This document shows positions 1 to 64,000 of a DNA stretch of 64,000 bases, piece by piece. Location: positions 1,137,529 to 1,201,528 of the forward strand of contig NZ_CP022314.1 in the NCBI RefSeq assembly GCF_003352915.1, written 5' to 3'. The notes under the pieces were generated by a model. It saw only the letters and a list, made by a program, of their open reading frames with translations, searched no databases and was not told the DNA's origin. Made by a program: the position numbers and the translations under genes. The DNA is from Arthrobacter sp. PM3 (GTDB taxonomy: Bacteria; Actinomycetota; Actinomycetes; Actinomycetales; Micrococcaceae). Position 1 is the stretch's first letter. The number at the start of each line of letters is the position of its first letter.

Positions 1-76
1 TGGCCCGCACGACGTCGCCGTCCAGCCACCCGGTGACGGGACCGCACGGCGGGGCAAAGGCAGGGGTGGCGCCCAT
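1..76 (-). CDS. Possible 5' end of a carboxylesterase-like gene (cut by left edge)
   Basis: An ATG at 76 on the minus strand opens a frame that stays open to the window edge. It encodes about 25 residues including GPVTGWLDGDVVRA, which resembles the N-terminus of type-B carboxylesterases (a short strand, then a turn, then V-V-R-A before the usual G-I-P-Y-A). It would begin only five bases after the stop of the GntR-type regulator, so the two would be cotranscribed. The ribosome-binding site is weak (AAGG). Only 25 codons are visible, so the family call is tentative. Confidence 0.35.
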   Translation of the reverse strand, partial: MGATPAFAPPCGPVTGWLDGDVVRA

Positions 77-81
77 GGGCC

Positions 82-792
82 TTAGCTGTTCTTCAGCAGG
101 GCCACATCGGAGACGAGGTCGATGTGCTCCAGCATCGCCGCCGCCGCGGCCGCGGGGTCCTTGGCCCGGATCGCTTCGGCGATCTTGCGGTGGGAGGCGA
201 GCGACTGCTCCGGCCGGCCGGGCTGCCCGAGGGATTCGAGCCGGGTCTCCAGCACCATGCCGGCAATGAACGTCATCAGCTGGGCCAGGACGGCCGAATG
301 CGCCGCCGCGGTCACGGCCTGGTGGAAGAGCTCGTCGCCGCGCGCGCCCCGGTCCCCCGAGGCGACTTCATCGGCCATGGCCTCGAGGGCGTGATCGATG
401 GCGGCCATGTCCTGCCCGGTGCGCCGGGCGGCGGCGAGCTCGGCAAGCTTGACCTCCAGAGTGCTGCGCGCTTCGACGATCTCGGGCAGCCGGCTGCGGT
501 GCTCGCGGAGCCCCTTGATCACGGACGGGACGTTGGGCCGGTAGACCAGCACCGCTCCGGTGCCGTGCTGGACGTCGATCACGCCGAGGACCTCCAAGGC
601 CACCAGGGCCTGCGCGAGCGTGGCCCGCGAAACCCCCAGCCGCTCGGCAAGCTCCCGCTCGGCCGGCAGCGTATCGCCCGGACCCAGCTGGGCGGACTCG
701 ATGAAGTCCATGATCTGCTCCACCAGCTGCTCGTAGAGCCGGGGCCGCGAAACGCGGGAAATCTGGTGCGTTGTTGCCGACTGCTTTGCCAT
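82..792 (-). CDS. GntR/FadR-family transcriptional regulator (FCD domain)
   Basis: This 236-residue protein is a metabolite-responsive DNA-binding repressor of the FadR subfamily. Residues about 15-80 form the winged helix-turn-helix (LGVSRATLAQALVALEVLG is the recognition helix region, followed by the wing V-Q-H-G-T-G). The rest is an all-helical FCD ligand domain with the family's His residues (E-L-F-H-Q near 155, S-H-R-K near 200), which usually bind a metal and a carboxylate ligand. It diverges from the MatC-type carrier operon, and a CCTAG-TGT-CTAGG palindrome lies between them, so it probably controls that operon and itself. By position it resembles MatR of malonate operons; the ligand is inferred, not shown. 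Confidence 0.88.
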   Translation of the reverse strand: MAKQSATTHQISRVSRPRLYEQLVEQIMDFIESAQLGPGDTLPAERELAERLGVSRATLAQALVALEVLGVIDVQHGTGAVLVYRPNVPSVIKGLREHRSRLPEIVEARSTLEVKLAELAAARRTGQDMAAIDHALEAMADEVASGDRGARGDELFHQAVTAAAHSAVLAQLMTFIAGMVLETRLESLGQPGRPEQSLASHRKIAEAIRAKDPAAAAAAMLEHIDLVSDVALLKNS

Positions 793-839
793 GCGTGTCC
801 TTCCACCCTGTCCTGATGCCCAAGACTACCGGAGAACTA

Positions 840-866
840 TTGACAAAGAGACCTAGTGTCTAGGAG
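840..866 (+). promoter_or_regulatory. Promoter of the MatC operon with overlapping palindromic operator
   Basis: A consensus -35 TTGACA lies at 840-845 and a TAGGAG at 861-866 may serve as -10 (15-bp spacer, short). The perfect inverted repeat CCTAG-TGT-CTAGG at 852-864 sits between and over these boxes, and a further CTAGG occurs at 868-872. A palindrome of this size over a divergent promoter fits a FadR-type repressor site. The ribosome-binding site GGAGGAA follows at about 906-912. Confidence 0.5.
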
Positions 867-916
867 GCTAGGCCACTAAGCCAGTCCGTCATCCACTTTA
901 ATCCGGAGGAACAACG

Positions 917-2308
917 ATGTCCGCTCCCGTCCTGTCCATCATCATCCTGGCGGTGATGTTTCTCCTGGCCACGGTGCTGCCCCTCAACATGGGCGCCCTG
1001 GCCTTTGTCGGAGCCTTCGTGCTGGGTTCTGTCGTGCTCGGCATGTCCACGGCCGACATCCTGGCCAACTTCCCCGGCGGCCTGTTCCTGACGATCGTCG
1101 GAGTCACCTACCTGTTCGCAATTGCCCAGAACAACGGGACGATTGACCTGCTGGTCCGGGGCGCCGTGCGGCTGGTGGGCAGCAAAGTGGCCCTGATCCC
1201 GTGGGTCATGTTCGCCATCACCGCGGTGATTACCGCCGTCGGCGCCCTCTCCCCGGCCGCCGTTGCGATCATCGCGCCGATCGCCCTCAGCTTCGCCGCC
1301 AGGTACAAAATCAATCCGCTGATGATGGGCATGATGGTCATCCACGGCGCCCAGGCCGGCGGCTTCTCCCCCATCGCCGTCTACGGCGTCACGGTCAACG
1401 GCATCATCGCCAAGACGCAGCTTGAGGCCAACCCCATGGCGATCTTCCTCGCCAGCTTTCTCTTCAACCTCGCCATCGCCGCGGTGCTCTTTATGGTCCT
1501 GGGCGGCAGCAAGCTGCTTACCACCAAGACCGGACGACTCGTAGAGCAGGCAGCGGAGTCGCGGATCGCCGTCAGCGTCGGGACCCGGGCGGCCGGCGTC
1601 ACCCTTCAGGGTTCGGGCTCGGACATCTCTTCGTCAGGCGTGACCGGCAAGGGGACCTCGGGCCCGGTCCAGGCCGGAGACCCGGCTGCGGCCTCGAGCG
1701 GCGCCCGCGCCAATGTCCCGCAGTTCGTGACCGTCCTGGGCCTGATCGCCCTCGCGGTCATCTCGCTGGGATTCAAGGTGGACGTCGGATTCGTCTCCAT
1801 CACCATCGCCATCATCCTGGCGCTCGTCTCGCCGGCCGCCCAGAAGGGCGCCGTGAACAAGATCAGCTGGTCCACCGTCCTGCTCATTTGCGGCATGCTC
1901 ACGTTCGTTGGTGTCCTGGAGGAAGCCGGCACCATCAAGTTTGTCTCCGACGGCGTGGCCGGCCTCGGCATGCCGCTGCTCGCGGCCCTGGTGATCTGCT
2001 ACATCGGCGCCGTGGTTTCCGCTTTCGCCTCGTCCACCGCCATCCTCGCGGCCCTCATCCCGCTGGCCGTCCCGTTCCTCGCCACGGGCGAGATCGGTGC
2101 CGTCGGGCTGATCGCGGCCCTGGCCGTCGCCGCCACCATCGTTGACGTATCCCCGTTTTCCACCAACGGGGCCCTGGTGCTCGCCAACGCCTCCGAGGAC
2201 GTGGACAAGGACAAGTTCTACAAGCAGATCCTGGCCTACAGCGGCGTCGTCGTCGCCGCCGGACCCGCCATCGCCTGGCTGGTCATGGTGGTCCCCGGCT
2301 GGATGTGA
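917..2308 (+). CDS. MatC/SLC13-type dicarboxylate carrier
   Basis: A 463-residue polytopic membrane protein of the ion transporter superfamily, with an N-terminal MatC-like domain (about residues 1-150) and repeated hydrophobic spans. A polar, Ser/Gly-rich cytoplasmic loop (about residues 205-265) splits the two halves, as in other MatC/GntT-type carriers. Each half carries the helix-break signature typical of the superfamily (A-Q-A-G-G-F-S-P and S-P-F-S-T-N-G). MatC proteins import malonate or similar dicarboxylates. The start is supported by a strong GGAGGAA ribosome-binding site. It is the first gene of an operon with a CoA-transferase and a carboxyltransferase, and a GntR regulator diverges from it. 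Malonate is the most likely substrate, but other dicarboxylates are possible. Confidence 0.85.
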   Translation: MSAPVLSIIILAVMFLLATVLPLNMGALAFVGAFVLGSVVLGMSTADILANFPGGLFLTIVGVTYLFAIAQNNGTIDLLVRGAVRLVGSKVALIPWVMFAITAVITAVGALSPAAVAIIAPIALSFAARYKINPLMMGMMVIHGAQAGGFSPIAVYGVTVNGIIAKTQLEANPMAIFLASFLFNLAIAAVLFMVLGGSKLLTTKTGRLVEQAAESRIAVSVGTRAAGVTLQGSGSDISSSGVTGKGTSGPVQAGDPAAASSGARANVPQFVTVLGLIALAVISLGFKVDVGFVSITIAIILALVSPAAQKGAVNKISWSTVLLICGMLTFVGVLEEAGTIKFVSDGVAGLGMPLLAALVICYIGAVVSAFASSTAILAALIPLAVPFLATGEIGAVGLIAALAVAATIVDVSPFSTNGALVLANASEDVDKDKFYKQILAYSGVVVAAGPAIAWLVMVVPGWM

Positions 2309-2386
2309 CCGGCCGGGATGCGGCCGCCACTCTCATCAACCCGCCACAACACCGGCAGCCCACTAGCAAAAGAAGGAACATCCGTC

Positions 2387-3613
2387 ATGAGCACTGAACC
2401 AACGCCCCGGCCCGAAGGCCCGCTGTCCGGCTACCTGGTGGTGGACCTGAGCCGCGCCCTCGCCGGCCCGCACGCGGCAATGATGCTGGCAGACCTCGGA
2501 GCGCGGGTCATCAAGGTCGAAAACCCGGGCACCGGGGATGACACCCGCGGCTGGGGCCCGCCGTTCGTGGGCCCCGAGGACGATCCCCAGGCCACCTACT
2601 TCCTGTCCTGCAACCGCAACAAGGAGTCCATCGCCCTGGACCTGAAGAGCGACGACGGGCGGACCGTCCTGCGTAAACTGCTCGAACGCGCCGACGTCGT
2701 GATCGAGAACTTCCGCCCCGGCGTCCTGGACCGGCTCGGGTTCTCCGCCGCCGGGATGCATGCCCTGAACCCGCGCCTGGTGATCCTGTCCATCACCGGC
2801 TTCGGCCACGACGGGCCGGAATCCCGGCGCAGCGGCTACGACCAGATCCTGCAGGGTGAAGCCGGGCTGATGTCCCTCACCGGCTCCGGACCGGACGATC
2901 CCCAGCGCGTGGGGGTGCCCATCGCCGATCTGCTCTCCGGCATGTACGGCGCCTTCGGCACGCTCGCGGCCCTGCTGCAGCGGGAACGGACCGGCCGCGG
3001 GCAGATCGTCCGCACGTCCCTGCTGGCGGCCCTGATCGGGGTCCACGCCTTCCAGGGCACGCGCGCCACTGTGGCCGGCGAAGTTCCCCGGGCCCAGGGC
3101 AACCACCACCCCTCAATCGCCCCCTACGGACTGTTCCGCTGCCGGCGGGGCCGGGTGCAGATCAGCGTGGGCAGCGAGAAACTCTGGGCCACGTTCGCCG
3201 CCACGTTCGGGATCGACACCCGGCCGGAATTCGCCACCAACGCGGACCGCGTCCGGAACCGGGAAAAGGTGATCGAAGAGGTGGAGCGCGTGTTCTCGGA
3301 CTACGACGCCGGACCGCTGCTGGCCAAACTCAACGACGCCGGGATCCCGGCCGGCAAGGTCCGGACTCTGGACGAGGTGTACGCGTGGGATCAGGTGCAT
3401 TCCCAGGGCCTGGTGATTGACGTGGACCACAAGGTCCTGGGCAATGTGAGCCTGCCGGGGCCGCCGCTGCGGTTCTTCGCGTCCGCCGACACCGCAGAAA
3501 CCACCCTCCAGGCCCACACGGCTCCGCCGCTGCTGGACCAGGACGGGGACCGGATCCGGCAATGGCTGGGGCTCTCCGCAGCGGGCGGATCCGGCCGGGG
3601 GGAAGGCCGGTGA
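2387..3613 (+). CDS. Class III (CaiB/BaiF) CoA-transferase
   Basis: This 408-residue enzyme belongs to the family III CoA-transferases (Frc, CaiB), which move CoA between carboxylic acids through a mixed anhydride on an Asp. That Asp is D181 in the conserved G-V-P-I-A-D-L-L-S-G stretch. The N-terminal Rossmann part contains V-V-D-L-S-R-A-L-A-G-P and the V-I-E-N-F-R-P-G motif near residue 105. I chose the ATG at 2387 over an upstream in-frame start because AGAAGGAA precedes it at a good distance. It follows the carrier gene and its stop overlaps the GTG start of the next gene. Context suggests it activates the imported dicarboxylate to its CoA ester. Confidence 0.88.
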   Translation: MSTEPTPRPEGPLSGYLVVDLSRALAGPHAAMMLADLGARVIKVENPGTGDDTRGWGPPFVGPEDDPQATYFLSCNRNKESIALDLKSDDGRTVLRKLLERADVVIENFRPGVLDRLGFSAAGMHALNPRLVILSITGFGHDGPESRRSGYDQILQGEAGLMSLTGSGPDDPQRVGVPIADLLSGMYGAFGTLAALLQRERTGRGQIVRTSLLAALIGVHAFQGTRATVAGEVPRAQGNHHPSIAPYGLFRCRRGRVQISVGSEKLWATFAATFGIDTRPEFATNADRVRNREKVIEEVERVFSDYDAGPLLAKLNDAGIPAGKVRTLDEVYAWDQVHSQGLVIDVDHKVLGNVSLPGPPLRFFASADTAETTLQAHTAPPLLDQDGDRIRQWLGLSAAGGSGRGEGR

Positions 3614-5190
3614 GCACGAGACTGGAACAGAATATGCGGCGTCTGGACGCCGCCGGCCTCATCGCAGCCGTCCTGGATCCCGGCTCCTACCGCAGCTGGG
3701 ACACCGCGGTGACCGATCCGGCTCCGGACGCAGCCTACCGGGAGGAACTGGCCGCGGCCCGGGCCAAGACCGGTGTGGACGAATCCGTCCTCACCGGCGA
3801 AGGCCGGATCCGCGGCCGCCGCGTGGCCGTCGTCGTCAGTGAATTCCGGTTCCTCGCCGGCTCCATCGGCCAGGCCGCGGCGGAACGGATCGTTGCCGCC
3901 GTCGAGCGCGCCACCCGTGAAGGCCTGCCCCTGCTCGCAGGGCCGGCCTCGGGCGGCACCCGGATGCAGGAAGGAACCATCGCGTTCCTGTCCATGGTGA
4001 AAATCACCGCGGCCGTGCGGACCCACCGGCAGGCCGGACTGCCCTACCTGGTCTACCTGCGGCATCCCACCACCGGCGGCGTCATGGCCTCGTGGGGCTC
4101 CCTCGGCCACATCACCGCCGCCGAGCCCGGCGCCCTGCTCGGCTTCCTCGGCCCCCGGGTCTACGAGGCCCTGCACGGCGAGCCGTTCCCCGCGGGCATC
4201 CAGAGCGCCGAAAACCTCTTCGACAAGGGGCTGATCGACGCGGTGGTCCCGCCCGGTCAGCTCTCCGGCGTCCTCGACTGTGCGCTGCGCATCCTGGCCA
4301 CCGGCCCGGGCCCGCTGCCGGCGCCCCCGGCGACGCTGTCCGTGATGCCGTCCCGCATCGGCGCCTGGGAATCGATCGGCATCTCCCGCGATCCGCGCCG
4401 TCCGGATCTGCGGCAACTGCTGGCCCACGGCGCCCGGGATGTCCTGCCGCTCCACGGCACCGGCCAGGGCGAAAAGGATCCCGGTCTGCAGCTGGCCCTG
4501 GCCCGTTTCGGTGCGGAATCCTGCGTGGTGATCGGCCACACCCGGCCCAAACCCGGGCGGCCGACGGCGATGGGCCCGGCGTCGCTGCGGGAGGCACGCC
4601 GCGGCATGCATCTGGCCGAAGAACTCCGGCTGCCGCTGCTCACCGTCATCGATACGGCCGGCGCGGCCCTGTCCCCGGAGGCCGAGGAAGGCGGCCTGGC
4701 CGGCGAGATCGCCCGTTCCCTGCATGACCTGATCGGGCTGAACGTTCCCACGGTGTCCGTCCTGCTCGGCCAGGGCGCCGGCGGTGGTGCCCTGGCGTTG
4801 CTTCCCGCGGACCGGACCATCGCGGCCCAGCATGCCTGGCTGTCTCCCCTGCCGCCGGAGGGCGCCAGCGCAATCGTCCACCGGAGCACCGACTTCGCAC
4901 CGGCGATGTCCGCGGCCCAGGGCGTCAACGTCGCATCCCTGTACGCGGCAGGGCTCGTGGAGCACCTCGTGGACGAACGGCCCGACGCCGCACACGAGGC
5001 GCAAGCGTTTTGCCGGCGCCTCGGCCTCGCGATCGAATACGAGCTCGCCGCCCTCGCCGGGGCCGGGACCGCCGGGCTGCTCACCGGACGGCTCGGGAAA
5101 TACGCCCGGCTGGGCAACTACCTTGCACCCGGGCACAACGTACCCCGGGACCCTGTCCAGGCCGGCGGGGCCGGCCGGGGGCAGAGCTGA
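3610..5190 (+). CDS. Fused AccD-AccA-type carboxyltransferase
   Basis: This 526-residue protein joins two crotonase-fold carboxyltransferase halves. Residues about 1-245 are AccD-like (A-S-G-G-T-R-M-Q-E-G near 115-125, and T-G-G-V-M-A-S-W, then G-F-L-G-P-R-V). Residues about 250-526 are AccA-like (D-T-A-G-A near 355, E-E-G-G, G-Q-G-A-G-G-G-A-L-A). The N-terminal zinc ribbon of bacterial AccD is absent. The start is GTG at 3610, overlapping the upstream TGA as GTGA, so the genes are translationally coupled. No biotin carboxylase or biotin carrier gene is nearby. It may act with a distant AccBC or run in the decarboxylating direction on the acyl-CoA made by the CoA-transferase; the latter is inference. 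Confidence 0.82.
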   Translation: MSTRLEQNMRRLDAAGLIAAVLDPGSYRSWDTAVTDPAPDAAYREELAAARAKTGVDESVLTGEGRIRGRRVAVVVSEFRFLAGSIGQAAAERIVAAVERATREGLPLLAGPASGGTRMQEGTIAFLSMVKITAAVRTHRQAGLPYLVYLRHPTTGGVMASWGSLGHITAAEPGALLGFLGPRVYEALHGEPFPAGIQSAENLFDKGLIDAVVPPGQLSGVLDCALRILATGPGPLPAPPATLSVMPSRIGAWESIGISRDPRRPDLRQLLAHGARDVLPLHGTGQGEKDPGLQLALARFGAESCVVIGHTRPKPGRPTAMGPASLREARRGMHLAEELRLPLLTVIDTAGAALSPEAEEGGLAGEIARSLHDLIGLNVPTVSVLLGQGAGGGALALLPADRTIAAQHAWLSPLPPEGASAIVHRSTDFAPAMSAAQGVNVASLYAAGLVEHLVDERPDAAHEAQAFCRRLGLAIEYELAALAGAGTAGLLTGRLGKYARLGNYLAPGHNVPRDPVQAGGAGRGQS

Positions 5191-5214
5191 CAGGGACGGC
5201 TTACGGGGCCGCGG

Positions 5215-5961
5215 CTACAGCAGGCTCGCGAAGTCCGCTTTGCTGAGCGCGGCGTAGCGGCCGTAGGCGGCGACCACGGCGGCCTCGATGGCAGCGACGT
5301 CGAGTCCCGGCACGAGGTCATCGGCCGCCCCCGCCGTCGCCGGGTCCCACTCCAGGCCGAGCGCGGCGTAGCTGGCCTCCAGGACAGCGCGGATCGGGGC
5401 GGAATTCTCCACCACGATCACTGAACTGAAGAGCCAGCCGCCGGCGACCACCCGCTGGGCCGTGCCTACCAGTTTAATCCGGCGCTCCGGGACCTGCGGG
5501 TCGGTGCCGTGCACGCTGAATTCGCCGGGGCAGTATTCCCCCGGGATCTCGCCGACGCCGGCATCCACGCCCGCGTCGCGCAGCGCCCGGGCGAGCAGTT
5601 CGCCAAACAACGCAAAGCGGCCCTTGGCCCCGGCGATCGCGTCGGCGTCGGGTTCCAGGTGATCGATGACCAGCGTTCCCTGGTGGTACGCGGCGGCGCG
5701 GCCCCCGGCTTTGCGGACCAGGGGCTCGAAGCCCTGCTCCCGGCAGGCAGCGGCTGCGGCCTCGAACCCGGGCAGGTGCGTGTCGCGCTGCCCGAACGCC
5801 ACCGTGGGAACCGGGCGGTAGAGCCGCAGAGTGGGACCCAGCGCGCCGGCCTTGACCTTCTGGAGCAGCCCGAGGGCGAAGTCGAGGTCGGCGGCGGCGC
5901 CGAGGGATTCTTCCTGCCGGACCAACGTCAGTGTCCGGGGTCCGGCCGGTGCCTGCGGCAT
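5215..5961 (-). CDS. Lipoate-protein ligase A-like protein (BPL/LplA family)
   Basis: A 248-residue protein of the biotin/lipoate ligase fold, which attaches lipoyl (or biotinyl/octanoyl) groups to lysines of carrier domains. Visible family motifs are R-K-A-G-G-R-A-A-A-Y-H-Q-G (the lipoyl-AMP loop with its His), and R-R-I-K-L-V-G-T-A-Q-R, whose Lys matches the catalytic lysine. Longer upstream starts exist, but the ATG at 5961 has GGGAG at proper spacing and removes a tail that overlaps the divergent gene. Only 16 bp separate it from the divergent DUF2177 gene. It lies convergent to the carboxyltransferase; any link to that biotin-type enzyme is only suggestive. Confidence 0.8.
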   Translation of the reverse strand: MPQAPAGPRTLTLVRQEESLGAAADLDFALGLLQKVKAGALGPTLRLYRPVPTVAFGQRDTHLPGFEAAAAACREQGFEPLVRKAGGRAAAYHQGTLVIDHLEPDADAIAGAKGRFALFGELLARALRDAGVDAGVGEIPGEYCPGEFSVHGTDPQVPERRIKLVGTAQRVVAGGWLFSSVIVVENSAPIRAVLEASYAALGLEWDPATAGAADDLVPGLDVAAIEAAVVAAYGRYAALSKADFASLL

Positions 5962-5977
5962 GTTGTTATGCTCCCTT

Positions 5978-6367
5978 ATGGTCATCCTGCAATTCCTCGT
6001 CGTAGCGGCCGCGTTCGCCGTCATCGATGCCATCTGGCTCAAGACGATGAACCCGTTCTACCGCCGCCAGATCGGTGACCTGCTGGCCGACAAGCCCAAT
6101 CTAGGGTACGCGGTGGTGTTCTACGTGATCTACATTGCAGGGATCGTGTTCTTCGCCTTGGGCCCGGCGCTCGACGGCGGCACCTGGCTCACCGCCGTCG
6201 GCTACGGCGCCGCCCTGGGCGTGTTCGGCTACGCCACCTACGATCTGACCAACGCCGCCACGCTCAGGACCTGGCCGTGGCAGCTGATCATCATCGACAT
6301 CCTGTGGGGCGCCGTTCTGACGGCCCTGGCCACCCTGGCCGGCTGGCTGGTCTTCCACACGAGCTAG
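5978..6367 (+). CDS. DUF2177 family membrane protein
   Basis: A 129-residue integral membrane protein with four predicted hydrophobic helices. It carries the DUF2177 hallmarks: an early D-A-I-W-L-K just after helix 1, Y-D-L-T-N-A-A-T-L near residue 85, and W-P-W near residue 96. Function of the family is unknown. There is no clear ribosome-binding site before the ATG at 5978, so it may be translated from a leaderless or near-leaderless transcript, since the divergent ligase start is only 16 bp away. An alternative in-frame ATG lies at 5960. Confidence 0.82.
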   Translation: MVILQFLVVAAAFAVIDAIWLKTMNPFYRRQIGDLLADKPNLGYAVVFYVIYIAGIVFFALGPALDGGTWLTAVGYGAALGVFGYATYDLTNAATLRTWPWQLIIIDILWGAVLTALATLAGWLVFHTS

Positions 6368-6396
6368 GACCCGCCAGGGTCAGGATTGGCGCCGGG

Positions 6397-7200
6397 TCAG
6401 GACTTCCGCAGCGTCAGGATCTGCTCGGCGCGGCCGAACGGTCCGGTGAGGTCGTGCAGCACGGTGGAGGTCAGCCCGATCCCGTCCGTGCCGAACGAGA
6501 CCTCGTTGTCCAGGCCCAGCCACTCCCCCTCCGGCTGCCGGTACATGTGGACCTGCAGATCCAGATTGGGAAAGGCGTAGCTGCCCTTGCCCGGCGGGAC
6601 GCGGGCGGCGATGCCGTTGGCTGTGTCCACGAGCCCGATCAGCCGGGCGAGGTCACCGCTGTCGGCACGGTCGGTCAGCGGGTGGTCGGTGTGCAGCCAC
6701 ACCGTGCCGGAGCCTGCGCGGTGGCCGGCGGCGATCCGCATGTGGAGCGAGGCGATGTAGCCGCCGGGCCAGATTTCCGCGGCGTCGTACGGTTCGCAGT
6801 CCTCCGGCGCAGGGATCCGCGGATCCTCGAACGCCGCGATCGCGGAGGTGTCCGAGGTGATCATCCGCCAGGCGGTGGCCCGGATCGCCGTGCGTCCGGC
6901 CGCCACGAGCTCGGCCTGCACCAGCTCGATGGTCCGGCCGGGACGGAGCGTCGAGGTCACCACTTCAAACTCCCCGCCGGGGATAAGGCCAAGGATCTCG
7001 TAGCTGATCCGGGCCATGCGCATGTCCTCCCGCGGCTCATGCCTGGCCAGGCAGTCGGCCATGATGCCGGACGCGGGGGCCATGTGCTGCTCGTGTTCAT
7101 TCCAGGCACCCTGCGCGTGGATCGTGGAACGGAACCGCCCTTCCCCCAGCACCTGGTAGTAGGAATCGCCCTCGGCCAGAACAGGCAGTTCAGCAGTCAA
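6397..7200 (-). CDS. Acyl-CoA thioesterase-like protein (double hotdog)
   Basis: This 267-residue protein looks like the actinobacterial thioesterase-like superfamily, which has two consecutive hotdog domains (about residues 1-125 and 150-267). The first includes A-S-G-I-M-A-D-C-L-A-R and R-M-A-R-I-S-Y-E-I-L-G-L; the second contains L-I-G-L-V-D-T-A-N-G-I, with the D-x-x-N cluster typical of the active site, and ends in a strand pattern ending G-R-A-E-Q. Such enzymes hydrolyse acyl-CoA. It stands alone between convergent and divergent neighbours. The acyl-chain preference cannot be read from sequence. Confidence 0.75.
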   Translation of the reverse strand: MTAELPVLAEGDSYYQVLGEGRFRSTIHAQGAWNEHEQHMAPASGIMADCLARHEPREDMRMARISYEILGLIPGGEFEVVTSTLRPGRTIELVQAELVAAGRTAIRATAWRMITSDTSAIAAFEDPRIPAPEDCEPYDAAEIWPGGYIASLHMRIAAGHRAGSGTVWLHTDHPLTDRADSGDLARLIGLVDTANGIAARVPPGKGSYAFPNLDLQVHMYRQPEGEWLGLDNEVSFGTDGIGLTSTVLHDLTGPFGRAEQILTLRKS

Positions 7201-7369
7201 CGTCGACCTTTCGCAGCTTCCATCGGAGAATTCCAGACCACCCTATCGCCTCAGGCGCCGACCGCCCGGCGTCCGCTGCGGACGCCATGCTCAATATTCA
7301 GCGTTCGGCCAGCCGGACTGGGTAGACTCGATCCCAGCGTCCGCGACTATTTACCGAAGGGGTGCCCTC

Positions 7370-8080
7370 CTGATCCGAGTCATCAGCTACAACCTCCGCA
7401 AGCACAAGGCCAGTGGTGAGCTGGTCGATCTGGCCCGCGATTTCGAAGTTGATGCTTTGTGCCTCCAGGAGTGCGACACCGAGGACCTGCCGGCCACCAT
7501 CGGCAATCTGCACCTGGCCGACGCCACCCGAGGCAACCGGCTGGGGCTGGCGATCTACTACCGCAAGGACCGCTTCACGGCCTTCGACACCAAAACGTTC
7601 GCGTTGAAGAAGTCCCTGCACGACCGGGTCCTGGCCCCCGCGCACGAGCGGCTCATCGGCACCCGCGTCATGGACAACGAAACCGACCACGAACTCGTCA
7701 TCGCGTCCTTCCACGCAGCGCCGCTGACGGCGTCGAACTCGCTGCGGCGCAACCAGATCCATGCCGCCCACGCGGAGCTCCTGAGCATGGGCGGCGGCTT
7801 GATGTCGCTGATGGTCGGTGACTTCAACTACCCGTTCTTCACCAAGTCCCTGACTGCGCAGATGAAGGACGCCGGCTACGACCTCTCGCTCAGCGACCGC
7901 CGGACCTACACCCGCTACAAGGTCTTCAAGGGCCACTTCGACTTCGCCACGTCGCAGGGGCTGGAAATTGAAAGCGTGGAGACGCTGCCCCGCGGCGCCT
8001 CGGACCACCTCCCCATCCTGATCTCGGCGGAATACGGCCAGGAAGCATCCGGGAACGGTTCGGGTCCGGCCGGTACGTAG
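7370..8080 (+). CDS. Endonuclease/exonuclease/phosphatase family protein (CTG start)
   Basis: This protein of about 236 residues has the DNase I-like fold. Metal and catalytic motifs are clear: N-L-R-K-H near the N-terminus, C-L-Q-E-C-D with the metal-binding Glu, G-D-F-N-Y, and the final S-D-H-L-P-I-L. Conserved N-terminal sequence (I-R-V-I-S-Y-N-L-R-K) lies upstream of the first TTG or ATG-like start. The reading frame there has no ATG, GTG or TTG, but a CTG at 7370 sits seven bases after GAAGGGG. I therefore assign a rare CTG start. The substrate could be a nucleic acid, a phosphoinositide-like molecule or a sugar phosphate. Confidence 0.78.
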   Translation: MIRVISYNLRKHKASGELVDLARDFEVDALCLQECDTEDLPATIGNLHLADATRGNRLGLAIYYRKDRFTAFDTKTFALKKSLHDRVLAPAHERLIGTRVMDNETDHELVIASFHAAPLTASNSLRRNQIHAAHAELLSMGGGLMSLMVGDFNYPFFTKSLTAQMKDAGYDLSLSDRRTYTRYKVFKGHFDFATSQGLEIESVETLPRGASDHLPILISAEYGQEASGNGSGPAGT

Positions 8081-8102
8081 GCGCCGGCCCGGTAAGCGCA
8101 CC

Positions 8103-8135
8103 CGGAAAGAACACCCGGTGAACAAGCGGTGAACC
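8103..8135 (-). promoter_or_regulatory. Putative PHO box: three 11-bp direct repeats
   Basis: Read on the minus strand, three contiguous 11-bp units occur: GGTTCACCGCT (8125-8135), TGTTCACCGGG (8114-8124) and TGTTCTTTCCG (8103-8113). The GTTCACC direct repeat with 11-bp pitch is the known PhoP-binding PHO box of Streptomyces and relatives. It lies 51 bp upstream of the start of the first secreted phosphoesterase, with an AT-richer TTATCTTAACTT at 8153-8164 that could supply a -10. Phosphate-starvation control is therefore likely. Confidence 0.6.
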
Positions 8136-8185
8136 CGGCATAGAAAGCACCCTTATCTTAACTTTGGCGTGATCTACTGCTGGGC

Positions 8186-9451
8186 GTGAACTTTTCCAGA
8201 CGCACATTTCTGACCGCCGGAACGGCAACGGCCACCGCCTTGGCCACCGGCAGCACGCTCCGGGCGGCAACAGCCGCCACGCCCGCGCTGCCGGCACCCG
8301 CAGCCTCCGGAATCGACCACATCGTCGTCGTGATGATGGAGAACCGCTCCTTCGACCACTTCCTCGGCTGGCTGCCGGGGGCCGACGGGAAACAGCCCGG
8401 GCTGAGCTACATCGACCGCTACGGCATCCCGCACTCGACCCACCGCCTGACGGACTTCCAGGGCTGCGGCCATCCGGATCCGGACCATTCCTACGAGGGC
8501 GGCCGGATCCAGTACAACAACGGCAAAAACGACGGCTGGCTCCGCGCCGGCGAGAACGACGAGTTCGCCGTCGGCTACTACGACGCCGCCGACCTCGACT
8601 TCTGGCGGCAGGCCGGCCCCGACTGGACGGTCTGCGACCGGTACTTCGCGGCCACCATGGCCGAAACCTACCCGAACCGTTTCTACCAGCACGCCGCCAC
8701 TACCGACCGGATCCATAACTCAACGGCCACCAGCGCGCTGCCGACCATCTGGGACCGGCTGGCCGCCGCCGGGGTGTCCGGCAAGTACTACTACGGCGAC
8801 ATCCCCTTCACTGCACTGTGGGGCGCCAAGTACCAGGGCATCTCGCACCACTACTCCGGGTTCCTCTCCGACTGTTCCGCGGGGACGCTGCCCGCCGTGT
8901 CCGTTGTGGATCCGCGCTTCACCGACGAGGGCTCGGGAACCTCCGGTGACGACCACCCGCACGCGGACATCCGCTCCGGCGAGACGTTCCTCGCAGAGGT
9001 CTACAACGCGGTGACTGCGGGCCCGGGCTGGGCCAACACGATGCTGGTGATCAACTACGACGAGTGGGGCGGGTTCTACGACCACGTCCCACCGGCGACG
9101 GCCCCGGACACCAGCCCGGCCACAGCCCTGCGCGGCTTCCGGGTTCCCTCCCTGGTGGTCTCGCCCCGCGCCCGGCGCCGGTATGTCGCCCACGACGCCT
9201 ACGACCACACGTCCGTGCTCAAAGCCATCGAATGGCGCTGGAACCTGGCTCCGTTGACCCCGCGCGACAAGGCAGCGCGGAACATCGCCGAAGTCCTGGA
9301 CTTCGGCGCACCGGCCAACCTGACCGCACCCACGTACCTTGTTCCGCCGTTCGTGGCCGGGCCCGCCTGCGCACCTGTAGGACCGCCCCCGGCCGAGGAA
9401 TGGTCCGGACTGAAACAGAAAGCACTCGCCGACGGATGGAAACTGCCTTGA
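8186..9451 (+). CDS. Tat-exported phosphoesterase (phospholipase C-like, alkaline phosphatase family)
   Basis: A 421-residue exported hydrolase. The N-terminus has a twin-arginine signal (S-R-R-T-F-L-T near residues 4-10, then an Ala-rich hydrophobic segment), so it is folded before export through Tat. The mature part belongs to the phosphoesterase family of phospholipase C and acid phosphatase enzymes: M-M-E-N-R-S-F-D-H-F near residue 52 supplies metal ligands, and D-E-W-G-G-F-Y-D-H-V near 292 completes the site. It starts with GTG. It precedes a second phosphoesterase whose start overlaps its end, and a PHO box lies upstream. Together they probably scavenge phosphate from phospholipids or other esters. 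Confidence 0.85.
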   Translation: MNFSRRTFLTAGTATATALATGSTLRAATAATPALPAPAASGIDHIVVVMMENRSFDHFLGWLPGADGKQPGLSYIDRYGIPHSTHRLTDFQGCGHPDPDHSYEGGRIQYNNGKNDGWLRAGENDEFAVGYYDAADLDFWRQAGPDWTVCDRYFAATMAETYPNRFYQHAATTDRIHNSTATSALPTIWDRLAAAGVSGKYYYGDIPFTALWGAKYQGISHHYSGFLSDCSAGTLPAVSVVDPRFTDEGSGTSGDDHPHADIRSGETFLAEVYNAVTAGPGWANTMLVINYDEWGGFYDHVPPATAPDTSPATALRGFRVPSLVVSPRARRRYVAHDAYDHTSVLKAIEWRWNLAPLTPRDKAARNIAEVLDFGAPANLTAPTYLVPPFVAGPACAPVGPPPAEEWSGLKQKALADGWKLP

Positions 9452-10623
9452 ACACCACGGATCACCCGACGACGCCCGCAGGACACCGCAAGCGCGGACT
9501 CCGGCTGGCCCTGCGGGCCTGCACCGCGGCCATGGTCCTGCTCGCCGCCGCGGCCGGCGGCGCACTGGCCCAACCCGCTGCCACAGCGAGTGCCCCGGCG
9601 GCGACCCAGGGCCAGGGCTACCTGCCGGGCGCCAAGCACGTCTTCGTCATCAACCTCGAGAACAAGGGCTACGACTCCACCTGGGGACCGGGATCCGCCG
9701 CCCCGTACCTGTCCACGACCCTGCGCGCCCAGGGCGTGCTGCTCAACCAGTACTACGGCACGGCCCACAACTCCCAGCCGAACTACGTGGCGCAGATTTC
9801 CGGCCAGGGCCCCAACCCGCAGATGCAGGCCGACTGCCAGACCTACTCGCCGTTCGTCGGGACCGGGACGGCCGACCAGGGCCAGGCCGTGGGCGACGGC
9901 TGCGTCTTCCCGGCCAGCGTTCCCACCGTCGCCGGCCAGCTCACCGCGGCGGGCAAGACGTGGAAGGGGTACATGGAGGACATGGGCACCCCGTGCCGGC
10001 ATCCGGCCCTGGGCGCGGTGGACGATACACAGAAGGCCAGGGTCGGCGACCAGTACGCGGCCCGCCACAATCCGTTTGTCTACTTCGCCGGGATTACCGG
10101 CTCACCGGATTGCGCCACGAACGACGTCGACCTCGGCGTCCTGAAAACGGACCTCGCATCGGCCACCACAACACCCAACCTGTCCATGATCACGCCGAAC
10201 CTCTGCCACGACGGCCACGACTCCCCCTGCGTGGACGGGCAACCGGGCGGCCTGGCGAGCGCCGACGAGTGGCTCAGGCAGTGGGTGCCGGCCATCACTG
10301 CCTCCCCGGCCTTCAAGCAGGACGGTGTCCTGGTGATCACCTTCGACGAATCCGACGGGCCCCAGTCCGACGCCACCGCCTGCTGCGCCGAAACGGCCGG
10401 CCCCAACACCCCCGAACCGGGCATCACCGGCCCCGGCGGCGGCCGGGTGGGCGCCCTCGTGATCTCACCCTTCACGAAGGGCGGCACGTGGTCCACCACC
10501 CCTTACAACCATTACAGCCTGCTGGCCAGCATCGAAGACACCTTTGGCCTGCCGTACCTGGGGTATGCGGGGACGCCGGGCCTCAACCGGTTCGGGCTGG
10601 ATGTGTACAACGCCGGAGTTTAG
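9436..10623 (+). CDS. Secreted phosphoesterase (acid phosphatase-like)
   Basis: A protein of about 395 residues of the same phosphoesterase superfamily, smaller and distinct from its neighbour. A Sec-type signal (basic stretch H-R-K-R-G, hydrophobic core, A-L-A-Q near residue 46) leads to a mature domain with I-N-L-E-N-K-G-Y near 75, M-E-D-M-G-T-P-C near 178 and I-T-F-D-E-S near 305. The ATG at 9436 overlaps the upstream gene by 16 bp; a TTG at 9448 overlapping the stop as TTGA is an alternative start. It is cotranscribed with the Tat phosphoesterase and would share its phosphate control. A close paralogue is encoded convergently just downstream. Confidence 0.82.
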   Translation: METALNTTDHPTTPAGHRKRGLRLALRACTAAMVLLAAAAGGALAQPAATASAPAATQGQGYLPGAKHVFVINLENKGYDSTWGPGSAAPYLSTTLRAQGVLLNQYYGTAHNSQPNYVAQISGQGPNPQMQADCQTYSPFVGTGTADQGQAVGDGCVFPASVPTVAGQLTAAGKTWKGYMEDMGTPCRHPALGAVDDTQKARVGDQYAARHNPFVYFAGITGSPDCATNDVDLGVLKTDLASATTTPNLSMITPNLCHDGHDSPCVDGQPGGLASADEWLRQWVPAITASPAFKQDGVLVITFDESDGPQSDATACCAETAGPNTPEPGITGPGGGRVGALVISPFTKGGTWSTTPYNHYSLLASIEDTFGLPYLGYAGTPGLNRFGLDVYNAGV

Positions 10624-10667
10624 CGGCCCGCCGGGGCGCGGCCTCCATTTTGCCTGGCTGAGTACGG

Positions 10668-11834
10668 CTACGAGCCTGCGTTGAAGACGTCGGCGCCGAA
10701 GCTGTGCTGGCCCGGCGCCCCGGCGTAGCCCAGGCGCGGGAGGGAGAACGCGTCCTCGATGCTGGCCAGGAGGCTGAAGTGGTTGTAGGCCCGGTCCGAC
10801 GTCGTGCCGCCCTGGGTGAACGGGGAGACAACAAGTGCACCGATCCTGCCTCCGGCCGTCCCGCCGGGCAGCAACTCTGCGGGCCCCACCGTCTTACCTT
10901 CGGACTCATCGAAGGTAATGACCAGCATCCCGTCCTGCTTGAAAGCCGGCGAGTCGAGGATCGCCGGGACCTGTTGGCTCAGCCAGGTGTCAGCGGCGGC
11001 AAGCCCGCCGGGACTGCCGTCGACGCAGGGGTTATCGTGGCCGTCATTGCACAGATTTGGCGAGATGTAGGCCAGGTTCGGGGTGGTGTCCACGGACTGC
11101 AGGTCGCTGGCCAGTGCGCCAAAATCCACCACGTTGCTCTGGCAGTCCGGTGACGACGTGACGGATTCGAAGTACACAAACGGGTTGTGCCGTGTGGCGT
11201 ACTGGTCCCCGGCCTTGGCTGCCTGGTTGGTGTCCTTCGCACCGAGTTCGGGGTGCCGGCACGGCGTTCCCATGTCCTCCATGTAGCCCTTCCAGGTCTT
11301 GCCGGCGGCGCTGAGCTGCCCGGCCACCGTGGGTACGGAGGCCGGATACACGCAGCCGGTTCCCTCCGCCTGCCCGAGGGCGGCAGTGCCGGTCAGTTCG
11401 AACGGGGCGAACGTCGGGCAGTCGTCCCGGGTCATGGCGTTGGACCCCTGCCCCGAGATCTGGGCGAGGTAGTTGGGGTTCGAATTGTGGGCGATCCCGT
11501 AGTACTGGGACAGCAGGACGCCCTGCTCGCGCAGGGTCCGGGAAAGGTACGGGGCGTCGGAGCCGGACCCCCACACTTTGTTGTAGCCCTTGTTTTCGAG
11601 GTTGATGACGAAGATGTGCCCCGGGCGCCCTCCGGCCTGCCCGGTTGCCGTGCCCCCGGTGCCCGGCGCTGCACCGGTGCCGGCGCCGGCGCTGGCGCTC
11701 GAACCGGGGGTTCCGGAGTTCCCGGGGGTGCCGGGCGGCGAGGTCTCGCACGCGGCCGCTGTCACCGCCACTACGGCTGCCACAAGCAGCTGCGCGGCTA
11801 TCCGACGTTGGGTTTTCGTGGTGTTACGGCGCAT
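10668..11834 (-). CDS. Phosphoesterase lipoprotein, paralogue of the upstream acid phosphatase-like gene
   Basis: This 388-residue protein is a clear paralogue of the gene at 9436-10623: both share I-N-L-E-N-K-G-Y, K-T-W-K-G-Y-M-E-D-M-G-T-P-C, F-V-Y-F and V-I-T-F-D-E-S. The N-terminus differs: a hydrophobic signal ends in V-T-A-A-A-C, a plausible though imperfect lipobox, followed by a 45-residue Gly/Ser/Thr/Pro-rich tether. It is thus likely anchored on the cell surface while its paralogue is released. An upstream in-frame start at 12041 was rejected because it would destroy the signal peptide. I see no PHO box in front of it. Confidence 0.8.
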   Translation of the reverse strand: MRRNTTKTQRRIAAQLLVAAVVAVTAAACETSPPGTPGNSGTPGSSASAGAGTGAAPGTGGTATGQAGGRPGHIFVINLENKGYNKVWGSGSDAPYLSRTLREQGVLLSQYYGIAHNSNPNYLAQISGQGSNAMTRDDCPTFAPFELTGTAALGQAEGTGCVYPASVPTVAGQLSAAGKTWKGYMEDMGTPCRHPELGAKDTNQAAKAGDQYATRHNPFVYFESVTSSPDCQSNVVDFGALASDLQSVDTTPNLAYISPNLCNDGHDNPCVDGSPGGLAAADTWLSQQVPAILDSPAFKQDGMLVITFDESEGKTVGPAELLPGGTAGGRIGALVVSPFTQGGTTSDRAYNHFSLLASIEDAFSLPRLGYAGAPGQHSFGADVFNAGS

Positions 11835-12058
11835 GGATTCCGGCTTTCTCGTTACCCGATCAGCGTTTCGTTGGCGGCACTCGTCCTTGAACTCTGCCAC
11901 ACCGCGATCAAGAAAACCCGCGAAGATCCTCGGCAACAGCTGGGAACCGGCACGTCCGGCTCCCCGGCCGCCGGCGGCGGCAGACCCGTCGCACGGTTCG
12001 GGGCCCGGGGTTGGAGCGCACAGTTCAGTAGTGCGGGCCATGGTGGTAGTTTGCAGTC

Positions 12059-13093
12059 ATGGACGCACCATCGGATTCGATTCCGCTTCTGGACCTCAGT
12101 GCAGCCAGGGGACGGGACGGCGCATTTGACCCGGCGTTTATCGAGGCACTGCGCGATGCCACGCACCGGGTGGGCTTCTTTCAGTTGACCGGCTACGGGG
12201 CTGACCCGGCGGAGGTGGAACAACTCTTCGAAGTCACCCGGCAGTTCTTCGACCTCCCGCTTGAGTCCAGGCTGGAGCTGGACAACCGGCTCTCCCCGCA
12301 TTTCCGCGGCTACACCAGGCTGGGCCATGAGGTCACCCAGGGGCGGCCCGACGCCCGGGAACAGCTCGACTTCGGACCGGAGCGGCCCGCCGTCGAACAG
12401 TACCCGCCGGAGCAGCCGTATTGGCTGGTGCAGGGCCCCAATCTGATGCCGGACCGGTCGCTGCCCGGGCTGCGCAGCGTTTGCATGGCCTGGGCGGACC
12501 GCATGTCCCGGGTCGGGGCCGAACTGTTGTCCGCCATCGCCGTGTCCCTGGACCTGCCGGAGGACTATTTCGCCGAGCCCTTCCGGGGCTCGCCGGCCTG
12601 GATGGCCAAGCTCGTCCACTATGTCGGCGGCGTCGTCGCCGACGCCGGGCCGCAGGGGGTGGGCGCGCACGCCGACTACGGATTCGTCACCCTGCTCCTC
12701 CAGGACCAGGTGGGCGGCCTGCAGGTGCTCCCGCCGGGCAGCACCGACTGGATACCGGTGGAACCGATTCCGGGGGCGCTGGTTGTCAACCTCGGCGAGA
12801 TGCTGGAAGTCGCGACCCAGGGTTACCTGGCCGCCACCATCCACCGCGTCGAGGCGCCGCCGCCCGGCGTCGACCGCTATACGATCCCGTTCTTCTGGTC
12901 GCCCCGGCTGGACGCCGTCATAGATCCGGTGCCCCTTCCGCCCGCGCTCGCTGCCCGGTCGCGGGGGATCACCGACGATCCGAACAACCCGATGCTCGCC
13001 TCCTACGGCGCCAACGTGCTCAAAGGCTGGCTGCGCGCCCACCCGGAGGTCGCCCGGATCCACCACCCGGAACTCGTCCGGGCCGCCCCGTAG
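12059..13093 (+). CDS. 2-oxoglutarate/Fe(II)-dependent oxygenase (isopenicillin N synthase-like)
   Basis: A 344-residue non-haem iron oxygenase. The N-terminal DIOX-N domain (residues about 8-120) contains P-L-L-D-L-S and G-F-F-Q-L-T-G. The double-stranded beta-helix carries the iron triad H204-x-D206 and H262, and R273-Y-T275 in the place of the R-x-S/T that binds 2-oxoglutarate. Family length is 320-350. The gene stands alone, so its substrate cannot be inferred. Confidence 0.85.
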   Translation: MDAPSDSIPLLDLSAARGRDGAFDPAFIEALRDATHRVGFFQLTGYGADPAEVEQLFEVTRQFFDLPLESRLELDNRLSPHFRGYTRLGHEVTQGRPDAREQLDFGPERPAVEQYPPEQPYWLVQGPNLMPDRSLPGLRSVCMAWADRMSRVGAELLSAIAVSLDLPEDYFAEPFRGSPAWMAKLVHYVGGVVADAGPQGVGAHADYGFVTLLLQDQVGGLQVLPPGSTDWIPVEPIPGALVVNLGEMLEVATQGYLAATIHRVEAPPPGVDRYTIPFFWSPRLDAVIDPVPLPPALAARSRGITDDPNNPMLASYGANVLKGWLRAHPEVARIHHPELVRAAP

Positions 13094-13130
13094 TCCTCCC
13101 TGCAGGCGTCCCGGCAGTCCGGCCGGTCCC

Positions 13131-13598
13131 TTAGGCTTTCCGCTGCGCGACGACACCGGCCAGCGAGGCCAGGCCCTTTTCGAAGTCCGCACCGACCATC
13201 TTGTCCATGTTCATGAACAGGGCAAAGACTTTGCCGAGGCCCTTGTTTTCTCCGGTCATGGTCCATGTGACATCGGTGCCGCTGGCTGACGGCGTAAACG
13301 TGAAGGTAGTCGGGTTCACCGCTTTGAACGGCTTGGTGAACTCGAGCCGGATCCTGATGCTGCGCGGCTCGGCGATGTCCACGATTTCCATCGTGCCGGA
13401 GCCGGCCTTGCGGTTGCCGCTCCACGCATACTTGGCACCGATGCCTGACTCACTGCCGGAGTAGCTCCGCTCCATGGCCGGATCAACGGCCTCCCACGGC
13501 GACCACTTGGTCCATTCGTGGAAGTTGTTGACCAGCGGGAAGATGTCCTCGGCCGGTGCGGGAATGACGGCGCTGCGCGTGACTTCGAAAGTAGACAT
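13131..13598 (-). CDS. SRPBCC family protein (polyketide cyclase/START-like)
   Basis: A 155-residue helix-grip protein. The N-terminus (V-I-P-A-P-A-E-D-I-F-P-L-V-N-N-F-H-E-W) and the following W-S-P-W-E are typical of SRPBCC ligand-binding proteins, as is the final long helix. Such proteins bind hydrophobic ligands; the exact role is unknown. The gene is monocistronic or a distal partner of the DUF5671 gene upstream on the same strand, from which it is separated by 49 bp. Confidence 0.8.
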   Translation of the reverse strand: MSTFEVTRSAVIPAPAEDIFPLVNNFHEWTKWSPWEAVDPAMERSYSGSESGIGAKYAWSGNRKAGSGTMEIVDIAEPRSIRIRLEFTKPFKAVNPTTFTFTPSASGTDVTWTMTGENKGLGKVFALFMNMDKMVGADFEKGLASLAGVVAQRKA

Positions 13599-13647
13599 GC
13601 CGCCATCCTAGGCGGTGGCCGGCCCCTGCGGCCGCAAGGCAGACTGT

Positions 13648-15360
13648 TCAGGCCTGCAGGGGGATGACGTCGATCCGCCCCTGCGGATCGGCCACGACCA
13701 GCACCCGGGGAGCCGACACACCCTCCAGCGCGGCCGCCAGCCGGTCCTCCGGAGTCCGCGACGCCGGCGCAACCGCAGGCGCAACTCCCGATGCGGGAGC
13801 CGGCGGTCCGGCCGCCGCCTGGACGCCCGCCAGGGCGTCCGCGCGCCGCCAGACCAGCGCGTCTGCGCGCCGCCAGACCATCACGTCCGCTCCCGTGACC
13901 TCCGTGATCACACGGCGCAACGGTGCCGGGTCGGCCGCCGTCACCAGAATCACGTGGCCGATGGTCCGCGGCCGGACCGGGCCGGCGGCCGCGAGCACGG
14001 CACGGTCCTGCCGCCAGACGGCAAAGTGGTAGCCGAACACGAGCCCCGTGGCGACCAGCAGCCCGAATGGGGCACGGATCCGGTCGACGAGGCTCCCGCC
14101 GCTGACGCCGCCCAGGAAGAACTCGAACACCCTGAACCCGATCACCAGCAGGGTGATCACGGCAACCACGGCGCTCAGGCCGAAGACGGCCACCAGGTAG
14201 ATGCGCCGGGCGTTGAGTCCAGTGGCCGTTACGCTGCCGGTACCCGCCGCCGGAGCCAGTGGACGCCAGGCGAGCCACCAGACGGGGCCGCCGACCAGGA
14301 GCGAGCTGATGCCGCCCAGCAGCAGGGTCCGCGCCCCGCTGACCGCCAGCGGCGTCGCCGCCAGAGCCAGGACCGAGTTGACGATCACGCCGATTCCGGA
14401 TGCCGCCGCGACCAGCGCGACACCCGAGGTGACCAGCCGCCCGCCTTGCAGGGTGGCCTCCGAGCGTGTACGCGCGATGTTCCGGTGATAGACCCAGACG
14501 AGGCAGCCGATGCACGCCGCCGCCACGGCCGGTGCAAGGGGCTCCAGCAGCAGCTCCAGCGGTTCCGTCCGGTCGAACAGCAGCCGGAGGAACACGAACA
14601 GCGCCACCCCGGAGCCGGTGAGCGTCAGCACCCCGGCACCCAGTACTCCGACGGCGATCAGCACGACGTCGGCCAGTCCGGTGCGCAGCTTCCGTCCGCC
14701 CTCGTGCTGCCAGTGCCACCACCAGATCAGGCTCCCGCCCGCTGCCCAGACCAGCGACTGCAGCGCCGAAACCCACCAGGGCTTTCCCACCGACGCCTCG
14801 GCCGCCGCTCCCCGGAGGGCGGCATCAAGCAGTGTGGACAGGGCCGAAACGGCGCCGCCCACGCCCAGCACGAGCCCCAGGACCGCGCCCAGAACCGTGG
14901 GGACGTCCGTCAGGTCCGTCGGGTTCTTGCGCGGATGGCGCCACATCCACCGCTGCCAGAGCCAGACCGCCGCCCACACCAGGCCGGTGGCCAGCGATAA
15001 CCGCCACTCCGGGCCCTGGGCGCCGATCAGGTCGGCGAACGTGCTGAGCAGGTTGGTGGAGGCGATCAACAGGGACAGCATGTAAATGCCGGTCAGGTAC
15101 AGGCCCCAGCCGACGGAGGACCGCTCCTCAGGGTCATCAAGCCGCCGCCACACGGTCCACCACAGGAGGGCCGCAAGCGGGCCGCCGATCAGGGCGAAGG
15201 CCAGCGAGCGCGCCAGCCCCGCGACGTCGTCGACCGCCAGCTCGGTTCCCGTCACGAACAGGCGGCCCAGCAGCCCGCCAAGCCCGACGGCGGTGATCAC
15301 CACCAGCGCGAACAGCAGCGCGTACGTAATCAGGCGGCGCACGGTCCGCTGGGCGCTCAT
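13648..15360 (-). CDS. DUF5671-type polytopic membrane protein
   Basis: This 570-residue protein has about twelve hydrophobic helices arranged as repeated units, each with a W-W-x-x-W or L-I-W-W-W-H-W pattern typical of the DUF5671 domain. A soluble C-terminal tail of about 110 residues follows and includes a 24-bp tandem duplication encoding V-W-R-R-A-D-A-L twice, then a Pro/Ala-rich stretch. Function is unknown. A single-pass protein gene lies 30 bp upstream on the same strand, so the two form an operon. Confidence 0.7.
   Translation of the reverse strand: MSAQRTVRRLITYALLFALVVITAVGLGGLLGRLFVTGTELAVDDVAGLARSLAFALIGGPLAALLWWTVWRRLDDPEERSSVGWGLYLTGIYMLSLLIASTNLLSTFADLIGAQGPEWRLSLATGLVWAAVWLWQRWMWRHPRKNPTDLTDVPTVLGAVLGLVLGVGGAVSALSTLLDAALRGAAAEASVGKPWWVSALQSLVWAAGGSLIWWWHWQHEGGRKLRTGLADVVLIAVGVLGAGVLTLTGSGVALFVFLRLLFDRTEPLELLLEPLAPAVAAACIGCLVWVYHRNIARTRSEATLQGGRLVTSGVALVAAASGIGVIVNSVLALAATPLAVSGARTLLLGGISSLLVGGPVWWLAWRPLAPAAGTGSVTATGLNARRIYLVAVFGLSAVVAVITLLVIGFRVFEFFLGGVSGGSLVDRIRAPFGLLVATGLVFGYHFAVWRQDRAVLAAAGPVRPRTIGHVILVTAADPAPLRRVITEVTGADVMVWRRADALVWRRADALAGVQAAAGPPAPASGVAPAVAPASRTPEDRLAAALEGVSAPRVLVVADPQGRIDVIPLQA
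13841..13888. repeat. 24-bp tandem duplication inside the DUF5671 gene
   Basis: Two adjacent 24-bp units (13841-13864 and 13865-13888) agree over the first 16 bases and keep frame. On the coding strand they give V-W-R-R-A-D-A-L and a near copy. It looks like a recent slippage event in a variable cytoplasmic tail. Confidence 0.7.
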
Positions 15361-15390
15361 CGCCGTGCCGTTTTCATGGCTTGGCTGTTC

Positions 15391-15900
15391 TCATGGCTTA
15401 ACCGGGCCCGGGCACACCCTCAGCTGCCAGGGCGCGTTGTCGATCAGCCAGCCGTTCCCGGAGCGCACGAGGTCGAACACGTCTTCGATCTGGTATTCGC
15501 TGCTGCCAAACGGGCCGCCCGGCTCGGACACGGTGATCAGGACCCGCACGTCCGCGGATTCCGGACGCTCGGTGGTGGAGACCAGAGTGACCCGCAGATT
15601 CCGGGCGGCAGGGGCGCCCTCGCTGCCGCACCTGGTCCGCGCCGCCGCCGTCAGGTAGGCGGACGCGGCCCCCTCGTCCCCGGCAATGACCGCCGCGGCG
15701 TAGCGCTGCACGACCCCTGCGGGGCTCGACTCGGCCAACGGCGCCGGTTGCCCGCGGGTGAGCACCACGGCCAGGGCCACGACCACGATCACCACGATCA
15801 CGGCCAGGACAGCCCACAGGGTCCGGCTCGGGTTGACGTCCCCAGGCCCGGGCGGTTCCGGCGGCGCTGCAGGCTGCGGTCCTTCTGGCTGGGGGCTCAT
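15391..15900 (-). CDS. Single-pass membrane-anchored hypothetical protein
   Basis: A 169-residue protein with a short Pro-rich cytoplasmic N-terminus, one strong Val/Ile-rich helix (about residues 28-48) and an external domain of about 115 residues. The external part resembles small NTF2-like/Mce-associated folds in outline (Q-R-Y-A-A-A-V-I-A-G-D near the start; strands L-R-V-T-L-V-S and V-R-V-L-I-T-V) but I cannot assign it firmly. The ATG at 15900 was chosen because it starts the Pro-rich segment; the longer frame would overlap the divergent DUF5129 gene. It is cotranscribed with the DUF5671 gene. Confidence 0.68.
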   Translation of the reverse strand: MSPQPEGPQPAAPPEPPGPGDVNPSRTLWAVLAVIVVIVVVALAVVLTRGQPAPLAESSPAGVVQRYAAAVIAGDEGAASAYLTAAARTRCGSEGAPAARNLRVTLVSTTERPESADVRVLITVSEPGGPFGSSEYQIEDVFDLVRSGNGWLIDNAPWQLRVCPGPVKP

Positions 15901-16005
15901 GCCGCCAGTATGCCTGCCGGGCCCGGACACCGTCATGATGTCTTTCGTCCCGTGTTCCGTGGCGTCAGCGTCGACGCGGCCGGGGCCAGCCACTACGCTC
16001 GAAAA

Positions 16006-17463
16006 ATGGGAATCATGCGCAAGGCCCTCGCCGCCGCGGTCCTGCTGATGGCCGGAGTGCTGGGCGGAGCGCACGCGGCGCTCGCCGTGACGCCGACCGC
16101 CGTCGTGATCGAGGACCGGGCCGGGGTCCTGGACCGCAACCGGCTCCTGCCTGCCGTCGAGGCCACCGATTTCTACCAGCCGACCAAAGTTGCGGTGTAC
16201 ACCTACAACGGCACGGCCGCGGACAACCTCAACGAGGAAGTCCTCAGGTTCGCCCGCGCCGAACACCCCGAATGGATCAGCCCCGACGGGCAGAAATGGG
16301 CCGACGGGCTGTTCATCTTCGCCCTGGACCCGACGGGCCGGCACGTCGGGACGTACATGGGCGAGGACCGCAAGGTCTCCCCCGACCAGCGCGAGGACAT
16401 CCAGAACGCGTCCAAGGAGCTGCTCCGCGATGCCCAATGGACCGACGGTACGATTGCCGGGATCCGGCGCGGCGCCGAACTCATCAACCAGCCGTGGTAC
16501 CGGTCCACGGCCTTCCTCGTGACGGCCTGGGCGGCGGTGGCCGCCGCGGTCTGCGGCGCTGCCGCCTGGCTGATCGTCCGCTGGCGCACCCGTGTGTCCT
16601 GCCGCAGGGAGCTCGAACGCGGCGACGCCAGCTACGCGAACGTCAGCATGGACCTGCAGGTCACCGAGCTCAACGCCAGCACCATTCCGGAGTCCTCACG
16701 GTACGGCAGCACCGTGCTGGAGAAGCACCGCACCTTCCTGGCCCGGTACAACACGGCCACCGCGTTAGCCAATCAGGTCCACGCCCTCAGCAGCCGGGAC
16801 CTGAGCCGCCGGCCCAACCTGAAACTTGTCCGCAGCTACGCCGATGCGGCGGCCGAACTCGACGCGCTGGACGACGTCATCGCGGACACCAACACGCTGC
16901 TGAACCGCGGCGCGGCGTGGCCGGCCGCGTGGGAGCACCAGCTCGCCCCGTTCCGCAGTGACCTGAACGGCGTCGAGGAACTGCTCAGCCAGCGCCGCGG
17001 CGAGGGCTCATCGGCGACCGCGGCCGCCCTGAGGTCCTTCCGCGACGAAAGCCGCAGCGATCTCGAACGCTGGACGGCAGAGCTCGCGGACGGCACCATC
17101 ACACCCGAGACGGCGCTGGACCGGCTGCGTGATGCCCGGACCCGGCTGTCAGACCTCCTGAAAAACCACGCCGAAACCGTGATCGGCGCCTACGCCCGCA
17201 ACGAAAAGGAAGCCGGCCTCATGCGCAAAGAGATGGAGGCCGCGCAGACGGGGGCGCGGCCGGGGGCCAGGTACGGCCGCACCTGGGAGCCAAGCATCCT
17301 CGGCACGGTGTACCCGTCCTACTACTTCTTCTCGGTGCCGACCTTCAATTCAGGCCTCAGCACCGGGGTCAGCAGCGTCAGCACTGCCCGCGGCGGCACC
17401 ACCACCGGGTATGGCTCCAGCGGCGGCAGCTTTTCCGGGTCCGGGAGCTCGTCGAGTTTTTGA
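16006..17463 (+). CDS. DUF5129 family secreted/membrane protein (TPM-like N-domain)
   Basis: A 485-residue envelope protein found in Arthrobacter relatives. A signal peptide (M-R-K-A-L-A-A-A-V to A-L-A, about residues 4-29) precedes a TPM-like domain starting I-E-D-R-A-G-V-L-D. A second helix near 167-190 is followed by Arg residues and a long helical, coiled-coil-like cytoplasmic region (about 200-410). The tail is Gly/Ser-rich and ends G-S-F-S-G-S-G-S-S-S-S-F, like TPM proteins. The ATG at 16006 fits the signal peptide; the longer frame does not. It diverges from the DUF5671 pair. Function is unknown. Confidence 0.75.
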   Translation: MGIMRKALAAAVLLMAGVLGGAHAALAVTPTAVVIEDRAGVLDRNRLLPAVEATDFYQPTKVAVYTYNGTAADNLNEEVLRFARAEHPEWISPDGQKWADGLFIFALDPTGRHVGTYMGEDRKVSPDQREDIQNASKELLRDAQWTDGTIAGIRRGAELINQPWYRSTAFLVTAWAAVAAAVCGAAAWLIVRWRTRVSCRRELERGDASYANVSMDLQVTELNASTIPESSRYGSTVLEKHRTFLARYNTATALANQVHALSSRDLSRRPNLKLVRSYADAAAELDALDDVIADTNTLLNRGAAWPAAWEHQLAPFRSDLNGVEELLSQRRGEGSSATAAALRSFRDESRSDLERWTAELADGTITPETALDRLRDARTRLSDLLKNHAETVIGAYARNEKEAGLMRKEMEAAQTGARPGARYGRTWEPSILGTVYPSYYFFSVPTFNSGLSTGVSSVSTARGGTTTGYGSSGGSFSGSGSSSSF

Positions 17464-17526
17464 GGCTGTGTCCGTTTCCCGGCCGGGTCTGCGCTTAACG
17501 GCCGAGCTGCGCTTAACGGCCAGCCG

Positions 17527-17721
17527 TTAGGTGCCGTTGCCGGGCCGTTCGACGACGAAGTCCCCGCCGGGGAACATGATCGTCTCGTGGCCGTCGTCAA
17601 ACCTGACGTGGTACGGCGGCGCGCCGTCGGCTCCCTTCACTTCGAGGATCAGTCCGTGCCGGTCCGCGGACTCGACCGTGGTCCCCCGGACGATGATGCG
17701 GTCCCCTGCGGCTGCCTTCAT
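17527..17721 (-). CDS. DUF1918 domain protein
   Basis: A 64-residue basic-to-neutral protein with an SH3-like beta-barrel signature: A-G-D-R-I-I-V-R-G-T-T-V, then G-L-I-L-E-V and Y-H-V-R-F-D-D-G-H-E-T, ending with F-P-G-G-D-F. This matches DUF1918, a common small actinobacterial protein of unknown role. I chose the ATG at 17721 because AGGTGA lies five bases before it; another in-frame ATG at 17736 has only a weak site. Confidence 0.85.
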   Translation of the reverse strand: MKAAAGDRIIVRGTTVESADRHGLILEVKGADGAPPYHVRFDDGHETIMFPGGDFVVERPGNGT

Positions 17722-17799
17722 GGCGATCACCTGCATTTCTCTTGACGCCTGTGTGCCCGAAGATCATTATTGCTCTTGACGGCTGGGGGCGCTATGGCC

Positions 17800-17943
17800 T
17801 TGGACCTAGGAGCCGCGCCGTGCGTATAAATTCAGCACTTTGCCCGGTACCAATCGGCGCACTCTCCCCGGGAAATCACTCCCCCGCAGGACCGCCGCCA
17901 CACCTCCTTTCGCGCACGGCGAGAACTGACGGCAGTCCTGCCG
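17800..17943 (+). promoter_or_regulatory. Candidate promoter and leader of the RND module
   Basis: TTGGAC (17800-17805) and TATAAA (17825-17830) could form a promoter with a long 19-bp spacer. The leader of about 120 bp ends with the perfect inverted repeat CGGCAG-TC-CTGCCG (17930-17943) just before the start of the first RND gene, which lacks an obvious ribosome-binding site. The hairpin could therefore affect translation or be an operator; this is a guess. Confidence 0.35.
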
Positions 17944-17950
17944 CGCCCGG

Positions 17951-20900
17951 GTGGTGCCGGCCATGATGGCGGCCATCCTCCGCTTAGTCATGCAGTTCCG
18001 GCTCCTGGTGCTGGCGGTTGCGGCGGGCATCGTGGCGTTCGGCTTCACAAGCCTGCCGGGCATGTCCGTGGATGCCTTTCCGGAATTCGCTCCGCCGCAG
18101 GTGGAGATCCAGACCGAGGCCCTGGGCTTGTCCGCCGCCGAGGTGGAACAACTCGTCACTTCCCCCATGGAGGCCGACCTCCTGAACGGGGTGGCCTGGG
18201 TGGAGGCGATCCGGTCCAAGTCCGTGCCCGGCCTGTCCTCGATCCAGATGGTCTTCAAGCCGGGGACTGACCTCTTCCGCGCACGCCAGCTGGTCGCCGA
18301 ACGACTGACCCAGGCCCGCGCACTGCCCAACGTTTCCGCGGCGCCGGTACTGATGCAGCCGCTGTCCTCGACCAGCAGGGTCATGATGGTCCGGCTGACC
18401 TCCAGCACCATGTCGGCCATCGACATGTCCATCCTGGCCCGCTGGACCATGAAGCCGGGCCTCTTAGCCGTGCCGGGCGTTGCCAACGTGGCGATCTGGG
18501 GCCAGCGCGACCAGCAGCTTCAAGTCCTGGTTGATCCGGCCCGGCTGCAGGCCAAGGGCGTGACGCTGGACGAAGTTATCAAGACGACCGGAAACTCCGT
18601 GTGGGTCTCGCCTTTGAGCTACCTGGAAGCATCCACGCCGGGCACCGGCGGGTTCTTCGAGACGAGCCACCAGCGGATCGGCATCCAGCATGTCCTGCCG
18701 ATCACCACCCCGGAGGATCTGGGCCAGGTTCCCGTCGAGGGGGCGGCCGGTCACCTCCTGCTCAAGGACGTGGCGACCGTGTCGACGGACCACCAGCCGC
18801 TGATCGGCGACGCCCTGCTGGGCAAGGACGCCGAACTGCTGCTGGTGATCGAGAAGTTCCCCGAAACGAACACGATGGACGTGACCAGGGGCGTTGACGA
18901 GGCCCTGCACGCACTCCAGCCGGGACTGCCCGGCGTCACGATCGATACCAGCGTCTACCGGCAGGCCTCCTTCATCCAGGAAGAGATCGGTACCTTGGGC
19001 ATCGCCCTGCTGGTCACGCTGTTGCTGATCGTGGCGATGTTCGGCGGGTTCTTCCGCTCCTGGCGCACGGCCCTGATCAGCCTCATCACCATTCCGGTGT
19101 CACTGACAGCGGCCGCCCTGGTGCTGGATCTGCGTGGCACCGGGATGAACACTATGGTTCTGGCCGGCATGGTGCTCGCCCTTGCCGTCATCGTCGGCGA
19201 TGTCGCCGAAGACCTGGCCGGGATCGCCCGGGCCGCCCGTAACGACCCGGCGCAGGCACGCGAAGCCCTGATCCCGGCGGCCCTGCAGTCCGTCCGCACG
19301 CCGATGCTGTACGCACTGCTGATCATGGCGCTGGCGGTCACGCCCGCACTCTTCATCGCAGGCGAGAACGAGGCCCTCTTCGGACCCCTGATCCAGAGCT
19401 TCCTGCTCGCCCTCGTTGCGTCCATGGTCGTCGCGGTGACCGTCACGGCGGCCCTGGCGTACTACCTTCCCGTGGGCTCCGCGGCGGCGGAACGCCGGCC
19501 CCTGCGGCGGCTTGAGGGCGCCTACGGCCGGCTCCTGGCGCGCCTGAAGGCCCGGACGCTCTGGGTATTTGCCGCGTCCGCGGTGGTGGCCCTCGCCGGG
19601 CTGGCCCTCGTTCCCGTCCTTGCCGCCGGCCATCCGGTAGTGCCGGTCCTTGCCGACAAGACGCTGGTGGTGCACTGGAACGCGGTGGCCGGCACGTCCG
19701 ATCAGGAAATGAGCCGGATCACCGAGGCGGCCGCGGTCGAATTGCGTGCCCTCCCCGGTGTGGCCAACGTCGGAGGACACGTCGGACGTGCGATCACCTC
19801 GGACCAGGTCGGCGACGTCAGCTCCGGCGAGCTGTGGGTGACTGTCGCCGCCGACGCGTCCTACCCGGACACCGTGACCGCCGTCGACCGGGTGATAGCA
19901 GGCTACCCGGGCCTGACCAGCAAGATCTCCACGTACCCGCAGGAACGCATCGACCAGATCCGGGAAGAGGCCGACGCCGGCTTTGCCGTGCGGGTGTTCG
20001 GACTCGACCCGGCCGTCCTGCGGCAGAAGGCCGCCGAAGTGCAGCAGGTCCTGGAGCACACGGCCGGCGTCGTCAATCCGCATATAGACCTTCCCCCTGA
20101 ACAGCCGATCGCCGAGGTCAAGGTGGACCTCGCGGCGGCCCAGAAGGCCGGCATTGTTCCCGGCGACGTGCGGCGCGCGGCCGCCGCCCTGCTCCAAGGC
20201 ATCGAAGTGGGCAACCTGTACGAACAGCAGAAGGTGTTCTCGGTCATCGTGAAGGGAACCGCAGACACCCGGAACAGCCTGGACAGCGTCCGCGACCTGA
20301 TCATCGACACCCCCGGCGGCGGCCACGCCCGGCTCGGTGACGTCGCCCAGGTCGCCATGGTCGGGAACGAGTCCGTGATCCTGCACGATGACACCTCGCG
20401 GCGCGTCGATGTGAAAGCGGACATCCAGGGCCGCCCGCTGGCCGATATCCAGAATGACATCAACGCCAGCCTGCAGAAGATGCAGTTCCCCATGTCCTAC
20501 CACGCCGAGATCCTCACCCAATACGCCCAGCAGCAAGCGAACTACCAGTGGCTCTGGCTGCTCGCGGCCATCGCCGCGGCAGGCATCCTGGTCCTGCTGC
20601 AGACGGCCACGGGCAGCTGGCGGCTCGCCGCCGCGCTCTTCCTGGGCCTGGTCGTAGCCCTGTCCGGCGGCGTGCTCGCCGCCCAGGCCACGGGCGGGAT
20701 CAACGCGCTGGTGGCGCTGGCCGCCTTCGCCGCGGTCGTCGGGATCGCCGTCCGCGGCGCCCTCCTGCTGACCGGCCGCGTCCGGAGCCTGCAGGTGCAG
20801 GACCCGGCGGCACCATGGCCGGCGATCGTGGTGCGCGGCACCCGGGAAAGATTCGGACCTGTCCTGATGACCGCCCTGATGACAGGCCTGGCGCTGGTGC

Positions 20901-21103
20901 CCCTGGTCCTGTTGGGCGGCGTCGTCGGCACCGAGATCATTCAGCCACTCGCCGTGATCATCTGGGGCGGGCTGCTGACAACCACCCTCTTCACCCTGTT
21001 CGGTGTCCCCGCCGTGCTGCTTCGGCTCGAGCCGAAGCCGGCACCCGCCGCACCGACCCGCCAGGACACCGCCGCACGGACTGAAAGCCAGGACGCGTCA
21101 TGA
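17951..21103 (+). CDS. RND efflux permease, CzcA/CusA-like, with altered proton-relay motif
   Basis: A 1050-residue inner-membrane transporter of the resistance-nodulation-division superfamily, of normal length, with the heavy-metal-type N-terminus (V-D-A-F-P-E-F-A-P-P-Q-V-E-I-Q-T). Helix 4 normally carries acidic residues that relay protons; here the motif is V-I-V-G416-D417-V-A-E-D421-L-A423-G. Compared with the second permease of this cluster, the first Asp is Gly and the later Glu is Ala. It is therefore possibly a partner with reduced proton coupling in a mixed trimer. The GTG at 17951 is annotated; ATG codons at 17963 or 17966 are alternatives. Its stop overlaps the mini-adaptor start as ATGA. 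Confidence 0.86.
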   Translation: MVPAMMAAILRLVMQFRLLVLAVAAGIVAFGFTSLPGMSVDAFPEFAPPQVEIQTEALGLSAAEVEQLVTSPMEADLLNGVAWVEAIRSKSVPGLSSIQMVFKPGTDLFRARQLVAERLTQARALPNVSAAPVLMQPLSSTSRVMMVRLTSSTMSAIDMSILARWTMKPGLLAVPGVANVAIWGQRDQQLQVLVDPARLQAKGVTLDEVIKTTGNSVWVSPLSYLEASTPGTGGFFETSHQRIGIQHVLPITTPEDLGQVPVEGAAGHLLLKDVATVSTDHQPLIGDALLGKDAELLLVIEKFPETNTMDVTRGVDEALHALQPGLPGVTIDTSVYRQASFIQEEIGTLGIALLVTLLLIVAMFGGFFRSWRTALISLITIPVSLTAAALVLDLRGTGMNTMVLAGMVLALAVIVGDVAEDLAGIARAARNDPAQAREALIPAALQSVRTPMLYALLIMALAVTPALFIAGENEALFGPLIQSFLLALVASMVVAVTVTAALAYYLPVGSAAAERRPLRRLEGAYGRLLARLKARTLWVFAASAVVALAGLALVPVLAAGHPVVPVLADKTLVVHWNAVAGTSDQEMSRITEAAAVELRALPGVANVGGHVGRAITSDQVGDVSSGELWVTVAADASYPDTVTAVDRVIAGYPGLTSKISTYPQERIDQIREEADAGFAVRVFGLDPAVLRQKAAEVQQVLEHTAGVVNPHIDLPPEQPIAEVKVDLAAAQKAGIVPGDVRRAAAALLQGIEVGNLYEQQKVFSVIVKGTADTRNSLDSVRDLIIDTPGGGHARLGDVAQVAMVGNESVILHDDTSRRVDVKADIQGRPLADIQNDINASLQKMQFPMSYHAEILTQYAQQQANYQWLWLLAAIAAAGILVLLQTATGSWRLAAALFLGLVVALSGGVLAAQATGGINALVALAAFAAVVGIAVRGALLLTGRVRSLQVQDPAAPWPAIVVRGTRERFGPVLMTALMTGLALVPLVLLGGVVGTEIIQPLAVIIWGGLLTTTLFTLFGVPAVLLRLEPKPAPAAPTRQDTAARTESQDAS

Positions 21104-21567
21104 ACGCCACACCGTCGCCGCGGGGAAAGAAGACCGCGGCCCTCATCCTCGGAGCAGTGCTGGCGGCTCTCACGGCACTGGGCGCGGCGGGCTGCGCCCC
21201 GGCACCGGAGGCCGCCCCGGCCGACGACGACCCCGTGACCATCAGCGAAGTGCCCGGGACGGACCTGCACCGCCTCGCCCTGACCGAGCACGCCGTCGAC
21301 CGCGTCGGGATCCGGACCGACACGGCCGCGGCGGATCCCGCCACCGGGAAACTGACCGTCCCCTACTCGGCAATCATTTACGACAGCGCGGGCAAGACAT
21401 GGGTGTATACGACCCCGGAGCCGCGGGTCTACGTCCGCCGGCCCATCACGGTCGAACGCATCAACGGCGCGGTGGCAGTGCTGAGCGACGGCCCGGCGGC
21501 AGGGACGGCCGTGGTGACGACGGGAGCCGAGGAACTGTTCGGCGCCGAGTTCGATACGGCCCACTGA
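21100..21567 (+). CDS. Mini-adaptor lipoprotein (C-terminal part of an RND membrane-fusion protein)
   Basis: This 155-residue lipoprotein has a signal with the lipobox A-A-G-C32. The mature part resembles only the C-terminal, membrane-proximal part of CusB/CzcB-type adaptors: V-P-Y-S-A-I-I-Y-D-S-A-G-K-T-W-V-Y, then R-R-P-I-T-V-E-R-I-N-G and G-T-A-V-V-T-T-G-A-E-E-L-F. The long coiled hairpin and lipoyl domain that reach an outer-membrane channel are missing, which makes sense in a Gram-positive. It starts as ATGA over the upstream stop and ends one base before the second permease, so all three are translationally linked. Confidence 0.75.
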   Translation: MNATPSPRGKKTAALILGAVLAALTALGAAGCAPAPEAAPADDDPVTISEVPGTDLHRLALTEHAVDRVGIRTDTAAADPATGKLTVPYSAIIYDSAGKTWVYTTPEPRVYVRRPITVERINGAVAVLSDGPAAGTAVVTTGAEELFGAEFDTAH

Positions 21568-21568
21568 C

Positions 21569-24500
21569 ATGCGCTGGCTCATCGGGATCAGCCTCAGGTT
21601 CAGGACCGTGGTGGTCGCCATCGCGTGTGCCGTGATGCTGCTCGGGTCCCTGCAACTGGGGTCCGCGTCCGTGGACGTCTTTCCCGAGTTCGCCCCGCCG
21701 CGGGTGGAAATTCAAACCGCGTGCCTGGGCTTGACCGCCCAGGAAGTCGAGGAACTGGTCAGCGTGCCGATCGAAGCCGCCGTGAGCGGCATGCCGGGCC
21801 TGGACGAACTGCGGTCAAAATCGGTGCCGCAGCTGTCCTCGATCGTGCTGGTTTTCCACCAGGGCACCGATCTGCTCAACGCCCGGCAGCAGGTCTCGGA
21901 GCGGATGGCTTCAGTGACGGCGGCGCTCCCGACGTGGGCGGCCCCGCCGGTGATGCTGCAGCCGCTGTCCGCGACCAGCCGGGTCATGAAGATCGGCATG
22001 ACCTCCTCCGAGCACTCCCTCATCGAAATGTCCATGCTGTCCTACTGGACCATCCGGGCCCGGCTCCTGCGGGTCCCGGGCGTCGCGAACGTGGCCATCT
22101 GGGGCGAGCGCCTGCAGATGCTCCAGGTCCAGGTGGAGCCGGAGAAGCTCAAGGCGCAGAACGTCTCCCTCAACCAGGTCATGGAGGTCACCGCCGGCGC
22201 CCTCGACGCGGGCCTGCTGAAGTACTCGCCCGGACGGTTCATCGGCACCGGCGGTTTCATCGACAGCCCCAACCAGAGGATGGGGATCCGGCACGTCCAG
22301 CCGATCCAGACCCCCGCGGACCTGGCCCAGGTCACGATCCGGGAAAAGGACGGGGTTGCCCTGCACCTGGGTGATGTGGCCCAGGTGGTGGAGGACCACC
22401 AGCCGCTCATCGGCGACGCGGTGATCAACAGCGGGCACGGGCTCATGCTGATCGTCGAAAAGCTGCCCTGGGGCAACACCCTGGACGTGACCAAGGGTGT
22501 TGAAGAAGCCCTCCACGAGCTGCAGCCGGGCCTGAGCGGCATCAGCTTCGATACCACCATCTTCCGCCCGGCAAGCTTCGTTGAGGAGTCGATCTCCAAC
22601 CTCAGCACCGCCCTGCTGCTGGGCTGCCTGCTTGTGGTCATGATCCTGGTCGCGTTCCTCTTCCAGTGGCGCACGGCGCTGATCAGCCTCATCGCCATCC
22701 CGTTGTCCCTGCTGACCGCCGCACTCGTGCTGTACTTCACGGCCAGTTCGATCAACACCATGGTCCTGGCCGGACTGGTCATCGCGGTGGGCGTCGTGGT
22801 CGACGACGCGATCATCGACGTCGAAAACATCATGCGCCGTCTGCGGCAGCACCGCGCCGCGGGTCTTAAGGGCTCGGGCAGCAACGAATCCGCGGCTTCG
22901 GTGGTCCTGAAAGCCTCGCTCGAGATGCGCAGCCCGATCGTGTACGCGACCCTGATCATCGTGGTCGCCGCCGTGCCCATCTTCTTCCTCGAGGGACTGA
23001 CCGGCGTCTTCTTCCGGCCCCTCGCCATCACTTACACCCTGGCAGTCATGGCTTCCATGCTGGTGGCACTGACCGTCACGCCGGCACTGGCCCTGATCCT
23101 GCTGGGCAACGCCAAACTGGAACAGCGCGACGCTCCCCTGGTCCGGGTGCTCAAGCGCGGCTACCACGCTGTCCTGTCCAGGGTCATGAACCGGCCCCGC
23201 TACGGGTATGCGGCCTTCGGCGCGCTCGCCCTCGTGGGACTGGCCATTGTCCCCGTGATGGGACAGTCCCTGTTCCCCACGTTCAAGGAACGTGACTTCC
23301 TGATGCACTGGGTGTCGCAGCCCGGGACCTCCGCGGAGGAGGAGTACCGGATCTCGCAGCGCGGCTGCGCGGAGTTCCTCCAGGTGCCCGGCGTCCTGAA
23401 CTGCGGCACCCACATCGGCCAGGCGTTCGCCGCCGACGAGATCGTCGGCGTCAACGCCGGCGAACACTGGATCAGCATCGACCGGCACGCGGACTACGAC
23501 AAGACCCTCGCCGCCGTCCAGGAAGTGGTGGACGGCTATCCGGGCCTGCACCGTGATGTGCAGACCTACCTCAAGGAGCGGATCGAAGAGGTCCTGACGG
23601 GCGCCAGCGAACCCATCCTGGTCCGCGTCTACGGGGATGACCTGGCCACGCTCCGGGAGCAGGCCCAACGGGTCAAGGCCATCCTGGACGCCATCCACGG
23701 CACCGAGGACGCGCACGTCTCCCTTGAGGTGGAAGTCCCGCAGATCTCCGTCACCGTCAACCTTGCCGCGGCACAGAAATACGGGCTCAAGCCCGGCGAC
23801 GTGAGGCGGGCCGCTGCGACGCTGGTGGCCGGCGAGGAAGTCGGGGACGTCTTCCGGGAGGGCCGGGCGTACGACGTCCAGGTCTGGAGCACCCCGGCGA
23901 CGCGCGCCAGCGTGACCAGCATCGAGGACCTGCCGATCGACACCCCCAGCGGCCAGCGGGTCCGGCTCGCCGACGTCGCCGCCGTGAGCCTGCAGGCCGT
24001 ACCGAACCAGATCGACCGCACCAACGGATCACGCCGCGTGGAAGTTGGCTCGTTCCTCGCCCAGGGCGCAGACCTTGGCGCAGTGGTCGGCGAGCTGCAG
24101 TCACAGCTGGACAAGCTGCAGCTGCCCCCCGGCTACAGCGTGCAGTTGCTCGGTGAGTACACGGAACGCGAGGCCGCCACCAACCGCCTCATGATCTTCG
24201 CCCTGGCGGCGCTGGCCCTGATCCTCCTGCTGCTGCAGACCTCCTTCCGAAGCTGGCGGCTGGCCGTACTGTCGCTGCTGACGCTGCCGATCGCCCTGGT
24301 GGGCGGGGTCATCGCCGCCTACATGACCGGCGGCGTCCTGTCCCTGGGTTCGGTGGTCGGGTTCCTGACCGTGATGGGGATCGCCGCGCGCAACGGCATC
24401 CTGCTCATCAACCACTGCCAGCATCTGGAACGGCACGAGGGCGAGCCTTTCGGCCGTGCCCTGGTGATGCGCGGGGCCTCGGAGCGGCTCTCGCCGATCC

Positions 24501-24724
24501 TGATGACCACCCTGGCAACCGGACTGGCACTGGTGCCCCTCGTGGTCATGGGCAATGTCCCCGGCCACGAAATCGAACACCCCATGGCCGTCGTCATCCT
24601 CGGCGGCCTGGTCACCTCCACCCTGCTCAACCTGTTCATCGTTCCGTCGCTGTACCTCCGGTTCGCCAAATCCCGGAAAACACTCGAACGGGAACGCGCT
24701 GCAGCCGGCCCGGCTACCGCCTGA
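21569..24724 (+). CDS. RND efflux permease, CzcA/CusA-like, intact proton-relay motif
   Basis: A 1051-residue RND permease, paralogous to the one upstream (same V-D-V-F-P-E-F-A-P-P-R-V-E-I-Q-T start, same topology of helix 1, large external loop, helices 2-6, second loop, helices 7-12). Helix 4 reads V-V-V-D412-D413-A-I-I-D417-V-E419-N-I, the full acidic set of the family, so it should be proton driven. The start ATG is one base after the adaptor stop. Together with the first permease and adaptor it probably exports a metal ion or amphiphile from the membrane. The substrate cannot be told from sequence. Confidence 0.9.
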   Translation: MRWLIGISLRFRTVVVAIACAVMLLGSLQLGSASVDVFPEFAPPRVEIQTACLGLTAQEVEELVSVPIEAAVSGMPGLDELRSKSVPQLSSIVLVFHQGTDLLNARQQVSERMASVTAALPTWAAPPVMLQPLSATSRVMKIGMTSSEHSLIEMSMLSYWTIRARLLRVPGVANVAIWGERLQMLQVQVEPEKLKAQNVSLNQVMEVTAGALDAGLLKYSPGRFIGTGGFIDSPNQRMGIRHVQPIQTPADLAQVTIREKDGVALHLGDVAQVVEDHQPLIGDAVINSGHGLMLIVEKLPWGNTLDVTKGVEEALHELQPGLSGISFDTTIFRPASFVEESISNLSTALLLGCLLVVMILVAFLFQWRTALISLIAIPLSLLTAALVLYFTASSINTMVLAGLVIAVGVVVDDAIIDVENIMRRLRQHRAAGLKGSGSNESAASVVLKASLEMRSPIVYATLIIVVAAVPIFFLEGLTGVFFRPLAITYTLAVMASMLVALTVTPALALILLGNAKLEQRDAPLVRVLKRGYHAVLSRVMNRPRYGYAAFGALALVGLAIVPVMGQSLFPTFKERDFLMHWVSQPGTSAEEEYRISQRGCAEFLQVPGVLNCGTHIGQAFAADEIVGVNAGEHWISIDRHADYDKTLAAVQEVVDGYPGLHRDVQTYLKERIEEVLTGASEPILVRVYGDDLATLREQAQRVKAILDAIHGTEDAHVSLEVEVPQISVTVNLAAAQKYGLKPGDVRRAAATLVAGEEVGDVFREGRAYDVQVWSTPATRASVTSIEDLPIDTPSGQRVRLADVAAVSLQAVPNQIDRTNGSRRVEVGSFLAQGADLGAVVGELQSQLDKLQLPPGYSVQLLGEYTEREAATNRLMIFALAALALILLLLQTSFRSWRLAVLSLLTLPIALVGGVIAAYMTGGVLSLGSVVGFLTVMGIAARNGILLINHCQHLERHEGEPFGRALVMRGASERLSPILMTTLATGLALVPLVVMGNVPGHEIEHPMAVVILGGLVTSTLLNLFIVPSLYLRFAKSRKTLERERAAAGPATA

Positions 24725-24735
24725 AGGAAGATCCG

Positions 24736-25656
24736 ATGTTTCGCAAGCACAATCCAGTTCTCAGTTGCCTCGCAGCCTGCAGCCTGATCACCGGCTGGCT
24801 TGTCGCCGTGCCGCTGTCACTCCTGACGGCCGGCGCAGCGCAGGCCGGCGCAGCACAGGCCGGCACAGCGGCTGCCGCTACCGCCACCGACTGCGGCCCG
24901 GGGTCCCTGCCCGACTTCAAGGCGGGCAGTTTCCCGGACTCGCCGGACGTGGACAACACCTGGCTGCCCATGGAACCGGGAACACGCTCCGATTTCAGCG
25001 GCACGGTCACGGATCTCACCACCAGCCCGCCGGAGGTCCACAAGCACCGCGTGGTGTCGATCGTGACGGGCCTGACCAAAATGGTTGACGGCGTTCGCAC
25101 GGTAGTCCTGTGGGACCGGGACTACTCGGACGGAGTCCTCGAGGAATCCGAACTGGCCTTTTTTGCCCAGACCCGCAAGGGTGCGGTCTGGCTGCTGGGC
25201 GAGTATCCCGAGGAGTTCGATAACGGCAAATTCTCCGGCGCCCCCAATACGTTCGTCTCAGGAGTCGACAACGCCCGGGCCGGCATCGCCATGCTGGCCC
25301 ACCCCGAACCGGGAACCGGCCCCTACACCCAGGCCTCAGCGCCCGCGATTGACTTCCTTGACTGCGGCCAGGTGGTCAGCCGCAAAGCCAATGTGTTGAA
25401 GATTGACGAGTTCAACCCCCTCGAGGGGGCCTCAGCCGGTCATCAGCAAAAGTACTACCGCGCCGGAGTGGGCAGTTTCAAGGTCACGGCCTCCGGCGGC
25501 GACAGCCAGGAAGTCTTGAACCTCGACTCGACCACAACGCTGAGTGCCGGTGCCCTGGCCGCCGTCAACCAGCGGGCCCTGGCCCAGGACCGCCACGGCT
25601 ATAAGGTGAGCCCGGACGTCTACGGCACAACCGAGCGGGCCCGCGCGGGGTGTTGA
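24736..25656 (+). CDS. Secreted hypothetical protein linked to the RND module
   Basis: A 306-residue exported protein beginning 11 bases after the second RND permease with an AGGAAG ribosome-binding site. The signal peptide ends around an A-Q-A-G repeat (A-Q-A-G-A-A-Q-A-G). Mature sequence includes N-T-W-L-P-M-E-P-G-T, V-L-W-D-R-D-Y-S-D-G-V-L-E-E-S-E-L, and W-L-L-G-E-Y, with paired cysteines (near residues 53, 211 and the terminal residue). It resembles a conserved actinobacterial family without known function. Position suggests a substrate-binding or periplasm-like accessory of the exporter. Confidence 0.7.
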   Translation: MFRKHNPVLSCLAACSLITGWLVAVPLSLLTAGAAQAGAAQAGTAAAATATDCGPGSLPDFKAGSFPDSPDVDNTWLPMEPGTRSDFSGTVTDLTTSPPEVHKHRVVSIVTGLTKMVDGVRTVVLWDRDYSDGVLEESELAFFAQTRKGAVWLLGEYPEEFDNGKFSGAPNTFVSGVDNARAGIAMLAHPEPGTGPYTQASAPAIDFLDCGQVVSRKANVLKIDEFNPLEGASAGHQQKYYRAGVGSFKVTASGGDSQEVLNLDSTTTLSAGALAAVNQRALAQDRHGYKVSPDVYGTTERARAGC

Positions 25657-25683
25657 CGGCAGCGGACCGCTGAAACCGGCAGG

Positions 25684-26802
25684 TCAGAACAGCGCGGCGG
25701 TCACGGTGCGGGTGAGCTCCTGGATGATCCAGGTCCGGGGGGCCATGTCCGCGTAGCTCTTGCCGCGGGTGTACACGACGAACACGTAGGCCCGGCCGTC
25801 CTTGACCAGGATGCTGGCATCGTGCAGGTTTCCGAACAGCAGCCCGTACTTGTGATAAACCTCGATTCCGGGCGGAACAGCCGGCGGGATCAGCGTTTCG
25901 TAGTTCGTGTGCTGCATGTAGGAGAGCAGCTGGGCCGTGTGCGGCCCGTTCAGCAGCTGCCCCGTGTAGAGCAACTGAAGTATGCGGCCCATCTCGGCCG
26001 GGGTCAGCAGGTTCACCGTGCGGTCGTAGGTGATCCCGATGGACGCGGCATAATCCGTGATGCCCCGCTGACCGACGGCCTGAAGGATCAACGCCCACGA
26101 ATCGTTGTTGCTTTGCTGGACCATCTGGCGGATTTGGACCCCGGCCGTCGAGGCGCCCATCCGGGCGGTCAGCGACGCACGCCCGGTCTCGACCAGGTGG
26201 TAGTAAGCCGATGCCGCCAGGATTTTGGCCGTACTGGCGGCCACGAAGTTTCCTTTGACCCCGTAGTTGTGGACCTCGCCGTTCGAGACGTCGATGAGCG
26301 ACACCCCCAGCGCATACGCGCTGTTGGCCGCGATGATGCCGTTGATCCGGCTGCCCAGTTCAGGGCTGACGCCCCCGGCCGGGGCGACGGCGGGGACCTC
26401 CGCGGGCTTGGCGGCGGGAGCGGCGGCGGGTGCGGACACAGGCGCAGGCGGGGCGGGCGCGGAGGCGGGCAAATCGGTGGCTTCCGGTGCGGCGGCCGGG
26501 CCGGCGTCCGTGACTGCCGGCGGTGACGACGGCAGCGCCGTCACCGGCGGCGCCGTCACCGGGGGCGCGGCGCTGGTGGGCGCGGCGGCAACCGCGGGCG
26601 GGTCGGCCGGCGGCCCTGACAGTCCGGCGGCATAGACGCCGCCGGTGCCCACCAGGGCAACCGCGACGGCGGCAGCCGTCAGATAGCGGGCCCGCAACCG
26701 CCCTGAACGCCACGCAGACCACGCGACAGGCCGCGGACCGGGGTTTGACCCGCCGTCGGCCCGGTGCCCGCCGGACCCGTAGTGGCGCGCCGGCCCGGAC
26801 AT
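25684..26802 (-). CDS. Beta-lactamase-like serine hydrolase, membrane anchored
   Basis: A 372-residue protein with one N-terminal helix (L-T-A-A-A-V-A-V-A-L-V-G-T-G-G near residues 41-55), a 90-residue Pro/Ala linker that spans the wall, and a class A beta-lactamase/transpeptidase-like domain. The S-x-x-K motif is S190-T-A-K193; S-N-N-D follows in place of S-D-N, and H-K-Y-G replaces the K-T-G triad. The last change makes real beta-lactamase activity doubtful; a peptidoglycan or esterase role is as likely. The ATG at 26802 is preferred to longer starts because it begins before the basic segment and helix. Confidence 0.75.
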   Translation of the reverse strand: MSGPARHYGSGGHRADGGSNPGPRPVAWSAWRSGRLRARYLTAAAVAVALVGTGGVYAAGLSGPPADPPAVAAAPTSAAPPVTAPPVTALPSSPPAVTDAGPAAAPEATDLPASAPAPPAPVSAPAAAPAAKPAEVPAVAPAGGVSPELGSRINGIIAANSAYALGVSLIDVSNGEVHNYGVKGNFVAASTAKILAASAYYHLVETGRASLTARMGASTAGVQIRQMVQQSNNDSWALILQAVGQRGITDYAASIGITYDRTVNLLTPAEMGRILQLLYTGQLLNGPHTAQLLSYMQHTNYETLIPPAVPPGIEVYHKYGLLFGNLHDASILVKDGRAYVFVVYTRGKSYADMAPRTWIIQELTRTVTAALF

Positions 26803-26981
26803 CAGGACGCTGCCCGGTTCACGGGCCCGCAAGCGTTCGCAGGCATGGGTCCTCCTCCGAAACTTGGCCGCGGTGATGCAATAAAGTTCCTGCATTCTTC
26901 ACCGCCACCGCCTCCCGCGCAAGAGCCCGGGCCCATTAATCGGCGGCGGCCGGACGGCCAGCGCGGCGGCAACGCCGCCGC

Positions 26982-28187
26982 TCAGCCGCCCAGCTCGCGG
27001 CGCCGAAACCCGAGTTCCCGCTGCGCGCCACGCAGCGGGGACCCCGTGAACGGCAGCTCCTCCAGCCGGACGGTGCCGGCGGCGGCCAGTGCCGTGCTGT
27101 TGGCCGAGGCCGCCGCCCTCGGCAGAAGCCCCAGGACGGCGGCGAACTCGGCCCAATGCCTGGATCTGAGGTTCCTCGTCCTCCCCGCGATCGGCAGCGC
27201 CAGGGTCTCATCCCCGTACAGGAGCGTGCAGGGGACATCGAAGACCGGGGCCATTGTGCGTCCCGGCCCGCTGCCGAGAACGGCCAGGTTCTTGGCGTGG
27301 AGGTCGCCGTTGCCCGTGAGCCAGGCAAAGACAAACTGCAGGTAAAGGTTGCGGCTTGCCACCACCGGAGCCTTGCAGATCCCGGCCAGGGCCGAGGCCA
27401 CCTGTTCGGCGCTGACGCCGTATTTGGCCGCCGGCGGCAGCCCCAGCACTTGCGTGCCGTCCTCCAGGGGAAGCCGGACCCAGTCCCCCGCAGGGCTTCT
27501 GACCCGGTCGAACCGCTCGACGAGGAGCCCGGGCATCCCGTTGCGGTCCGTGATAACCCGGCTCTTGGCCACCGGGATCTTCAGCGCCTTGGCGGCGCGC
27601 AAATGAGCGGCCTCGTTCACCACCAGGTGCGGGTGCTCCGGCGGGTCCAGCTTGAGCACGTAGCGGTGGCCGCGCAGGGCCACGGGCGTCGTCAGCATGG
27701 ACGCGCTCGTTTTGCGCTGGACCCCGGGCAGGCCGTGGAGGTCTACCGTGTTGGCCAGTACGGAAAAGTCGAGGTCCTCAGGACGGGAGGTGTCGGCGAG
27801 GGCGGGCGGTTCCACCGGCGCGGCGCCAGCGGGAACCACCTGGACATCGCCGGGCACATCGGCACCGACAGCCAGCAGGAGGGTCAGTTCGTCGTCGAAG
27901 CTGGTCTTGGTCGCGGTCTTCAGGACCGTGAGGCGGTGCCCCTCCGGGAGGAGTCCGGAGAAGAAGGCCGGCAGGGCACCGGCGGAGGTCTCCACCGCCG
28001 CCCCGGACACCGGAAGTGACACGGCGACGGCGGGGCCGCCGGCGGCAACATAGGCCGGCAGGTACGCGAACCGCACTCCGCCGGTGCCGGTCCGGTTCAG
28101 TTGCCCGGCCAACACCCCGTTCTTGTAGACATCCGCGGACCGGACGAACTTCAGGTCCTGCAGGTCCGCCGGCAACAGCTCGGCCAT
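26982..28187 (-). CDS. hipA: HipA-type kinase (toxin of a type II toxin-antitoxin pair)
   Basis: A 401-residue HipA-family Ser/Thr kinase. An N-terminal Couple-hipA domain (V-Y-K-N-G-V-L-A-G-Q-L-N-R) precedes the kinase, which shows the Lys-bearing strand Y-V-L-K-L-D, L-L-V-E-R-F-D-R, and the catalytic N-G-D-L-H-A-K-N. HipA of E. coli phosphorylates GltX and causes persistence. Start is ATG at 28187 in a TGATG overlap with the antitoxin stop; a GTG one codon upstream is possible. The pair is coupled and should be repressed by HipB at the operator array upstream. Confidence 0.88.
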   Translation of the reverse strand: MAELLPADLQDLKFVRSADVYKNGVLAGQLNRTGTGGVRFAYLPAYVAAGGPAVAVSLPVSGAAVETSAGALPAFFSGLLPEGHRLTVLKTATKTSFDDELTLLLAVGADVPGDVQVVPAGAAPVEPPALADTSRPEDLDFSVLANTVDLHGLPGVQRKTSASMLTTPVALRGHRYVLKLDPPEHPHLVVNEAAHLRAAKALKIPVAKSRVITDRNGMPGLLVERFDRVRSPAGDWVRLPLEDGTQVLGLPPAAKYGVSAEQVASALAGICKAPVVASRNLYLQFVFAWLTGNGDLHAKNLAVLGSGPGRTMAPVFDVPCTLLYGDETLALPIAGRTRNLRSRHWAEFAAVLGLLPRAAASANSTALAAAGTVRLEELPFTGSPLRGAQRELGFRRRELGG

Positions 28188-28384
28188 CACTGCACCGTCA
28201 GGTGGAGACCCAGGACATTGCTGACGGCGATGACGGCCAGCAGCGAAGGGTTTCCGCGTCCCGTCTCCATGGCCCGGACGGTGCGCACCGACGTGCCGGC
28301 CAGGTGCGCAAGGTCTTCCTGCGTGATTCCCGCGTCCCGCCGGGCGCTGCGGATACCCGCCGCGATAGACAAAACATCACTCAT
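28187..28384 (-). CDS. hipB: HipB-like XRE-family antitoxin
   Basis: A 65-residue helix-turn-helix protein (R-S-A-R-R-D-A-G-I-T-Q-E-D-L-A-H-L-A-G-T, then V-R-T-V-R-A-M-E-T-G-R-G-N-P-S). This is the size and arrangement of HipB-like antitoxins, which bind HipA and repress the operon. The ATG at 28384 has a strong GGAGG-rich site before it; the longer frame to 28606 runs over the operators and is not credible. It overlaps hipA. Confidence 0.85.
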   Translation of the reverse strand: MSDVLSIAAGIRSARRDAGITQEDLAHLAGTSVRTVRAMETGRGNPSLLAVIAVSNVLGLHLTVQ

Positions 28385-28424
28385 CCCTTTGCCTCCCTCC
28401 GCGCCGCTCCGTTGCAGAGCAATA

Positions 28425-28558
28425 GGCAGAATGCTGCCGGTTCCGCGGGTAACGGCTCCCATCCTGCCGCACCAGCCGCATTTCGGCAAGATCCTGCCGG
28501 ATCGGCAAAGAAGGGGGTGACTGGACGCCCGGAGCGCCCAAACCGGCAGCATCCTGCC
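28425..28558. promoter_or_regulatory. Array of GGCAG-N4-CTGCC operators at 30-bp pitch
   Basis: Three sites share the pattern GGCA-x-x-A-T-x-CTGCC: GGCAGAATGCTGCC (28425-28438), GGCAAGATCCTGCC (28485-28498) and GGCAGCATCCTGCC (28545-28558). They are exactly 60 bp apart. A degenerate site ending in ATCCTGCC lies at 28455-28468, making the pitch 30 bp, about three helical turns. They occupy the region between hipB and the divergent DHFR-like gene, so the HipB protein is the natural candidate binder. Confidence 0.65.
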
Positions 28559-28605
28559 GCGGCGTACGCTGGAGGAATTCGCTGGAAGGAAACCGGGGAG
28601 CGGCA

Positions 28606-29163
28606 ATGCGCAAAATCATCCTGTCCATGCAAGTGTCCCTTGACGGGTTCTTCGAAGGCCCGCACCGCGACCTCAGCTGGCACATGGTCGACGAGGAACT
28701 CCACAGCCACTTCAACGACGAGCTCAGGGCAATGGGGGCTTTCCTGGACGGCCGCGTCACCTACGAGCTCATGGCAGACTACTGGCCGACGGCCGACGCG
28801 GACCCCGACGCCAGCGCCCCGGAGGCCGAGTTCGCCCGGATCTGGCGGGACATGCCCAAAATCGTGTACTCGCGGACGATGACGTCGGCCGGCTGGAACA
28901 CCACCGTGGTCCCGGAAGTCGTTGCCGACGAGGTCCGGGCGCTCAAGGAGCAGCCGGGCGGGGACCTGGCCCTCGGCGGGGCGGACCTCGCCGACACGTT
29001 CCGGCGGCTGGGGCTGATCGACGAGTACTGGCTGTACGTCCATCCGGTGGTCATTGGACGCGGGACACCCCTGTTCAAGTCAGCGGACACCAGGACGAGG
29101 CTCCGGCTCGTGGAGACGCGGGGCTTTGGCAACGGGGTGGCGCTGCTGCGCTACGCCGCGTAG
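28606..29163 (+). CDS. Dihydrofolate reductase family protein (RibD C-terminal domain)
   Basis: A 185-residue NADPH-dependent reductase-fold protein. M-R-K-I-I-L-S-M-Q-V-S-L-D-G-F is the classic start of the RibD-C/DHFR-like family; L-A-L-G-G-A-D-L-A near residue 125 and W-L-Y-V-H-P-V-V-I-G-R-G near 145 line the cofactor site. Members of this group are seldom true DHFRs. It diverges from hipBA and its promoter lies in the operator array, so it may be co-regulated. Confidence 0.85.
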   Translation: MRKIILSMQVSLDGFFEGPHRDLSWHMVDEELHSHFNDELRAMGAFLDGRVTYELMADYWPTADADPDASAPEAEFARIWRDMPKIVYSRTMTSAGWNTTVVPEVVADEVRALKEQPGGDLALGGADLADTFRRLGLIDEYWLYVHPVVIGRGTPLFKSADTRTRLRLVETRGFGNGVALLRYAA

Positions 29164-29192
29164 CCGGCACCGCCGTGGCACTACGCGGGCGC

Positions 29193-29210
29193 TTCTTAAG
29201 GATTTCTTAA
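29193..29210 (+). promoter_or_regulatory. 11-bp direct repeat, likely response-regulator site
   Basis: TTCTTAA occurs at 29193-29199 and again at 29204-29210, exactly 11 bp apart. Such head-to-tail half-sites are how OmpR/PhoP-family regulators bind as dimers. It lies 65-80 bp before the PAP2 gene of an operon that ends in an OmpR-family regulator and its kinase, so autoregulation is likely. Confidence 0.55.
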
Positions 29211-29274
29211 ATGCCGGGCGGAAGAGTGGAACCGGCGCCACTTCCGGCGCCCCCGTCCCGAGCCGGAGGATCCC

Positions 29275-30096
29275 ATGACCGGACCCGCCCCTGTTGAGCC
29301 TGCTGCCTGCGTCGCCCGCGGCGCAGCCGCTGATCTCACCGTGGCGTCCGCGCAACCAGCCGCGCATACCGACGCCGCACATCCCGCCGGGCAGCCGCAG
29401 CCATGGACCCTCCCGCACGTGCGTCACTGGCTGCTCCTGGGCATCCTGCTGTCCGCCGCGGTCCTGGCAATCGGGCTGGCGGCGCAGTTCACGCCGGGGT
29501 TCAGCGCGGCCGAGCTCGGCGTCGACCAGGACCTCAGCCGGCATCACGCCGCCGCCCTGACCGCGGTCGCGATGGCCCTCAACGTCGTCTTCGGGCCCGT
29601 GGCCGGCCTGGCGCTGATCGGGGCCGGCGCCCTCGGCATCTGGCTGTTCCGCGGCGGCCTGGTCAAGGCGACCGGCTTCGGCCTCGTCGCGTTGTCCGGC
29701 TGGGTCGCTTGTGAGCTCTTCAAGATCATCATCGCCCGCCAACGGCCCAACCCTGCCCTGCTGTTCGACCCGCTGGCGCCGGAGACCGGTTCCAACAGCT
29801 TCCCGAGCGGCCACGTGTGTTTTGCGGTGGCCCTGGGTTTTGCGCTGTTCTTCCTGGCCCGCGGCACCCGCTGGTCCACGGTCACCGCCGTCGCGGCACC
29901 CGCGGCGGCGCTCATCGTGGCGTGGTCGCGGCTGTACATCGGCGTCCACTACCCCTCCGACGTCGCGGCGTCCTTCCTGTCGGCGGGCGCGGCCGTGGTG
30001 GTGGTCACGGGGCTGTGGAACGTGGCCGCGCCGCGGCTTACCCGGCGGCCCGGTATTCCTTCCGCCCCGCCGTCGCCGCTCCTGGAGAGGAAGTGA
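29275..30096 (+). CDS. PAP2-family membrane phosphatase
   Basis: A 273-residue polytopic phosphatase. The three PAP2 motifs are present: K-I-I-I-A-R-Q-R-P, S-F-P-S-G-H and S-R-L-Y-I-G-V-H-Y-P-S-D-V. Such enzymes dephosphorylate undecaprenyl pyrophosphate or phosphatidic acid at the outer face. A good GGAGGA site precedes the ATG. The gene heads an operon with a DedA protein, a response regulator and a histidine kinase. Confidence 0.88.
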   Translation: MTGPAPVEPAACVARGAAADLTVASAQPAAHTDAAHPAGQPQPWTLPHVRHWLLLGILLSAAVLAIGLAAQFTPGFSAAELGVDQDLSRHHAAALTAVAMALNVVFGPVAGLALIGAGALGIWLFRGGLVKATGFGLVALSGWVACELFKIIIARQRPNPALLFDPLAPETGSNSFPSGHVCFAVALGFALFFLARGTRWSTVTAVAAPAAALIVAWSRLYIGVHYPSDVAASFLSAGAAVVVVTGLWNVAAPRLTRRPGIPSAPPSPLLERK

Positions 30097-30098
30097 GC

Positions 30099-30896
30099 AT
30101 GCACACTGTAGGCATTTCAGCCCTTCTGCCGGCCGCATCAGCCGCCGGGACCCCCTCACTGCTGGACCCGGCAAGCCTGCTCGCCGGCCTCGGCCCGGGA
30201 GCCCTGGGCGTTATCGCGCTCATGGTGTTCATCGAATCGGGCGTGCTGTTTCCCTTTCTTCCCGGCGACTCGCTGCTCTTCACAGCGGGCCTGCTGCACC
30301 AGCAGCTGCACCTGACGCTGCCCGTGCTGATCGGCGTCGTGACCGCGGCCGCCGTCGCCGGCGACCAGGTCGGCTACATGCTGGGGCGCACCTTCGGCCG
30401 CCGCTGGTTCAAGGACGACGCCCGGATCCTGAAGACTGCACACCTGACCACAACGGAGGAATTCTTCCGGCGCCACGGCGGCGCCGCCGTCGTGCTGGCC
30501 CGGTTCGTGCCCATGGTGCGGACCTTCGCGCCGCTCAGCGCCGGGATCGCGAGATACGGCTACAAGTCCTTCACCCTGTGGAATGTCACCGGCGCGCTCG
30601 TGTGGGCCGCGTCCGTGACGCTGCTCGGCACCTGGCTGGGTCACTTTGAGATCATCGCCAGGAACATCGACCTGATCGCCGTGGCGATGGTCCTCGTATC
30701 CGTGCTGCCCCCGGCTGTGAAGCTTCTCAAACTCCGCCGCCGCGGCACCGGACCCGAAACCCCCGGCCCAAGCGCCGCCGGCACGGGGGAAGTCGACGTG
30801 AGCGACGGCGACGGGACAGACGCCGATGACGGGGACGACACGGGGGCGCGAACCGCGAACGGAGCCCTGACCCGGGAAATGGCCGCGGAAGAATAG
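30099..30896 (+). CDS. DedA-family membrane protein
   Basis: A 265-residue DedA/VTT protein. F-I-E-S-G-V-L-F-P-F-L-P-G-D, G-D-Q-V-G-Y-M-L-G-R and F-V-P-M-V-R-T-F-A-P-L-S-A-G are the family signatures, including the acidic and Arg residues needed for function. DedA proteins flip lipid carriers such as undecaprenyl phosphate. The ATG at 30099 lies eight bases after GGAGAGG; a GTG at 30093 is too close. The C-terminal 50 residues are acidic (S-D-G-D-G-T-D-A-D-D-G-D-D). With the PAP2 phosphatase it suggests lipid-carrier recycling. Confidence 0.88.
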   Translation: MHTVGISALLPAASAAGTPSLLDPASLLAGLGPGALGVIALMVFIESGVLFPFLPGDSLLFTAGLLHQQLHLTLPVLIGVVTAAAVAGDQVGYMLGRTFGRRWFKDDARILKTAHLTTTEEFFRRHGGAAVVLARFVPMVRTFAPLSAGIARYGYKSFTLWNVTGALVWAASVTLLGTWLGHFEIIARNIDLIAVAMVLVSVLPPAVKLLKLRRRGTGPETPGPSAAGTGEVDVSDGDGTDADDGDDTGARTANGALTREMAAEE

Positions 30897-30900
30897 CCCC

Positions 30901-31575
30901 ATGACAACCGCTGACAGGCCGGCCCTGCTGCTCATCGAGGACGACGCGGTCCTGGGGCCGCTGATCGCCGAGCTCCTGGACCCGGATTACCGCGTCCGGC
31001 TGGTCACTAATGGCCACGACGGCCTGCACGTGGCACTGACGGAGGCGTGGGACGTGATGGTGATCGACCGCGGGCTGCCCGGGATGGACGGCATCGCCGT
31101 CATCGCGGCCCTGCGCTCCAAGGGCGTCGCCACGCCAATCCTGATCCTGACAGCGCTGGGCGACGCCGGCGAGAAAATCAGGGGCCTGGACGCAGGCGCC
31201 AACGACTACGTGACCAAGCCTTTCGACGCCGGTGAGCTGGCGGCACGGCTGCGGGCACTGACCCGTACCTTTCCGGCCGCACGGGCGCCGCTGGCGATCG
31301 GCGACTGGGAACTGGACCCGGCGTCGCGAACGGTCCGGTCCATCTACGGCCACACGGTATCTCTGACCGCGAAGGAGGGCCAGCTGCTCGCGGCCCTCGC
31401 CACGGAGCCGGACCGCGTCTTTACCCGGGACGAACTCCTGACGGCCCACTTCCACCCCACCGACCAGCCCGGTGTGATCGACACGTACGTCCACCACCTG
31501 CGCCGGAAGATCGCCCGGACCGTCGTCCGCACGGTCCATGGTGTCGGCTATCAGATCGGCGACGCCCGTGAGTAG
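30901..31575 (+). CDS. OmpR-family response regulator
   Basis: A 224-residue response regulator. The receiver domain has acidic residues E13-D14-D15, the phospho-acceptor D56 (M-V-I-D-R-G-L-P) and the K of T-K-P-F; residues about 125-224 form a winged-helix DNA-binding domain (F-T-R-D-E-L-L, then V-D-T-Y-V-H-H-L-R-R-K-I, V-H-G-V-G-Y). It overlaps the kinase gene, and probably binds the TTCTTAA repeat upstream of the operon. Confidence 0.92.
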   Translation: MTTADRPALLLIEDDAVLGPLIAELLDPDYRVRLVTNGHDGLHVALTEAWDVMVIDRGLPGMDGIAVIAALRSKGVATPILILTALGDAGEKIRGLDAGANDYVTKPFDAGELAARLRALTRTFPAARAPLAIGDWELDPASRTVRSIYGHTVSLTAKEGQLLAALATEPDRVFTRDELLTAHFHPTDQPGVIDTYVHHLRRKIARTVVRTVHGVGYQIGDARE

Positions 31576-32575
31576 CGGCGGGGTTCCCGGCGGGGATCCG
31601 GACCGCTCCACCCTGCGGAAGGCCTCGCTCAAAGTCGCGCTGCGGATCAGCGCCGCGTGCGCGGTGATGGTCCTGGCGCTGCTCGCCGTTACGGCCCTCT
31701 ATCTGCTGAACCAGCTGGCCCATCCCAAAATGCCGGGGACGGCGTCACCCGGGACGGCGTACGCGTACCTGGATTCCCGGGATGTGCTCGAGGCCATGGT
31801 GATCGCGGGGGCGGCAGGGATCGTGCTGGCGGGCGTCACCGGCTGGCTCAGTGCGCGCAGCGCCATCCGTCCCCTCGGCGATGCCCTGGCCCGGCAACGG
31901 CGTTTCGTCCAGGATGCCAGCCACGAGCTGCGTACCCCGCTAACCATCCTGGATACCCGGATCCAGCTGGCCCAGCGCCACACCGAACCCGGCTCCCGGC
32001 AGGCCCGGGACCTGGCCCGGATCCGGGACGACACCGCAACGCTGACCGGGATTGTCAACGAGCTGCTCCTCGCGGCCACCGCCGGAGTGCCCGGCCGGCC
32101 GGCAGCACCGGCCGACCTTGCCCGCACCGCCGCCGATGTCGCCGAAGGCCTCCGGCTCGTGGCGGAGGAACGGGGCGTGCACCTGGACGTCACCGCGGAC
32201 GCCCGGCCGCTGGCCCGGATCGACGGCAACGCCCTGCGCCGCGCCGTGCTGGCTCTGGCGGACAATGCGCTTGCCCACACCCCGCCGGGCGGCCGCGTGG
32301 GAATCACGACGTCGGTCGAGCAGAACCGCGCGGTGATCACCGTCGCGGATACGGGGACGGGAATCACCGGCGTCGACCGGGACCGGATCTTTGACCGTTT
32401 CGTGCGGACCGCCGGCAACGGCGGACCGCACGGGCAGCGGAGCTTTGGCATCGGCCTGGCCCTTGTCCGGGAAATCGCCGTGGCGGCGGGGGGCGCCGTC
32501 GAGGTGGCTTCCACCGGCGCGGCGGGAACGGTCATGAAGATGACGCTGCCGCTGGCCGGGACCGCCGGGCCGTGA
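31568..32575 (+). CDS. Sensor histidine kinase
   Basis: A 335-residue membrane kinase with two transmembrane helices (about residues 26-46 and 77-97) bordering a very short external loop of about 30 residues, then a dimerisation domain with the phosphorylated H119 (D-A-S-H-E-L-R-T-P) and an ATPase domain with N-box D-N-A-L-A-H-T, G1 A-D-T-G-T-G-I and G2 G-I-G-L-A. GTG at 31568 overlaps the regulator by eight bases. The short sensor loop suggests it senses a membrane signal rather than a soluble ligand, which fits its PAP2/DedA partners. Confidence 0.9.
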   Translation: MSSGGVPGGDPDRSTLRKASLKVALRISAACAVMVLALLAVTALYLLNQLAHPKMPGTASPGTAYAYLDSRDVLEAMVIAGAAGIVLAGVTGWLSARSAIRPLGDALARQRRFVQDASHELRTPLTILDTRIQLAQRHTEPGSRQARDLARIRDDTATLTGIVNELLLAATAGVPGRPAAPADLARTAADVAEGLRLVAEERGVHLDVTADARPLARIDGNALRRAVLALADNALAHTPPGGRVGITTSVEQNRAVITVADTGTGITGVDRDRIFDRFVRTAGNGGPHGQRSFGIGLALVREIAVAAGGAVEVASTGAAGTVMKMTLPLAGTAGP

Positions 32576-32606
32576 GCGGCCCGGCGGCGGGGAAAGCCGG
32601 CACATA

Positions 32607-32658
32607 GGAAAGACCGGCGATCGCCTGCCCCCAAGGGAATTCGATCGCCGGTCTTTCC
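32607..32658. terminator. Long perfect hairpin between convergent genes (likely bidirectional terminator)
   Basis: A 17-bp perfect stem (32607-32623 with 32642-32658; core GAAAGACCGGCGATCG and its complement) encloses an 18-base loop. It sits 31 bp after the histidine kinase stop and 89 bp after the end of the convergent NlpC/P60 gene. No poly-T run follows on either strand, though both sides show short A/T tracts in the arm ends. It most likely terminates the kinase operon. Confidence 0.5.
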
Positions 32659-32747
32659 GGACTGGTTGGCGCTGCCTTGCTGCGCCCTATACTGCGGCGC
32701 CCTGCACTGGCAGGGCCCGCTCACTGGCCTGCGAGCGCCCGGACAAC

Positions 32748-33419
32748 TTAGGCGCGGACGAAGGTCACGCCGCCGGTCGCGGTGAGCCAGGACAGCGGGT
32801 GGACGATCGTCTGGTTGGAGCCGTTCATGCCGCCGCTGACCACCTGGCCGTTGCCGGCGTAGATGCCGACGTGGCCGGACTGGACCACCATGTCGCCGGG
32901 CTGCGGGGTAGCCACCACAGTTCCGAGGCCAAGGAACGCCCGGGGGCCGATGTCGCCTACGGGCTTGCCTGCCGCGCCGAGGGCCTTTTCCACCATGGCG
33001 GTGCAGTCCTGGGTGATGCCCAGCTGGCTGTACGCGGCGGACAGCATGATGGCGTTGCGGCTGCCGGCAGGGGCCGCGGCGGCAGGGGCAGCCGGGGCGG
33101 CCTGCACCTGGACGGTCGGCTTGGGCGCGGCCGGGGCCGCTGCGGGCGCGGCGGCGGGAGCAGCGGCAACAGGCTTGGGCTGTTCGATGACCGGCGCGGC
33201 AATCGAGGAAACCGCGGGGCGGTCAAAGCTGATCTTGACGGTTGAATCGGCGCTGACGGGCGCACTGACCTGCGCCTGGACGTCAACGTTCGACGCCGGA
33301 GCGGAGTCCCGCTGCACAGGTGCGGTAGCGGCGTTGGCCGCCATTCCGCTGGTGAGGACCAGGCCGGATGCGGCGGTGATGACGGCGGCATGGCGCGCAA
33401 AAGTATTGATTGAAGTCAT
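32748..33419 (-). CDS. NlpC/P60-type secreted cell-wall hydrolase
   Basis: A 223-residue exported protein. A signal peptide (ending near A-A-N-A-A, residue about 31) is followed by a linker region of about 85 residues that becomes Pro/Ala-rich and then a small NlpC/P60-like domain. The catalytic C139 lies in T-Q-D-C-T-A-M and H183 in G-H-V-G-I-Y-A-G. Such enzymes cleave peptidoglycan stem peptides. It is shorter than most and has D-C-T-A where many have D-C-S-G. Translation starts at 33419 after GGGAGAGG. A c-di-AMP riboswitch lies upstream, so expression should fall or rise with that signal, as for other actinobacterial wall hydrolases. Confidence 0.82.
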   Translation of the reverse strand: MTSINTFARHAAVITAASGLVLTSGMAANAATAPVQRDSAPASNVDVQAQVSAPVSADSTVKISFDRPAVSSIAAPVIEQPKPVAAAPAAAPAAAPAAPKPTVQVQAAPAAPAAAAPAGSRNAIMLSAAYSQLGITQDCTAMVEKALGAAGKPVGDIGPRAFLGLGTVVATPQPGDMVVQSGHVGIYAGNGQVVSGGMNGSNQTIVHPLSWLTATGGVTFVRA

Positions 33420-33799
33420 GGATGTACCTCTCCCAATGCCTGCGAGGTGAGCTGTCGGATTCGGATGGGAGGCACCCGGCCGCACTCCAGGGCCCGGCGT
33501 AGCGGGCACCGTGCGGCTTCACCCCAAGGCCTGCATGTCAGCAAGCCGAAAGTGGTTTCCCCGCCTCTGCCGGTCGTTGCTGCGAGTTACCCCCGTGCCG
33601 CGGCAGAGTTAGGCAATCGGCTGGGGAGCGCCCGTATCGGAGACAACAGGCACATATCCACCGTAACGCGATCCGCGGTCAAAAGTCACATTCAGGTAAC
33701 GGCCGCCACGTTTCGGACCCGCCGAAGCCCATAGGGCTGCACCTCATCCGAACACTAGGATGATGCCATCAGCACCACCTTCGAAGCGGAGGCCCGAAA
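33420..33799. other. Intergenic region between NlpC/P60 and the 84-residue protein
   Basis: This 380-bp stretch holds the riboswitch (33438-33616) and the promoter of the NlpC/P60 gene, which should lie upstream of 33620 on the minus strand. On the plus side a TAGGAT near 33757 could serve as a -10 for the downstream small gene. GTAAC half-sites occur at about 33664 and 33699 but are not regularly spaced. I see no other gene. Confidence 0.5.
33438..33616 (-). promoter_or_regulatory. c-di-AMP riboswitch (ydaO/yuaA motif)
   Basis: Read on the minus strand, the leader of the NlpC/P60 gene shows the conserved ydaO blocks in order: GCCTAACTCTGCCG (5' arm), GGGGAAACCACTTTCGG (33549-33565 region), GGGGTGAA (33518-33525), and CCGAATCCGACAGCTCACC (33446-33464) ending in CTCGCAGGC. 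CTCTGCCG pairs with CGGCAGAG as in known members. This RNA class binds c-di-AMP and in actinobacteria precedes resuscitation-promoting factor and NlpC/P60 genes. Confidence 0.85.
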
Positions 33800-34054
33800 A
33801 TGAACAGGCACTGTGTCGCGATCTGCCAGCTGAGCAACCAGCCCCAGGAGGATTTCGACGTCAACACCGAGCTGCTGATCCTGGACGGCCAGGACGTCCA
33901 CGTCTCCACCTGGGACGCGGAACCGCGGGACGGCGGCTTCGATGAGCACGTCTTGAACGACCGGGTGGACGCCCTTGGGTTCATGGTGGTCAACGACTGG
34001 GCGTTCCTGGACGGCAAGGCCTACGCGGTGGTGGAACGGCGGTCCGGAACCTAG
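33800..34054 (+). CDS. Small acidic hypothetical protein
   Basis: An 84-residue acidic protein with no signal peptide or membrane segment (M-N-R-H-C-V-A-I-C-Q-L, D-V-H-V-S-T-W-D, W-A-F-L-D-G-K-A-Y-A-V-V). A GGAGG site precedes the ATG. It ends 35 bases before the antiporter gene and may be cotranscribed with it. I do not recognise the family. Confidence 0.6.
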   Translation: MNRHCVAICQLSNQPQEDFDVNTELLILDGQDVHVSTWDAEPRDGGFDEHVLNDRVDALGFMVVNDWAFLDGKAYAVVERRSGT

Positions 34055-34089
34055 GCGCGGTGCACGGCGGACACGACTAATTTCGTGCC

Positions 34090-35232
34090 GTGACGTTCCT
34101 GACCCTGGCGCTGATCGCCGTCGTCGCCCTGGCCGGCCCCCTGCTCGCACTGCCGGTGCGCTGGCGGCTGCCGGTGGTCCTCGGGGAACTGCTGGCCGGG
34201 ATCGTGATCGGGCGCTCCGGCCTCGCCCTCGTGGATCCTGCAGATCCCACATTCAGCCTGCTGGCCAACATCGGCTTTGCACTGATGATGTTCGTGGCCG
34301 GAACCCATGTTCCCGTGCGCGATCCTCACATCCGCTCGGCGCTCGGCCACGGCACCCGCCGGGCCGTCGCAGCCGCCGCGGCAGCGGCGGCGGTTGGAAC
34401 CGGGATCGGCCTGCTTTTCGGAACCGGCCATGCTCCCCTCTACGTCGTACTGCTGGCGTCGTCATCGGCCGCACTGGTCCTTCCGATCGTGGACTCCCTA
34501 CGGCTTGGCGGCCCCCACGTCATCGCCATGACCGCGCAGGTGGCTATCGCCGACATCGCCTGCATTGTGGCGCTGCCGCTGCTGGTGGATCCGCCGCACG
34601 CAGGCCGGGCGGCGCTGGGTGTCCTCACGGTAGCGGGCTGCGCGGCGGTCCTCTTCTTCGTGCTGCGCTGGCTGGAGGACACGGGAATCCGCGGGCGCGT
34701 GCACCGCCTCTCGGAAAACCGGAAGTTTGCCCTGGAGCTAAGGATCCAGCTCGCGGTGCTGTTCGCCCTTGCCGGCGTCGCGACCTTCAGCAGCGTGTCG
34801 GTGATGATGGCGGGCTTTTCCTTCGGCCTGGTGGTGGCCGCCGTCGGCGAGCCGAGGCGGCTGGCCCGGCAATTGTTCGCCCTCAGCGACGGCTTCCTGG
34901 GCCCGGTGTTCTTTGTCTGGCTCGGCGCGTCCCTCACCCTGAAGGACCTGGCCGGGCATCCGGACATGATTGCCCTCGGGGTGGCGCTGGGGGCCGGGAC
35001 GCTGGTGTCCCACGCGAGCCTCGCCTTCCTGGGGCTCCCCTTGCCGCTCGGCGTACTGTCGGCAGCCCAACTCGGTGTGCCGGTGGCGGCCGCGAGCATC
35101 GGCACCCAGCTTCAGGTCCTGCTCCCGGGCGAAGCGGCGGCCCTGCTGGTGGGCGCCCTGATCACAATCGCCGCCAGCGCCGTCGCCGGGTCCCGCGCGG
35201 CCAGGAAGTTCGCCCTGCCCCAAGGGACCTAA
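34090..35232 (+). CDS. Cation:proton antiporter (CPA2/KefB-like)
   Basis: A 380-residue membrane protein with about twelve hydrophobic helices. The N-terminus (L-P-V-V-L-G-E-L-L-A-G-I-V-I-G-R-S-G) is the sodium/hydrogen exchanger signature of the CPA2 family, and M-M-F-V-A-G follows helix 2. It starts with GTG and ends four bases into the convergent AlkD-like gene. No nucleotide-binding RCK domain is attached. It likely exchanges Na+ or K+ for protons. Confidence 0.82.
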   Translation: MTFLTLALIAVVALAGPLLALPVRWRLPVVLGELLAGIVIGRSGLALVDPADPTFSLLANIGFALMMFVAGTHVPVRDPHIRSALGHGTRRAVAAAAAAAAVGTGIGLLFGTGHAPLYVVLLASSSAALVLPIVDSLRLGGPHVIAMTAQVAIADIACIVALPLLVDPPHAGRAALGVLTVAGCAAVLFFVLRWLEDTGIRGRVHRLSENRKFALELRIQLAVLFALAGVATFSSVSVMMAGFSFGLVVAAVGEPRRLARQLFALSDGFLGPVFFVWLGASLTLKDLAGHPDMIALGVALGAGTLVSHASLAFLGLPLPLGVLSAAQLGVPVAAASIGTQLQVLLPGEAAALLVGALITIAASAVAGSRAARKFALPQGT

Positions 35233-35957
35233 GAAGTCGAAGGGCTGAACTGCAGCTCCGGCCTTCGCCGGGCCATCTCGGCCAGGACCCGGGCCACGGC
35301 CTCTGTGGCGGCGTCAAAACCTGCACCGGTGTCACTCTGTGCGCCGGCGGCGCCGGCGGCAAGACTGCCGGCGGCGGACAGCAACTCCCCCGAGGACCCG
35401 CCGAGCACGGCACGGGCCTGGCGGACGAACCTGGCCCAGTCTCCGGAGCCGGCACGCAGCGCCGGCAGCGCGGAGAGAAGCGCGGCACGGCGCAGCCAGA
35501 CATCGGACTCGCGCACCCACCGGTCCAGCACGCTCTCGGCACGGGCCCTGCCCGGCGGGTCAAGGCCGTCCACCAGGGGGCCGAGGACGTCGATGGCGAG
35601 CGGATCAACGAGCTCCCGGACCCGCGCATCCCGGATGAAGCCCTCCAGCCGGGTGAGATCCGAGTTGGTCAGCAGTCCCACGTTGGCCTGCAGGAGCACC
35701 ACCGCTGCGAGGCGGCGTTCGAACACCGGCACCGCCCACAACTCCGCGCCGAGGGACGTGACCTCATCATGTGCCAGTCCCGGGTACCGGCGCCCGGCGT
35801 CGCGCACCGCCCCGCGCACGGCCCCCACGGACGCACCGTAGAACCGCAGGGCGCGGCCGCCGGGTTCCCCGCCAAGCCGGGCACGCATCGTCTCGGCGCG
35901 GCTCCAGGAACTTTCCCGCTGCAGCGAGAGGTCAATGAATTCGCCGGCATCACTCAC
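35229..35957 (-). CDS. AlkD-like DNA alkylation repair protein
   Basis: A 242-residue all-helical protein with the HEAT-like repeat pattern of the AlkD/AlkC family, which excises alkylated bases without flipping. R-F-Y-G-A-S-V-G-A-V-R matches the family's N-terminal substrate loop; W-A-V-P-V-F-E-R-R and G-L-L-T-N-S-D-L lie where the DNA-contacting helices are. The start is close to a CCGCTT-A-AAGCGG palindrome. It overlaps the antiporter end by four bases, convergently. Confidence 0.72.
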   Translation of the reverse strand: MSDAGEFIDLSLQRESSWSRAETMRARLGGEPGGRALRFYGASVGAVRGAVRDAGRRYPGLAHDEVTSLGAELWAVPVFERRLAAVVLLQANVGLLTNSDLTRLEGFIRDARVRELVDPLAIDVLGPLVDGLDPPGRARAESVLDRWVRESDVWLRRAALLSALPALRAGSGDWARFVRQARAVLGGSSGELLSAAGSLAAGAAGAQSDTGAGFDAATEAVARVLAEMARRRPELQFSPSTS

Positions 35958-36028
35958 GCGTCCATTCTTCCCCGCTTAAAGCGGACGCGTCACCGGGGTT
36001 TGCGGGCCATGGTAACGATCCGGTAACG
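35956..36028. promoter_or_regulatory. Inverted repeats and an 11-bp direct repeat between AlkD-like and GH16 genes
   Basis: Three signals share this region. ACGCGTCC at 35956-35963 pairs with GGACGCGT at 35983-35990, and inside it CCGCTT-A-AAGCGG (35972-35984) is a 13-bp palindrome just before the AlkD-like start. Then GGTAACG occurs at 36011-36017 and 36022-36028, 11 bp apart (GTAAC-N6-GTAAC), the spacing described for MtrA sites in actinobacteria. The last probably serves the GH16 gene. Confidence 0.45.
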
Positions 36029-36217
36029 TTGGCCCCTGGTCGTGAAGGCCAGGCCCGAATGCAGGGCCCCGGACTGCCCCCTTACCGGGCCCGGTTGCGC
36101 CGTTCGGCGCCTGCTCGCCCGTGCCGTTGCGGCAGGGGCCGGATGAAGCTTCCCGCATCCTCCGCCGCACTGCCCGCTGCGGTGGTGTGCGCCCGTCACA
36201 ATGCCCGGAGGGGTCCG

Positions 36218-37243
36218 TTGTTTAACAAATCACCGATCAAAAGCGCAGCACCAATCAACAAACTCGCCGTCGCGATGGCCATGGGCGCGCTCGCCCTGAC
36301 CGGGTGCAGCGTCGCCCCCACGGCCGGGGTCTCGGCCACGTCCCCCACACCGTCGGCCAGCCAGGAGTCCCGCCCGGCCCCGGGAGCTGCGGCGCCGAAG
36401 CCGGCCGCCGCCTCCGCCGTCAAGCCCGCCCCCGGAACTGCCACGGCCGGGCCCGTAGACGTCGCAGCGGAAGCCGCCCCCGCAGCCGTCGCACCGGCCG
36501 CACCTGCCGCCGTCGCACCTGCTCCGCAGGCGGCTGCTGCGGCACCGGTTCCCGCGCCCGTTACCGCCCAGGCCGACGTCGCCGCCACCGGCGACGGTTC
36601 GCAGGCCGCCGCCGTCCGGGGCTGGGGTGCGGTTGTGGCCGGCGACGAGTTCTCCAAGGCCGGCGCCCCGGACTCCACCAAATGGAGCGTCTTCAAGGGG
36701 ACCGGACACGCCGGCAAGGGCGTCCGGAGCCCGCAGGCGTGGTCGGTTGCCAACGGCGTGGCGACCGTCAGCGGCGACTCGGCCGGCACCACGGGCGGCA
36801 TGTCAGCCAAGTTCGCGCAGCAGAAATACGGCAAGTGGGAAACCCGCATGCGGACCAACGCCCGCGACCCGAAGTACCACCCGGTCCTGATCCTGTGGCC
36901 CAACAACAACGCCTCGCCCAACTGCGCCGAGATCGACTACGCCGAGGGCAGCACCAATACCGCCCAGATCAAGTTCTTCCTGCACTATGCCTGCGGCGGA
37001 TCCAGCTTCCAGACCACGGCGGCCAAGACCATCGACACCACGCAGTGGCACAACTATGCCGTGGAGTGGACCCCGGCCGGCATCACCGGCTACATCGACG
37101 GCGTGAAGACCTTCTCGGACACCAACCCGGCGCACCTGCCCTCCGTGGGCATGCACCAGACGCTGCAGCTGGACTGGTTCCCCGACGGCTCGGCGACCAA
37201 ACCGTCGCAGATGCAGATTGACTGGGTGCGCGTCTACAAGTAG
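36218..37243 (+). CDS. GH16 family glycoside hydrolase lipoprotein (TTG start)
   Basis: A 341-residue surface enzyme. The TTG at 36218 follows GGAGGGG closely and starts right before the basic and hydrophobic signal segment; no better start exists. The lipobox is L-A-L-T-G-C. About 110 residues of Pro/Ala-rich linker follow, then a GH16 beta-jelly-roll of 230 residues with the catalytic E238-I-D240-Y-A-E243 (beta-bulge form) and W-H-N-Y-A-V-E-W-T-P. GH16 enzymes cleave beta-1,3 or mixed glucans and similar. A shorter paralogue lies 1.4 kb downstream. Confidence 0.85.
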   Translation: MFNKSPIKSAAPINKLAVAMAMGALALTGCSVAPTAGVSATSPTPSASQESRPAPGAAAPKPAAASAVKPAPGTATAGPVDVAAEAAPAAVAPAAPAAVAPAPQAAAAAPVPAPVTAQADVAATGDGSQAAAVRGWGAVVAGDEFSKAGAPDSTKWSVFKGTGHAGKGVRSPQAWSVANGVATVSGDSAGTTGGMSAKFAQQKYGKWETRMRTNARDPKYHPVLILWPNNNASPNCAEIDYAEGSTNTAQIKFFLHYACGGSSFQTTAAKTIDTTQWHNYAVEWTPAGITGYIDGVKTFSDTNPAHLPSVGMHQTLQLDWFPDGSATKPSQMQIDWVRVYK

Positions 37244-37257
37244 CCGCCGCTCCTGCC

Positions 37258-37291
37258 GGCAGCCCCGTTCCCCTTCGGGCGCGGGGCTGTC
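37258..37291. terminator. Hairpin downstream of the GH16 gene
   Basis: CAGCCCCG (37260-37267) pairs perfectly with CGGGGCTG (37282-37289), with a shorter CCC/GGG pair in the loop. It starts 14 bases after the GH16 stop and lies between convergent genes. There is no long T run, as is usual in this GC-rich genome. Confidence 0.45.
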
Positions 37292-37323
37292 CTGCCTTCT
37301 GCCGCGCCTGTCCCAGGATTGAG

Positions 37324-37977
37324 TCAGGCACGCTGCAGCTCCCGGACGGCCACGGCGGAGACCAGCATCGACCCGGCCGCGGTCACGGCATCGACGACCG
37401 GGACGCCGAGGCGGCCGCGAAGCACCTCCGCCATGCCGATGCTGCTCAGGCCCGTGCTGGCCTGGACAATGACGTCGGCGCCGGCCTCGACCAGCATGTG
37501 GGCCGCGGCGAGGGCGTCGAAAATCCCGGCAGGCATCAGGAAGGCATCAGGCGTTTCGACCCGTCCTGCGCCGTCGATGAGCAGCATGCGCTCGCCCAGC
37601 GTGGCCGAAATCGGACCCGGCACGTGGGCCCCGAGTCCGAGGACTCCGATCCGGCCGCCGAACGTCAGTGCCGCAGCCGCCGCCGCGGAGCCCGCCCCGA
37701 TGACCGGAATGTCGACGGCGGCACGGGTTTCGGCCAGGCCGGGATCCGACGCGCAACTGATGATCAGGGCATCGGCGTCGCCGGCCATTTCCCGGGCCAG
37801 CTGAACTACCTTGGGCGCCGCAGCTTCCAGGGACGCCTGGTCATGTACGCCGGATGGCTGGTCCGGAATGCAACGGGAGGTCACGGTAAATCCGAAGGCT
37901 TCCTGCAGGAGCTTCCCGTGGGCGTGAAGGAGGCGGCGGTCGGAGGTCGTCATTACCCGGATTAGTCCAACGTGCAT
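37324..37977 (-). CDS. Aspartate/glutamate (hydantoin) racemase family protein with one catalytic Cys
   Basis: A 217-residue protein of the Asp/Glu/hydantoin racemase fold. The first catalytic Cys lies in L-I-I-S-C-A-S-D-P-G, but at the second site the family's C-T-G is S-T-G (V-I-V-Q-A-S-T-G-L-S). One Cys replaced by Ser changes or abolishes two-base racemisation; related maleate isomerases and one-Cys members exist. Lone gene; function uncertain. Confidence 0.7.
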   Translation of the reverse strand: MHVGLIRVMTTSDRRLLHAHGKLLQEAFGFTVTSRCIPDQPSGVHDQASLEAAAPKVVQLAREMAGDADALIISCASDPGLAETRAAVDIPVIGAGSAAAAAALTFGGRIGVLGLGAHVPGPISATLGERMLLIDGAGRVETPDAFLMPAGIFDALAAAHMLVEAGADVIVQASTGLSSIGMAEVLRGRLGVPVVDAVTAAGSMLVSAVAVRELQRA

Positions 37978-38304
37978 GACATCTCACCTTTCCGAACGGA
38001 TTCCTTGGCAGGAGGCTACCGTGTGAGTGTTTCGGTGACTTTGCGGGCAGATGACCACTGGACGCCCCCGTCTGGCACGGGGGACGCACCGCCGGAGGTG
38101 CTGGGACGCGAGCTGAACACCCCGGAGCCGTAACCTGCGCATCACCTTGGCAAAAACTTCGCCGTCGTTAAGGTTGTGTGCCCGGCGCCGTTGTATGGTG
38201 TGTCACGGTGGTCCGCCTTTGGATCCGGGGCAAACACCCGGGATGGGGGGAAGGCGGATGACCGGTTCCGGGCTCAGCCGGAACGATGATCAAAGGAATA
38301 GCCC
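37978..38304. other. Intergenic region before the 106-residue protein
   Basis: No gene is visible in this 327-bp stretch. A possible promoter is TTGGCA (38147-38152) with TAAGGT (38169-38174) after 16 bp, which would read into the 106-residue gene from a leader of about 130 bases. I see no strong repeat. Confidence 0.4.
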
Positions 38305-38625
38305 ATGTCGGTGGAGCCGTCGTCCCCTCCCGGACGCCTCGAGGAACAGGAACACGTTGACTTGGCATCCGGCCCTGGATACGCCGCCGATGCTGCCGGA
38401 ATCCGACATCAAGCCGCCAGGATTATCGAAGCCGTCCTGGCCGACACCGCGCCGGAGCATGCCCGCGCCAGGGATCTTCTCCGCCAGCAGATTGCTGCGC
38501 ACCCCGGGCACCCGGAACGGGCGCTGGTCGAACACCTCGCCGCGCTAAAAGCTGTGCCCGGACCGGACTACGGGATGCCTGGCGCGGCAGACATGGCCGG
38601 GCCGAGCGGCCACTCCGCGCAATAG
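38305..38625 (+). CDS. Small hypothetical protein
   Basis: A 106-residue mainly helical protein (A-A-R-I-I-E-A-V-L-A-D-T, A-R-A-R-D-L-L-R-Q-Q-I-A-A-H-P) without signal or membrane segment. AAAGGA precedes the ATG. Coding bias matches the neighbourhood. I do not recognise it. It converges on the second GH16 gene. Confidence 0.5.
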   Translation: MSVEPSSPPGRLEEQEHVDLASGPGYAADAAGIRHQAARIIEAVLADTAPEHARARDLLRQQIAAHPGHPERALVEHLAALKAVPGPDYGMPGAADMAGPSGHSAQ

Positions 38626-38655
38626 TCCGGCCCCGGAGCCTGCCGGTACCGGAGC

Positions 38656-39417
38656 CTACTTGTAGACCCGGATCCAGTCGAGCTGCATCTGGCTTGGATT
38701 GGTGGGGTTTCCGTTGGGAAACCAGTCGAGCTGCACCGACTGGTGCATCCCCACAGTGGGCTGGTGCGCCGGGTTGGTGTCGCTGAACCACAGCATCCCG
38801 TCGAGGTAGCCCTTGATCCCGGCAGGAGTCCACTCCAGGGCATAGTTGTGCCACTGGGTGGTGTCCAGGGTCCGTGCCGCCCGCGTCTGGAAGTTCGGGC
38901 CTTTGCAGGCGTGGTGCAGGTTGAACTTGATTTTGGTGGTGTCCGCGGTGCCTTCCGCGTAGTCGATTTCGGCGCAGGTGGGCGAGATGTTGTTGTTCGG
39001 CCAGAGCATCACGACCGGGTGATATTGCGTATCCCGCGCGTTGGTCCTCATCCTGGCTTCCCAGCGGCCGTACTTTTGCTGGGCAAACCTGGCTGACATG
39101 CCGCCGGTGGTGCCCTTGGCATCGCCGCTGACGGTCACCACGCCGCCGGCTACCGCCCAGGCCTTCGGACTCCGGACACCCTTGCCCGAATGCCCCGGAC
39201 CGTCATAGACCTTCCACCTGGCGGGGTCGGGCGCCCCGGTGTAGTTGAACTCATCGCCGGCCAGCACTGGCCCCCAGCCGCGGACGACGGCGGCCTGGAC
39301 CCCGTCGGATACCGCCGTCACGGCATCCGACCGTTCGAGGGCGGGGGCCGCACCGCACCCGCTAAGTGCCAAGGAGCCTGCCGCGGCGAGCGCCGCGGCC
39401 CTGCGCTTCGTAAACAT
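38656..39417 (-). CDS. GH16 family glycoside hydrolase lipoprotein, shorter paralogue
   Basis: A 253-residue enzyme with lipobox L-A-L-S-G-C near residue 21 and a GH16 domain directly after it, without the long linker of the paralogue at 36218-37243. Catalytic residues are E150-I-D152-Y-A-E155. The two proteins are nearly alike through W-P-N-N-N, W-H-N-Y-A, and the C-terminal D-W-x-R-V-Y-K. The ATG at 39417 follows AGGAGA well. Duplication with divergence of the anchor region is the likely history. Confidence 0.87.
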   Translation of the reverse strand: MFTKRRAAALAAAGSLALSGCGAAPALERSDAVTAVSDGVQAAVVRGWGPVLAGDEFNYTGAPDPARWKVYDGPGHSGKGVRSPKAWAVAGGVVTVSGDAKGTTGGMSARFAQQKYGRWEARMRTNARDTQYHPVVMLWPNNNISPTCAEIDYAEGTADTTKIKFNLHHACKGPNFQTRAARTLDTTQWHNYALEWTPAGIKGYLDGMLWFSDTNPAHQPTVGMHQSVQLDWFPNGNPTNPSQMQLDWIRVYK

Positions 39418-39465
39418 CGGGTTCTCCTGTGCTCTTGAGTTCGTGCCGGACGGCGGTCCCGGCAC

Positions 39466-39894
39466 TCAGCCGGTCGGGTCCGCGGGCTGATCCGGGAGCC
39501 GGCCCGCCAGCAGCCGGACGGTCTCGGCGATGCCAACGTCCTCACGTTCAAGCTCTTCCATGTACAGCCGGCCGCCCGTGATGAGTCCGTCGCGGATCTC
39601 GAAGATCGTCACGCCGCGCATGTCGAAGGGCTGCCCGTCCGTGCGGGTGCCGGCCCAGGTCCATTCACTCCAAACGGTGTCGCCGTGGTCCACCGATTGG
39701 ACTGCCTCTGCGTGAAAGTCCGGAATCCCGGCGAACATGGCGGCCCAGTTCGCGTGCATCTGTGCCCGTCCCACAAAGGCCCTGGCGGGGTGGGCCGGCT
39801 GCACGCTTTCGTAGGAGTCGTGGAACAGCGCGGCTGCTGCCTCGAGGTCGTGGTCATTGAGCGCCGTCAGCAGGCGCTGGATAACTTCGCTCAT
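39466..39894 (-). CDS. SnoaL-like ester cyclase/NTF2-fold protein
   Basis: A 142-residue protein of the SnoaL-like polyketide cyclase fold (R-L-L-T-A-L-N-D-H-D-L-E-A-A-A at the start, G-I-P-D-F-H-A-E near 75, then W-S-E-W-T-W-A-G-T near 95). The His and Asp of F-H-A-E and the W-T-W strand line the pocket. Function is open: many such proteins are hydrolases or isomerases of unknown substrate. It lies 48 bp upstream of, and may be cotranscribed with, the short GH16 gene. Confidence 0.8.
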   Translation of the reverse strand: MSEVIQRLLTALNDHDLEAAAALFHDSYESVQPAHPARAFVGRAQMHANWAAMFAGIPDFHAEAVQSVDHGDTVWSEWTWAGTRTDGQPFDMRGVTIFEIRDGLITGGRLYMEELEREDVGIAETVRLLAGRLPDQPADPTG

Positions 39895-40167
39895 CGATCA
39901 CTCCTCGGTGCGGCGTCAACGTCAAATCTACGCCGCGGCCCCGCAAGCCTCCAGACCTGGCCGCCCCCAGGTTCCGAACTGATCTGCAGGCGGGGACATC
40001 GTGCGCGCCGGTGGCGTTAGTCCAGTAAATCGAGGACCCGTTGGGCACCACTTGGGCCCCCGGCCGGCGCGCCGATGCAACGGGCTGGAAGTCTCTGGTC
40101 CGATGACCGGGACCGCGCCTAAACTCTACTCACTCGCTTGTCCTCCGCGTCCTCAAAGGAGAGTTCC

Positions 40168-42096
40168 GTGAGCACTGCATCCCCGTTCCATCCGCTGGAT
40201 CCACTCGGCCCGGAGGAGTTCCGCTCGGCCGCCGCACTGCTGGCCAGTGCCCATGGCGTCTCAGCGCCCGCCTGGCGGTTGACGGCCGTTGAGCTGATCG
40301 AACCGGACAAGGCCGCCGTCGCCGCCTTCGAGTCCGATCCCGCGGGGCCGGTTCCGGAGCGCGTTGTGGGGGTGAACTGTTTCGAACGGGCCTCAAACGC
40401 CGTCTACCAGGCACGTCTGTCGCTGACCCGCGGCGCGGTCATCTCCTTCACCCTCATGCCGGGCGTGCAGCCGAACCTGACCGTGGACGAGTGGGAGGAA
40501 GCCGATGAGGCCCTGCGCACCCATCCGGAGGTGATTGCGGCGTTGGCCAAGCGCGGCATCACGGACATGTCCCTCGTGTTCATGGACGTCTGGACCTACG
40601 GAGCCGCGGTGATCCCGGAACAGTACAGGGACCGGCGGATCGGCTGGTCGGACACCTGGCTCCGGGCCAGCGCCGGCGCGAATCCCTATGCCGGCCCGGT
40701 CAACGGGCTGCACTGCATCATTGACGTCAATTCGATGGAACTTCTGGAGATCGAGGACGCCGTCGCGGTCGAGCCGCCGGACATCATGGGTGAATACGTG
40801 CCCGCGATGATCCCGGAGCGGATCCGAAACGCCAGCACGCGCGAGGAGCTCAAACCCCTGCAGATTGTCCAGCCGGAAGGAGTTTCCTTCAACCTGGACG
40901 GCAACCGGCTCAGGTGGCAGAACTGGTCCATGCGGATCGGGTTCAACTACCGCGAAGGCATGACGATCCACCGGGTCAGCTACCGTGACGGCGGCCGTGA
41001 GCGGCCGATCGCCAACCGCCTGTCTTTCGCCGAGATGGCTGTCCCCTACCGCGATCCCGGCGTCGATCATTACCGCCGCACCGCGTTCGACGTCGGCGAA
41101 TGGGGTCTCGGGTTCATGACGACGTCGCTGGAACTGGGTTGCGACTGCCTCGGCGAAGTCCGGTACCTGGATGCCGTGATGCACAATTCGGCGGGCGAGC
41201 CGTACACCATCAAGAATGCGATCTGCATTCACGAAGAGGACGCCGCGGTGCTGTGGAAGCACATGGACCACAACGGCAGCACGGAGGTGCGCCGGATGCG
41301 CCGGCTGGTGGTGTCCTTCCATGTGACTGTGGCCAACTATGAGTACCTCGTCTACTGGCGTTTCTACCAGGACGGCAACATCGAGTGCGAGGTCCGCGCC
41401 ACCGGCATCATGGTGGTGACACGGTTTGCGGAGGGCCAGGACCACCCCTGCGGAACACTCGTGGACGACCGGACCTACGCGCCGTTCCACCAGCACTTCC
41501 TGGTGGCCCGGATGGACCTGGATATCGACGGCCCCGCCAACACCGTCTACCGCTCGGAAACGGAAATGGTGCCTATGGGCCCGGACAACCCCTACGGACT
41601 GGCCCTGCATCAGACGAAGACCCCCATCACCATTGAGGGGCCCGACGACTACAACTGGGAGACCCAGCGGTCCTGGGTGGTGGCCAACGACAACTCCAGG
41701 AACGGGCTCGGCACCCCGGTGTCCTACAAGCTCGTGCCCAGCGGGACGTTCCCGTCATTTTTTGATCCGAGCTCCCCGATTTTCCAGCGCGCGGAGGTGA
41801 TCGGCCATACCGTGTGGGTGACCCCGAACCATGCCGAGGAGCGCTGGCCCGCCGGGGAATTCGTCAATCAGGGCGGGGGCGGGCTGGGCATGCCCGAATG
41901 GGTGCGCCAGGGACGCTCAGTGGAGAACACCGACGTCGTCCTCTGGTATACGTTCGGCATCCACCACATCACCCGGCCGGAAGAATGGCCCGTGATGCCG
42001 GTCGACACGGTCGCCTTCTGGCTCAAGCCGGTAGGGTTCTTCGACCGGAATCCTTCCCTGGACGTCCAGCCGACGGAATCCGACCACTGCCACTGA
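40168..42096 (+). CDS. Copper-containing amine oxidase (topaquinone)
   Basis: A 642-residue amine oxidase. The topaquinone precursor is Y391 in T-V-A-N-Y-E-Y, the catalytic base is D308 in A-F-D-V-G-E-W, and the copper ligands are the His pair in F-H-Q-H-F and the His of T-F-G-I-H-H. The family oxidises primary amines to aldehydes with H2O2 and ammonia, much like the enzyme of Arthrobacter globiformis. GTG at 40168 follows AAAGGAGAG. No aldehyde dehydrogenase or amine permease is next to it. Confidence 0.93.
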   Translation: MSTASPFHPLDPLGPEEFRSAAALLASAHGVSAPAWRLTAVELIEPDKAAVAAFESDPAGPVPERVVGVNCFERASNAVYQARLSLTRGAVISFTLMPGVQPNLTVDEWEEADEALRTHPEVIAALAKRGITDMSLVFMDVWTYGAAVIPEQYRDRRIGWSDTWLRASAGANPYAGPVNGLHCIIDVNSMELLEIEDAVAVEPPDIMGEYVPAMIPERIRNASTREELKPLQIVQPEGVSFNLDGNRLRWQNWSMRIGFNYREGMTIHRVSYRDGGRERPIANRLSFAEMAVPYRDPGVDHYRRTAFDVGEWGLGFMTTSLELGCDCLGEVRYLDAVMHNSAGEPYTIKNAICIHEEDAAVLWKHMDHNGSTEVRRMRRLVVSFHVTVANYEYLVYWRFYQDGNIECEVRATGIMVVTRFAEGQDHPCGTLVDDRTYAPFHQHFLVARMDLDIDGPANTVYRSETEMVPMGPDNPYGLALHQTKTPITIEGPDDYNWETQRSWVVANDNSRNGLGTPVSYKLVPSGTFPSFFDPSSPIFQRAEVIGHTVWVTPNHAEERWPAGEFVNQGGGGLGMPEWVRQGRSVENTDVVLWYTFGIHHITRPEEWPVMPVDTVAFWLKPVGFFDRNPSLDVQPTESDHCH

Positions 42097-42110
42097 ACCT
42101 GCTTCCACTA

Positions 42111-42134
42111 AAGCCGCCTGCGGGGGCCCGGCTT
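42111..42134. terminator. Short hairpin at the amine oxidase/DedA junction
   Basis: AAGCCG (42111-42116) and CGGCTT (42129-42134) can pair around a GC-rich loop. It lies 14 bases after the amine oxidase stop and touches the stop of the convergent DedA gene. The stem is only six bases; a terminator role is possible. Confidence 0.3.
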
Positions 42135-42834
42135 ATTCTGTGCCGGACGTTGCTTCCGCGTCTGGCGCGCCGTTCCCGGAAGCGTCCGCTGACTTGAGCT
42201 TGCGGCGCTTGCGGCGGCGCCAGACAATCAGCAGGCCCAGCAGGACGATGGGGACCAGCACCCAGCCGCCGATGTCGAGGGCGTCGCCAAGGGCGTGAGC
42301 CAGGGCCCCGGCCAGGTAGGCCAGGACGCTGAGGCTCGCGACCCAGGCGATGGACCCGATGATGGTCCACAGCGCGAACTTCGGCCACGCCATCTTGGCC
42401 GCCCCCGCGGCAATGGCGCCCCAGAGCCGGACGACTATGACCCAGCGGCCAAAGAACAAGGCCGTGCCGCCGTGCCGTTCGAAGAACGACTCCATTTGGA
42501 CGATGCGTTTTTCGTCGGCGTGGAAGCGTTTCGCGAGCTTCAACATCAGCGGACGGCCTCCCGCCCGCCCCAGAATGTAGCCGATGGTGCTCCCGAGCAT
42601 GGCACCGAGGCTGCCGACGGCGATCACGGCGGCAAGGTTCAAGTCGCCGTGGCGGGCCGAGGCGTAGGCCCCCAGCAGCACCGCCACGGCGGGAAGCGGC
42701 ACACCGGCGCATTGGGCCAGTACGATCACGAAGACGCCGAAGTAATACGCCCAGTCGTCCGCAGCCACCGCCTCCGCGGCGGCGAGGGCCGCCCAGCCGA
42801 GCGCCAGGGCGCGGAGAGCAACTAATCCGGTCAT
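42133..42834 (-). CDS. DedA-family membrane protein
   Basis: A 233-residue DedA/VTT protein with five hydrophobic helices. A-Q-C-A-G-V-P-L-P-A-V-A-V-L-L-G-A-Y, G-Y-I-L-G-R and F-F-G-R-W-V-I-V-V-R-L-W-G-A are the signature blocks; the second has the functional Arg. It differs from the DedA protein at 30099: it lacks the F-P-G-D pattern and ends in a basic tail. Likely a lipid scramblase or flippase. Confidence 0.85.
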   Translation of the reverse strand: MTGLVALRALALGWAALAAAEAVAADDWAYYFGVFVIVLAQCAGVPLPAVAVLLGAYASARHGDLNLAAVIAVGSLGAMLGSTIGYILGRAGGRPLMLKLAKRFHADEKRIVQMESFFERHGGTALFFGRWVIVVRLWGAIAAGAAKMAWPKFALWTIIGSIAWVASLSVLAYLAGALAHALGDALDIGGWVLVPIVLLGLLIVWRRRKRRKLKSADASGNGAPDAEATSGTE

Positions 42835-42944
42835 CGCTCACCCCTCACTCCGCTACTGTCGAAACGACACCGGGATGGCCCTTGTCTACCCCCGCAGCCC
42901 GGCCGCGTCAAGAGAACGCCACGGCAAAGCCGGGCCACCGGGGC

Positions 42945-43454
42945 CTAAGCCTGCGCGCGGTCCAGGCCTTTGGCGTAGGCGGCCTGCCCGACGTGCTGGA
43001 GGCAATCGGCGATTATGCTCACCAGCCGCACCCCGAGCGTGACAGGCGGGTTCCAGCGGGTATCGACGATGCGGTCAAAGTCCTCGTCAGCCAGGGTTTC
43101 CAGGAACCCGACGGTCTGTCGATGGACGGCGTCGTAGTACTCAAGCAGCAGGTCCCGAGGTGCCCGCACGGCGTCGACCTGGGCGCTCGAGTGCCCGTAG
43201 CCGGTGTCGCGTTCGGGCAGCGGCAGGTTGAATCTGCCGGCAAACCCCTGCGAGGTCCACACCTGCGGCAAACCGGCGGCGGACGCCACCTGGGCGTCCT
43301 CGACCCGGCCCAGGTGCCAGATCAGCCACGCCATGGAGTTGCCGTTGCCGGCGGGCCGCCGGGCCAGGGTGTCGCCGTCGGCCCCCTGGAGCGCGGCGGC
43401 CACGGTCTCATGGATCCGGCCGAATGCGTCCAGCAGCAGTTCGTTGGAATTCAT
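42945..43454 (-). CDS. DinB-family mycothiol transferase-like protein
   Basis: A 169-residue four-helix protein of the DUF664/DinB group. Metal-binding His residues lie in W-L-I-W-H-L-G-R-V-E-D and D-C-L-Q-H-V-G-Q-A-A-Y. This subgroup in actinobacteria uses mycothiol for S-transfer. It ends nine bases after the start of the membrane protein downstream on the same strand. Confidence 0.8.
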   Translation of the reverse strand: MNSNELLLDAFGRIHETVAAALQGADGDTLARRPAGNGNSMAWLIWHLGRVEDAQVASAAGLPQVWTSQGFAGRFNLPLPERDTGYGHSSAQVDAVRAPRDLLLEYYDAVHRQTVGFLETLADEDFDRIVDTRWNPPVTLGVRLVSIIADCLQHVGQAAYAKGLDRAQA

Positions 43455-43463
43455 CGCGTCCCC

Positions 43464-44561
43464 TCACGGTGCGTCTGCGTTGGCGTCGTCGCCGGGACCC
43501 ATGCTTGCACGCAGACCCGCCATCCGGATAGGGCGCCGGTTCCACGTGCTGACACTGGCCAGCCCCGCGGCGGCCCCCGAACTCAGGACAACGGCACCCA
43601 GCCACATCGACACCGGCCACCCGATCCCGGCCAGCAGGGCAATGCCGACGAGTTGGCCCGTCCAGACGGACGCCGCGAGCACGGCCGTGACGGGCGGGAG
43701 CCGGTTTTCCAGCCAGTGCCCTGGCAGCCTGGCCAGCAGCACGTCGACGGCGACGGCCGCCACGGTCGCCCCCGCCGCGCCGGCGACCGCCGCCGGCCGG
43801 AACCCCGACATCGCCAGAGGCAGCCACGCCACCACGCCGACTGTCAGGGTCATGATGCCCCGCGGCGGCCGGCGGCCGGCCGAAACCGAGTACAGGAAGG
43901 GAACGACCACCAGCGCTGTCGTCACCAGGTAGCTGGCCATCCCCAGGGCCGCGGGCATCTCCGCCTGACTGTGGCCGGCGCTGCCGATCGGCGTCGGCAC
44001 GTACGGTACGGCCGGCGGGACCCGTACGAACGCCGAACAATAGATCAGGAAAAACGCGCCCAGCCCGGTCAGCAGGACGACGGACAGGACAGCGGGCAGC
44101 GTCCAGTCGAAGGCGTCACCCCGGCCGGCCCGTGCGCTCCGGACACCGGTGCCGAGAATCAGGAACAGGCTGAACCCCAGCAGCAGATGGGTCGGGCTCA
44201 CCAGCGCGTCGAGTGAGACCTCGATGCCGAGGATCTCGTGCCATGCCATGTCGAGCAGGCCCGCCACCCCGAAGAGCACGACGCCGATCACCGTACCCCC
44301 GTAGCCGGGCGGAACTGCTTTGGCCAGCGGTTCACCGGGCACCCGGTTCCGCCAGATCACACCCGCCGTCCAGGCGGCCGTTACGGCCAGACCCGAGTAC
44401 AGGGCCGCGTGCCAGGGGGTGAAGAACGTCTCCAGCCCGGGCACGTGCAGGTGCGCCCAGCCGTCCAGGAACACGGCGAGGAGCAGCCAGATTCCCAGCA
44501 GCTGCGTCACGAGATCGCGCCGGGTGCTTGTCCCCAGGCTCCGCGGTGCTGTGTCGACCAT
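43464..44561 (-). CDS. Uncharacterised polytopic membrane protein with conserved-looking His/Asp/Glu in helices
   Basis: A 365-residue protein with about ten helices. Polar residues recur at the same place in the first half: D-G-W-A-H-L-H, F-F-T-P-W-H-A-A-L-Y-S-G, L-D-M-A-W-H-E-I-L-G-I-E and S-P-T-H-L-L-L-G. Six His plus Asp and Glu within helices 1-5 suggest a buried metal or haem site, as in membrane redox or metal-handling proteins. I do not recognise a named family. It is cotranscribed with the mycothiol-type DinB gene. Confidence 0.65.
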   Translation of the reverse strand: MVDTAPRSLGTSTRRDLVTQLLGIWLLLAVFLDGWAHLHVPGLETFFTPWHAALYSGLAVTAAWTAGVIWRNRVPGEPLAKAVPPGYGGTVIGVVLFGVAGLLDMAWHEILGIEVSLDALVSPTHLLLGFSLFLILGTGVRSARAGRGDAFDWTLPAVLSVVLLTGLGAFFLIYCSAFVRVPPAVPYVPTPIGSAGHSQAEMPAALGMASYLVTTALVVVPFLYSVSAGRRPPRGIMTLTVGVVAWLPLAMSGFRPAAVAGAAGATVAAVAVDVLLARLPGHWLENRLPPVTAVLAASVWTGQLVGIALLAGIGWPVSMWLGAVVLSSGAAAGLASVSTWNRRPIRMAGLRASMGPGDDANADAP

Positions 44562-44752
44562 GGCCGTTCTCCTCGCACTCCATGCCGGGGTCGGTGTCCG
44601 GGCCGGCGCCGGCGGCTGTTTGGCTGGCGGCCTGCTCCCGCGCCCGGCCGCTGCTTAAAGCTTGGACCCCACGGTCTCCGACCGCCAGTGCACAGGGGGC
44701 GGGCGGCCATCCCCGGTCGTCGGCCCCCTTTGCCGCGGTAGCCGCCTCCGGG

Positions 44753-46603
44753 TCAGGCTGCGCCGGTTTGCGCTGAGGCTGCCAGTGCGGAGGCGGTCTG
44801 TGCCGAGGCGGGCAGCGGGGCCGGGGTCTCCCCGGTCCCCGCGCCGGGGGCCAGGCTGCCGTCGTCCTCGTAGTGCGTGGCGTTGGCGAGGTCGCGCCCG
44901 GCAAGGTAGCCGAAGGTCAGGGCCGGCCCGAGGTTGATGCCGCCGGCCGGGTAGTGCCCGCCCATGACGGAGGCCTGGTCGTTTCCTGCGGCGTAGAGCC
45001 CGGCGATGGGCTTCCCGGCTTCATCGAGGACCCGGCCCCGCGGATCCGCGGCGAGGCCGGCGAACGTGCCAAATGATCCCGGCACGATCCTGACCGCGTA
45101 GAACGGCCCTTTCCCGAGCGGGCGCAGCGACGGGTTGGGCGTGTTCTTCGGGTCCCCGCCGTAGCGGTTGAAGGCGCTGGCGCCGCGGCCGAAGTCGGGG
45201 TCTTCGCCGTTGCGCGCATTCCGGTTGAATTCGGCGACCGTTGCGGCGAGCGTGTCCGGGTCAATGCCGCAGGCCACGGCCAGTTCCTCGAGGGTGTTGC
45301 CCTTCTTCAGGTAGCCGGAGCGCAGGTAGGGAAACAGCGGCACGGGCAGCGGTTTGGCCATGCCCAGCGGGAACTTGCGGACGAATTCGGCGTCGGCGAT
45401 CTGCCATGCCTCGACGGGTTCGCCGTCCGGGGTGGCATTGAGCATGCCCTCGACGTAGTCGTAGTAGCCGTTGGCCTCGTTGACGAACCGCCGCCCGTCC
45501 GCGCGCACCCCGATGCTGCCGGGTTTGGCGCGGTCCATGATGTGCGGGAACGTCCCGGTGCGTCCGCTGCGGTACGGCACCAGCGAGACCGGGCACCACG
45601 CGGCCGGGGACGCGACGTCGGTGTCGAACCGGGCGCCCACGGCCTGGGCCATCGTGATGCCGTCGCCGGTGGTCTCCTTCGGCGCCAGCGTCCAGTGCTC
45701 GCGGCCGGTGGGAGTTTGGGGGAACAGCGCGGCGCGGCGGCCGGCGTCGTTTGGGAAGCCGCCGGCGGCCAGTACGACGCCGCGCGCGGCGTTGATCTGG
45801 AGCTCACCCTCCGGTGAGGTCACGACGGCGCCGGTCACCCTGCCGGCGGCGTCGGTCAGCAGGCGCTTGGCAGGCGTGGAGACGCGGATCTCCACGCCGA
45901 GGTCGTCGGCGGATTTCATGAGCCGGCCGGTGAGGGCGGCGCCGTTGACCAGCTGCATGTTGCGCCGGTGGGTCGCCAGGTCCAGCAGGTGCAGCCCCAC
46001 GCGCCAGCCGGCGTGGATGATCCCCCGGATATTGCCCCGCGAGGCGGAGAGGAATCTGGTGAGGTCCGGCCCGGCCATGATGCCCATGCCCAGGAATGAG
46101 GTCTCGTAGAGCTGGTGGCGCATCTTGGCACGCAGTTCGGGCCTGATCCGCCGGCCGTTGAAGGGTTTGGGTCCCACCGAGCGGTGCCCGGTGCCGGCAC
46201 CGGGGGTGCTGCCGTAGATGTCCTTGATGTTGGTTCCGGGAACGAACTGCAGGCTGGTCTTGGCCTGGAAGAAGCCGACCATGTGCGGGACGGCCTCCAG
46301 GAACGCCTCGACCCTGTCGTCACGGTAGTGCGTGCCGAGGCGGTGGCGCAGGTAGGTGCGGAAGAGCTCACGGCCCTCGTTGACGCCGTCGGCCTTGGCC
46401 AACGGGTTCCCCGGCGTCCAGGCCCAGCCGCCGGACCAGGACGTGGCGCCGCCGCAGACTGCGGCTTTCTCGACGACGATGACTTTCAGCCCGTGATAGG
46501 CGGCCGTGACCGCGGCGGACAGGCCGCCGGCCCCGGACCCGACCACCAGGACGTCGCAGTCCAGGTTCGGGCGGTGAGATTCGGTTTCCTGCAGTGAAGC
46601 CAT
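44753..46603 (-). CDS. FAD-dependent oxidoreductase, 3-ketosteroid 1-dehydrogenase-like
   Basis: A 616-residue flavoprotein of the fumarate reductase/KstD group. The FAD motif V-V-G-S-G-A-G-G-L-S-A lies at residues about 20-30, with V-E-K-A-A-V-C-G-G-A-T-S-W-S-G-G next, and the second FAD segment G-G-H-Y-P-A-G-G-I-N-L-G-P-A near 560. A C-terminal Ala/Pro-rich extension is present. KstD relatives introduce double bonds next to ketones. It is the last gene of the eight-gene operon, 12 bp after the aldo/keto reductase. Confidence 0.85.
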   Translation of the reverse strand: MASLQETESHRPNLDCDVLVVGSGAGGLSAAVTAAYHGLKVIVVEKAAVCGGATSWSGGWAWTPGNPLAKADGVNEGRELFRTYLRHRLGTHYRDDRVEAFLEAVPHMVGFFQAKTSLQFVPGTNIKDIYGSTPGAGTGHRSVGPKPFNGRRIRPELRAKMRHQLYETSFLGMGIMAGPDLTRFLSASRGNIRGIIHAGWRVGLHLLDLATHRRNMQLVNGAALTGRLMKSADDLGVEIRVSTPAKRLLTDAAGRVTGAVVTSPEGELQINAARGVVLAAGGFPNDAGRRAALFPQTPTGREHWTLAPKETTGDGITMAQAVGARFDTDVASPAAWCPVSLVPYRSGRTGTFPHIMDRAKPGSIGVRADGRRFVNEANGYYDYVEGMLNATPDGEPVEAWQIADAEFVRKFPLGMAKPLPVPLFPYLRSGYLKKGNTLEELAVACGIDPDTLAATVAEFNRNARNGEDPDFGRGASAFNRYGGDPKNTPNPSLRPLGKGPFYAVRIVPGSFGTFAGLAADPRGRVLDEAGKPIAGLYAAGNDQASVMGGHYPAGGINLGPALTFGYLAGRDLANATHYEDDGSLAPGAGTGETPAPLPASAQTASALAASAQTGAA

Positions 46604-46615
46604 GGTGTTTCTCTT

Positions 46616-47449
46616 TCAGTGGAAGAAGGTGTCAGAATCCAGGCGCGGCGGGGCCCCGGTGTCGAGCGCATCGACCGCGGCGACCTGCTTGGCCGACAGG
46701 GAGAAGCTGTAGACGTCCAGGTTCTCGCGCTGGCGCTCAGGGTTCGCGGACTTGGGGATGGCCACGCGGCCGTGCTGGACGTGCCAGCGCAGGACGACCT
46801 GCGCGGGCGTCTTGCCCAGGTCCCGGGCCGGGCCGGTGATGGCGGGGTGGCCGAGGAAGGCGCCGTTGCGGCCAAGCGGGCTGTAGGCCGCGGTCAGGAT
46901 GCCGTGGTCCCGGTGGTAGGCAAGCTGGCCGGGCTGGCCGTGTTCCGGGTCGATCTGCACCTGGTTGAGCGGGACCTGAAGCCCGGCGCCCGCCAGGAGC
47001 TCCAGGTGGGCCGGTTTGAAGTTGGACACGCCCCAGGCCCGGATGGAGCCCTCATCCACCAGCCGCTGCAGCCCCTCGCAGGCTTCGACGAACCGCCCTT
47101 GGGCGGGGTTGGGCCAGTGCACCAGGAAGAGGTCCAGGTAGTCGGTGCCGAGCCGCTTCACGGCGTGACCGAAGGCCGCACGCACTTTGTCCCGGCCGTG
47201 CCATTCGGTATTGAACTTGGTGGTGAGGAACAGCAGGCCGCGGTCGATGCCGCTGCGCCGGATCCCCTCCCCCACGGCGGCCTCGTTGGCGTAGTTCTCG
47301 GCCGTGTCGATGTGCCGGTAGCCGTTGCGGATCGCCTGGGCCACCGCCGCTGCGGCATCCTCGCCGGTCAGGGGCCAGGTTCCCAGCCCGATGAGCGGGA
47401 TCCGGACGCCGGGGGTGAATTCCGCCGTCGTGGTGTCTTCACTGGTCAT
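46616..47449 (-). CDS. Aldo/keto reductase
   Basis: A 277-residue AKR with D-T-A-E-N-Y-A-N-E (catalytic Asp and Tyr), F-L-T-T-K-F (Lys) and L-F-L-V-H-W (His) of the tetrad. It uses NADPH to reduce aldehydes or ketones. Its start overlaps the upstream stop by ATGA, so it is translated with the TIM-barrel protein. Confidence 0.9.
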   Translation of the reverse strand: MTSEDTTTAEFTPGVRIPLIGLGTWPLTGEDAAAAVAQAIRNGYRHIDTAENYANEAAVGEGIRRSGIDRGLLFLTTKFNTEWHGRDKVRAAFGHAVKRLGTDYLDLFLVHWPNPAQGRFVEACEGLQRLVDEGSIRAWGVSNFKPAHLELLAGAGLQVPLNQVQIDPEHGQPGQLAYHRDHGILTAAYSPLGRNGAFLGHPAITGPARDLGKTPAQVVLRWHVQHGRVAIPKSANPERQRENLDVYSFSLSAKQVAAVDALDTGAPPRLDSDTFFH

Positions 47450-48327
47450 CGGGGGCCGGCTTCCTGGAGGTTTTCCGCGTCCCGGAGTGCGTCGGCGGCG
47501 ACCAGCACCGCGTCGACTCCGGATTTGAGCCGGCGGGCCCAGCCGAGTTCGCCGAGTTCAGCCACCCGCCGGTCCGACGGCGTTTCCGCGCTCACCGGGA
47601 GTCCCTCGGGGAGAATGGTGACGACGGCGGCGAGGTCGAAGTCGCCCTCGCCGGGGACCTCGCGCTCCGAGCGTGATTCGGTGACGAGGTCCTCGCGGCT
47701 GGACGGCCGCCGGGCCGGGCCGTCACACAGCTGCAGGAGCGGCACCAGGCCGGCGTTGTCCCGCAGCTCGTCCCACTGCCCTGGGTCCGTCCCGCTGCTG
47801 TCCGGGCCCCGGAAGCGGTTGAAGTGCAGGGTGTCCACCACGATCCTGCAGCCGGCCTGCCGGGCGATGTCTGCGGCCTGGGCGATCGAGGCTATGGGCT
47901 GGTAGGAGATCGCCTCAAGGGTGGGCATGATCCCGAAGCCGCGTCCGTCCTCGGTCATCCGGGCGAGGGTGTGGACCAGCCGGGCGCTGTCCGGGTCGGC
48001 GGCCGCAACCGTCAGGGATCCGGCGCCCAGGGCCTGGCCGGCTTCCATCATCCGCAGCCAGGCCTCCTGCTGGTCGGTGCCGTCCAGCAGGAGGAATTCG
48101 ATGTCGCGGACGCTCACCCCGGTGTCCCGCATCCGGGCGAGGGTTTCCCGCAGCATCGGCGCGCCCGGCTGGAGATCGTACGGCCGTTCCGCGGCAGTGA
48201 CGGGACGGACGCGCGCGCCAATGAAATCAAAGCCTGCTTCCGCCGCGATGCCGAGCAGTTGCGGCGGAGTGGTGTTCAGGAGGGACAGCTGGGCGAGCCC
48301 CACTGCGGGTCGGACGGTGCCGGTCAT
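47446..48327 (-). CDS. Xylose isomerase-like TIM barrel (sugar phosphate isomerase/epimerase family)
   Basis: A 293-residue AP-endonuclease-2-like TIM barrel. Metal-site residues include E of L-E-A-I-S-Y-Q-P and D-x-x-H of V-D-T-L-H-F-N. The superfamily holds epimerases, 3-dehydroshikimate dehydratases and C-deglycosylases. With a shikimate dehydrogenase in the same operon, a dehydratase that aromatises 3-dehydroshikimate is one option. The ATG at 48327 overlaps the upstream stop as ATGA. Confidence 0.82.
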   Translation of the reverse strand: MTGTVRPAVGLAQLSLLNTTPPQLLGIAAEAGFDFIGARVRPVTAAERPYDLQPGAPMLRETLARMRDTGVSVRDIEFLLLDGTDQQEAWLRMMEAGQALGAGSLTVAAADPDSARLVHTLARMTEDGRGFGIMPTLEAISYQPIASIAQAADIARQAGCRIVVDTLHFNRFRGPDSSGTDPGQWDELRDNAGLVPLLQLCDGPARRPSSREDLVTESRSEREVPGEGDFDLAAVVTILPEGLPVSAETPSDRRVAELGELGWARRLKSGVDAVLVAADALRDAENLQEAGPR

Positions 48328-50408
48328 GATGCTGCTCCGTTCAGGCTCATCGTCGTGGTGTCCGGGGTTGCAGCTGCCAGTCGCGCGGCAATGCGCTGGG
48401 CCGCGTCGTAGCCGCTCTTTACGGCGTTGGAGGCGATCGCCGGGGTCTGGTCCACAACGGTGCCGGCCAGGGTCACGGGCACCCCGGCTGCGGCGCTGAG
48501 CTGCGCGTCCCGGACGTCCGCCGGGACCGAGGGGTCCAGCGGGAGCGCCGACCGGGAGACCAGGAGAGGTCCGGGCGCGTCCAACCATTCGCCTCCGGGC
48601 GGAAGGCCCGGGCCGCTGATCCGCACCCGGGCGCCGTCGTACTCCTCGATGGCCGCACCGAGCCGGATCCGCACCCGGGGGTTGGCTTCCAGCCGCGGGA
48701 CGGCCAGGATCTTGGCGCGGCGGCCCGATTCGGGCGCTATGACCTTCTGGGGGCCGACCAGCAGCACGGCCGTCCCGCGGTCGGCCAGGGTATCCGCCAC
48801 GCTCATGGCGACGGAGTCGGCGCCCCAGATGGTCACGGCCCCGGGGCCCGCGCCGCCGTCGAGGATTTCCGGGTGGACCGAGAGCCACGCGCGCACGTCG
48901 ACGACGTTCGGGTCATCATCGCCGGGGAAGCCGGCGGCCGGCCGGGTACCGCCGGTCGCGATCACGACGGCGTCCGCCGCGGTATCCCGGACGAGGTCTC
49001 CGAGGGAGCCGGTGTCCACGCGCGTGCCGGTGCGGACGTCAACACCCAGCCGGGCGTTCTCCGCAGCCGACCACTCGGCGAACCGGTGGAAGTCCGGCGT
49101 GGACTTCATCCGCTCGGCGAGGGCGAACTGCCCGCCCGGGCGGGCGCCGTCGTCGACCACGGTCACGTCGGCGCCGGCCTCGGCGAGTTCACGGGCGGCG
49201 GTGAGGCCGGCGGGACCGGCCCCCACCACCACGACGCGGGAACGCTCACGGACGGCGGGCGTCGGGACGGGGAGGCGGGAACGGCCCACGGCGGGGTTGA
49301 CGGTGCACGTCACCTGGCCGAGGCCGAGGTTGTCGATGCAGACGTTGCAGGCAATGCACGGCCGGTACCGTCCACCGTGCAGGACGCCGTCGGCGAAGGC
49401 CGGGTCGGCGTGAATGGCACGGGCAAGGCTGACGAAATCGCAGGTCCCCTCGCGGAGGACCTCCTCGATGATCTCCGGGGAGTTGAGCCGGCCGGCCATG
49501 CCCAGCGGCAGCCCGAACCGGCGGTAGGCCGTGGCGTAGCCGGCCAGGATGCCGGGCTTCCATTCGCCGGACTGCACGATCCATTCGCCGGCCTCGTAGC
49601 TGCCGGCGGACAGGTCCAGGAAGTCCAGGTGCTCCAGGTGGGCCTTGGCGATGATATCCACCTGCTGTTCGGCGCTGATGCCCCCGGCCGGGCCTTCCAC
49701 CACGGAGACGCGCAGGCCCACGATCGTGTCCGGGACCGCGGCCCGGACGGCATCGATGACGAGGTTCATGAAGTGTTCGGGCGCGGCGAACTCATCGGTG
49801 CGGTGGTTGGACAGGGGCGACATGAACTGGTGGATCAGGTAGCCGTGGGCGCCGTGGATGGTGATGACGTCGACGCCTGCCTGCGCGGCCCGGCGGGCAG
49901 CCTGGGCATAGGCATCCACGAGCTCGTGGCACTCGGCGGCGGTGAGTTCCCGCGGCACCTCGCCGCCCGCCGTCGCGCACGGCACCGGCGACGGCGCCAG
50001 GTTCTTGAACCCGGACACGGCGGCCTGCGCGGTGCGTCCGCCGTGGTTGAGTTCGACGGCGGCGAGCGCGCCTTCGGCGTGCAGGGCGTCGGTGAGCCGG
50101 CGCAGGCCGGGAATCATGGCGTCCGTGTGCAGGCCCAACTGGTGGGTTCGGCCCTTGCCGTCGGCACGGACGAAGGTGGCTTCGGTGGTGACCAGCCCGA
50201 GTCCTGACTTGGCCCGGGTGACGAGGTAGTCGATGTATTGCTCCGTGATGGCGCCTTCGGTGGTGCCGTAGTTGCGTTCCATGGGGGCGGAGGCGAGCCG
50301 GTTGCGGAGGACCTTCGGGGTGCGGCCGTTGCGGCCCAGGGGCAGGGGCTGCGCGGCCAGGGCCGGGGCGCTCAGGGTGTGGGCCGCGCGGGGGGTGTTG
50401 TGTTCCAT
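48324..50408 (-). CDS. TMADH/2,4-dienoyl-CoA reductase-type Fe-S flavoenzyme
   Basis: A 694-residue enzyme with an OYE-like FMN barrel (residues about 20-370) and a C-terminal FAD/NAD-binding part (V-V-V-V-G-A-G-P-A-G near 395, E-R-S-R precedes it). The 4Fe-4S cysteines are C351-I-A-C354-N-V-C357 and C368, the C-x2-C-x2-C spacing of trimethylamine dehydrogenase rather than the C-x2-C-x3-C of dienoyl-CoA reductase. It likely reduces or oxidises an enone or amine. It is eight bases after the Gfo/Idh gene. Confidence 0.88.
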   Translation of the reverse strand: MEHNTPRAAHTLSAPALAAQPLPLGRNGRTPKVLRNRLASAPMERNYGTTEGAITEQYIDYLVTRAKSGLGLVTTEATFVRADGKGRTHQLGLHTDAMIPGLRRLTDALHAEGALAAVELNHGGRTAQAAVSGFKNLAPSPVPCATAGGEVPRELTAAECHELVDAYAQAARRAAQAGVDVITIHGAHGYLIHQFMSPLSNHRTDEFAAPEHFMNLVIDAVRAAVPDTIVGLRVSVVEGPAGGISAEQQVDIIAKAHLEHLDFLDLSAGSYEAGEWIVQSGEWKPGILAGYATAYRRFGLPLGMAGRLNSPEIIEEVLREGTCDFVSLARAIHADPAFADGVLHGGRYRPCIACNVCIDNLGLGQVTCTVNPAVGRSRLPVPTPAVRERSRVVVVGAGPAGLTAARELAEAGADVTVVDDGARPGGQFALAERMKSTPDFHRFAEWSAAENARLGVDVRTGTRVDTGSLGDLVRDTAADAVVIATGGTRPAAGFPGDDDPNVVDVRAWLSVHPEILDGGAGPGAVTIWGADSVAMSVADTLADRGTAVLLVGPQKVIAPESGRRAKILAVPRLEANPRVRIRLGAAIEEYDGARVRISGPGLPPGGEWLDAPGPLLVSRSALPLDPSVPADVRDAQLSAAAGVPVTLAGTVVDQTPAIASNAVKSGYDAAQRIAARLAAATPDTTTMSLNGAAS

Positions 50409-50416
50409 GGTGTTCC

Positions 50417-51592
50417 TTAGCCGGCTGCCGGTGCCGGAGTCTGAAGTTTGGCTGGGAAAAGGGGCCGGCCGTCCACCGGTGCGTCGAAACGCACCGGGAG
50501 CCCGGTCCGCGATGACTCATAGACGGCGAGGAGGATCCGGAGGGCTTTGGTGGCGTCGTGGCCAGTGATCGCGGGGTCGGTGCCGTCGCGGAGGGCCTGC
50601 ACGAAGTCGCGGACCTGGGTGGTGTGGTGCGGGATGAGCTGGCCGTTGATGGCGGAGAGGTCCACGTTGGGTTCGACGCCGGCGGGGTAGGCCGCCTCGG
50701 CGTCGATGGTTTCCGCCACGGCCCACAAGTCCACGCGGGCGTCGCTGCCCTCCGGGAATTCGGTGAGCGAGGCGGAGGCGCCCGTCTCCCCCGTGATGCG
50801 GAGCTGCACACCGAGGCTCGGGGACACCGCCGTCGAGGCTTCCAGGGTGGCCATCGCGCCGGAGGCAAATGTGATGACGGCGGTGGCGGAATCCTCCACC
50901 TCGATGTAGGCGCCGTGCGTGTAAGTGTTGATCCTGCCGTAGACCTCGGCGACGTCCCCCATGAACCACTGGAGCAGGTCGATGTAGTGGATGGCCTGGG
51001 TCATCAGCACCCCGCCGCCGTCGCTGGCCCAGGTGCCCCGCCAGGCGTCGCGGGAGTAGTACCCGGGCTCGCGGTGCAGCATCACGGAGCACTGGCCGAG
51101 GACGGGCGCACCGAGCGTGCCGTCGTCGATGGCGGCCCGGATGCGCTGCGCCGCGGACCAGAAGCGCCGCTGGAACAGGACGCCCAGCTTCACCCCTGCG
51201 CGCTCGCAGGCCGACACCATGCGCTGCGCGGAGGCAAGGTCGATCGCGATCGGCTTCTCGCAGAGCACGTGGACCCCGGCTGCGGCGGCCTGCAACACCA
51301 CGTCTTCGTGGGTGGGGTGCGGCGTGCAGACGGACACAAGGTCCAGGCCCAGGTCCACCAACTCCCCCACCGTGGCGACGGCCGCCGGGACATCCCAGGC
51401 GGCCGCGGTGGCGCGCGCCCGGTCAAGGTCGACGTCGCACACTCCCGCAATCGTGACGTCATCGAGGGCTCGGAAGGCTTCCAGATGGTTGCCGGAGATG
51501 GCGCCGCAGCCGGCTATTCCGACGCGGAGGGTGCGGGAGGTGGTGGCCGGCTGTGGCATGGCTGGCGGGGTGGTGGCTGGCGGGGTGGTCAC
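50417..51592 (-). CDS. Gfo/Idh/MocA-family NAD(P)-dependent oxidoreductase
   Basis: A 391-residue enzyme: Rossmann motif V-G-I-A-G-C-G-A-I-S-G-N and the E-K-P-I-A-I-D of the family at about 115-121, then the C-terminal alpha/beta domain. Members oxidise hydroxyls of sugars, inositols and related rings. The N-terminus (G-T-G start at 51592) carries a tandem 15-bp repeat coding T-T-P-P-A twice; an ATG at 51559 removes it and may be the true start. The upstream gene is 48 bp away. Confidence 0.88.
   Translation of the reverse strand: MTTPPATTPPAMPQPATTSRTLRVGIAGCGAISGNHLEAFRALDDVTIAGVCDVDLDRARATAAAWDVPAAVATVGELVDLGLDLVSVCTPHPTHEDVVLQAAAAGVHVLCEKPIAIDLASAQRMVSACERAGVKLGVLFQRRFWSAAQRIRAAIDDGTLGAPVLGQCSVMLHREPGYYSRDAWRGTWASDGGGVLMTQAIHYIDLLQWFMGDVAEVYGRINTYTHGAYIEVEDSATAVITFASGAMATLEASTAVSPSLGVQLRITGETGASASLTEFPEGSDARVDLWAVAETIDAEAAYPAGVEPNVDLSAINGQLIPHHTTQVRDFVQALRDGTDPAITGHDATKALRILLAVYESSRTGLPVRFDAPVDGRPLFPAKLQTPAPAAG
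51560..51589. repeat. 15-bp tandem repeat at the Gfo/Idh N-terminus
   Basis: GGCTGGCGGGGTGGT is repeated twice without a gap. In frame it encodes T-T-P-P-A twice at the start of the Gfo/Idh protein if the GTG at 51592 is used, or is untranslated if ATG 51559 is used. Confidence 0.8.
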
Positions 51593-51640
51593 GTGGGGAT
51601 GTCTTTCTGCTGCGTGGTCTGGAAGGTGTTGGGGTCGGGG

Positions 51641-52396
51641 CTAGTACGTGGCGCGGCCGCCGGAGAGGTCGAACACGAATCCGGTGGTGTAGGAGGCCGC
51701 GGGGGAAACGATGAACTCGATGAGTGCGGCGGCTTCTTCGGGGGTGCCGAAACGCCCCATCGGGATTTTGGCCGCTTGCGCCGCCTGCTGTTCCGCCGGA
51801 ACTTCCTGGAACAGCGGCGTCACGACATTGCCGGGGGCCAGGGCATTCACGGTGACGCCGGTGAGGGCGAATTCCTTGGCCAGGGACTTGACCAGGCCCA
51901 GGATGCCGGCCTTGCTGGCCGAGTAGGCCGGCATGTTGATCACGCCTTCCTTGCCTGCCGTGGACGACATATGGACGAGCCGCCCGTAGCCCGCGGCCGC
52001 CATGACGGGCAGCACGGCCCGGGAGACGGCGAACGCTCCGGTCAGGTTGACCGCCAGGATGCGTTCGAAGTCGTCGACCGATGTGGCTGCGGCCGGGGCC
52101 ACCGGCCCGAGGACGCCGGCGCAGTTCACCACCGCGTCGAGGCCGCCCAGGGCCCGGACAGCGTCGGTCACGGCCGAGTGCACCGACCCGGCGTCCGTGA
52201 CGTCCATCGTGAGGGACCTGCCCATCGGTCCGGAGGTCCCCGCGTGCCCGCCGGGCCAGCGCGCGGACGGCAGGTCGGCCCCGACGACGGCGGCACCGGA
52301 AGCCCGGAGGCGTTCCGCCGTCGCCTGGCCGATGCCGCTCGCCGCGCCGATGACGAGGCAGCGGGACTCGGCGATCGTCTCCGGCACCGGATTCAT
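51641..52396 (-). CDS. Short-chain dehydrogenase/reductase
   Basis: A 251-residue SDR with T-G-x3-G-x-G-type G-A-A-S-G-I-G-Q-A-T near residue 18, N-C-A-G-V-L near 90, S-S-T-A-G (Ser) and Y-S-A-S-K-A-G (Tyr, Lys). It oxidises a secondary alcohol. Its start overlaps the shikimate dehydrogenase stop. Confidence 0.92.
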   Translation of the reverse strand: MNPVPETIAESRCLVIGAASGIGQATAERLRASGAAVVGADLPSARWPGGHAGTSGPMGRSLTMDVTDAGSVHSAVTDAVRALGGLDAVVNCAGVLGPVAPAAATSVDDFERILAVNLTGAFAVSRAVLPVMAAAGYGRLVHMSSTAGKEGVINMPAYSASKAGILGLVKSLAKEFALTGVTVNALAPGNVVTPLFQEVPAEQQAAQAAKIPMGRFGTPEEAAALIEFIVSPAASYTTGFVFDLSGGRATY

Positions 52397-53304
52397 GCGC
52401 GGACCGCGTCCCGGAAGTGGGCCAGCATGCGCGCGGCGTCGGGGCGGACGCCGGTGAAGAGTTCGAAGGCCGCGGCGGCCTGGCCCACCACCATGCGTCC
52501 GCCGTCGAGCACCGCGCAGCCCCGGTCCCGGGCGGCCCGGATCAGCGGGGTGTCCAGCGGCCGGTAGATGACGTCGGCGACCCAGAGCCCGGAGTGGAGG
52601 TACCCGGCGTCCACCGGAAGGCCCGGATGGCCGCTCATGCCGATCGGCGTCGTATTCACCAGCCCGTCGGCCTCGCGGACGTATGGTGCGAGGGCGTCCG
52701 TGCCGGTCACGGTCACCTCGCTGTGTGGGAAGTGCGGGGCCAGCCGCGCGGCGAGGCCCTCGGCCCGGGCCGGATCGATGTCGGCGATCACCAGGTGCCT
52801 GGCGCCGGACCGCAGCAGCCCGAAGGCTACCGCCGCTCCCGCCCCGCCGGCGCCGATCTGGAGCACGAGGTCCGTGGCGGCGCCGGGGAGGCCGGCCCGG
52901 AAGCCGCCGATGAAGCCGGTGTGGTCAGTGTTGTGCCCGACGGCCGCACCGCCGTGGAAGGTGATGGTGTTGACGGCGCCCAGGATCCGGGCCTCGGGTG
53001 AGAGATCATCCAGGCCGTCCTGGACCAGTTGCTTGCTGGGGTGGGTGACGTTGAGCCCGTCGTAGCCGAGGTCAGCTGCGCTGCGGACCAGCGCGGCGGA
53101 CCGCGTGGCGTCCCTAGCGAGGGCGTCGAGGTCGATCACGCGGTAGGTGTAGGAGAGCCCGAGGCGACCGGCTTCGGCCTCGTGCAGGCCGGGCGTCAGC
53201 GATCCGCCGATGCCGGCTCCGAGCAGGCCGACGACGAACCGGTGGCAGAGATCGGCAACCCGGGGTTCAAACACCCCCCTGGTGTCCACGGTCTGGACGC
53301 TCAT
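52393..53304 (-). CDS. Shikimate dehydrogenase-like (quinate/shikimate dehydrogenase family)
   Basis: A 303-residue enzyme: G-S-L-T-P-G-L-H near the start, N-V-T-H-P-S-K with the catalytic Lys, N-T-D-H-T-G-F with the catalytic Asp, G-A-G-G-A-G-A-A-V in the NAD domain, and D-A-A-R-M-L at the end. ATG at 53304 overlaps the transporter stop. In this setting it is more likely a catabolic quinate/shikimate dehydrogenase than AroE. Its G-S-L-T-P differs from the G-S-x-S-P common in AroE. Confidence 0.88.
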   Translation of the reverse strand: MSVQTVDTRGVFEPRVADLCHRFVVGLLGAGIGGSLTPGLHEAEAGRLGLSYTYRVIDLDALARDATRSAALVRSAADLGYDGLNVTHPSKQLVQDGLDDLSPEARILGAVNTITFHGGAAVGHNTDHTGFIGGFRAGLPGAATDLVLQIGAGGAGAAVAFGLLRSGARHLVIADIDPARAEGLAARLAPHFPHSEVTVTGTDALAPYVREADGLVNTTPIGMSGHPGLPVDAGYLHSGLWVADVIYRPLDTPLIRAARDRGCAVLDGGRMVVGQAAAAFELFTGVRPDAARMLAHFRDAVRA

Positions 53305-54677
53305 ACCCGTGCCTCTTCGGACTGGACAGCGGCAGCCCCGGCCGACGACGGCGCCTGGAGCGCCGAGCGGGTCTTCTTCAGTCCCAGCCGGGCAGTCGGC
53401 GTCCTGAACGTTTCCGGTCCCGTGAGGGTTGCGATCGCCGAGATGAGGCACGCCACGGCCGCGAATGTGGCCACCGGGATCCAGTTGGCTTTGTTGCCGC
53501 CCATGAGGAGTTCGGAGATCGCCGGGGCAAACCCGGCCAGCAGCAGGCCGAACATGAGGCTGATGGCCATCCCCGAGTAGCGGACCTTGACCGGGAACTG
53601 TTCCGGGAAGTAGGCGGGATAGATCGCGTTGGCGCCGGTGTAGGCAACGCCGATCAGCAGGATCCCGGTCAGGAAGATCAAGGGAAGGTTCGCGGCTGAC
53701 AGGGCGGTGAAGAAGACGTAGATCATGACGATCTGCAGCACCAGGCCTGTGAGGAAGACGGGCTTGCGGCCGATCCGGTCGGACAGGATGCCGGCCAGGG
53801 GGCCCATGGCGACGGCCGTGAGGTTGGCCACGGCGATGACCGTCAGCATCATGCCCTTGTCGACACCGACCACCGTGGTGGCGTACGAGAGGGCGAAGAC
53901 GTTGATGATCGTGTTGATGATGGTGAACAGGGACATCGCCGTGATCCGCAGCACCGTGACCCAGTGGTGGCGGAACAGGGTCAGGAGGGGCACCTTGACC
54001 ACTTCGTCGTTGTCCTTGACCTCTTCAAAGACCGGCGGCTCTTCGAGCAGGCGGCGGAGCACGAAGGCGATGACGGTCACGACGGCGCTCGCGAGGAACG
54101 GGATGCGCCAGCCCCAGGCAAGGAGCTGCTCCTCGGGCATGGAGGCCACGGGAATGAAGACCAGGGTGGAGAGCACGATCCCGAACATGATGCCGCTCAT
54201 CGTCCAGCTCGTGTAGAAGGCGCGCCTGGTGTCCGGGGCGTGCTCGAGCGTGAGCGAACTCGAACCGGGCGATTCGCCGCCGGCGGACAGTCCCTGCAGC
54301 AGCCGGAGGGCGACGATCAGGACGGGTGCGGCCATGCCGATCTGGCTGTAGGTGGGAAGACAGCCGATCAGGAACGTCGAGGTGCCCATCAGCAGCAGGG
54401 TGAACAGCAGGATCTTCTTGCGCCCGAACTTGTCGCCCAGGTGACCGCAGATTACGGCCCCGAGCGGGCGGGCGACGTAGGCGACGCCGACCGTCGCAAA
54501 GGACAACAGCATCGATGACGGGCCCGGGGCGAAGAACAGCTTCCCGAAGATCAGCGCGGCCGCTGAGCCGAAGATGAAGAAGTCGTAGTACTCGAGTGCG
54601 CTTCCGACAAACCCGGAGACCGCCGCGATCTTGGCGTTGTTCCGGGGACGTGCTGACGCCGATGTCGACATTGACAT
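53301..54677 (-). CDS. MFS transporter of the metabolite:H+ symporter (MHS) type
   Basis: A 458-residue twelve-helix symporter. Family marks include G-x-x-x-E-Y-Y-D-F near residue 25 (S-A-L-E-Y-Y-D-F-F-I-F-G), R-P-L-G-A-V-I-C-G-H-L-G-D near 90 with K-F-G-R-K-K, and G-E-S-P-G. Related MHS proteins import shikimate, alpha-ketoglutarate and other acids. It heads the eight-gene operon 186 bp downstream of the LysR gene. Confidence 0.88.
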   Translation of the reverse strand: MSMSTSASARPRNNAKIAAVSGFVGSALEYYDFFIFGSAAALIFGKLFFAPGPSSMLLSFATVGVAYVARPLGAVICGHLGDKFGRKKILLFTLLLMGTSTFLIGCLPTYSQIGMAAPVLIVALRLLQGLSAGGESPGSSSLTLEHAPDTRRAFYTSWTMSGIMFGIVLSTLVFIPVASMPEEQLLAWGWRIPFLASAVVTVIAFVLRRLLEEPPVFEEVKDNDEVVKVPLLTLFRHHWVTVLRITAMSLFTIINTIINVFALSYATTVVGVDKGMMLTVIAVANLTAVAMGPLAGILSDRIGRKPVFLTGLVLQIVMIYVFFTALSAANLPLIFLTGILLIGVAYTGANAIYPAYFPEQFPVKVRYSGMAISLMFGLLLAGFAPAISELLMGGNKANWIPVATFAAVACLISAIATLTGPETFRTPTARLGLKKTRSALQAPSSAGAAAVQSEEARV

Positions 54678-54863
54678 GGTGTTCCCTTCATGTGAGCGGG
54701 AACCGTGGCCGTGCTGCCCCTAAGGTCGGCAGTTTCGCGGATCGGTTCCGCCGCTTGTGCGGCTCATCCACAAGTGTGAGGCGTGGCACTGTGTAAGTCC
54801 ACGACAGAAATGGTCTATCACTATGTGGATATGAGTCTCAATCGGGTGCGCGGTGGAACTTGT
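54678..54863 (-). promoter_or_regulatory. Leader between LysR gene and operon with LysR-type operator candidates
   Basis: CTTGTG (54754-54759) and CACAAG (54769-54774) form a perfect inverted repeat around nine bases. A second dyad, TATC-N8-GATA, lies at 54816-54831. Both are candidates for LysR-type binding. The region is AT-richer than its surroundings and should contain the operon promoter. Confidence 0.4.
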
Positions 54864-55766
54864 TCAGCCGAGCCCGTCGGGGAAGATCTCTTCGACGACG
54901 GCGAGGACTGCCGCCAGGACGGCGGAATCGTTTTCAGAGGACCAGGCAATCGCGTGGTTCATGTAATGCGGCGGGTTTTCGAGGGCCACGTAGGTGGCGC
55001 CCGACGGAATGATGGTCGCAATGCCGCTGCTCATGAGCGTGACGCCGACGCCCGCGGCGACGAACGTCAGGACCATGTACGGATCAGACAGTTCCTGCAC
55101 CACCCGCGGACGAAACCCTGCCGCCATGCAGGACGCGAGCAGCACTTCCGTCATGGAGGACGAGCCGTCCATCGGAGGAGAGATGAAGTCGTCCCCCGCG
55201 AGGCTCTGCAACGGTATGGACCCCTCGCGGGCCAGCGGGTGATCCAGCGGGAGCACCGCCCCGATTTCCTCGCGGGCCACCAGCCTGGCCGTGACCGAGG
55301 GGACCGGTTTATCGGGCAGGCCGACAAACGCGAGGTCAAGGGTGCCGTTCGCAACGCTTGCAAGCCCATCCGCGGTTCGCACCCTGCTGGTCAGTTCCAG
55401 CGCGAGATCGGGGTAACGCCGCCGCAGCGCCCGGGTCAGCGGCGGCAGGGTCAGATGGTTCACCGCCCCGGAGAATCCGATCCGGAAGGTGCCCCGGATG
55501 CCCGCGATCTCCGCCTGGGCCGCCTCACGGGCAAGGCGCATCTCCTGCAGCACGCGGTACGCGCGCGGAAGGAGGGCGTGGCCGGCGGGCGTGAGGGCCA
55601 CGCTGCGCGTGTTCCGTTCGAAGAGCCGCGCCCCGAGGTCGGCCTCGAGCTTGCGGATAGTCTGGCTCAATGGGGATTGGGACGTGTGCAGGCGCACCGC
55701 GGCGCGGCCAAAGTGGAGTTCCTCGGCAACCGCAACGAACGCTTCAAGCCATCGGATTTCGGTCAT
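54864..55766 (-). CDS. LysR-family transcriptional regulator
   Basis: A 300-residue LTTR. The winged HTH at 1-60 shows F-V-A-V-A-E-E-L-H-F-G-R-A-A-V-R-L-H-T-S-Q-S-P-L-S-Q, and the effector domain follows to the end. It points in the same direction as the operon it precedes, unlike the usual divergent layout, and probably activates the operon in response to a pathway compound. Confidence 0.9.
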   Translation of the reverse strand: MTEIRWLEAFVAVAEELHFGRAAVRLHTSQSPLSQTIRKLEADLGARLFERNTRSVALTPAGHALLPRAYRVLQEMRLAREAAQAEIAGIRGTFRIGFSGAVNHLTLPPLTRALRRRYPDLALELTSRVRTADGLASVANGTLDLAFVGLPDKPVPSVTARLVAREEIGAVLPLDHPLAREGSIPLQSLAGDDFISPPMDGSSSMTEVLLASCMAAGFRPRVVQELSDPYMVLTFVAAGVGVTLMSSGIATIIPSGATYVALENPPHYMNHAIAWSSENDSAVLAAVLAVVEEIFPDGLG

Positions 55767-55923
55767 GTCACGTCCTTATTCGGCTCCACGGCGCCGTGGA
55801 TAATGTTTCGAATCAAAATAATAGTAGGGCCACTGAAATCAGTTCGAGGCTTATCGCGGGGCCGACCCGGACCACCCGGTTCGGGTGACGCGCCCGGCCG
55901 CGGAGCGGTCCTAGGGTCGGAAT

Positions 55924-56430
55924 ATGGGACTTTTACGGCACCGGCACGACGAACCCGCAGCCACGCGCTTTCAGATGCGGGAAAAACTGTTGTCGATCGG
56001 GGATGACTTCTGGATCGAAAATGACCAGGGCCAGCGCGCCTACAAGGTCAACGGCAAGGCGGTCAGGATCCGGGACACATTCGTTTTGGAGGACGCCTCC
56101 GGAAACGAGGTGGCGCGCATCCAGGAGCGCAAACTCTCGGTCCGGGACAAGGTCGACATCGAGCGCGGCGGCGGTACCGCTGCCACGGTCCACAAGGCGT
56201 TGATCGGGCTCCGGGACCGCTTCTCCATCGACGTGGCCGGCGGGGCCGACCTGAAGGCGCACGGCAACATCACCGACCACGAGTACGAGATCGAGCGCGA
56301 CGGCCACACCGTCGCGACGATTTCGAAGAAGTGGTTCCGCGTCCGCGAATCCTATGGCGTCGAAGTCGCGGACGGCGAGGACATCCCGCTCGTCCTGGCG
56401 ATCACCGTAGCCATCGACTCAATGACCTGA
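55924..56430 (+). CDS. LURP-one-related (tubby-like) protein
   Basis: A 168-residue protein of the LURP-one fold: F-Q-M-R-E-K-L-L-S-I-G-D-D-F-W-I, V-N-G-K-A-V-R-I-R-D-T-F, and I-S-K-K-W-F-R-V-R-E-S-Y-G-V are family blocks. The fold is a 12-stranded barrel around a helix and may bind membranes or lipids. It starts right after a weak site; upstream bases separate it from the LysR start by 157 bp. Confidence 0.82.
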   Translation: MGLLRHRHDEPAATRFQMREKLLSIGDDFWIENDQGQRAYKVNGKAVRIRDTFVLEDASGNEVARIQERKLSVRDKVDIERGGGTAATVHKALIGLRDRFSIDVAGGADLKAHGNITDHEYEIERDGHTVATISKKWFRVRESYGVEVADGEDIPLVLAITVAIDSMT

Positions 56431-56465
56431 GCCCAATAGCCTGGACCCGGTGACCTGATCCGTGG

Positions 56466-58346
56466 TCAGAACAGGTGCGCCAGCTCCTCATTGACCTCGT
56501 CCTGGTCGAAGTCGTGGGGGTCCAGCGCATCGCCGGGCAGCATGCCCAGCCACTCACGGTATTCCTTGTGGTCCGCGTGGCGTGGATCGTTGACCGCCTG
56601 GACGATGTTTGACCAGCCCCACGTCCCGCCGCTGTCCTCCGCAGGCGGTGCGCCGCGGCCGGCGGTGCACCGCGGGAGTTGCCCGCCGTCGTCGTCCCCG
56701 GCCAGAATCTTCTCCACCTTGATGCCGTGTACCCAGTTGTCGCCGAAATCATAGGTGTACGTCATGGTGCTGCCCACGGCCGGCAGCAGGTCCCCGACCG
56801 TCACCGTCGATTCGTCCCGGGCGGCTTCGCCGTAGAATTCTGCCTCGCCGTCCGGATTCACCGGTGCGTATGCAGGGCCGCGGGACCCGCCGATCCTGAA
56901 CTCGTGCAGGTGGTAACCCAGCCACCCGAACAGGGCCTGGATCACCTCATGAAACTGCGGGAGCGGCATGCCGGAAGGAACGAGAACCCGCCGCCAGATG
57001 GGCGGCTTGGATCCGTTGAGCAGTATTCTCAACTGAAGCACGGGCGTCCCGGCCCAGGACGCGCCCGGCAGCCGGTGTTCATCCCCGGCGTCAGGCGCCG
57101 GCGCGAGACCCAGTCCGGCGAGCACCCACTCGTCATCAAAGACATTCGCCACGCAGCGGATCAGGGCAGGCGGGACGCGGAAGTGCGTGTCGATAGTCAG
57201 CAATCCGAGGTCGGCGAGCCCGTTGAGCCGGTCCACGGCCATGTCGGTGAACAGCCGCGTCATGGCCTTTTCCTCGGCCGGAGCCGCGTCAGGGGCGGCC
57301 AGCACACGTTCGAGCAACGGCGGATCGTCCGTTGCCGCCGCGATGAGGATCGATGCCTGCAGTCCGGCGACAATTCTTTCCCATGGCTGCTCGGGATCGT
57401 AGTCAAGTACCGCCGACATCAGGAAGCTGTCCACGAAGAACACCAGCTCCTCCAGCCGCTCCGACGGCCCGCCGGCCAGGAAGGCGTCGACCCCCTCGAA
57501 TGGCACGGCCTTTGTGGACGTGATCTTGATGAGCTCAGCCGTTTCGAGGGCAGCCCACATCTGTGCCAGCAGGGGCACTTCGTACATGCTTCGGACTGTC
57601 GGCACGTCCGCCGCGCCGGCGGTGCCCGGGAGCGGGGCGCCGGCCCGCTTCGTGCCGCCCCTGGCGGCCACGCCGACGCAAGCGGCCGCCGCCTCGATGT
57701 CGCGCAAACGCAGCGCACCCGTTCCCGTGACGGGCCGCCCGTCTCCGATCCATTCAAGCAGCGCCGTGGCCCGTCGGACCAGCGGCAGACGGGACAATTC
57801 GTCCAGGGCCTCCTGCTCGGGCACGTCCGGCACGCCGATCACGCCGGCGCCGTCGTCCTCCTGCTGCCCGATGGCGTCAAGGAAGTCCAGTACGCCGGCC
57901 AGCTGTTCCGCGGTGCCGCTCCACCGGCCGGTATCGGACAGGAAGTCGATATAGGTGTAGATGGCACTGACGACGAATCCGGCATCCCCGGCCTCTGCCG
58001 TCCCGCCGGCAGAGGAGCCGGAACCAGCGGCGGCAACCACTTCGTCGGTGACGGCCACCGCCAGGGGAACCGGCTCGAAGACCGTCACGTCCGCAGCGGC
58101 TGTGCTGTCCATGTAGCGGCCCAGGACGCTCTCGACTTGCTTCAGGCATCCCAGCGCGATCGGGGCAGCGCCGGGCGAGCCGTCATCGAACCACTGAACG
58201 AAGGCCGGCGTGAGCGCGTCCAGGGCGCGGCCTACCCGGAACGTGCTCAAGGAAACGGAGTCATGGGCCGGGGAAACGGCACCGCTCTTGCCGGCCGGGC
58301 GCTTGCCTTTGTGCCGGTTCTTGCCGGTCTTGCCGTTCCTGCTCAT
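56466..58346 (-). CDS. pRiA4b ORF-3-like protein
   Basis: A 626-residue protein. The C-terminal part (about residues 440-605) is the plasmid pRiA4b ORF-3-like domain (L-Q-L-R-I-L-L-N-G-S-K-P-P-I-W-R-R, Y-H-L-H-E-F and Y-D-F-G-D-N-W-V-H). The rest is a helical region of unknown role. ATG at 58346 starts a basic N-terminus (S-R-N-G-K-T-G-K-N-R-H-K-G-K-R). No function is known. Confidence 0.78.
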   Translation of the reverse strand: MSRNGKTGKNRHKGKRPAGKSGAVSPAHDSVSLSTFRVGRALDALTPAFVQWFDDGSPGAAPIALGCLKQVESVLGRYMDSTAAADVTVFEPVPLAVAVTDEVVAAAGSGSSAGGTAEAGDAGFVVSAIYTYIDFLSDTGRWSGTAEQLAGVLDFLDAIGQQEDDGAGVIGVPDVPEQEALDELSRLPLVRRATALLEWIGDGRPVTGTGALRLRDIEAAAACVGVAARGGTKRAGAPLPGTAGAADVPTVRSMYEVPLLAQMWAALETAELIKITSTKAVPFEGVDAFLAGGPSERLEELVFFVDSFLMSAVLDYDPEQPWERIVAGLQASILIAAATDDPPLLERVLAAPDAAPAEEKAMTRLFTDMAVDRLNGLADLGLLTIDTHFRVPPALIRCVANVFDDEWVLAGLGLAPAPDAGDEHRLPGASWAGTPVLQLRILLNGSKPPIWRRVLVPSGMPLPQFHEVIQALFGWLGYHLHEFRIGGSRGPAYAPVNPDGEAEFYGEAARDESTVTVGDLLPAVGSTMTYTYDFGDNWVHGIKVEKILAGDDDGGQLPRCTAGRGAPPAEDSGGTWGWSNIVQAVNDPRHADHKEYREWLGMLPGDALDPHDFDQDEVNEELAHLF

Positions 58347-58440
58347 GGTGCCCCCGCCTGATTGCGAAAATGATGATACGACGACGGTACTGACCCGGCG
58401 CGCGGCATGCCAGTTCTGCGCGTGGCTGAGGCAGGGCACA

Positions 58441-58491
58441 CACCGCCCCGGGCGGTGCCCGGAACGCCGGGACGGCCCCGGCGCAGGCGCC
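58441..58491. terminator. Two GC hairpins downstream of the LLM oxidoreductase gene
   Basis: CACCGCC-CCG-GGCGGTG (58441-58457) and CCGGCGC-AG-GCGCCGG (about 58477-58492) lie between the LLM flavoenzyme end (58578) and the pRiA4b-like start (58346), both on the minus strand. They could end LLM transcription. Confidence 0.35.
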
Positions 58492-58577
58492 GGAGCAAGG
58501 CTGACGATAGGCCGGCAACACTCCCGTGGTCAAGAAGATTGCCTACGAGAACTATCAGTTCTTCTGCAATCCATGCC

Positions 58578-59597
58578 TCAGTCCCAGCCCAGCGCCGGGC
58601 GCAGGTCACGGGAGATCGACTCGAGCAGCCGGAGGTTGAAATCCACGCCGAGCTGGTTGGGGACGGTGACCAGGAGCGTGTCCGCCGCGGCCACGGCCGC
58701 GTCCCGGGCCAGCTCCTCAACGAGACGGGCCGGTTCGCCGATGTAGCTGCGCCCGAAGCGGGCCAGTCCGCCGTCGAGGTAGCCCACCTGGTCCCGGGCA
58801 TCGGCCTGGGCCCGCACCCCGAAGTACCGCCGTGATTCGTCGTCGATCAGGGGAATGATGCTGCGCGAGACGGACACCCGCGGCGCATGCCGGTGCCCTG
58901 CCTCTGCCCAGGCAGCCCGGAAGCCGGCGATCTGCTCGGCCTGCAACTGGTCGAAGGGCACCCCCGTGTCCTCTGTCAGCAGGGTGGAGGACATGAGGTT
59001 CATGCCCTCCTGCGCCGCCCACCGGGCACTGGCACGATTGCCGGCGCCCCACCAGATCCGCTCCGGAAGCGATGGTGACTGCGGCTGGATCGGGACGAGC
59101 CCCCGGTGTCCACTGAGCTGCGGGTTGGGCGCGGCAATGCCCGCACCGGAGATGGCCGCGCGGAAGCGCGCCGTGTGCCGGCGCGCCATGTCGGCGTCGG
59201 ACTCGTCCCGGGCCGGCAGGTGCCCGAACGACTCATAACCGGCCTTCACCGTCTCGGGTGAGCCGCGGCTGACGCCCAGCTGCAGCCGGCCGCCGCTGAT
59301 GAGGTCGACGGCGGCGGCCTCCTCCGCCATGTAAAGGGGGTTCTCGTAGCGCATGTCAATGACGCCGGTGCCGAGCTCAATGCGCGAGGTGCGGGCGGCA
59401 ATCGCGGCGAGCAGCGGGAAGGGCGATGCCTGCTGTTCGGCAAAGTGATGCACCCGGAAGAACGCGCCGTCGACGCCGACTTCCTCCCCGGCCGCGGCCA
59501 GCTCCACCGCCTGCAGGAGGGCGTCCCGGGCCGATCGCACGCGGCTCCCGGGGACGTCGCCCCAGTGCCCAAAGGACAGAAACCCGATCCGTTTCAT
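58578..59597 (-). CDS. LLM-class flavin-dependent oxidoreductase
   Basis: A 339-residue bacterial-luciferase-like TIM barrel. M-K-R-I-G-F-L-S-F-G-H-W-G, then F-F-R-V-H-H-F-A-E-Q-Q-A-S-P-F-P-L and I-E-L-G-T-G-V-I-D-M-R-Y-E-N-P are family signatures. Such enzymes use FMNH2 or F420 to oxidise alkanes, sulfonates and others. ATG at 59597 is the natural start. Confidence 0.88.
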   Translation of the reverse strand: MKRIGFLSFGHWGDVPGSRVRSARDALLQAVELAAAGEEVGVDGAFFRVHHFAEQQASPFPLLAAIAARTSRIELGTGVIDMRYENPLYMAEEAAAVDLISGGRLQLGVSRGSPETVKAGYESFGHLPARDESDADMARRHTARFRAAISGAGIAAPNPQLSGHRGLVPIQPQSPSLPERIWWGAGNRASARWAAQEGMNLMSSTLLTEDTGVPFDQLQAEQIAGFRAAWAEAGHRHAPRVSVSRSIIPLIDDESRRYFGVRAQADARDQVGYLDGGLARFGRSYIGEPARLVEELARDAAVAAADTLLVTVPNQLGVDFNLRLLESISRDLRPALGWD

Positions 59598-59745
59598 CCG
59601 AACCCCAACCTTGTCCAGAGGAAGCCTGGGCATCCCGCCGATGTGGTCACCCTATGCCGTCAGGCTGCGAGCCTCTATTCTCTTGCCATGAAAGATGGGG
59701 GCAGTATCCGGCACGGGAAATCCTGCCGCCGCGGGCGGGTGACCC

Positions 59746-60303
59746 ATGAACACTGACAGCGCCCCACTCCCTGACAACTACGACACCTTTCTCGCGCGGC
59801 TGGATGCCGCCACTGCAAGCCTGAGCACGCGGGCGGCGTCGCTGGACAAGGCCCTCTCGGCCGTCTCCCTGCTCCTGGTGCCCTACGAATCCGCCGTCAC
59901 CGAATGGGAGCAGCGCCGGCTCCACGTCGGCGGGCAGCTGGACCGCCACGCCAGGTCGCCGCAGAGCTACACCGCCCTGATCGAACTCCATGACGTGGCA
60001 CGCAAGATGGAGTCCATGCTCCGCGGACGCGCCCAAGTCATCACGGACAAGCTGTCCCTGATGCTGGAGCGTCGCGAGGCCATCCACAGATCGCTGCAGG
60101 AACTTGAACTGAGCCGGGTGAAGCTGAATTCGTCCCGGATGCTCTCCCAGGACCGCGAAAAACTCGGCAGGATCTTTTCCGACCTCGCCGGCTCCAGCAT
60201 CCCTGCGTCTCCGCTTCCGGACTCGGGCCTGCTGAGCGATCTGCAGGAAGCGCGTGAGGCGGTCATTCTGGCCGAAGCACTGATGGAACTGAAGGGGTAC
60301 TAA
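59746..60303 (+). CDS. Coiled-coil hypothetical protein
   Basis: A 185-residue cytoplasmic, mostly helical protein with heptad-like stretches (residues about 15-45, 70-145). No signal. GGTGA precedes the ATG. It ends two bases before the next gene, forming a module with the membrane protein. I do not recognise it. Confidence 0.6.
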   Translation: MNTDSAPLPDNYDTFLARLDAATASLSTRAASLDKALSAVSLLLVPYESAVTEWEQRRLHVGGQLDRHARSPQSYTALIELHDVARKMESMLRGRAQVITDKLSLMLERREAIHRSLQELELSRVKLNSSRMLSQDREKLGRIFSDLAGSSIPASPLPDSGLLSDLQEAREAVILAEALMELKGY

Positions 60304-60305
60304 TC

Positions 60306-60839
60306 ATGGCAAGTTCACAGCTCAACCAGCCCCGCAAGAACACCGTCGCCATCGTGCGCTGGTCCAGGAAGCCCGGCGATAACCCGGCGGCGAGATTCGT
60401 CGCACTAAGCCTCTTTGGGTTGATCCTGTGCCTGTTCCTGATGATCTTCCTGCCCTTCGTCAGAAATTGGGGCGGCGTCCTGCTGTTCACGATCGTCTTC
60501 CCCGCGCTGCTCACAGCGCACGCGGCGTCGGGCCGCCGCGAATTCATGCGCGGGCTCGTCAAGCGGGTGAACGACACCGTGGCCGAGGTGACCAACACCC
60601 CCGGCGACCAACTGTCGGTCAAGGAATTTCAACACCTGGTCAAGAGCGGCGAGCGGCGGCCGCTCCTGGTCGACGGGGTGCCGGGGTTGAACCTGCAGGT
60701 GCACCGGGTGGCAACGGCCCAGAAGGACGCCCCGTGGAAATGGCTTGCGGTCTTGACGGTCGTGCCTCCGGAGAACGGCACCGAAAGCTTTGACCGGCTG
60801 GTTGCGGCAGCTCTCAACGCCGGCCCCGTGTCTTCCTAA
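60306..60839 (+). CDS. Two-helix membrane hypothetical protein
   Basis: A 177-residue protein with a basic N-tail, two close helices (L-F-G-L-I-L-C-L-F-L-M-I-F near 40-53 and G-G-V-L-L-F-T-I-V-F-P-A-L near 58-72) and a cytoplasmic C-domain with L-L-V-D-G-V-P-G-L-N-L and a repeat of strands. It follows the coiled-coil gene closely. Unknown family. Confidence 0.6.
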   Translation: MASSQLNQPRKNTVAIVRWSRKPGDNPAARFVALSLFGLILCLFLMIFLPFVRNWGGVLLFTIVFPALLTAHAASGRREFMRGLVKRVNDTVAEVTNTPGDQLSVKEFQHLVKSGERRPLLVDGVPGLNLQVHRVATAQKDAPWKWLAVLTVVPPENGTESFDRLVAAALNAGPVSS

Positions 60840-60868
60840 GGCGCGCCGCCTTACCTTGGCGGCGCCTT
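60838..60868. terminator. Hairpin between convergent genes
   Basis: AAGGCG-CG-CCGCC (60838-60850) pairs with GGCGGCGCCTT (60858-60868) with one two-base bulge and a seven-base loop (TTACCTT). It spans the stop codons of the membrane protein and gamma-glutamyltransferase genes and likely serves both directions. Confidence 0.55.
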
Positions 60869-62692
60869 AAGCGCCATCGCCGATCCTCCGCCGCGCCTCA
60901 CGGGCTCGGCGGCGGCGACCATGCCGCCGTCGGACAGGAACTCGATGGCGGTCGCGGCGCCGATCTCCGCCGCAGACGTGAACGCATCCCCCGACGGCGT
61001 GAACTGATGGCCGAAGGGCGCCAGCTGGCTGCCGTACGCGGCGATGAATTCAGGCTCGGCCGTGACCTTGGCCGTGTTGCGCTGTGAGGCGCGCGGCGCG
61101 GCGATCGCTCCGGAGATGGTCATGCCCAGGTCCACCCGGTTCAGGATCGTCTGCAGGACGGTGGTGATGATGGTCGACCCGCCCGGGGAGCCGAGGGCGA
61201 GGAACGGCTTGCCCTCCTTGAGGACAATGGTCGGCGACATGGACGAGCGCGGGCGTTTCCCCGGCTCGATCCGGTTCGGGTCAGCCGCGTTGTAGACGGT
61301 CGAAAAGTCGGTCAGTTCGTTGTTGAGCAGGAAGCCGCGGCCGGGGACCACCATGCCGGAGCCGCCGGTCTGTTCGATCGTGAGCGTGTAGTCGACGACG
61401 TTCCCCCACTTGTCCGCGACCGTCAGGTTGGTCGTCGAGATGTTCTCGGTGTCCTTCTCGTCGGCGGGCGCCACGGCGGCGGCCGGGCACGCGCCGTCGT
61501 ACGATGACACGTCTCCCGGCGCCACGGGCTTTGCCGCGGCGTGCAACGGGTCGATCCGGCAGGCGCGCTCCTTGCCGAACAGGGGGTCGGTAAGCGCGGC
61601 GGGGACGCCGACAAACGCGGGGTCACCCACATACTTGCCCCGGTCCGCGAAGGCCAGCGCGCTCGCCTCGAGGTAGTGATGAAGGGCACCGGGCGTCGAC
61701 ATGCCTGACAGGTTGAACGGCGTCAGGATATTCAGGGCCTCGCCCACCGTGGTGCCGCCGCTGCTCGACGGCGCCATGCCGTAGACATCCAGGTCCCGGT
61801 AGTCCACATGCGTGGGCGCCTGGTCCAGGGCGCGGTATGCGGCGAGATCCGCCGTCGTCAGGTGGCCCGCCGGAACCGGAAGCGTTGTGCCGGCGGTCTT
61901 GGGCGGAGCCTGCACCGTGGCGGCGATCTCGGCCGCGAGCGGGCCGCCGTAGAAGCCGGCGGTGCCCTCCTTGGCGAGGAGCCTGTAGGTGGCGGCGAGG
62001 TCGTGGTTCTGGAAGACACTGCCGACGGCCGGAGCGTCACCGCCGGGGAGGAAGAGGTTCCTCGTGGAAGGGAAGGCCTCGAACCGGGACTTGTTGTCGA
62101 GCGTCTGCTGCCGGAATGTCTGGTCGACCACGAAGCCCCGTGTCGCCACTTTGATTGCCGGCTTGAGGGCGTCGCCCAGGCTGAGCGTGCCCCACCGGTC
62201 GAGGACGCGCTCCCAGGTGGCCGGCGTGCCGGGGACGCCGACGGAGACGCCGCTGGTGACGAGTTCGGGCGTGAAATTGTAGGGTTTGCCGGTCGCCGGG
62301 TCGATGAACGCGTCGTGCGGCATTGTTGCCGGCGCGGTCTCGCGGCCGTCGACCGTGCCCACCGTGCCGGTCTTCGCATCGTAAAACAGGAAGTAGCCCC
62401 CGCCGCCAATGCCGGCACTGTAAGGCTCGGTCACGCCCAGGGTCGCAGCTGCTGCGACGGCGGCATCGGCCGCGTTACCCCCCTTGCGGAGGACCTCTAT
62501 CGCCGCGGCGGAGGCCTCCGGGTCCACTGTGCTCACCGCACCGCCGTACCCGGTGGCGGTCGGGGTCTTCTCGGTTTCCCGCGGGTCGGCGAACGCGGGG
62601 CTGGCAAACCCCGGGCCGGCGACGGCGCCGCCCGCCATGCTCAATGCCAGTGCGGCCGTGGCGGCCACCAGCCGGCTTGTCAAATGCGCCAT
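60851..62692 (-). CDS. ggt: Gamma-glutamyltransferase (secreted)
   Basis: A 613-residue Ntn-hydrolase with a signal peptide (residues about 1-36, ending F-A-D). Features include A-A-D-A-A-V-A-A-A-A-T-L-G-V near 80, the self-processing Thr region S-T420-T421-N-L-T-V, S-G-M-V-V-P-G-R-G-F-L-L-N-N-E and G-S-P-G-G-S near 510. The usual T-T-H is T-T-N here. It transfers or hydrolyses gamma-glutamyl groups. ATG at 62692. Confidence 0.88.
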   Translation of the reverse strand: MAHLTSRLVAATAALALSMAGGAVAGPGFASPAFADPRETEKTPTATGYGGAVSTVDPEASAAAIEVLRKGGNAADAAVAAAATLGVTEPYSAGIGGGGYFLFYDAKTGTVGTVDGRETAPATMPHDAFIDPATGKPYNFTPELVTSGVSVGVPGTPATWERVLDRWGTLSLGDALKPAIKVATRGFVVDQTFRQQTLDNKSRFEAFPSTRNLFLPGGDAPAVGSVFQNHDLAATYRLLAKEGTAGFYGGPLAAEIAATVQAPPKTAGTTLPVPAGHLTTADLAAYRALDQAPTHVDYRDLDVYGMAPSSSGGTTVGEALNILTPFNLSGMSTPGALHHYLEASALAFADRGKYVGDPAFVGVPAALTDPLFGKERACRIDPLHAAAKPVAPGDVSSYDGACPAAAVAPADEKDTENISTTNLTVADKWGNVVDYTLTIEQTGGSGMVVPGRGFLLNNELTDFSTVYNAADPNRIEPGKRPRSSMSPTIVLKEGKPFLALGSPGGSTIITTVLQTILNRVDLGMTISGAIAAPRASQRNTAKVTAEPEFIAAYGSQLAPFGHQFTPSGDAFTSAAEIGAATAIEFLSDGGMVAAAEPVRRGGGSAMALKAPPR

Positions 62693-62959
62693 ACTCACTC
62701 CCGGGTATTCGTAATATGCGTTGACATTATTTGTCACGCTACTACGTCGAGGTGCGGCACTCAACGGTTTTTGCCGTCCCTGTTGGGTGCGGCTGCTGGG
62801 GATGGCCCGGGCCTTCCGCTGCCGACCCGGCCGCCAGGCCGGGCATCCGCGCCCGCGCTCCGGCTAATTTTGGCCGAAAGTCGTTCGCCGTTTGAATTGC
62901 TCGCGGTTCGTCCGGCCGGTGGCGTCAAAAATGTCAGACCCCCTTGCGAGACTGTGGGT

Positions 62960-64000
62960 ATGGAAAGCAGGGCGGCGTTGAGTGCGGAGAGCGGTGAGGC
63001 GCTGGCGGCTGTCGCCGCGTCTGTTGCCGCGCTGGCTGCCCTTGCCGGCGGGGCCGCTTCGTCCGGTGCGGATGTCGATTCGGCCGGTGCTGCTGAGCCC
63101 GGGGTGGATCCGTTGCGGGATTTCGCGGACGGGTGCCTGGACGGGTTGGCGTTGGTGGCGCGGGTGGAGGCAGGGGTGGCGGCGTTGAAGGTGCGCCTGG
63201 CCGCCGATTACGTGCAGGCCGCCGGGTACCTGGCCGGCCCGGCGGCATCGGCGCGGGAGGCGACGACGCGGGAGATGGCCGTGGTCGCGGAGGTCGCGGG
63301 CGTCCTGACCGTGAGCGAACGGACCGCCGGAGCGTTGCTGTCGGACGCCCTCGCGCTGACGGGGTCGTTGCCGTTGACGCTGGCGGCGTTGCAGGCCGGG
63401 TCGGTGTCCTGGCAGCATGCCCGGATCATGGTTGATGAGGCGGCGAATCTGGACCTGGCGGGGGCGGCCGGGCTGGAGGCGCATTTCCTGGACCCCGCCG
63501 CGCCGGACCCGGCGCGGGGCTGCCCGGCCGGGGACCTGGCCCCGGGCCGGTTCCGGGCCAAGGCGCGCACCTGGCGGGAACGCCACCACCCGGAGAGCAT
63601 CGAGGCCCGCCACGCCACGGGGGTGGCGGAGCGGCGGGTGGAGTTTGTCCCGGACCGGGACGGCATGGCCTGGCTCTCGGCCCGGCTCCCGGCCGATACT
63701 GCCGCGGGGATCTGGGAACGGACCACCGCCGCGGCCCGGGCGCTGCAGGGCCCGGGCGAGTCCCGGACCCTGGCCCAGCTCCGCGCCGACGTCACCGCCA
63801 CCTGGCTCCTCACCACCAACCCCGGCACGGGCGGCGGGACGGGCGCGGGAAGCGATGCCGCCGTCCCCGCCGGCAACACTGGCGGCGATGGAATGACCCG
63901 GGCCGCCGGCGTAGGCGGCGCCGGCACCGGAAACGCGGGAGTCGCCGGTGCGGGCGGGTGCGGGGGTGTTCCGTCGCCGCGGGCGCAGGTCCTGGTCACG
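62960..64000 (+). CDS. DUF222 domain protein (HNH endonuclease type), cut by right edge
   Basis: The ATG at 62960 opens a frame that is open for 347 codons to the edge. It begins M-E-S-R-A-A-L-S-A, and includes D-G-L-A-L-V-A-R-V-E-A-G-V-A-A-L-K-V-R-L, S-W-Q-H-A-R-I-M-V-D-E-A, R-E-R-H-H-P-E-S-I-E-A-R-H and M-A-W-L-S-A-R-L-P-A-D-T-A-A. These match the DUF222 family, whose C-terminus usually holds an HNH nuclease motif; here it would lie beyond the edge. Such genes are often multicopy in actinobacteria. Confidence 0.82.
   Translation, partial: MESRAALSAESGEALAAVAASVAALAALAGGAASSGADVDSAGAAEPGVDPLRDFADGCLDGLALVARVEAGVAALKVRLAADYVQAAGYLAGPAASAREATTREMAVVAEVAGVLTVSERTAGALLSDALALTGSLPLTLAALQAGSVSWQHARIMVDEAANLDLAGAAGLEAHFLDPAAPDPARGCPAGDLAPGRFRAKARTWRERHHPESIEARHATGVAERRVEFVPDRDGMAWLSARLPADTAAGIWERTTAAARALQGPGESRTLAQLRADVTATWLLTTNPGTGGGTGAGSDAAVPAGNTGGDGMTRAAGVGGAGTGNAGVAGAGGCGGVPSPRAQVLVT

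Follow-up and report, generated by a model that had tools for sequence, protein, structure and literature searches.

A four-gene set with two sister RND permeases and an asymmetric proton relay in Arthrobacter sp. PM3 and related loci of distant bacteria

Described RND systems closest to the set

RND trimers are usually viewed as three equal protomers that take turns in the cycle and each possess a proton relay of their own. Adjacent RND genes arising from one duplication occur in MdtBC, which works with TolC, and likewise in MuxBC and SmeJK (all HAE-1 clade B). MdtBC forms an MdtB2C heterotrimer. Its subunits are reported to divide the work, the MdtB relay being the more important one (PMC4338810), and MdtB is reported to keep both aspartates (PMC12802153). 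The relay stretch of MdtC reads VVDDAIVVLEN, and its aspartates are also kept. The set described here encodes two permeases (RND-A and RND-B), a mini-adaptor and a further protein, protein C. It shares tandem permease genes with MdtBC, and we count 100 distinct pairs. The earlier note had also likened its residue loss to MdtB/MdtC; because both of those proteins keep the aspartates, MdtBC parallels the presence of two permeases and not the relay loss. Nor did we encounter the full adaptor and TolC-type channel of MdtBC: the adaptors of the pairs are hairpin-less, and the mini-adaptor has 155 aa, compared with 415 aa for MdtA. A survey published in 2024, covering 6205 RND permeases but no Gram-positives, reports tandem permeases from no clade other than that of MdtBC (PMC10872679), so the A/B set lies outside that picture. 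In a literature search of partial coverage, with few subscription journals, we found no title or abstract on a two-permease RND of the A/B branch or on the four-gene set.

CusA, CzcA and ZneA provide the nearest named subfamily and the nearest PDB sequences. The present set differs in falling below the TIGR00914 cut-off, in lacking the methionine triad, in having no outer-membrane partner gene nearby and in encoding two permeases. Single permeases of Methylomonas, Sphingobium and Hymenobacter share ~51-55% identity with RND-B. These relatives have one permease without the loop extension described below, an adaptor of 314-414 aa and a TolC-family gene alongside, and protein C was not found in the flanks examined.

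Reduced or unusual accessory proteins are known elsewhere. BesA of the Borrelia BesABC pump, which has a TolC-like channel, keeps lipoyl and beta-barrel domains, whereas in the ~150-aa adaptors described here only the membrane-proximal domain appears to be left. The mycobacterial MmpS5-MmpL5 system is also an actinobacterial RND with a small accessory protein, unlike tripartite pumps (PMC12501195), but it belongs to the HAE-2 family and has one kind of permease, a coiled-coil tube and an Ig-like partner that carries a TM helix. An RND permease is likewise combined with separate carriers, for lipid, in BstA/BstB/BstC (PMC10942540); BstA, an RND of MMPL type, has been likened to HpnN, and BstB belongs to a substrate-binding-protein family and is not LolA-like.

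The Arthrobacter gene set and its relay residues

The window is a stretch of 64,000 nucleotides from Arthrobacter sp. PM3, a soil bacterium. The features of the set are as follows.

17951..21103, + strand: RND-A, an ACR_tran permease with non-canonical TM4 (1050 aa; PF00873, 489 bits)
18599..18631, + strand: 11-residue extension of the RND-A protruding (trimerisation) loop, ~residues 217-227 (exact gap placement arbitrary)
19166..19234, + strand: TM4 of RND-A (GMVLALAVIVGDVAEDLAGIARA), with G416 at 19196-19198 and A423 at 19217-19219
21100..21567, + strand: mini-adaptor, a putative lipoprotein (Cys32) of 155 aa, predicted to be essentially one membrane-proximal domain
21569..24724, + strand: RND-B, an ACR_tran permease with intact relay (D412, D413, E419, R941; 1051 aa; PF00873, 717 bits)
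22202..22234, + strand: 11-residue extension of the RND-B protruding loop, ~residues 212-222, of B-specific sequence
22772..22840, + strand: TM4 of RND-B, with D412 at 22802-22804 and E419 at 22823-22825
24736..25656, + strand: protein C, a predicted LolA/YmcC-like half-barrel of 306 aa, secreted judging by its N-terminal sequence

RND-A starts at a GTG (17951), from which its residues are numbered; an alternative ATG lies at 17963. The genes had been described as overlapping. This holds for RND-A and the mini-adaptor (4 nt, 21100-21103), while the mini-adaptor and RND-B are separated by a 1 nt gap. A fixed stoichiometry does not follow: gene overlap is uninformative in this respect, and the second junction shows none. 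The extent originally given, 17951..24724, left out a linked fourth gene, protein C, which lies 11 nt downstream of RND-B.

Translation confirms that RND-A (VIVGDVAEDLAGI) has G416 and A423 where RND-B (VVVDDAIIDVENI) has D412 and E419. In the alignment, D412 of RND-B corresponds to AcrB D407 and CusA D405, and E419 to CusA E412; the CusA D405 column therefore holds an acid in RND-B and none in RND-A. RND-A keeps the neighbouring acid (D417, aligned with D413 of RND-B), an acid at the column of B D417, and the TM10 arginine. Among the best 120 of 7998 RND-A homologues, a group that contains the window protein itself and some fragmentary sequences, the D412 column is always G and the following column always D.

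We surveyed these helix-4 residues over 100 distinct pairs, which are mutually related and not independent. They were obtained from 106 by removing six with RND-A identical over residues 201-500, and near-identical strains remain; the locus search omitted ORFs below 300 bits, and the pair count omitted permease pieces shorter than 600 aa. RND-B has D412 and D413 in 100/100 pairs and E419 in 99/100. The same columns of RND-A hold D412 in 39/100 and E419 in 19/100, and the TM10 arginine is present in 96/100. The proposal that one partner is reduced is thus upheld. D412 was lost from RND-A at least five separate times and from RND-B in none of the 100 pairs. All 55 G residues at this column of RND-A fall within a Micrococcales-type branch and represent one inherited event; in other lineages the replacements are Y, H, A and N. 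The asymmetry between A and B is a recurring design, beyond chance, across related sets of distant bacteria. The earlier note had counted loci with the acidic set complete in the two partners against its reading. Such loci do exist among older relatives, where RND-A has D412, D413 and E419 together (17 of the 100 pairs), so relay loss in RND-A is a derived state, found in the Micrococcales branch and in scattered lineages. The host genome also encodes a second, diverged A'/adaptor'/B' set (55% identity between A and A', 70% between B and B') with the same relay asymmetry as the window set.

Descent, constraint and linked genes

RND-A and RND-B derive from one duplication, separate from that of MdtBC, in a quick, midpoint-rooted tree of 118 sequences chosen for spread (support 100 for A, and 39 for the split that sets B apart). 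The window's RND-A falls in the A clade. MdtB and MdtC pair together near AcrB, outside the A/B group, which indicates a separate duplication in another RND branch. CusA falls on the A/B side, and under this root the Methylomonas, Sphingobium and Hymenobacter permeases are a sister lineage to A+B. A mirror-tree correlation, considered as proof of A-B contact, is explained by shared descent.

Constraint differs between the partners. Across 40 loci, with domain borders placed by eye on RND-B, TM4 and TM10-12 of RND-A are 3.5-4.8 times as variable as those of RND-B, the remaining helices 1.1-2.6 times, and the N-terminal porter half is as conserved in RND-A as in RND-B. RND-A evolves faster overall (median A/B distance ratio 1.68, 780 comparisons), and its dN/dS of 0.13 indicates purifying selection. 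Given this value and an open frame, we rejected the idea that RND-A is a pseudogene.

Both permeases share an extension of the protruding loop. The anchors of this loop are 32 residues apart in 100/100 RND-A, and the extension is present in 99/99 readable RND-B. It is present in 0/17 comparison RNDs, 16 of which have 21 residues between the anchors; AcrB has 25. The adaptor gene lies between RND-A and RND-B in 98/99 pairs checked; in locus L086 the gap contains no adaptor, and a match occurs upstream of RND-A. The pair is present in loci whose records name at least eight phyla, although several loci outside the actinobacteria derive from metagenome bins and may be misassigned. Among the loci surveyed, RND-A was not seen without RND-B except at contig ends: two one-partner loci (L028 and L073) stop there, and in genome G239 B lies at the edge of a contig. 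A further candidate one-partner locus (L127, genome G668) in fact holds a single, more distant permease. One old duplication, constant adjacency and a common trimerisation-loop extension suggest that A and B likely work as a pair.

The mini-adaptor matches only the C-terminal part of TIGR01730 (20.5 bits, below the cut-off of 94.9), and a membrane-proximal domain fold is predicted. Neither the adaptor alignments (A2 and A4) nor the structure model showed a lipoyl domain or an alpha-hairpin. A lipobox-like motif occurs in 93/98 adaptors. Adaptor lengths are 314-414 aa with single permeases, and 244-289 aa and 109-188 aa with pairs; this series illustrates a possible course of RND adaptor trimming once no channel is used. 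The expected lack of an outer-membrane channel is supported, as an OEP (TolC-family) profile, built from six proteins, each recovered in leave-one-out, had 0 matches in the host genome and none in the flanks (up to 9 kb) of 80 related loci. This is no Gram-positive peculiarity, since adaptors from Ensifer and from a Bacteroidetes bin are also without the hairpin.

Protein C is strongly linked to the pair and constitutes a fourth member of the set: it was found in 14/17 genomes with the pair versus 0/379 without. In these 17 genomes, identified by a permease scan that scored two candidates per genome, the partners lie on one contig in 14 and on two contigs in G120, and G239 and G422 have only B-type pieces. 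The window protein had no match in Pfam or among PDB sequences and none above cut-off in NCBIfam. Its predicted fold resembles LolA. Protein C may be distantly related to DUF3108-like proteins, as relatives match DUF3108_like: one of 26 aligned relatives does so (E 3e-5), and three long relatives score 24.8, 28.4 and 38.7 bits (cut-off 27).

Proposed working and alternatives

We give roughly even chances to a model in which the set forms a four-gene, two-permease RND pump without a channel. The sister permeases would co-assemble, presumably as a mixed trimer, with RND-B as the proton-driven motor and RND-A as a substrate or structural partner whose porter half still handles substrate while its proton relay is relaxed, and reduced in Arthrobacter. 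The mini-adaptor may correspond to the permease-seated part of an adaptor. As it would be too short to reach an outer-membrane channel, cargo would be released directly outside the cytoplasmic membrane. Protein C probably receives or presents this cargo, and such a role, together with the predicted LolA-like fold, favours a hydrophobic molecule over a metal. A broader proposal, which we regard as less likely than not, is that these sets represent a widespread, undescribed RND class of monoderm and diderm bacteria: a ductless, lipid-type exporter in which a motor and a power-losing substrate permease arose by gene duplication, are held together by the enlarged trimer loop, capped by a membrane-proximal-domain lipoprotein, and feed a dedicated secreted LolA-like carrier. 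Relay loss from one fixed partner offers a natural test of whether each protomer needs power and of which half does what, and the linked secreted protein C provides a handle on the cargo of the pump.

It is unlikely that RND-A and RND-B instead form separate, co-regulated homotrimers (A3 and B3) with one mini-adaptor between them, A3 acting as a gate or a binding protein with little or no power of its own. Both permeases do match ACR_tran over their full length, there is no direct sign of A-B contact, and the loop extension has its own version in A and in B, which fits homotypic trimers too. However, an Arthrobacter A homotrimer would be without any complete relay, which sits badly with the purifying selection on A; the absence of solitary A away from contig ends and the loop extension common to both copies also argue against this arrangement. 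Quite unlikely, in our judgement, is that RND-A is powered by a rearranged relay, with D417, D422, the TM10 arginine and, for most close relatives, also E421 as replacements. The retention of that arginine in 96/100 RND-A would fit, as would D at the D413 column (120/120) and the D417 column (118/120) among the best 120 of 7998 RND-A homologues. Against it, the residue lost is that of the CusA D405/AcrB D407 column, which is essential in those pumps; E421 is replaced in 26 of the same 120, TM10-12 of RND-A are relaxed as a whole, and D412 has been lost in unlike ways elsewhere.

A CusA/CzcA-type heavy-metal efflux pump adapted to a Gram-positive cell is likewise improbable. TIGR00914 (CusA/CzcA) is the best NCBIfam model for both permeases, but at 363 bits for A and 584 for B it remains below its cut-off of 701. 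In both cases the nearest PDB sequence is that of ZneA, and some of the homologues listed carry the public names CusA or CzcA, most being only "efflux RND transporter permease subunit". The columns of CusA M573, M623 and M672, the metal-binding methionines, read H/H, S/A and Q/E in window A/B. One single-permease relative (L124) adjoins ars genes, whereas 0/5 scanned window neighbours is a metal gene, and the carrier-like fold predicted for protein C also points away from metals. We consider it very improbable that RND-A is simply decaying after duplication, without a present role. Its faster evolution and repeated loss of relay residues are as expected from decay, but its low dN/dS, its conserved N-terminal porter half and its retention across the phyla named above are not.

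We also looked for conserved neighbouring genes from which the substrate might be named. When flank ORFs were compared all against all, most of the hits were ORFs that overlap genes of the set or run antisense to them. An ABC permease was seen repeatedly, in the flanks of four loci.

The gene set in Arthrobacter sp. PM3

Three adjacent genes encode the two sister permeases, RND-A and RND-B (hereafter A and B), and a small adaptor.

17951-21103, plus strand: RND-A (translation)
21100-21567, plus strand: mini-adaptor, 155 aa
21569-24724, plus strand: RND-B (translation)

They lie head to tail in this order, with a 4-nt overlap at the first junction and a 1-nt gap at the second. Translation bears out the TM4 residues read in the earlier note: G416 and A423 in A versus D412 and E419 in B (columns below follow RND-B numbering). 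Close homologues among the matches listed include Arthrobacter and Pseudarthrobacter records. A second, diverged and complete set (L003, L005), comprising A, mini-adaptor, B and the secreted protein C, is encoded elsewhere in the same genome (C1:1023632-1031395, outside the window), and shows the same TM4 asymmetry. No TolC-family gene was identified in this genome using the OEP profile. The expected absence of an outer-membrane channel holds here, but it looks less like a Gram-positive trait than like one shared by the whole family.

Three genes flank the set. Relatives of the two upstream proteins were identified upstream in 8 Arthrobacter loci, and relatives of the downstream one in 8 Arthrobacter loci.

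15376-17463, plus strand: DUF5129 protein, upstream
17527-17736, minus strand: DUF1918 protein, upstream
25684-26895, minus strand: Beta-lactamase2-type protein (PF13354), convergent and directly downstream

Elsewhere (L066, L068, L075, L079, L139, L140; P0241-P0286), protein C relatives are often doubled near the set, or longer (~490-600 aa); the longer forms resemble two protein C units joined in a single polypeptide. In two Chloroflexota loci, ABC ATPase-like and ABC permease-like genes were seen by eye between RND-A and the adaptor (L060 12213-14605; L076 12192-14626), and L063 and L065 have a related permease close to the set.

Relay residues across homologous pairs

Both permeases were present in 78 of the best 80 of 202 loci from a genome-contig scan. 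Among 39 genomes of the same genus and order, 6 have A-type matches, and in 9/9 cases a B-type match lies 538-583 bp from the A-type match. Pairs on a single contig were found in 8 of 251 sampled Chloroflexota genomes. Scan loci, loci from further genomes and the two PM3 sets, minus 6 duplicates, gave 100 distinct pairs.

In these, B has D412 and D413 in 100/100 and E419 in 99/100. The D412 column of A contains D in 39, G in 55, T in 2, and Y, H, A and N in 1 each; its D413 column is D in 98 and E in 2, and E419 is kept in 19. The TM10 arginine is present in 96/100 A and in 96/96 readable B. The reduced partner proposed earlier is real, and the loss is recurring and one-sided; the earlier reading as a whole holds in part. 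The G and T cases fall in the Micrococcales-type A branch of the tree. Outside that branch lie L065 (Y), L087 (H), L088 (A) and L099/L142 (N), which brings the losses of D412 in A to at least five, against none in 100 B. Pairs in which both partners keep the full acidic set, named in the earlier note as evidence against its reading, do occur among older pairs, with D412, D413 and E419 all present in 17/100 A. As A retains one aspartate and the TM10 arginine, it may not be fully unpowered. The Oricola RND-A (L088 5084-8245) is strongly decayed, with TM4 reading FADAFLSN and a proline at the TM10 arginine column.

Constraint, assembly and proposed mechanism

Across 40 loci A is 1.7 times as divergent as B (median, 780 comparisons), and the extra divergence is confined to parts of the protein. 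Entropy ratios (A:B) are 0.94 and 1.39 for the N- and C-terminal porter halves, 4.8 for TM4, 3.8 for TM10, 4.1 for TM11, 3.5 for TM12 and 1.1-2.6 for other helices. Median dN/dS over 11 Arthrobacter-type loci comes to 0.13 in A against 0.08 in B, with 0.22-0.24 versus 0.08-0.09 in the membrane halves, 0.10 versus 0.11 in the C porter half, and 0.059 versus 0.030 in the N porter half, which at this short range also evolves faster in A. Thus, we conclude that A is held by selection, most weakly in its membrane helices.

The loop that AcrB inserts into the neighbouring subunit (AcrB 199-223) was compared between two fixed anchors. It spans 32 residues in 100/100 A and 99/99 readable B, 21 in 16 of 17 other RNDs and 25 in AcrB. 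The extension differs in sequence, being of the WVSPLSFLEAS type in A and the DAGLLQYSPGA type in B. According to one AcrB study, the loop enters a tunnel of the next subunit and supplies 46.9% of the interface, and removal of 17 loop residues abolishes trimerisation (PMC3230630). The extension fits a mixed A/B trimer, short of proof.

B could be the source of proton-driven movement, and A, coupled via the trimer, would undergo the same periplasmic motions and handle substrate. The lipid-anchored mini-adaptor may cap or steady the porter ring, and cargo would be taken up by protein C. The first two steps resemble the view of MdtBC given in PMC4338810.

Origin of the pair

In the tree, A and B derive from a single duplication. 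The 57 A rows all group in one clade (support 100), and B makes up one side of a branch with weak support (39). The suggested MdtB/MdtC likeness stands as a parallel but not as kinship, as MdtB and MdtC pair together elsewhere in the tree, apart from A/B. A survey of 920 Gram-negative proteomes that left out Gram-positives reports tandem permeases in the MdtBC clade only (PMC10872679). Two-permease RND systems seem to have arisen a second time, independently, in the A/B set.

With midpoint rooting, the sister lineage of A and B consists of permeases that occur singly (Methylomonas, Sphingobium, Hymenobacter); a TolC-family gene accompanies each of them, as does an adaptor of 314-414 aa. The neighbours of those on Hymenobacter plasmids (L123 929-4102; L126 3351-11397) offer a hint of envelope lipids: they include PAP2 phosphatases, an undecaprenyl-diphosphate phosphatase and a protein with a lipid-A-disaccharide synthase N-terminal domain. 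The Sphingobium relative adjoins arsenic resistance genes (L124 2723-4781).
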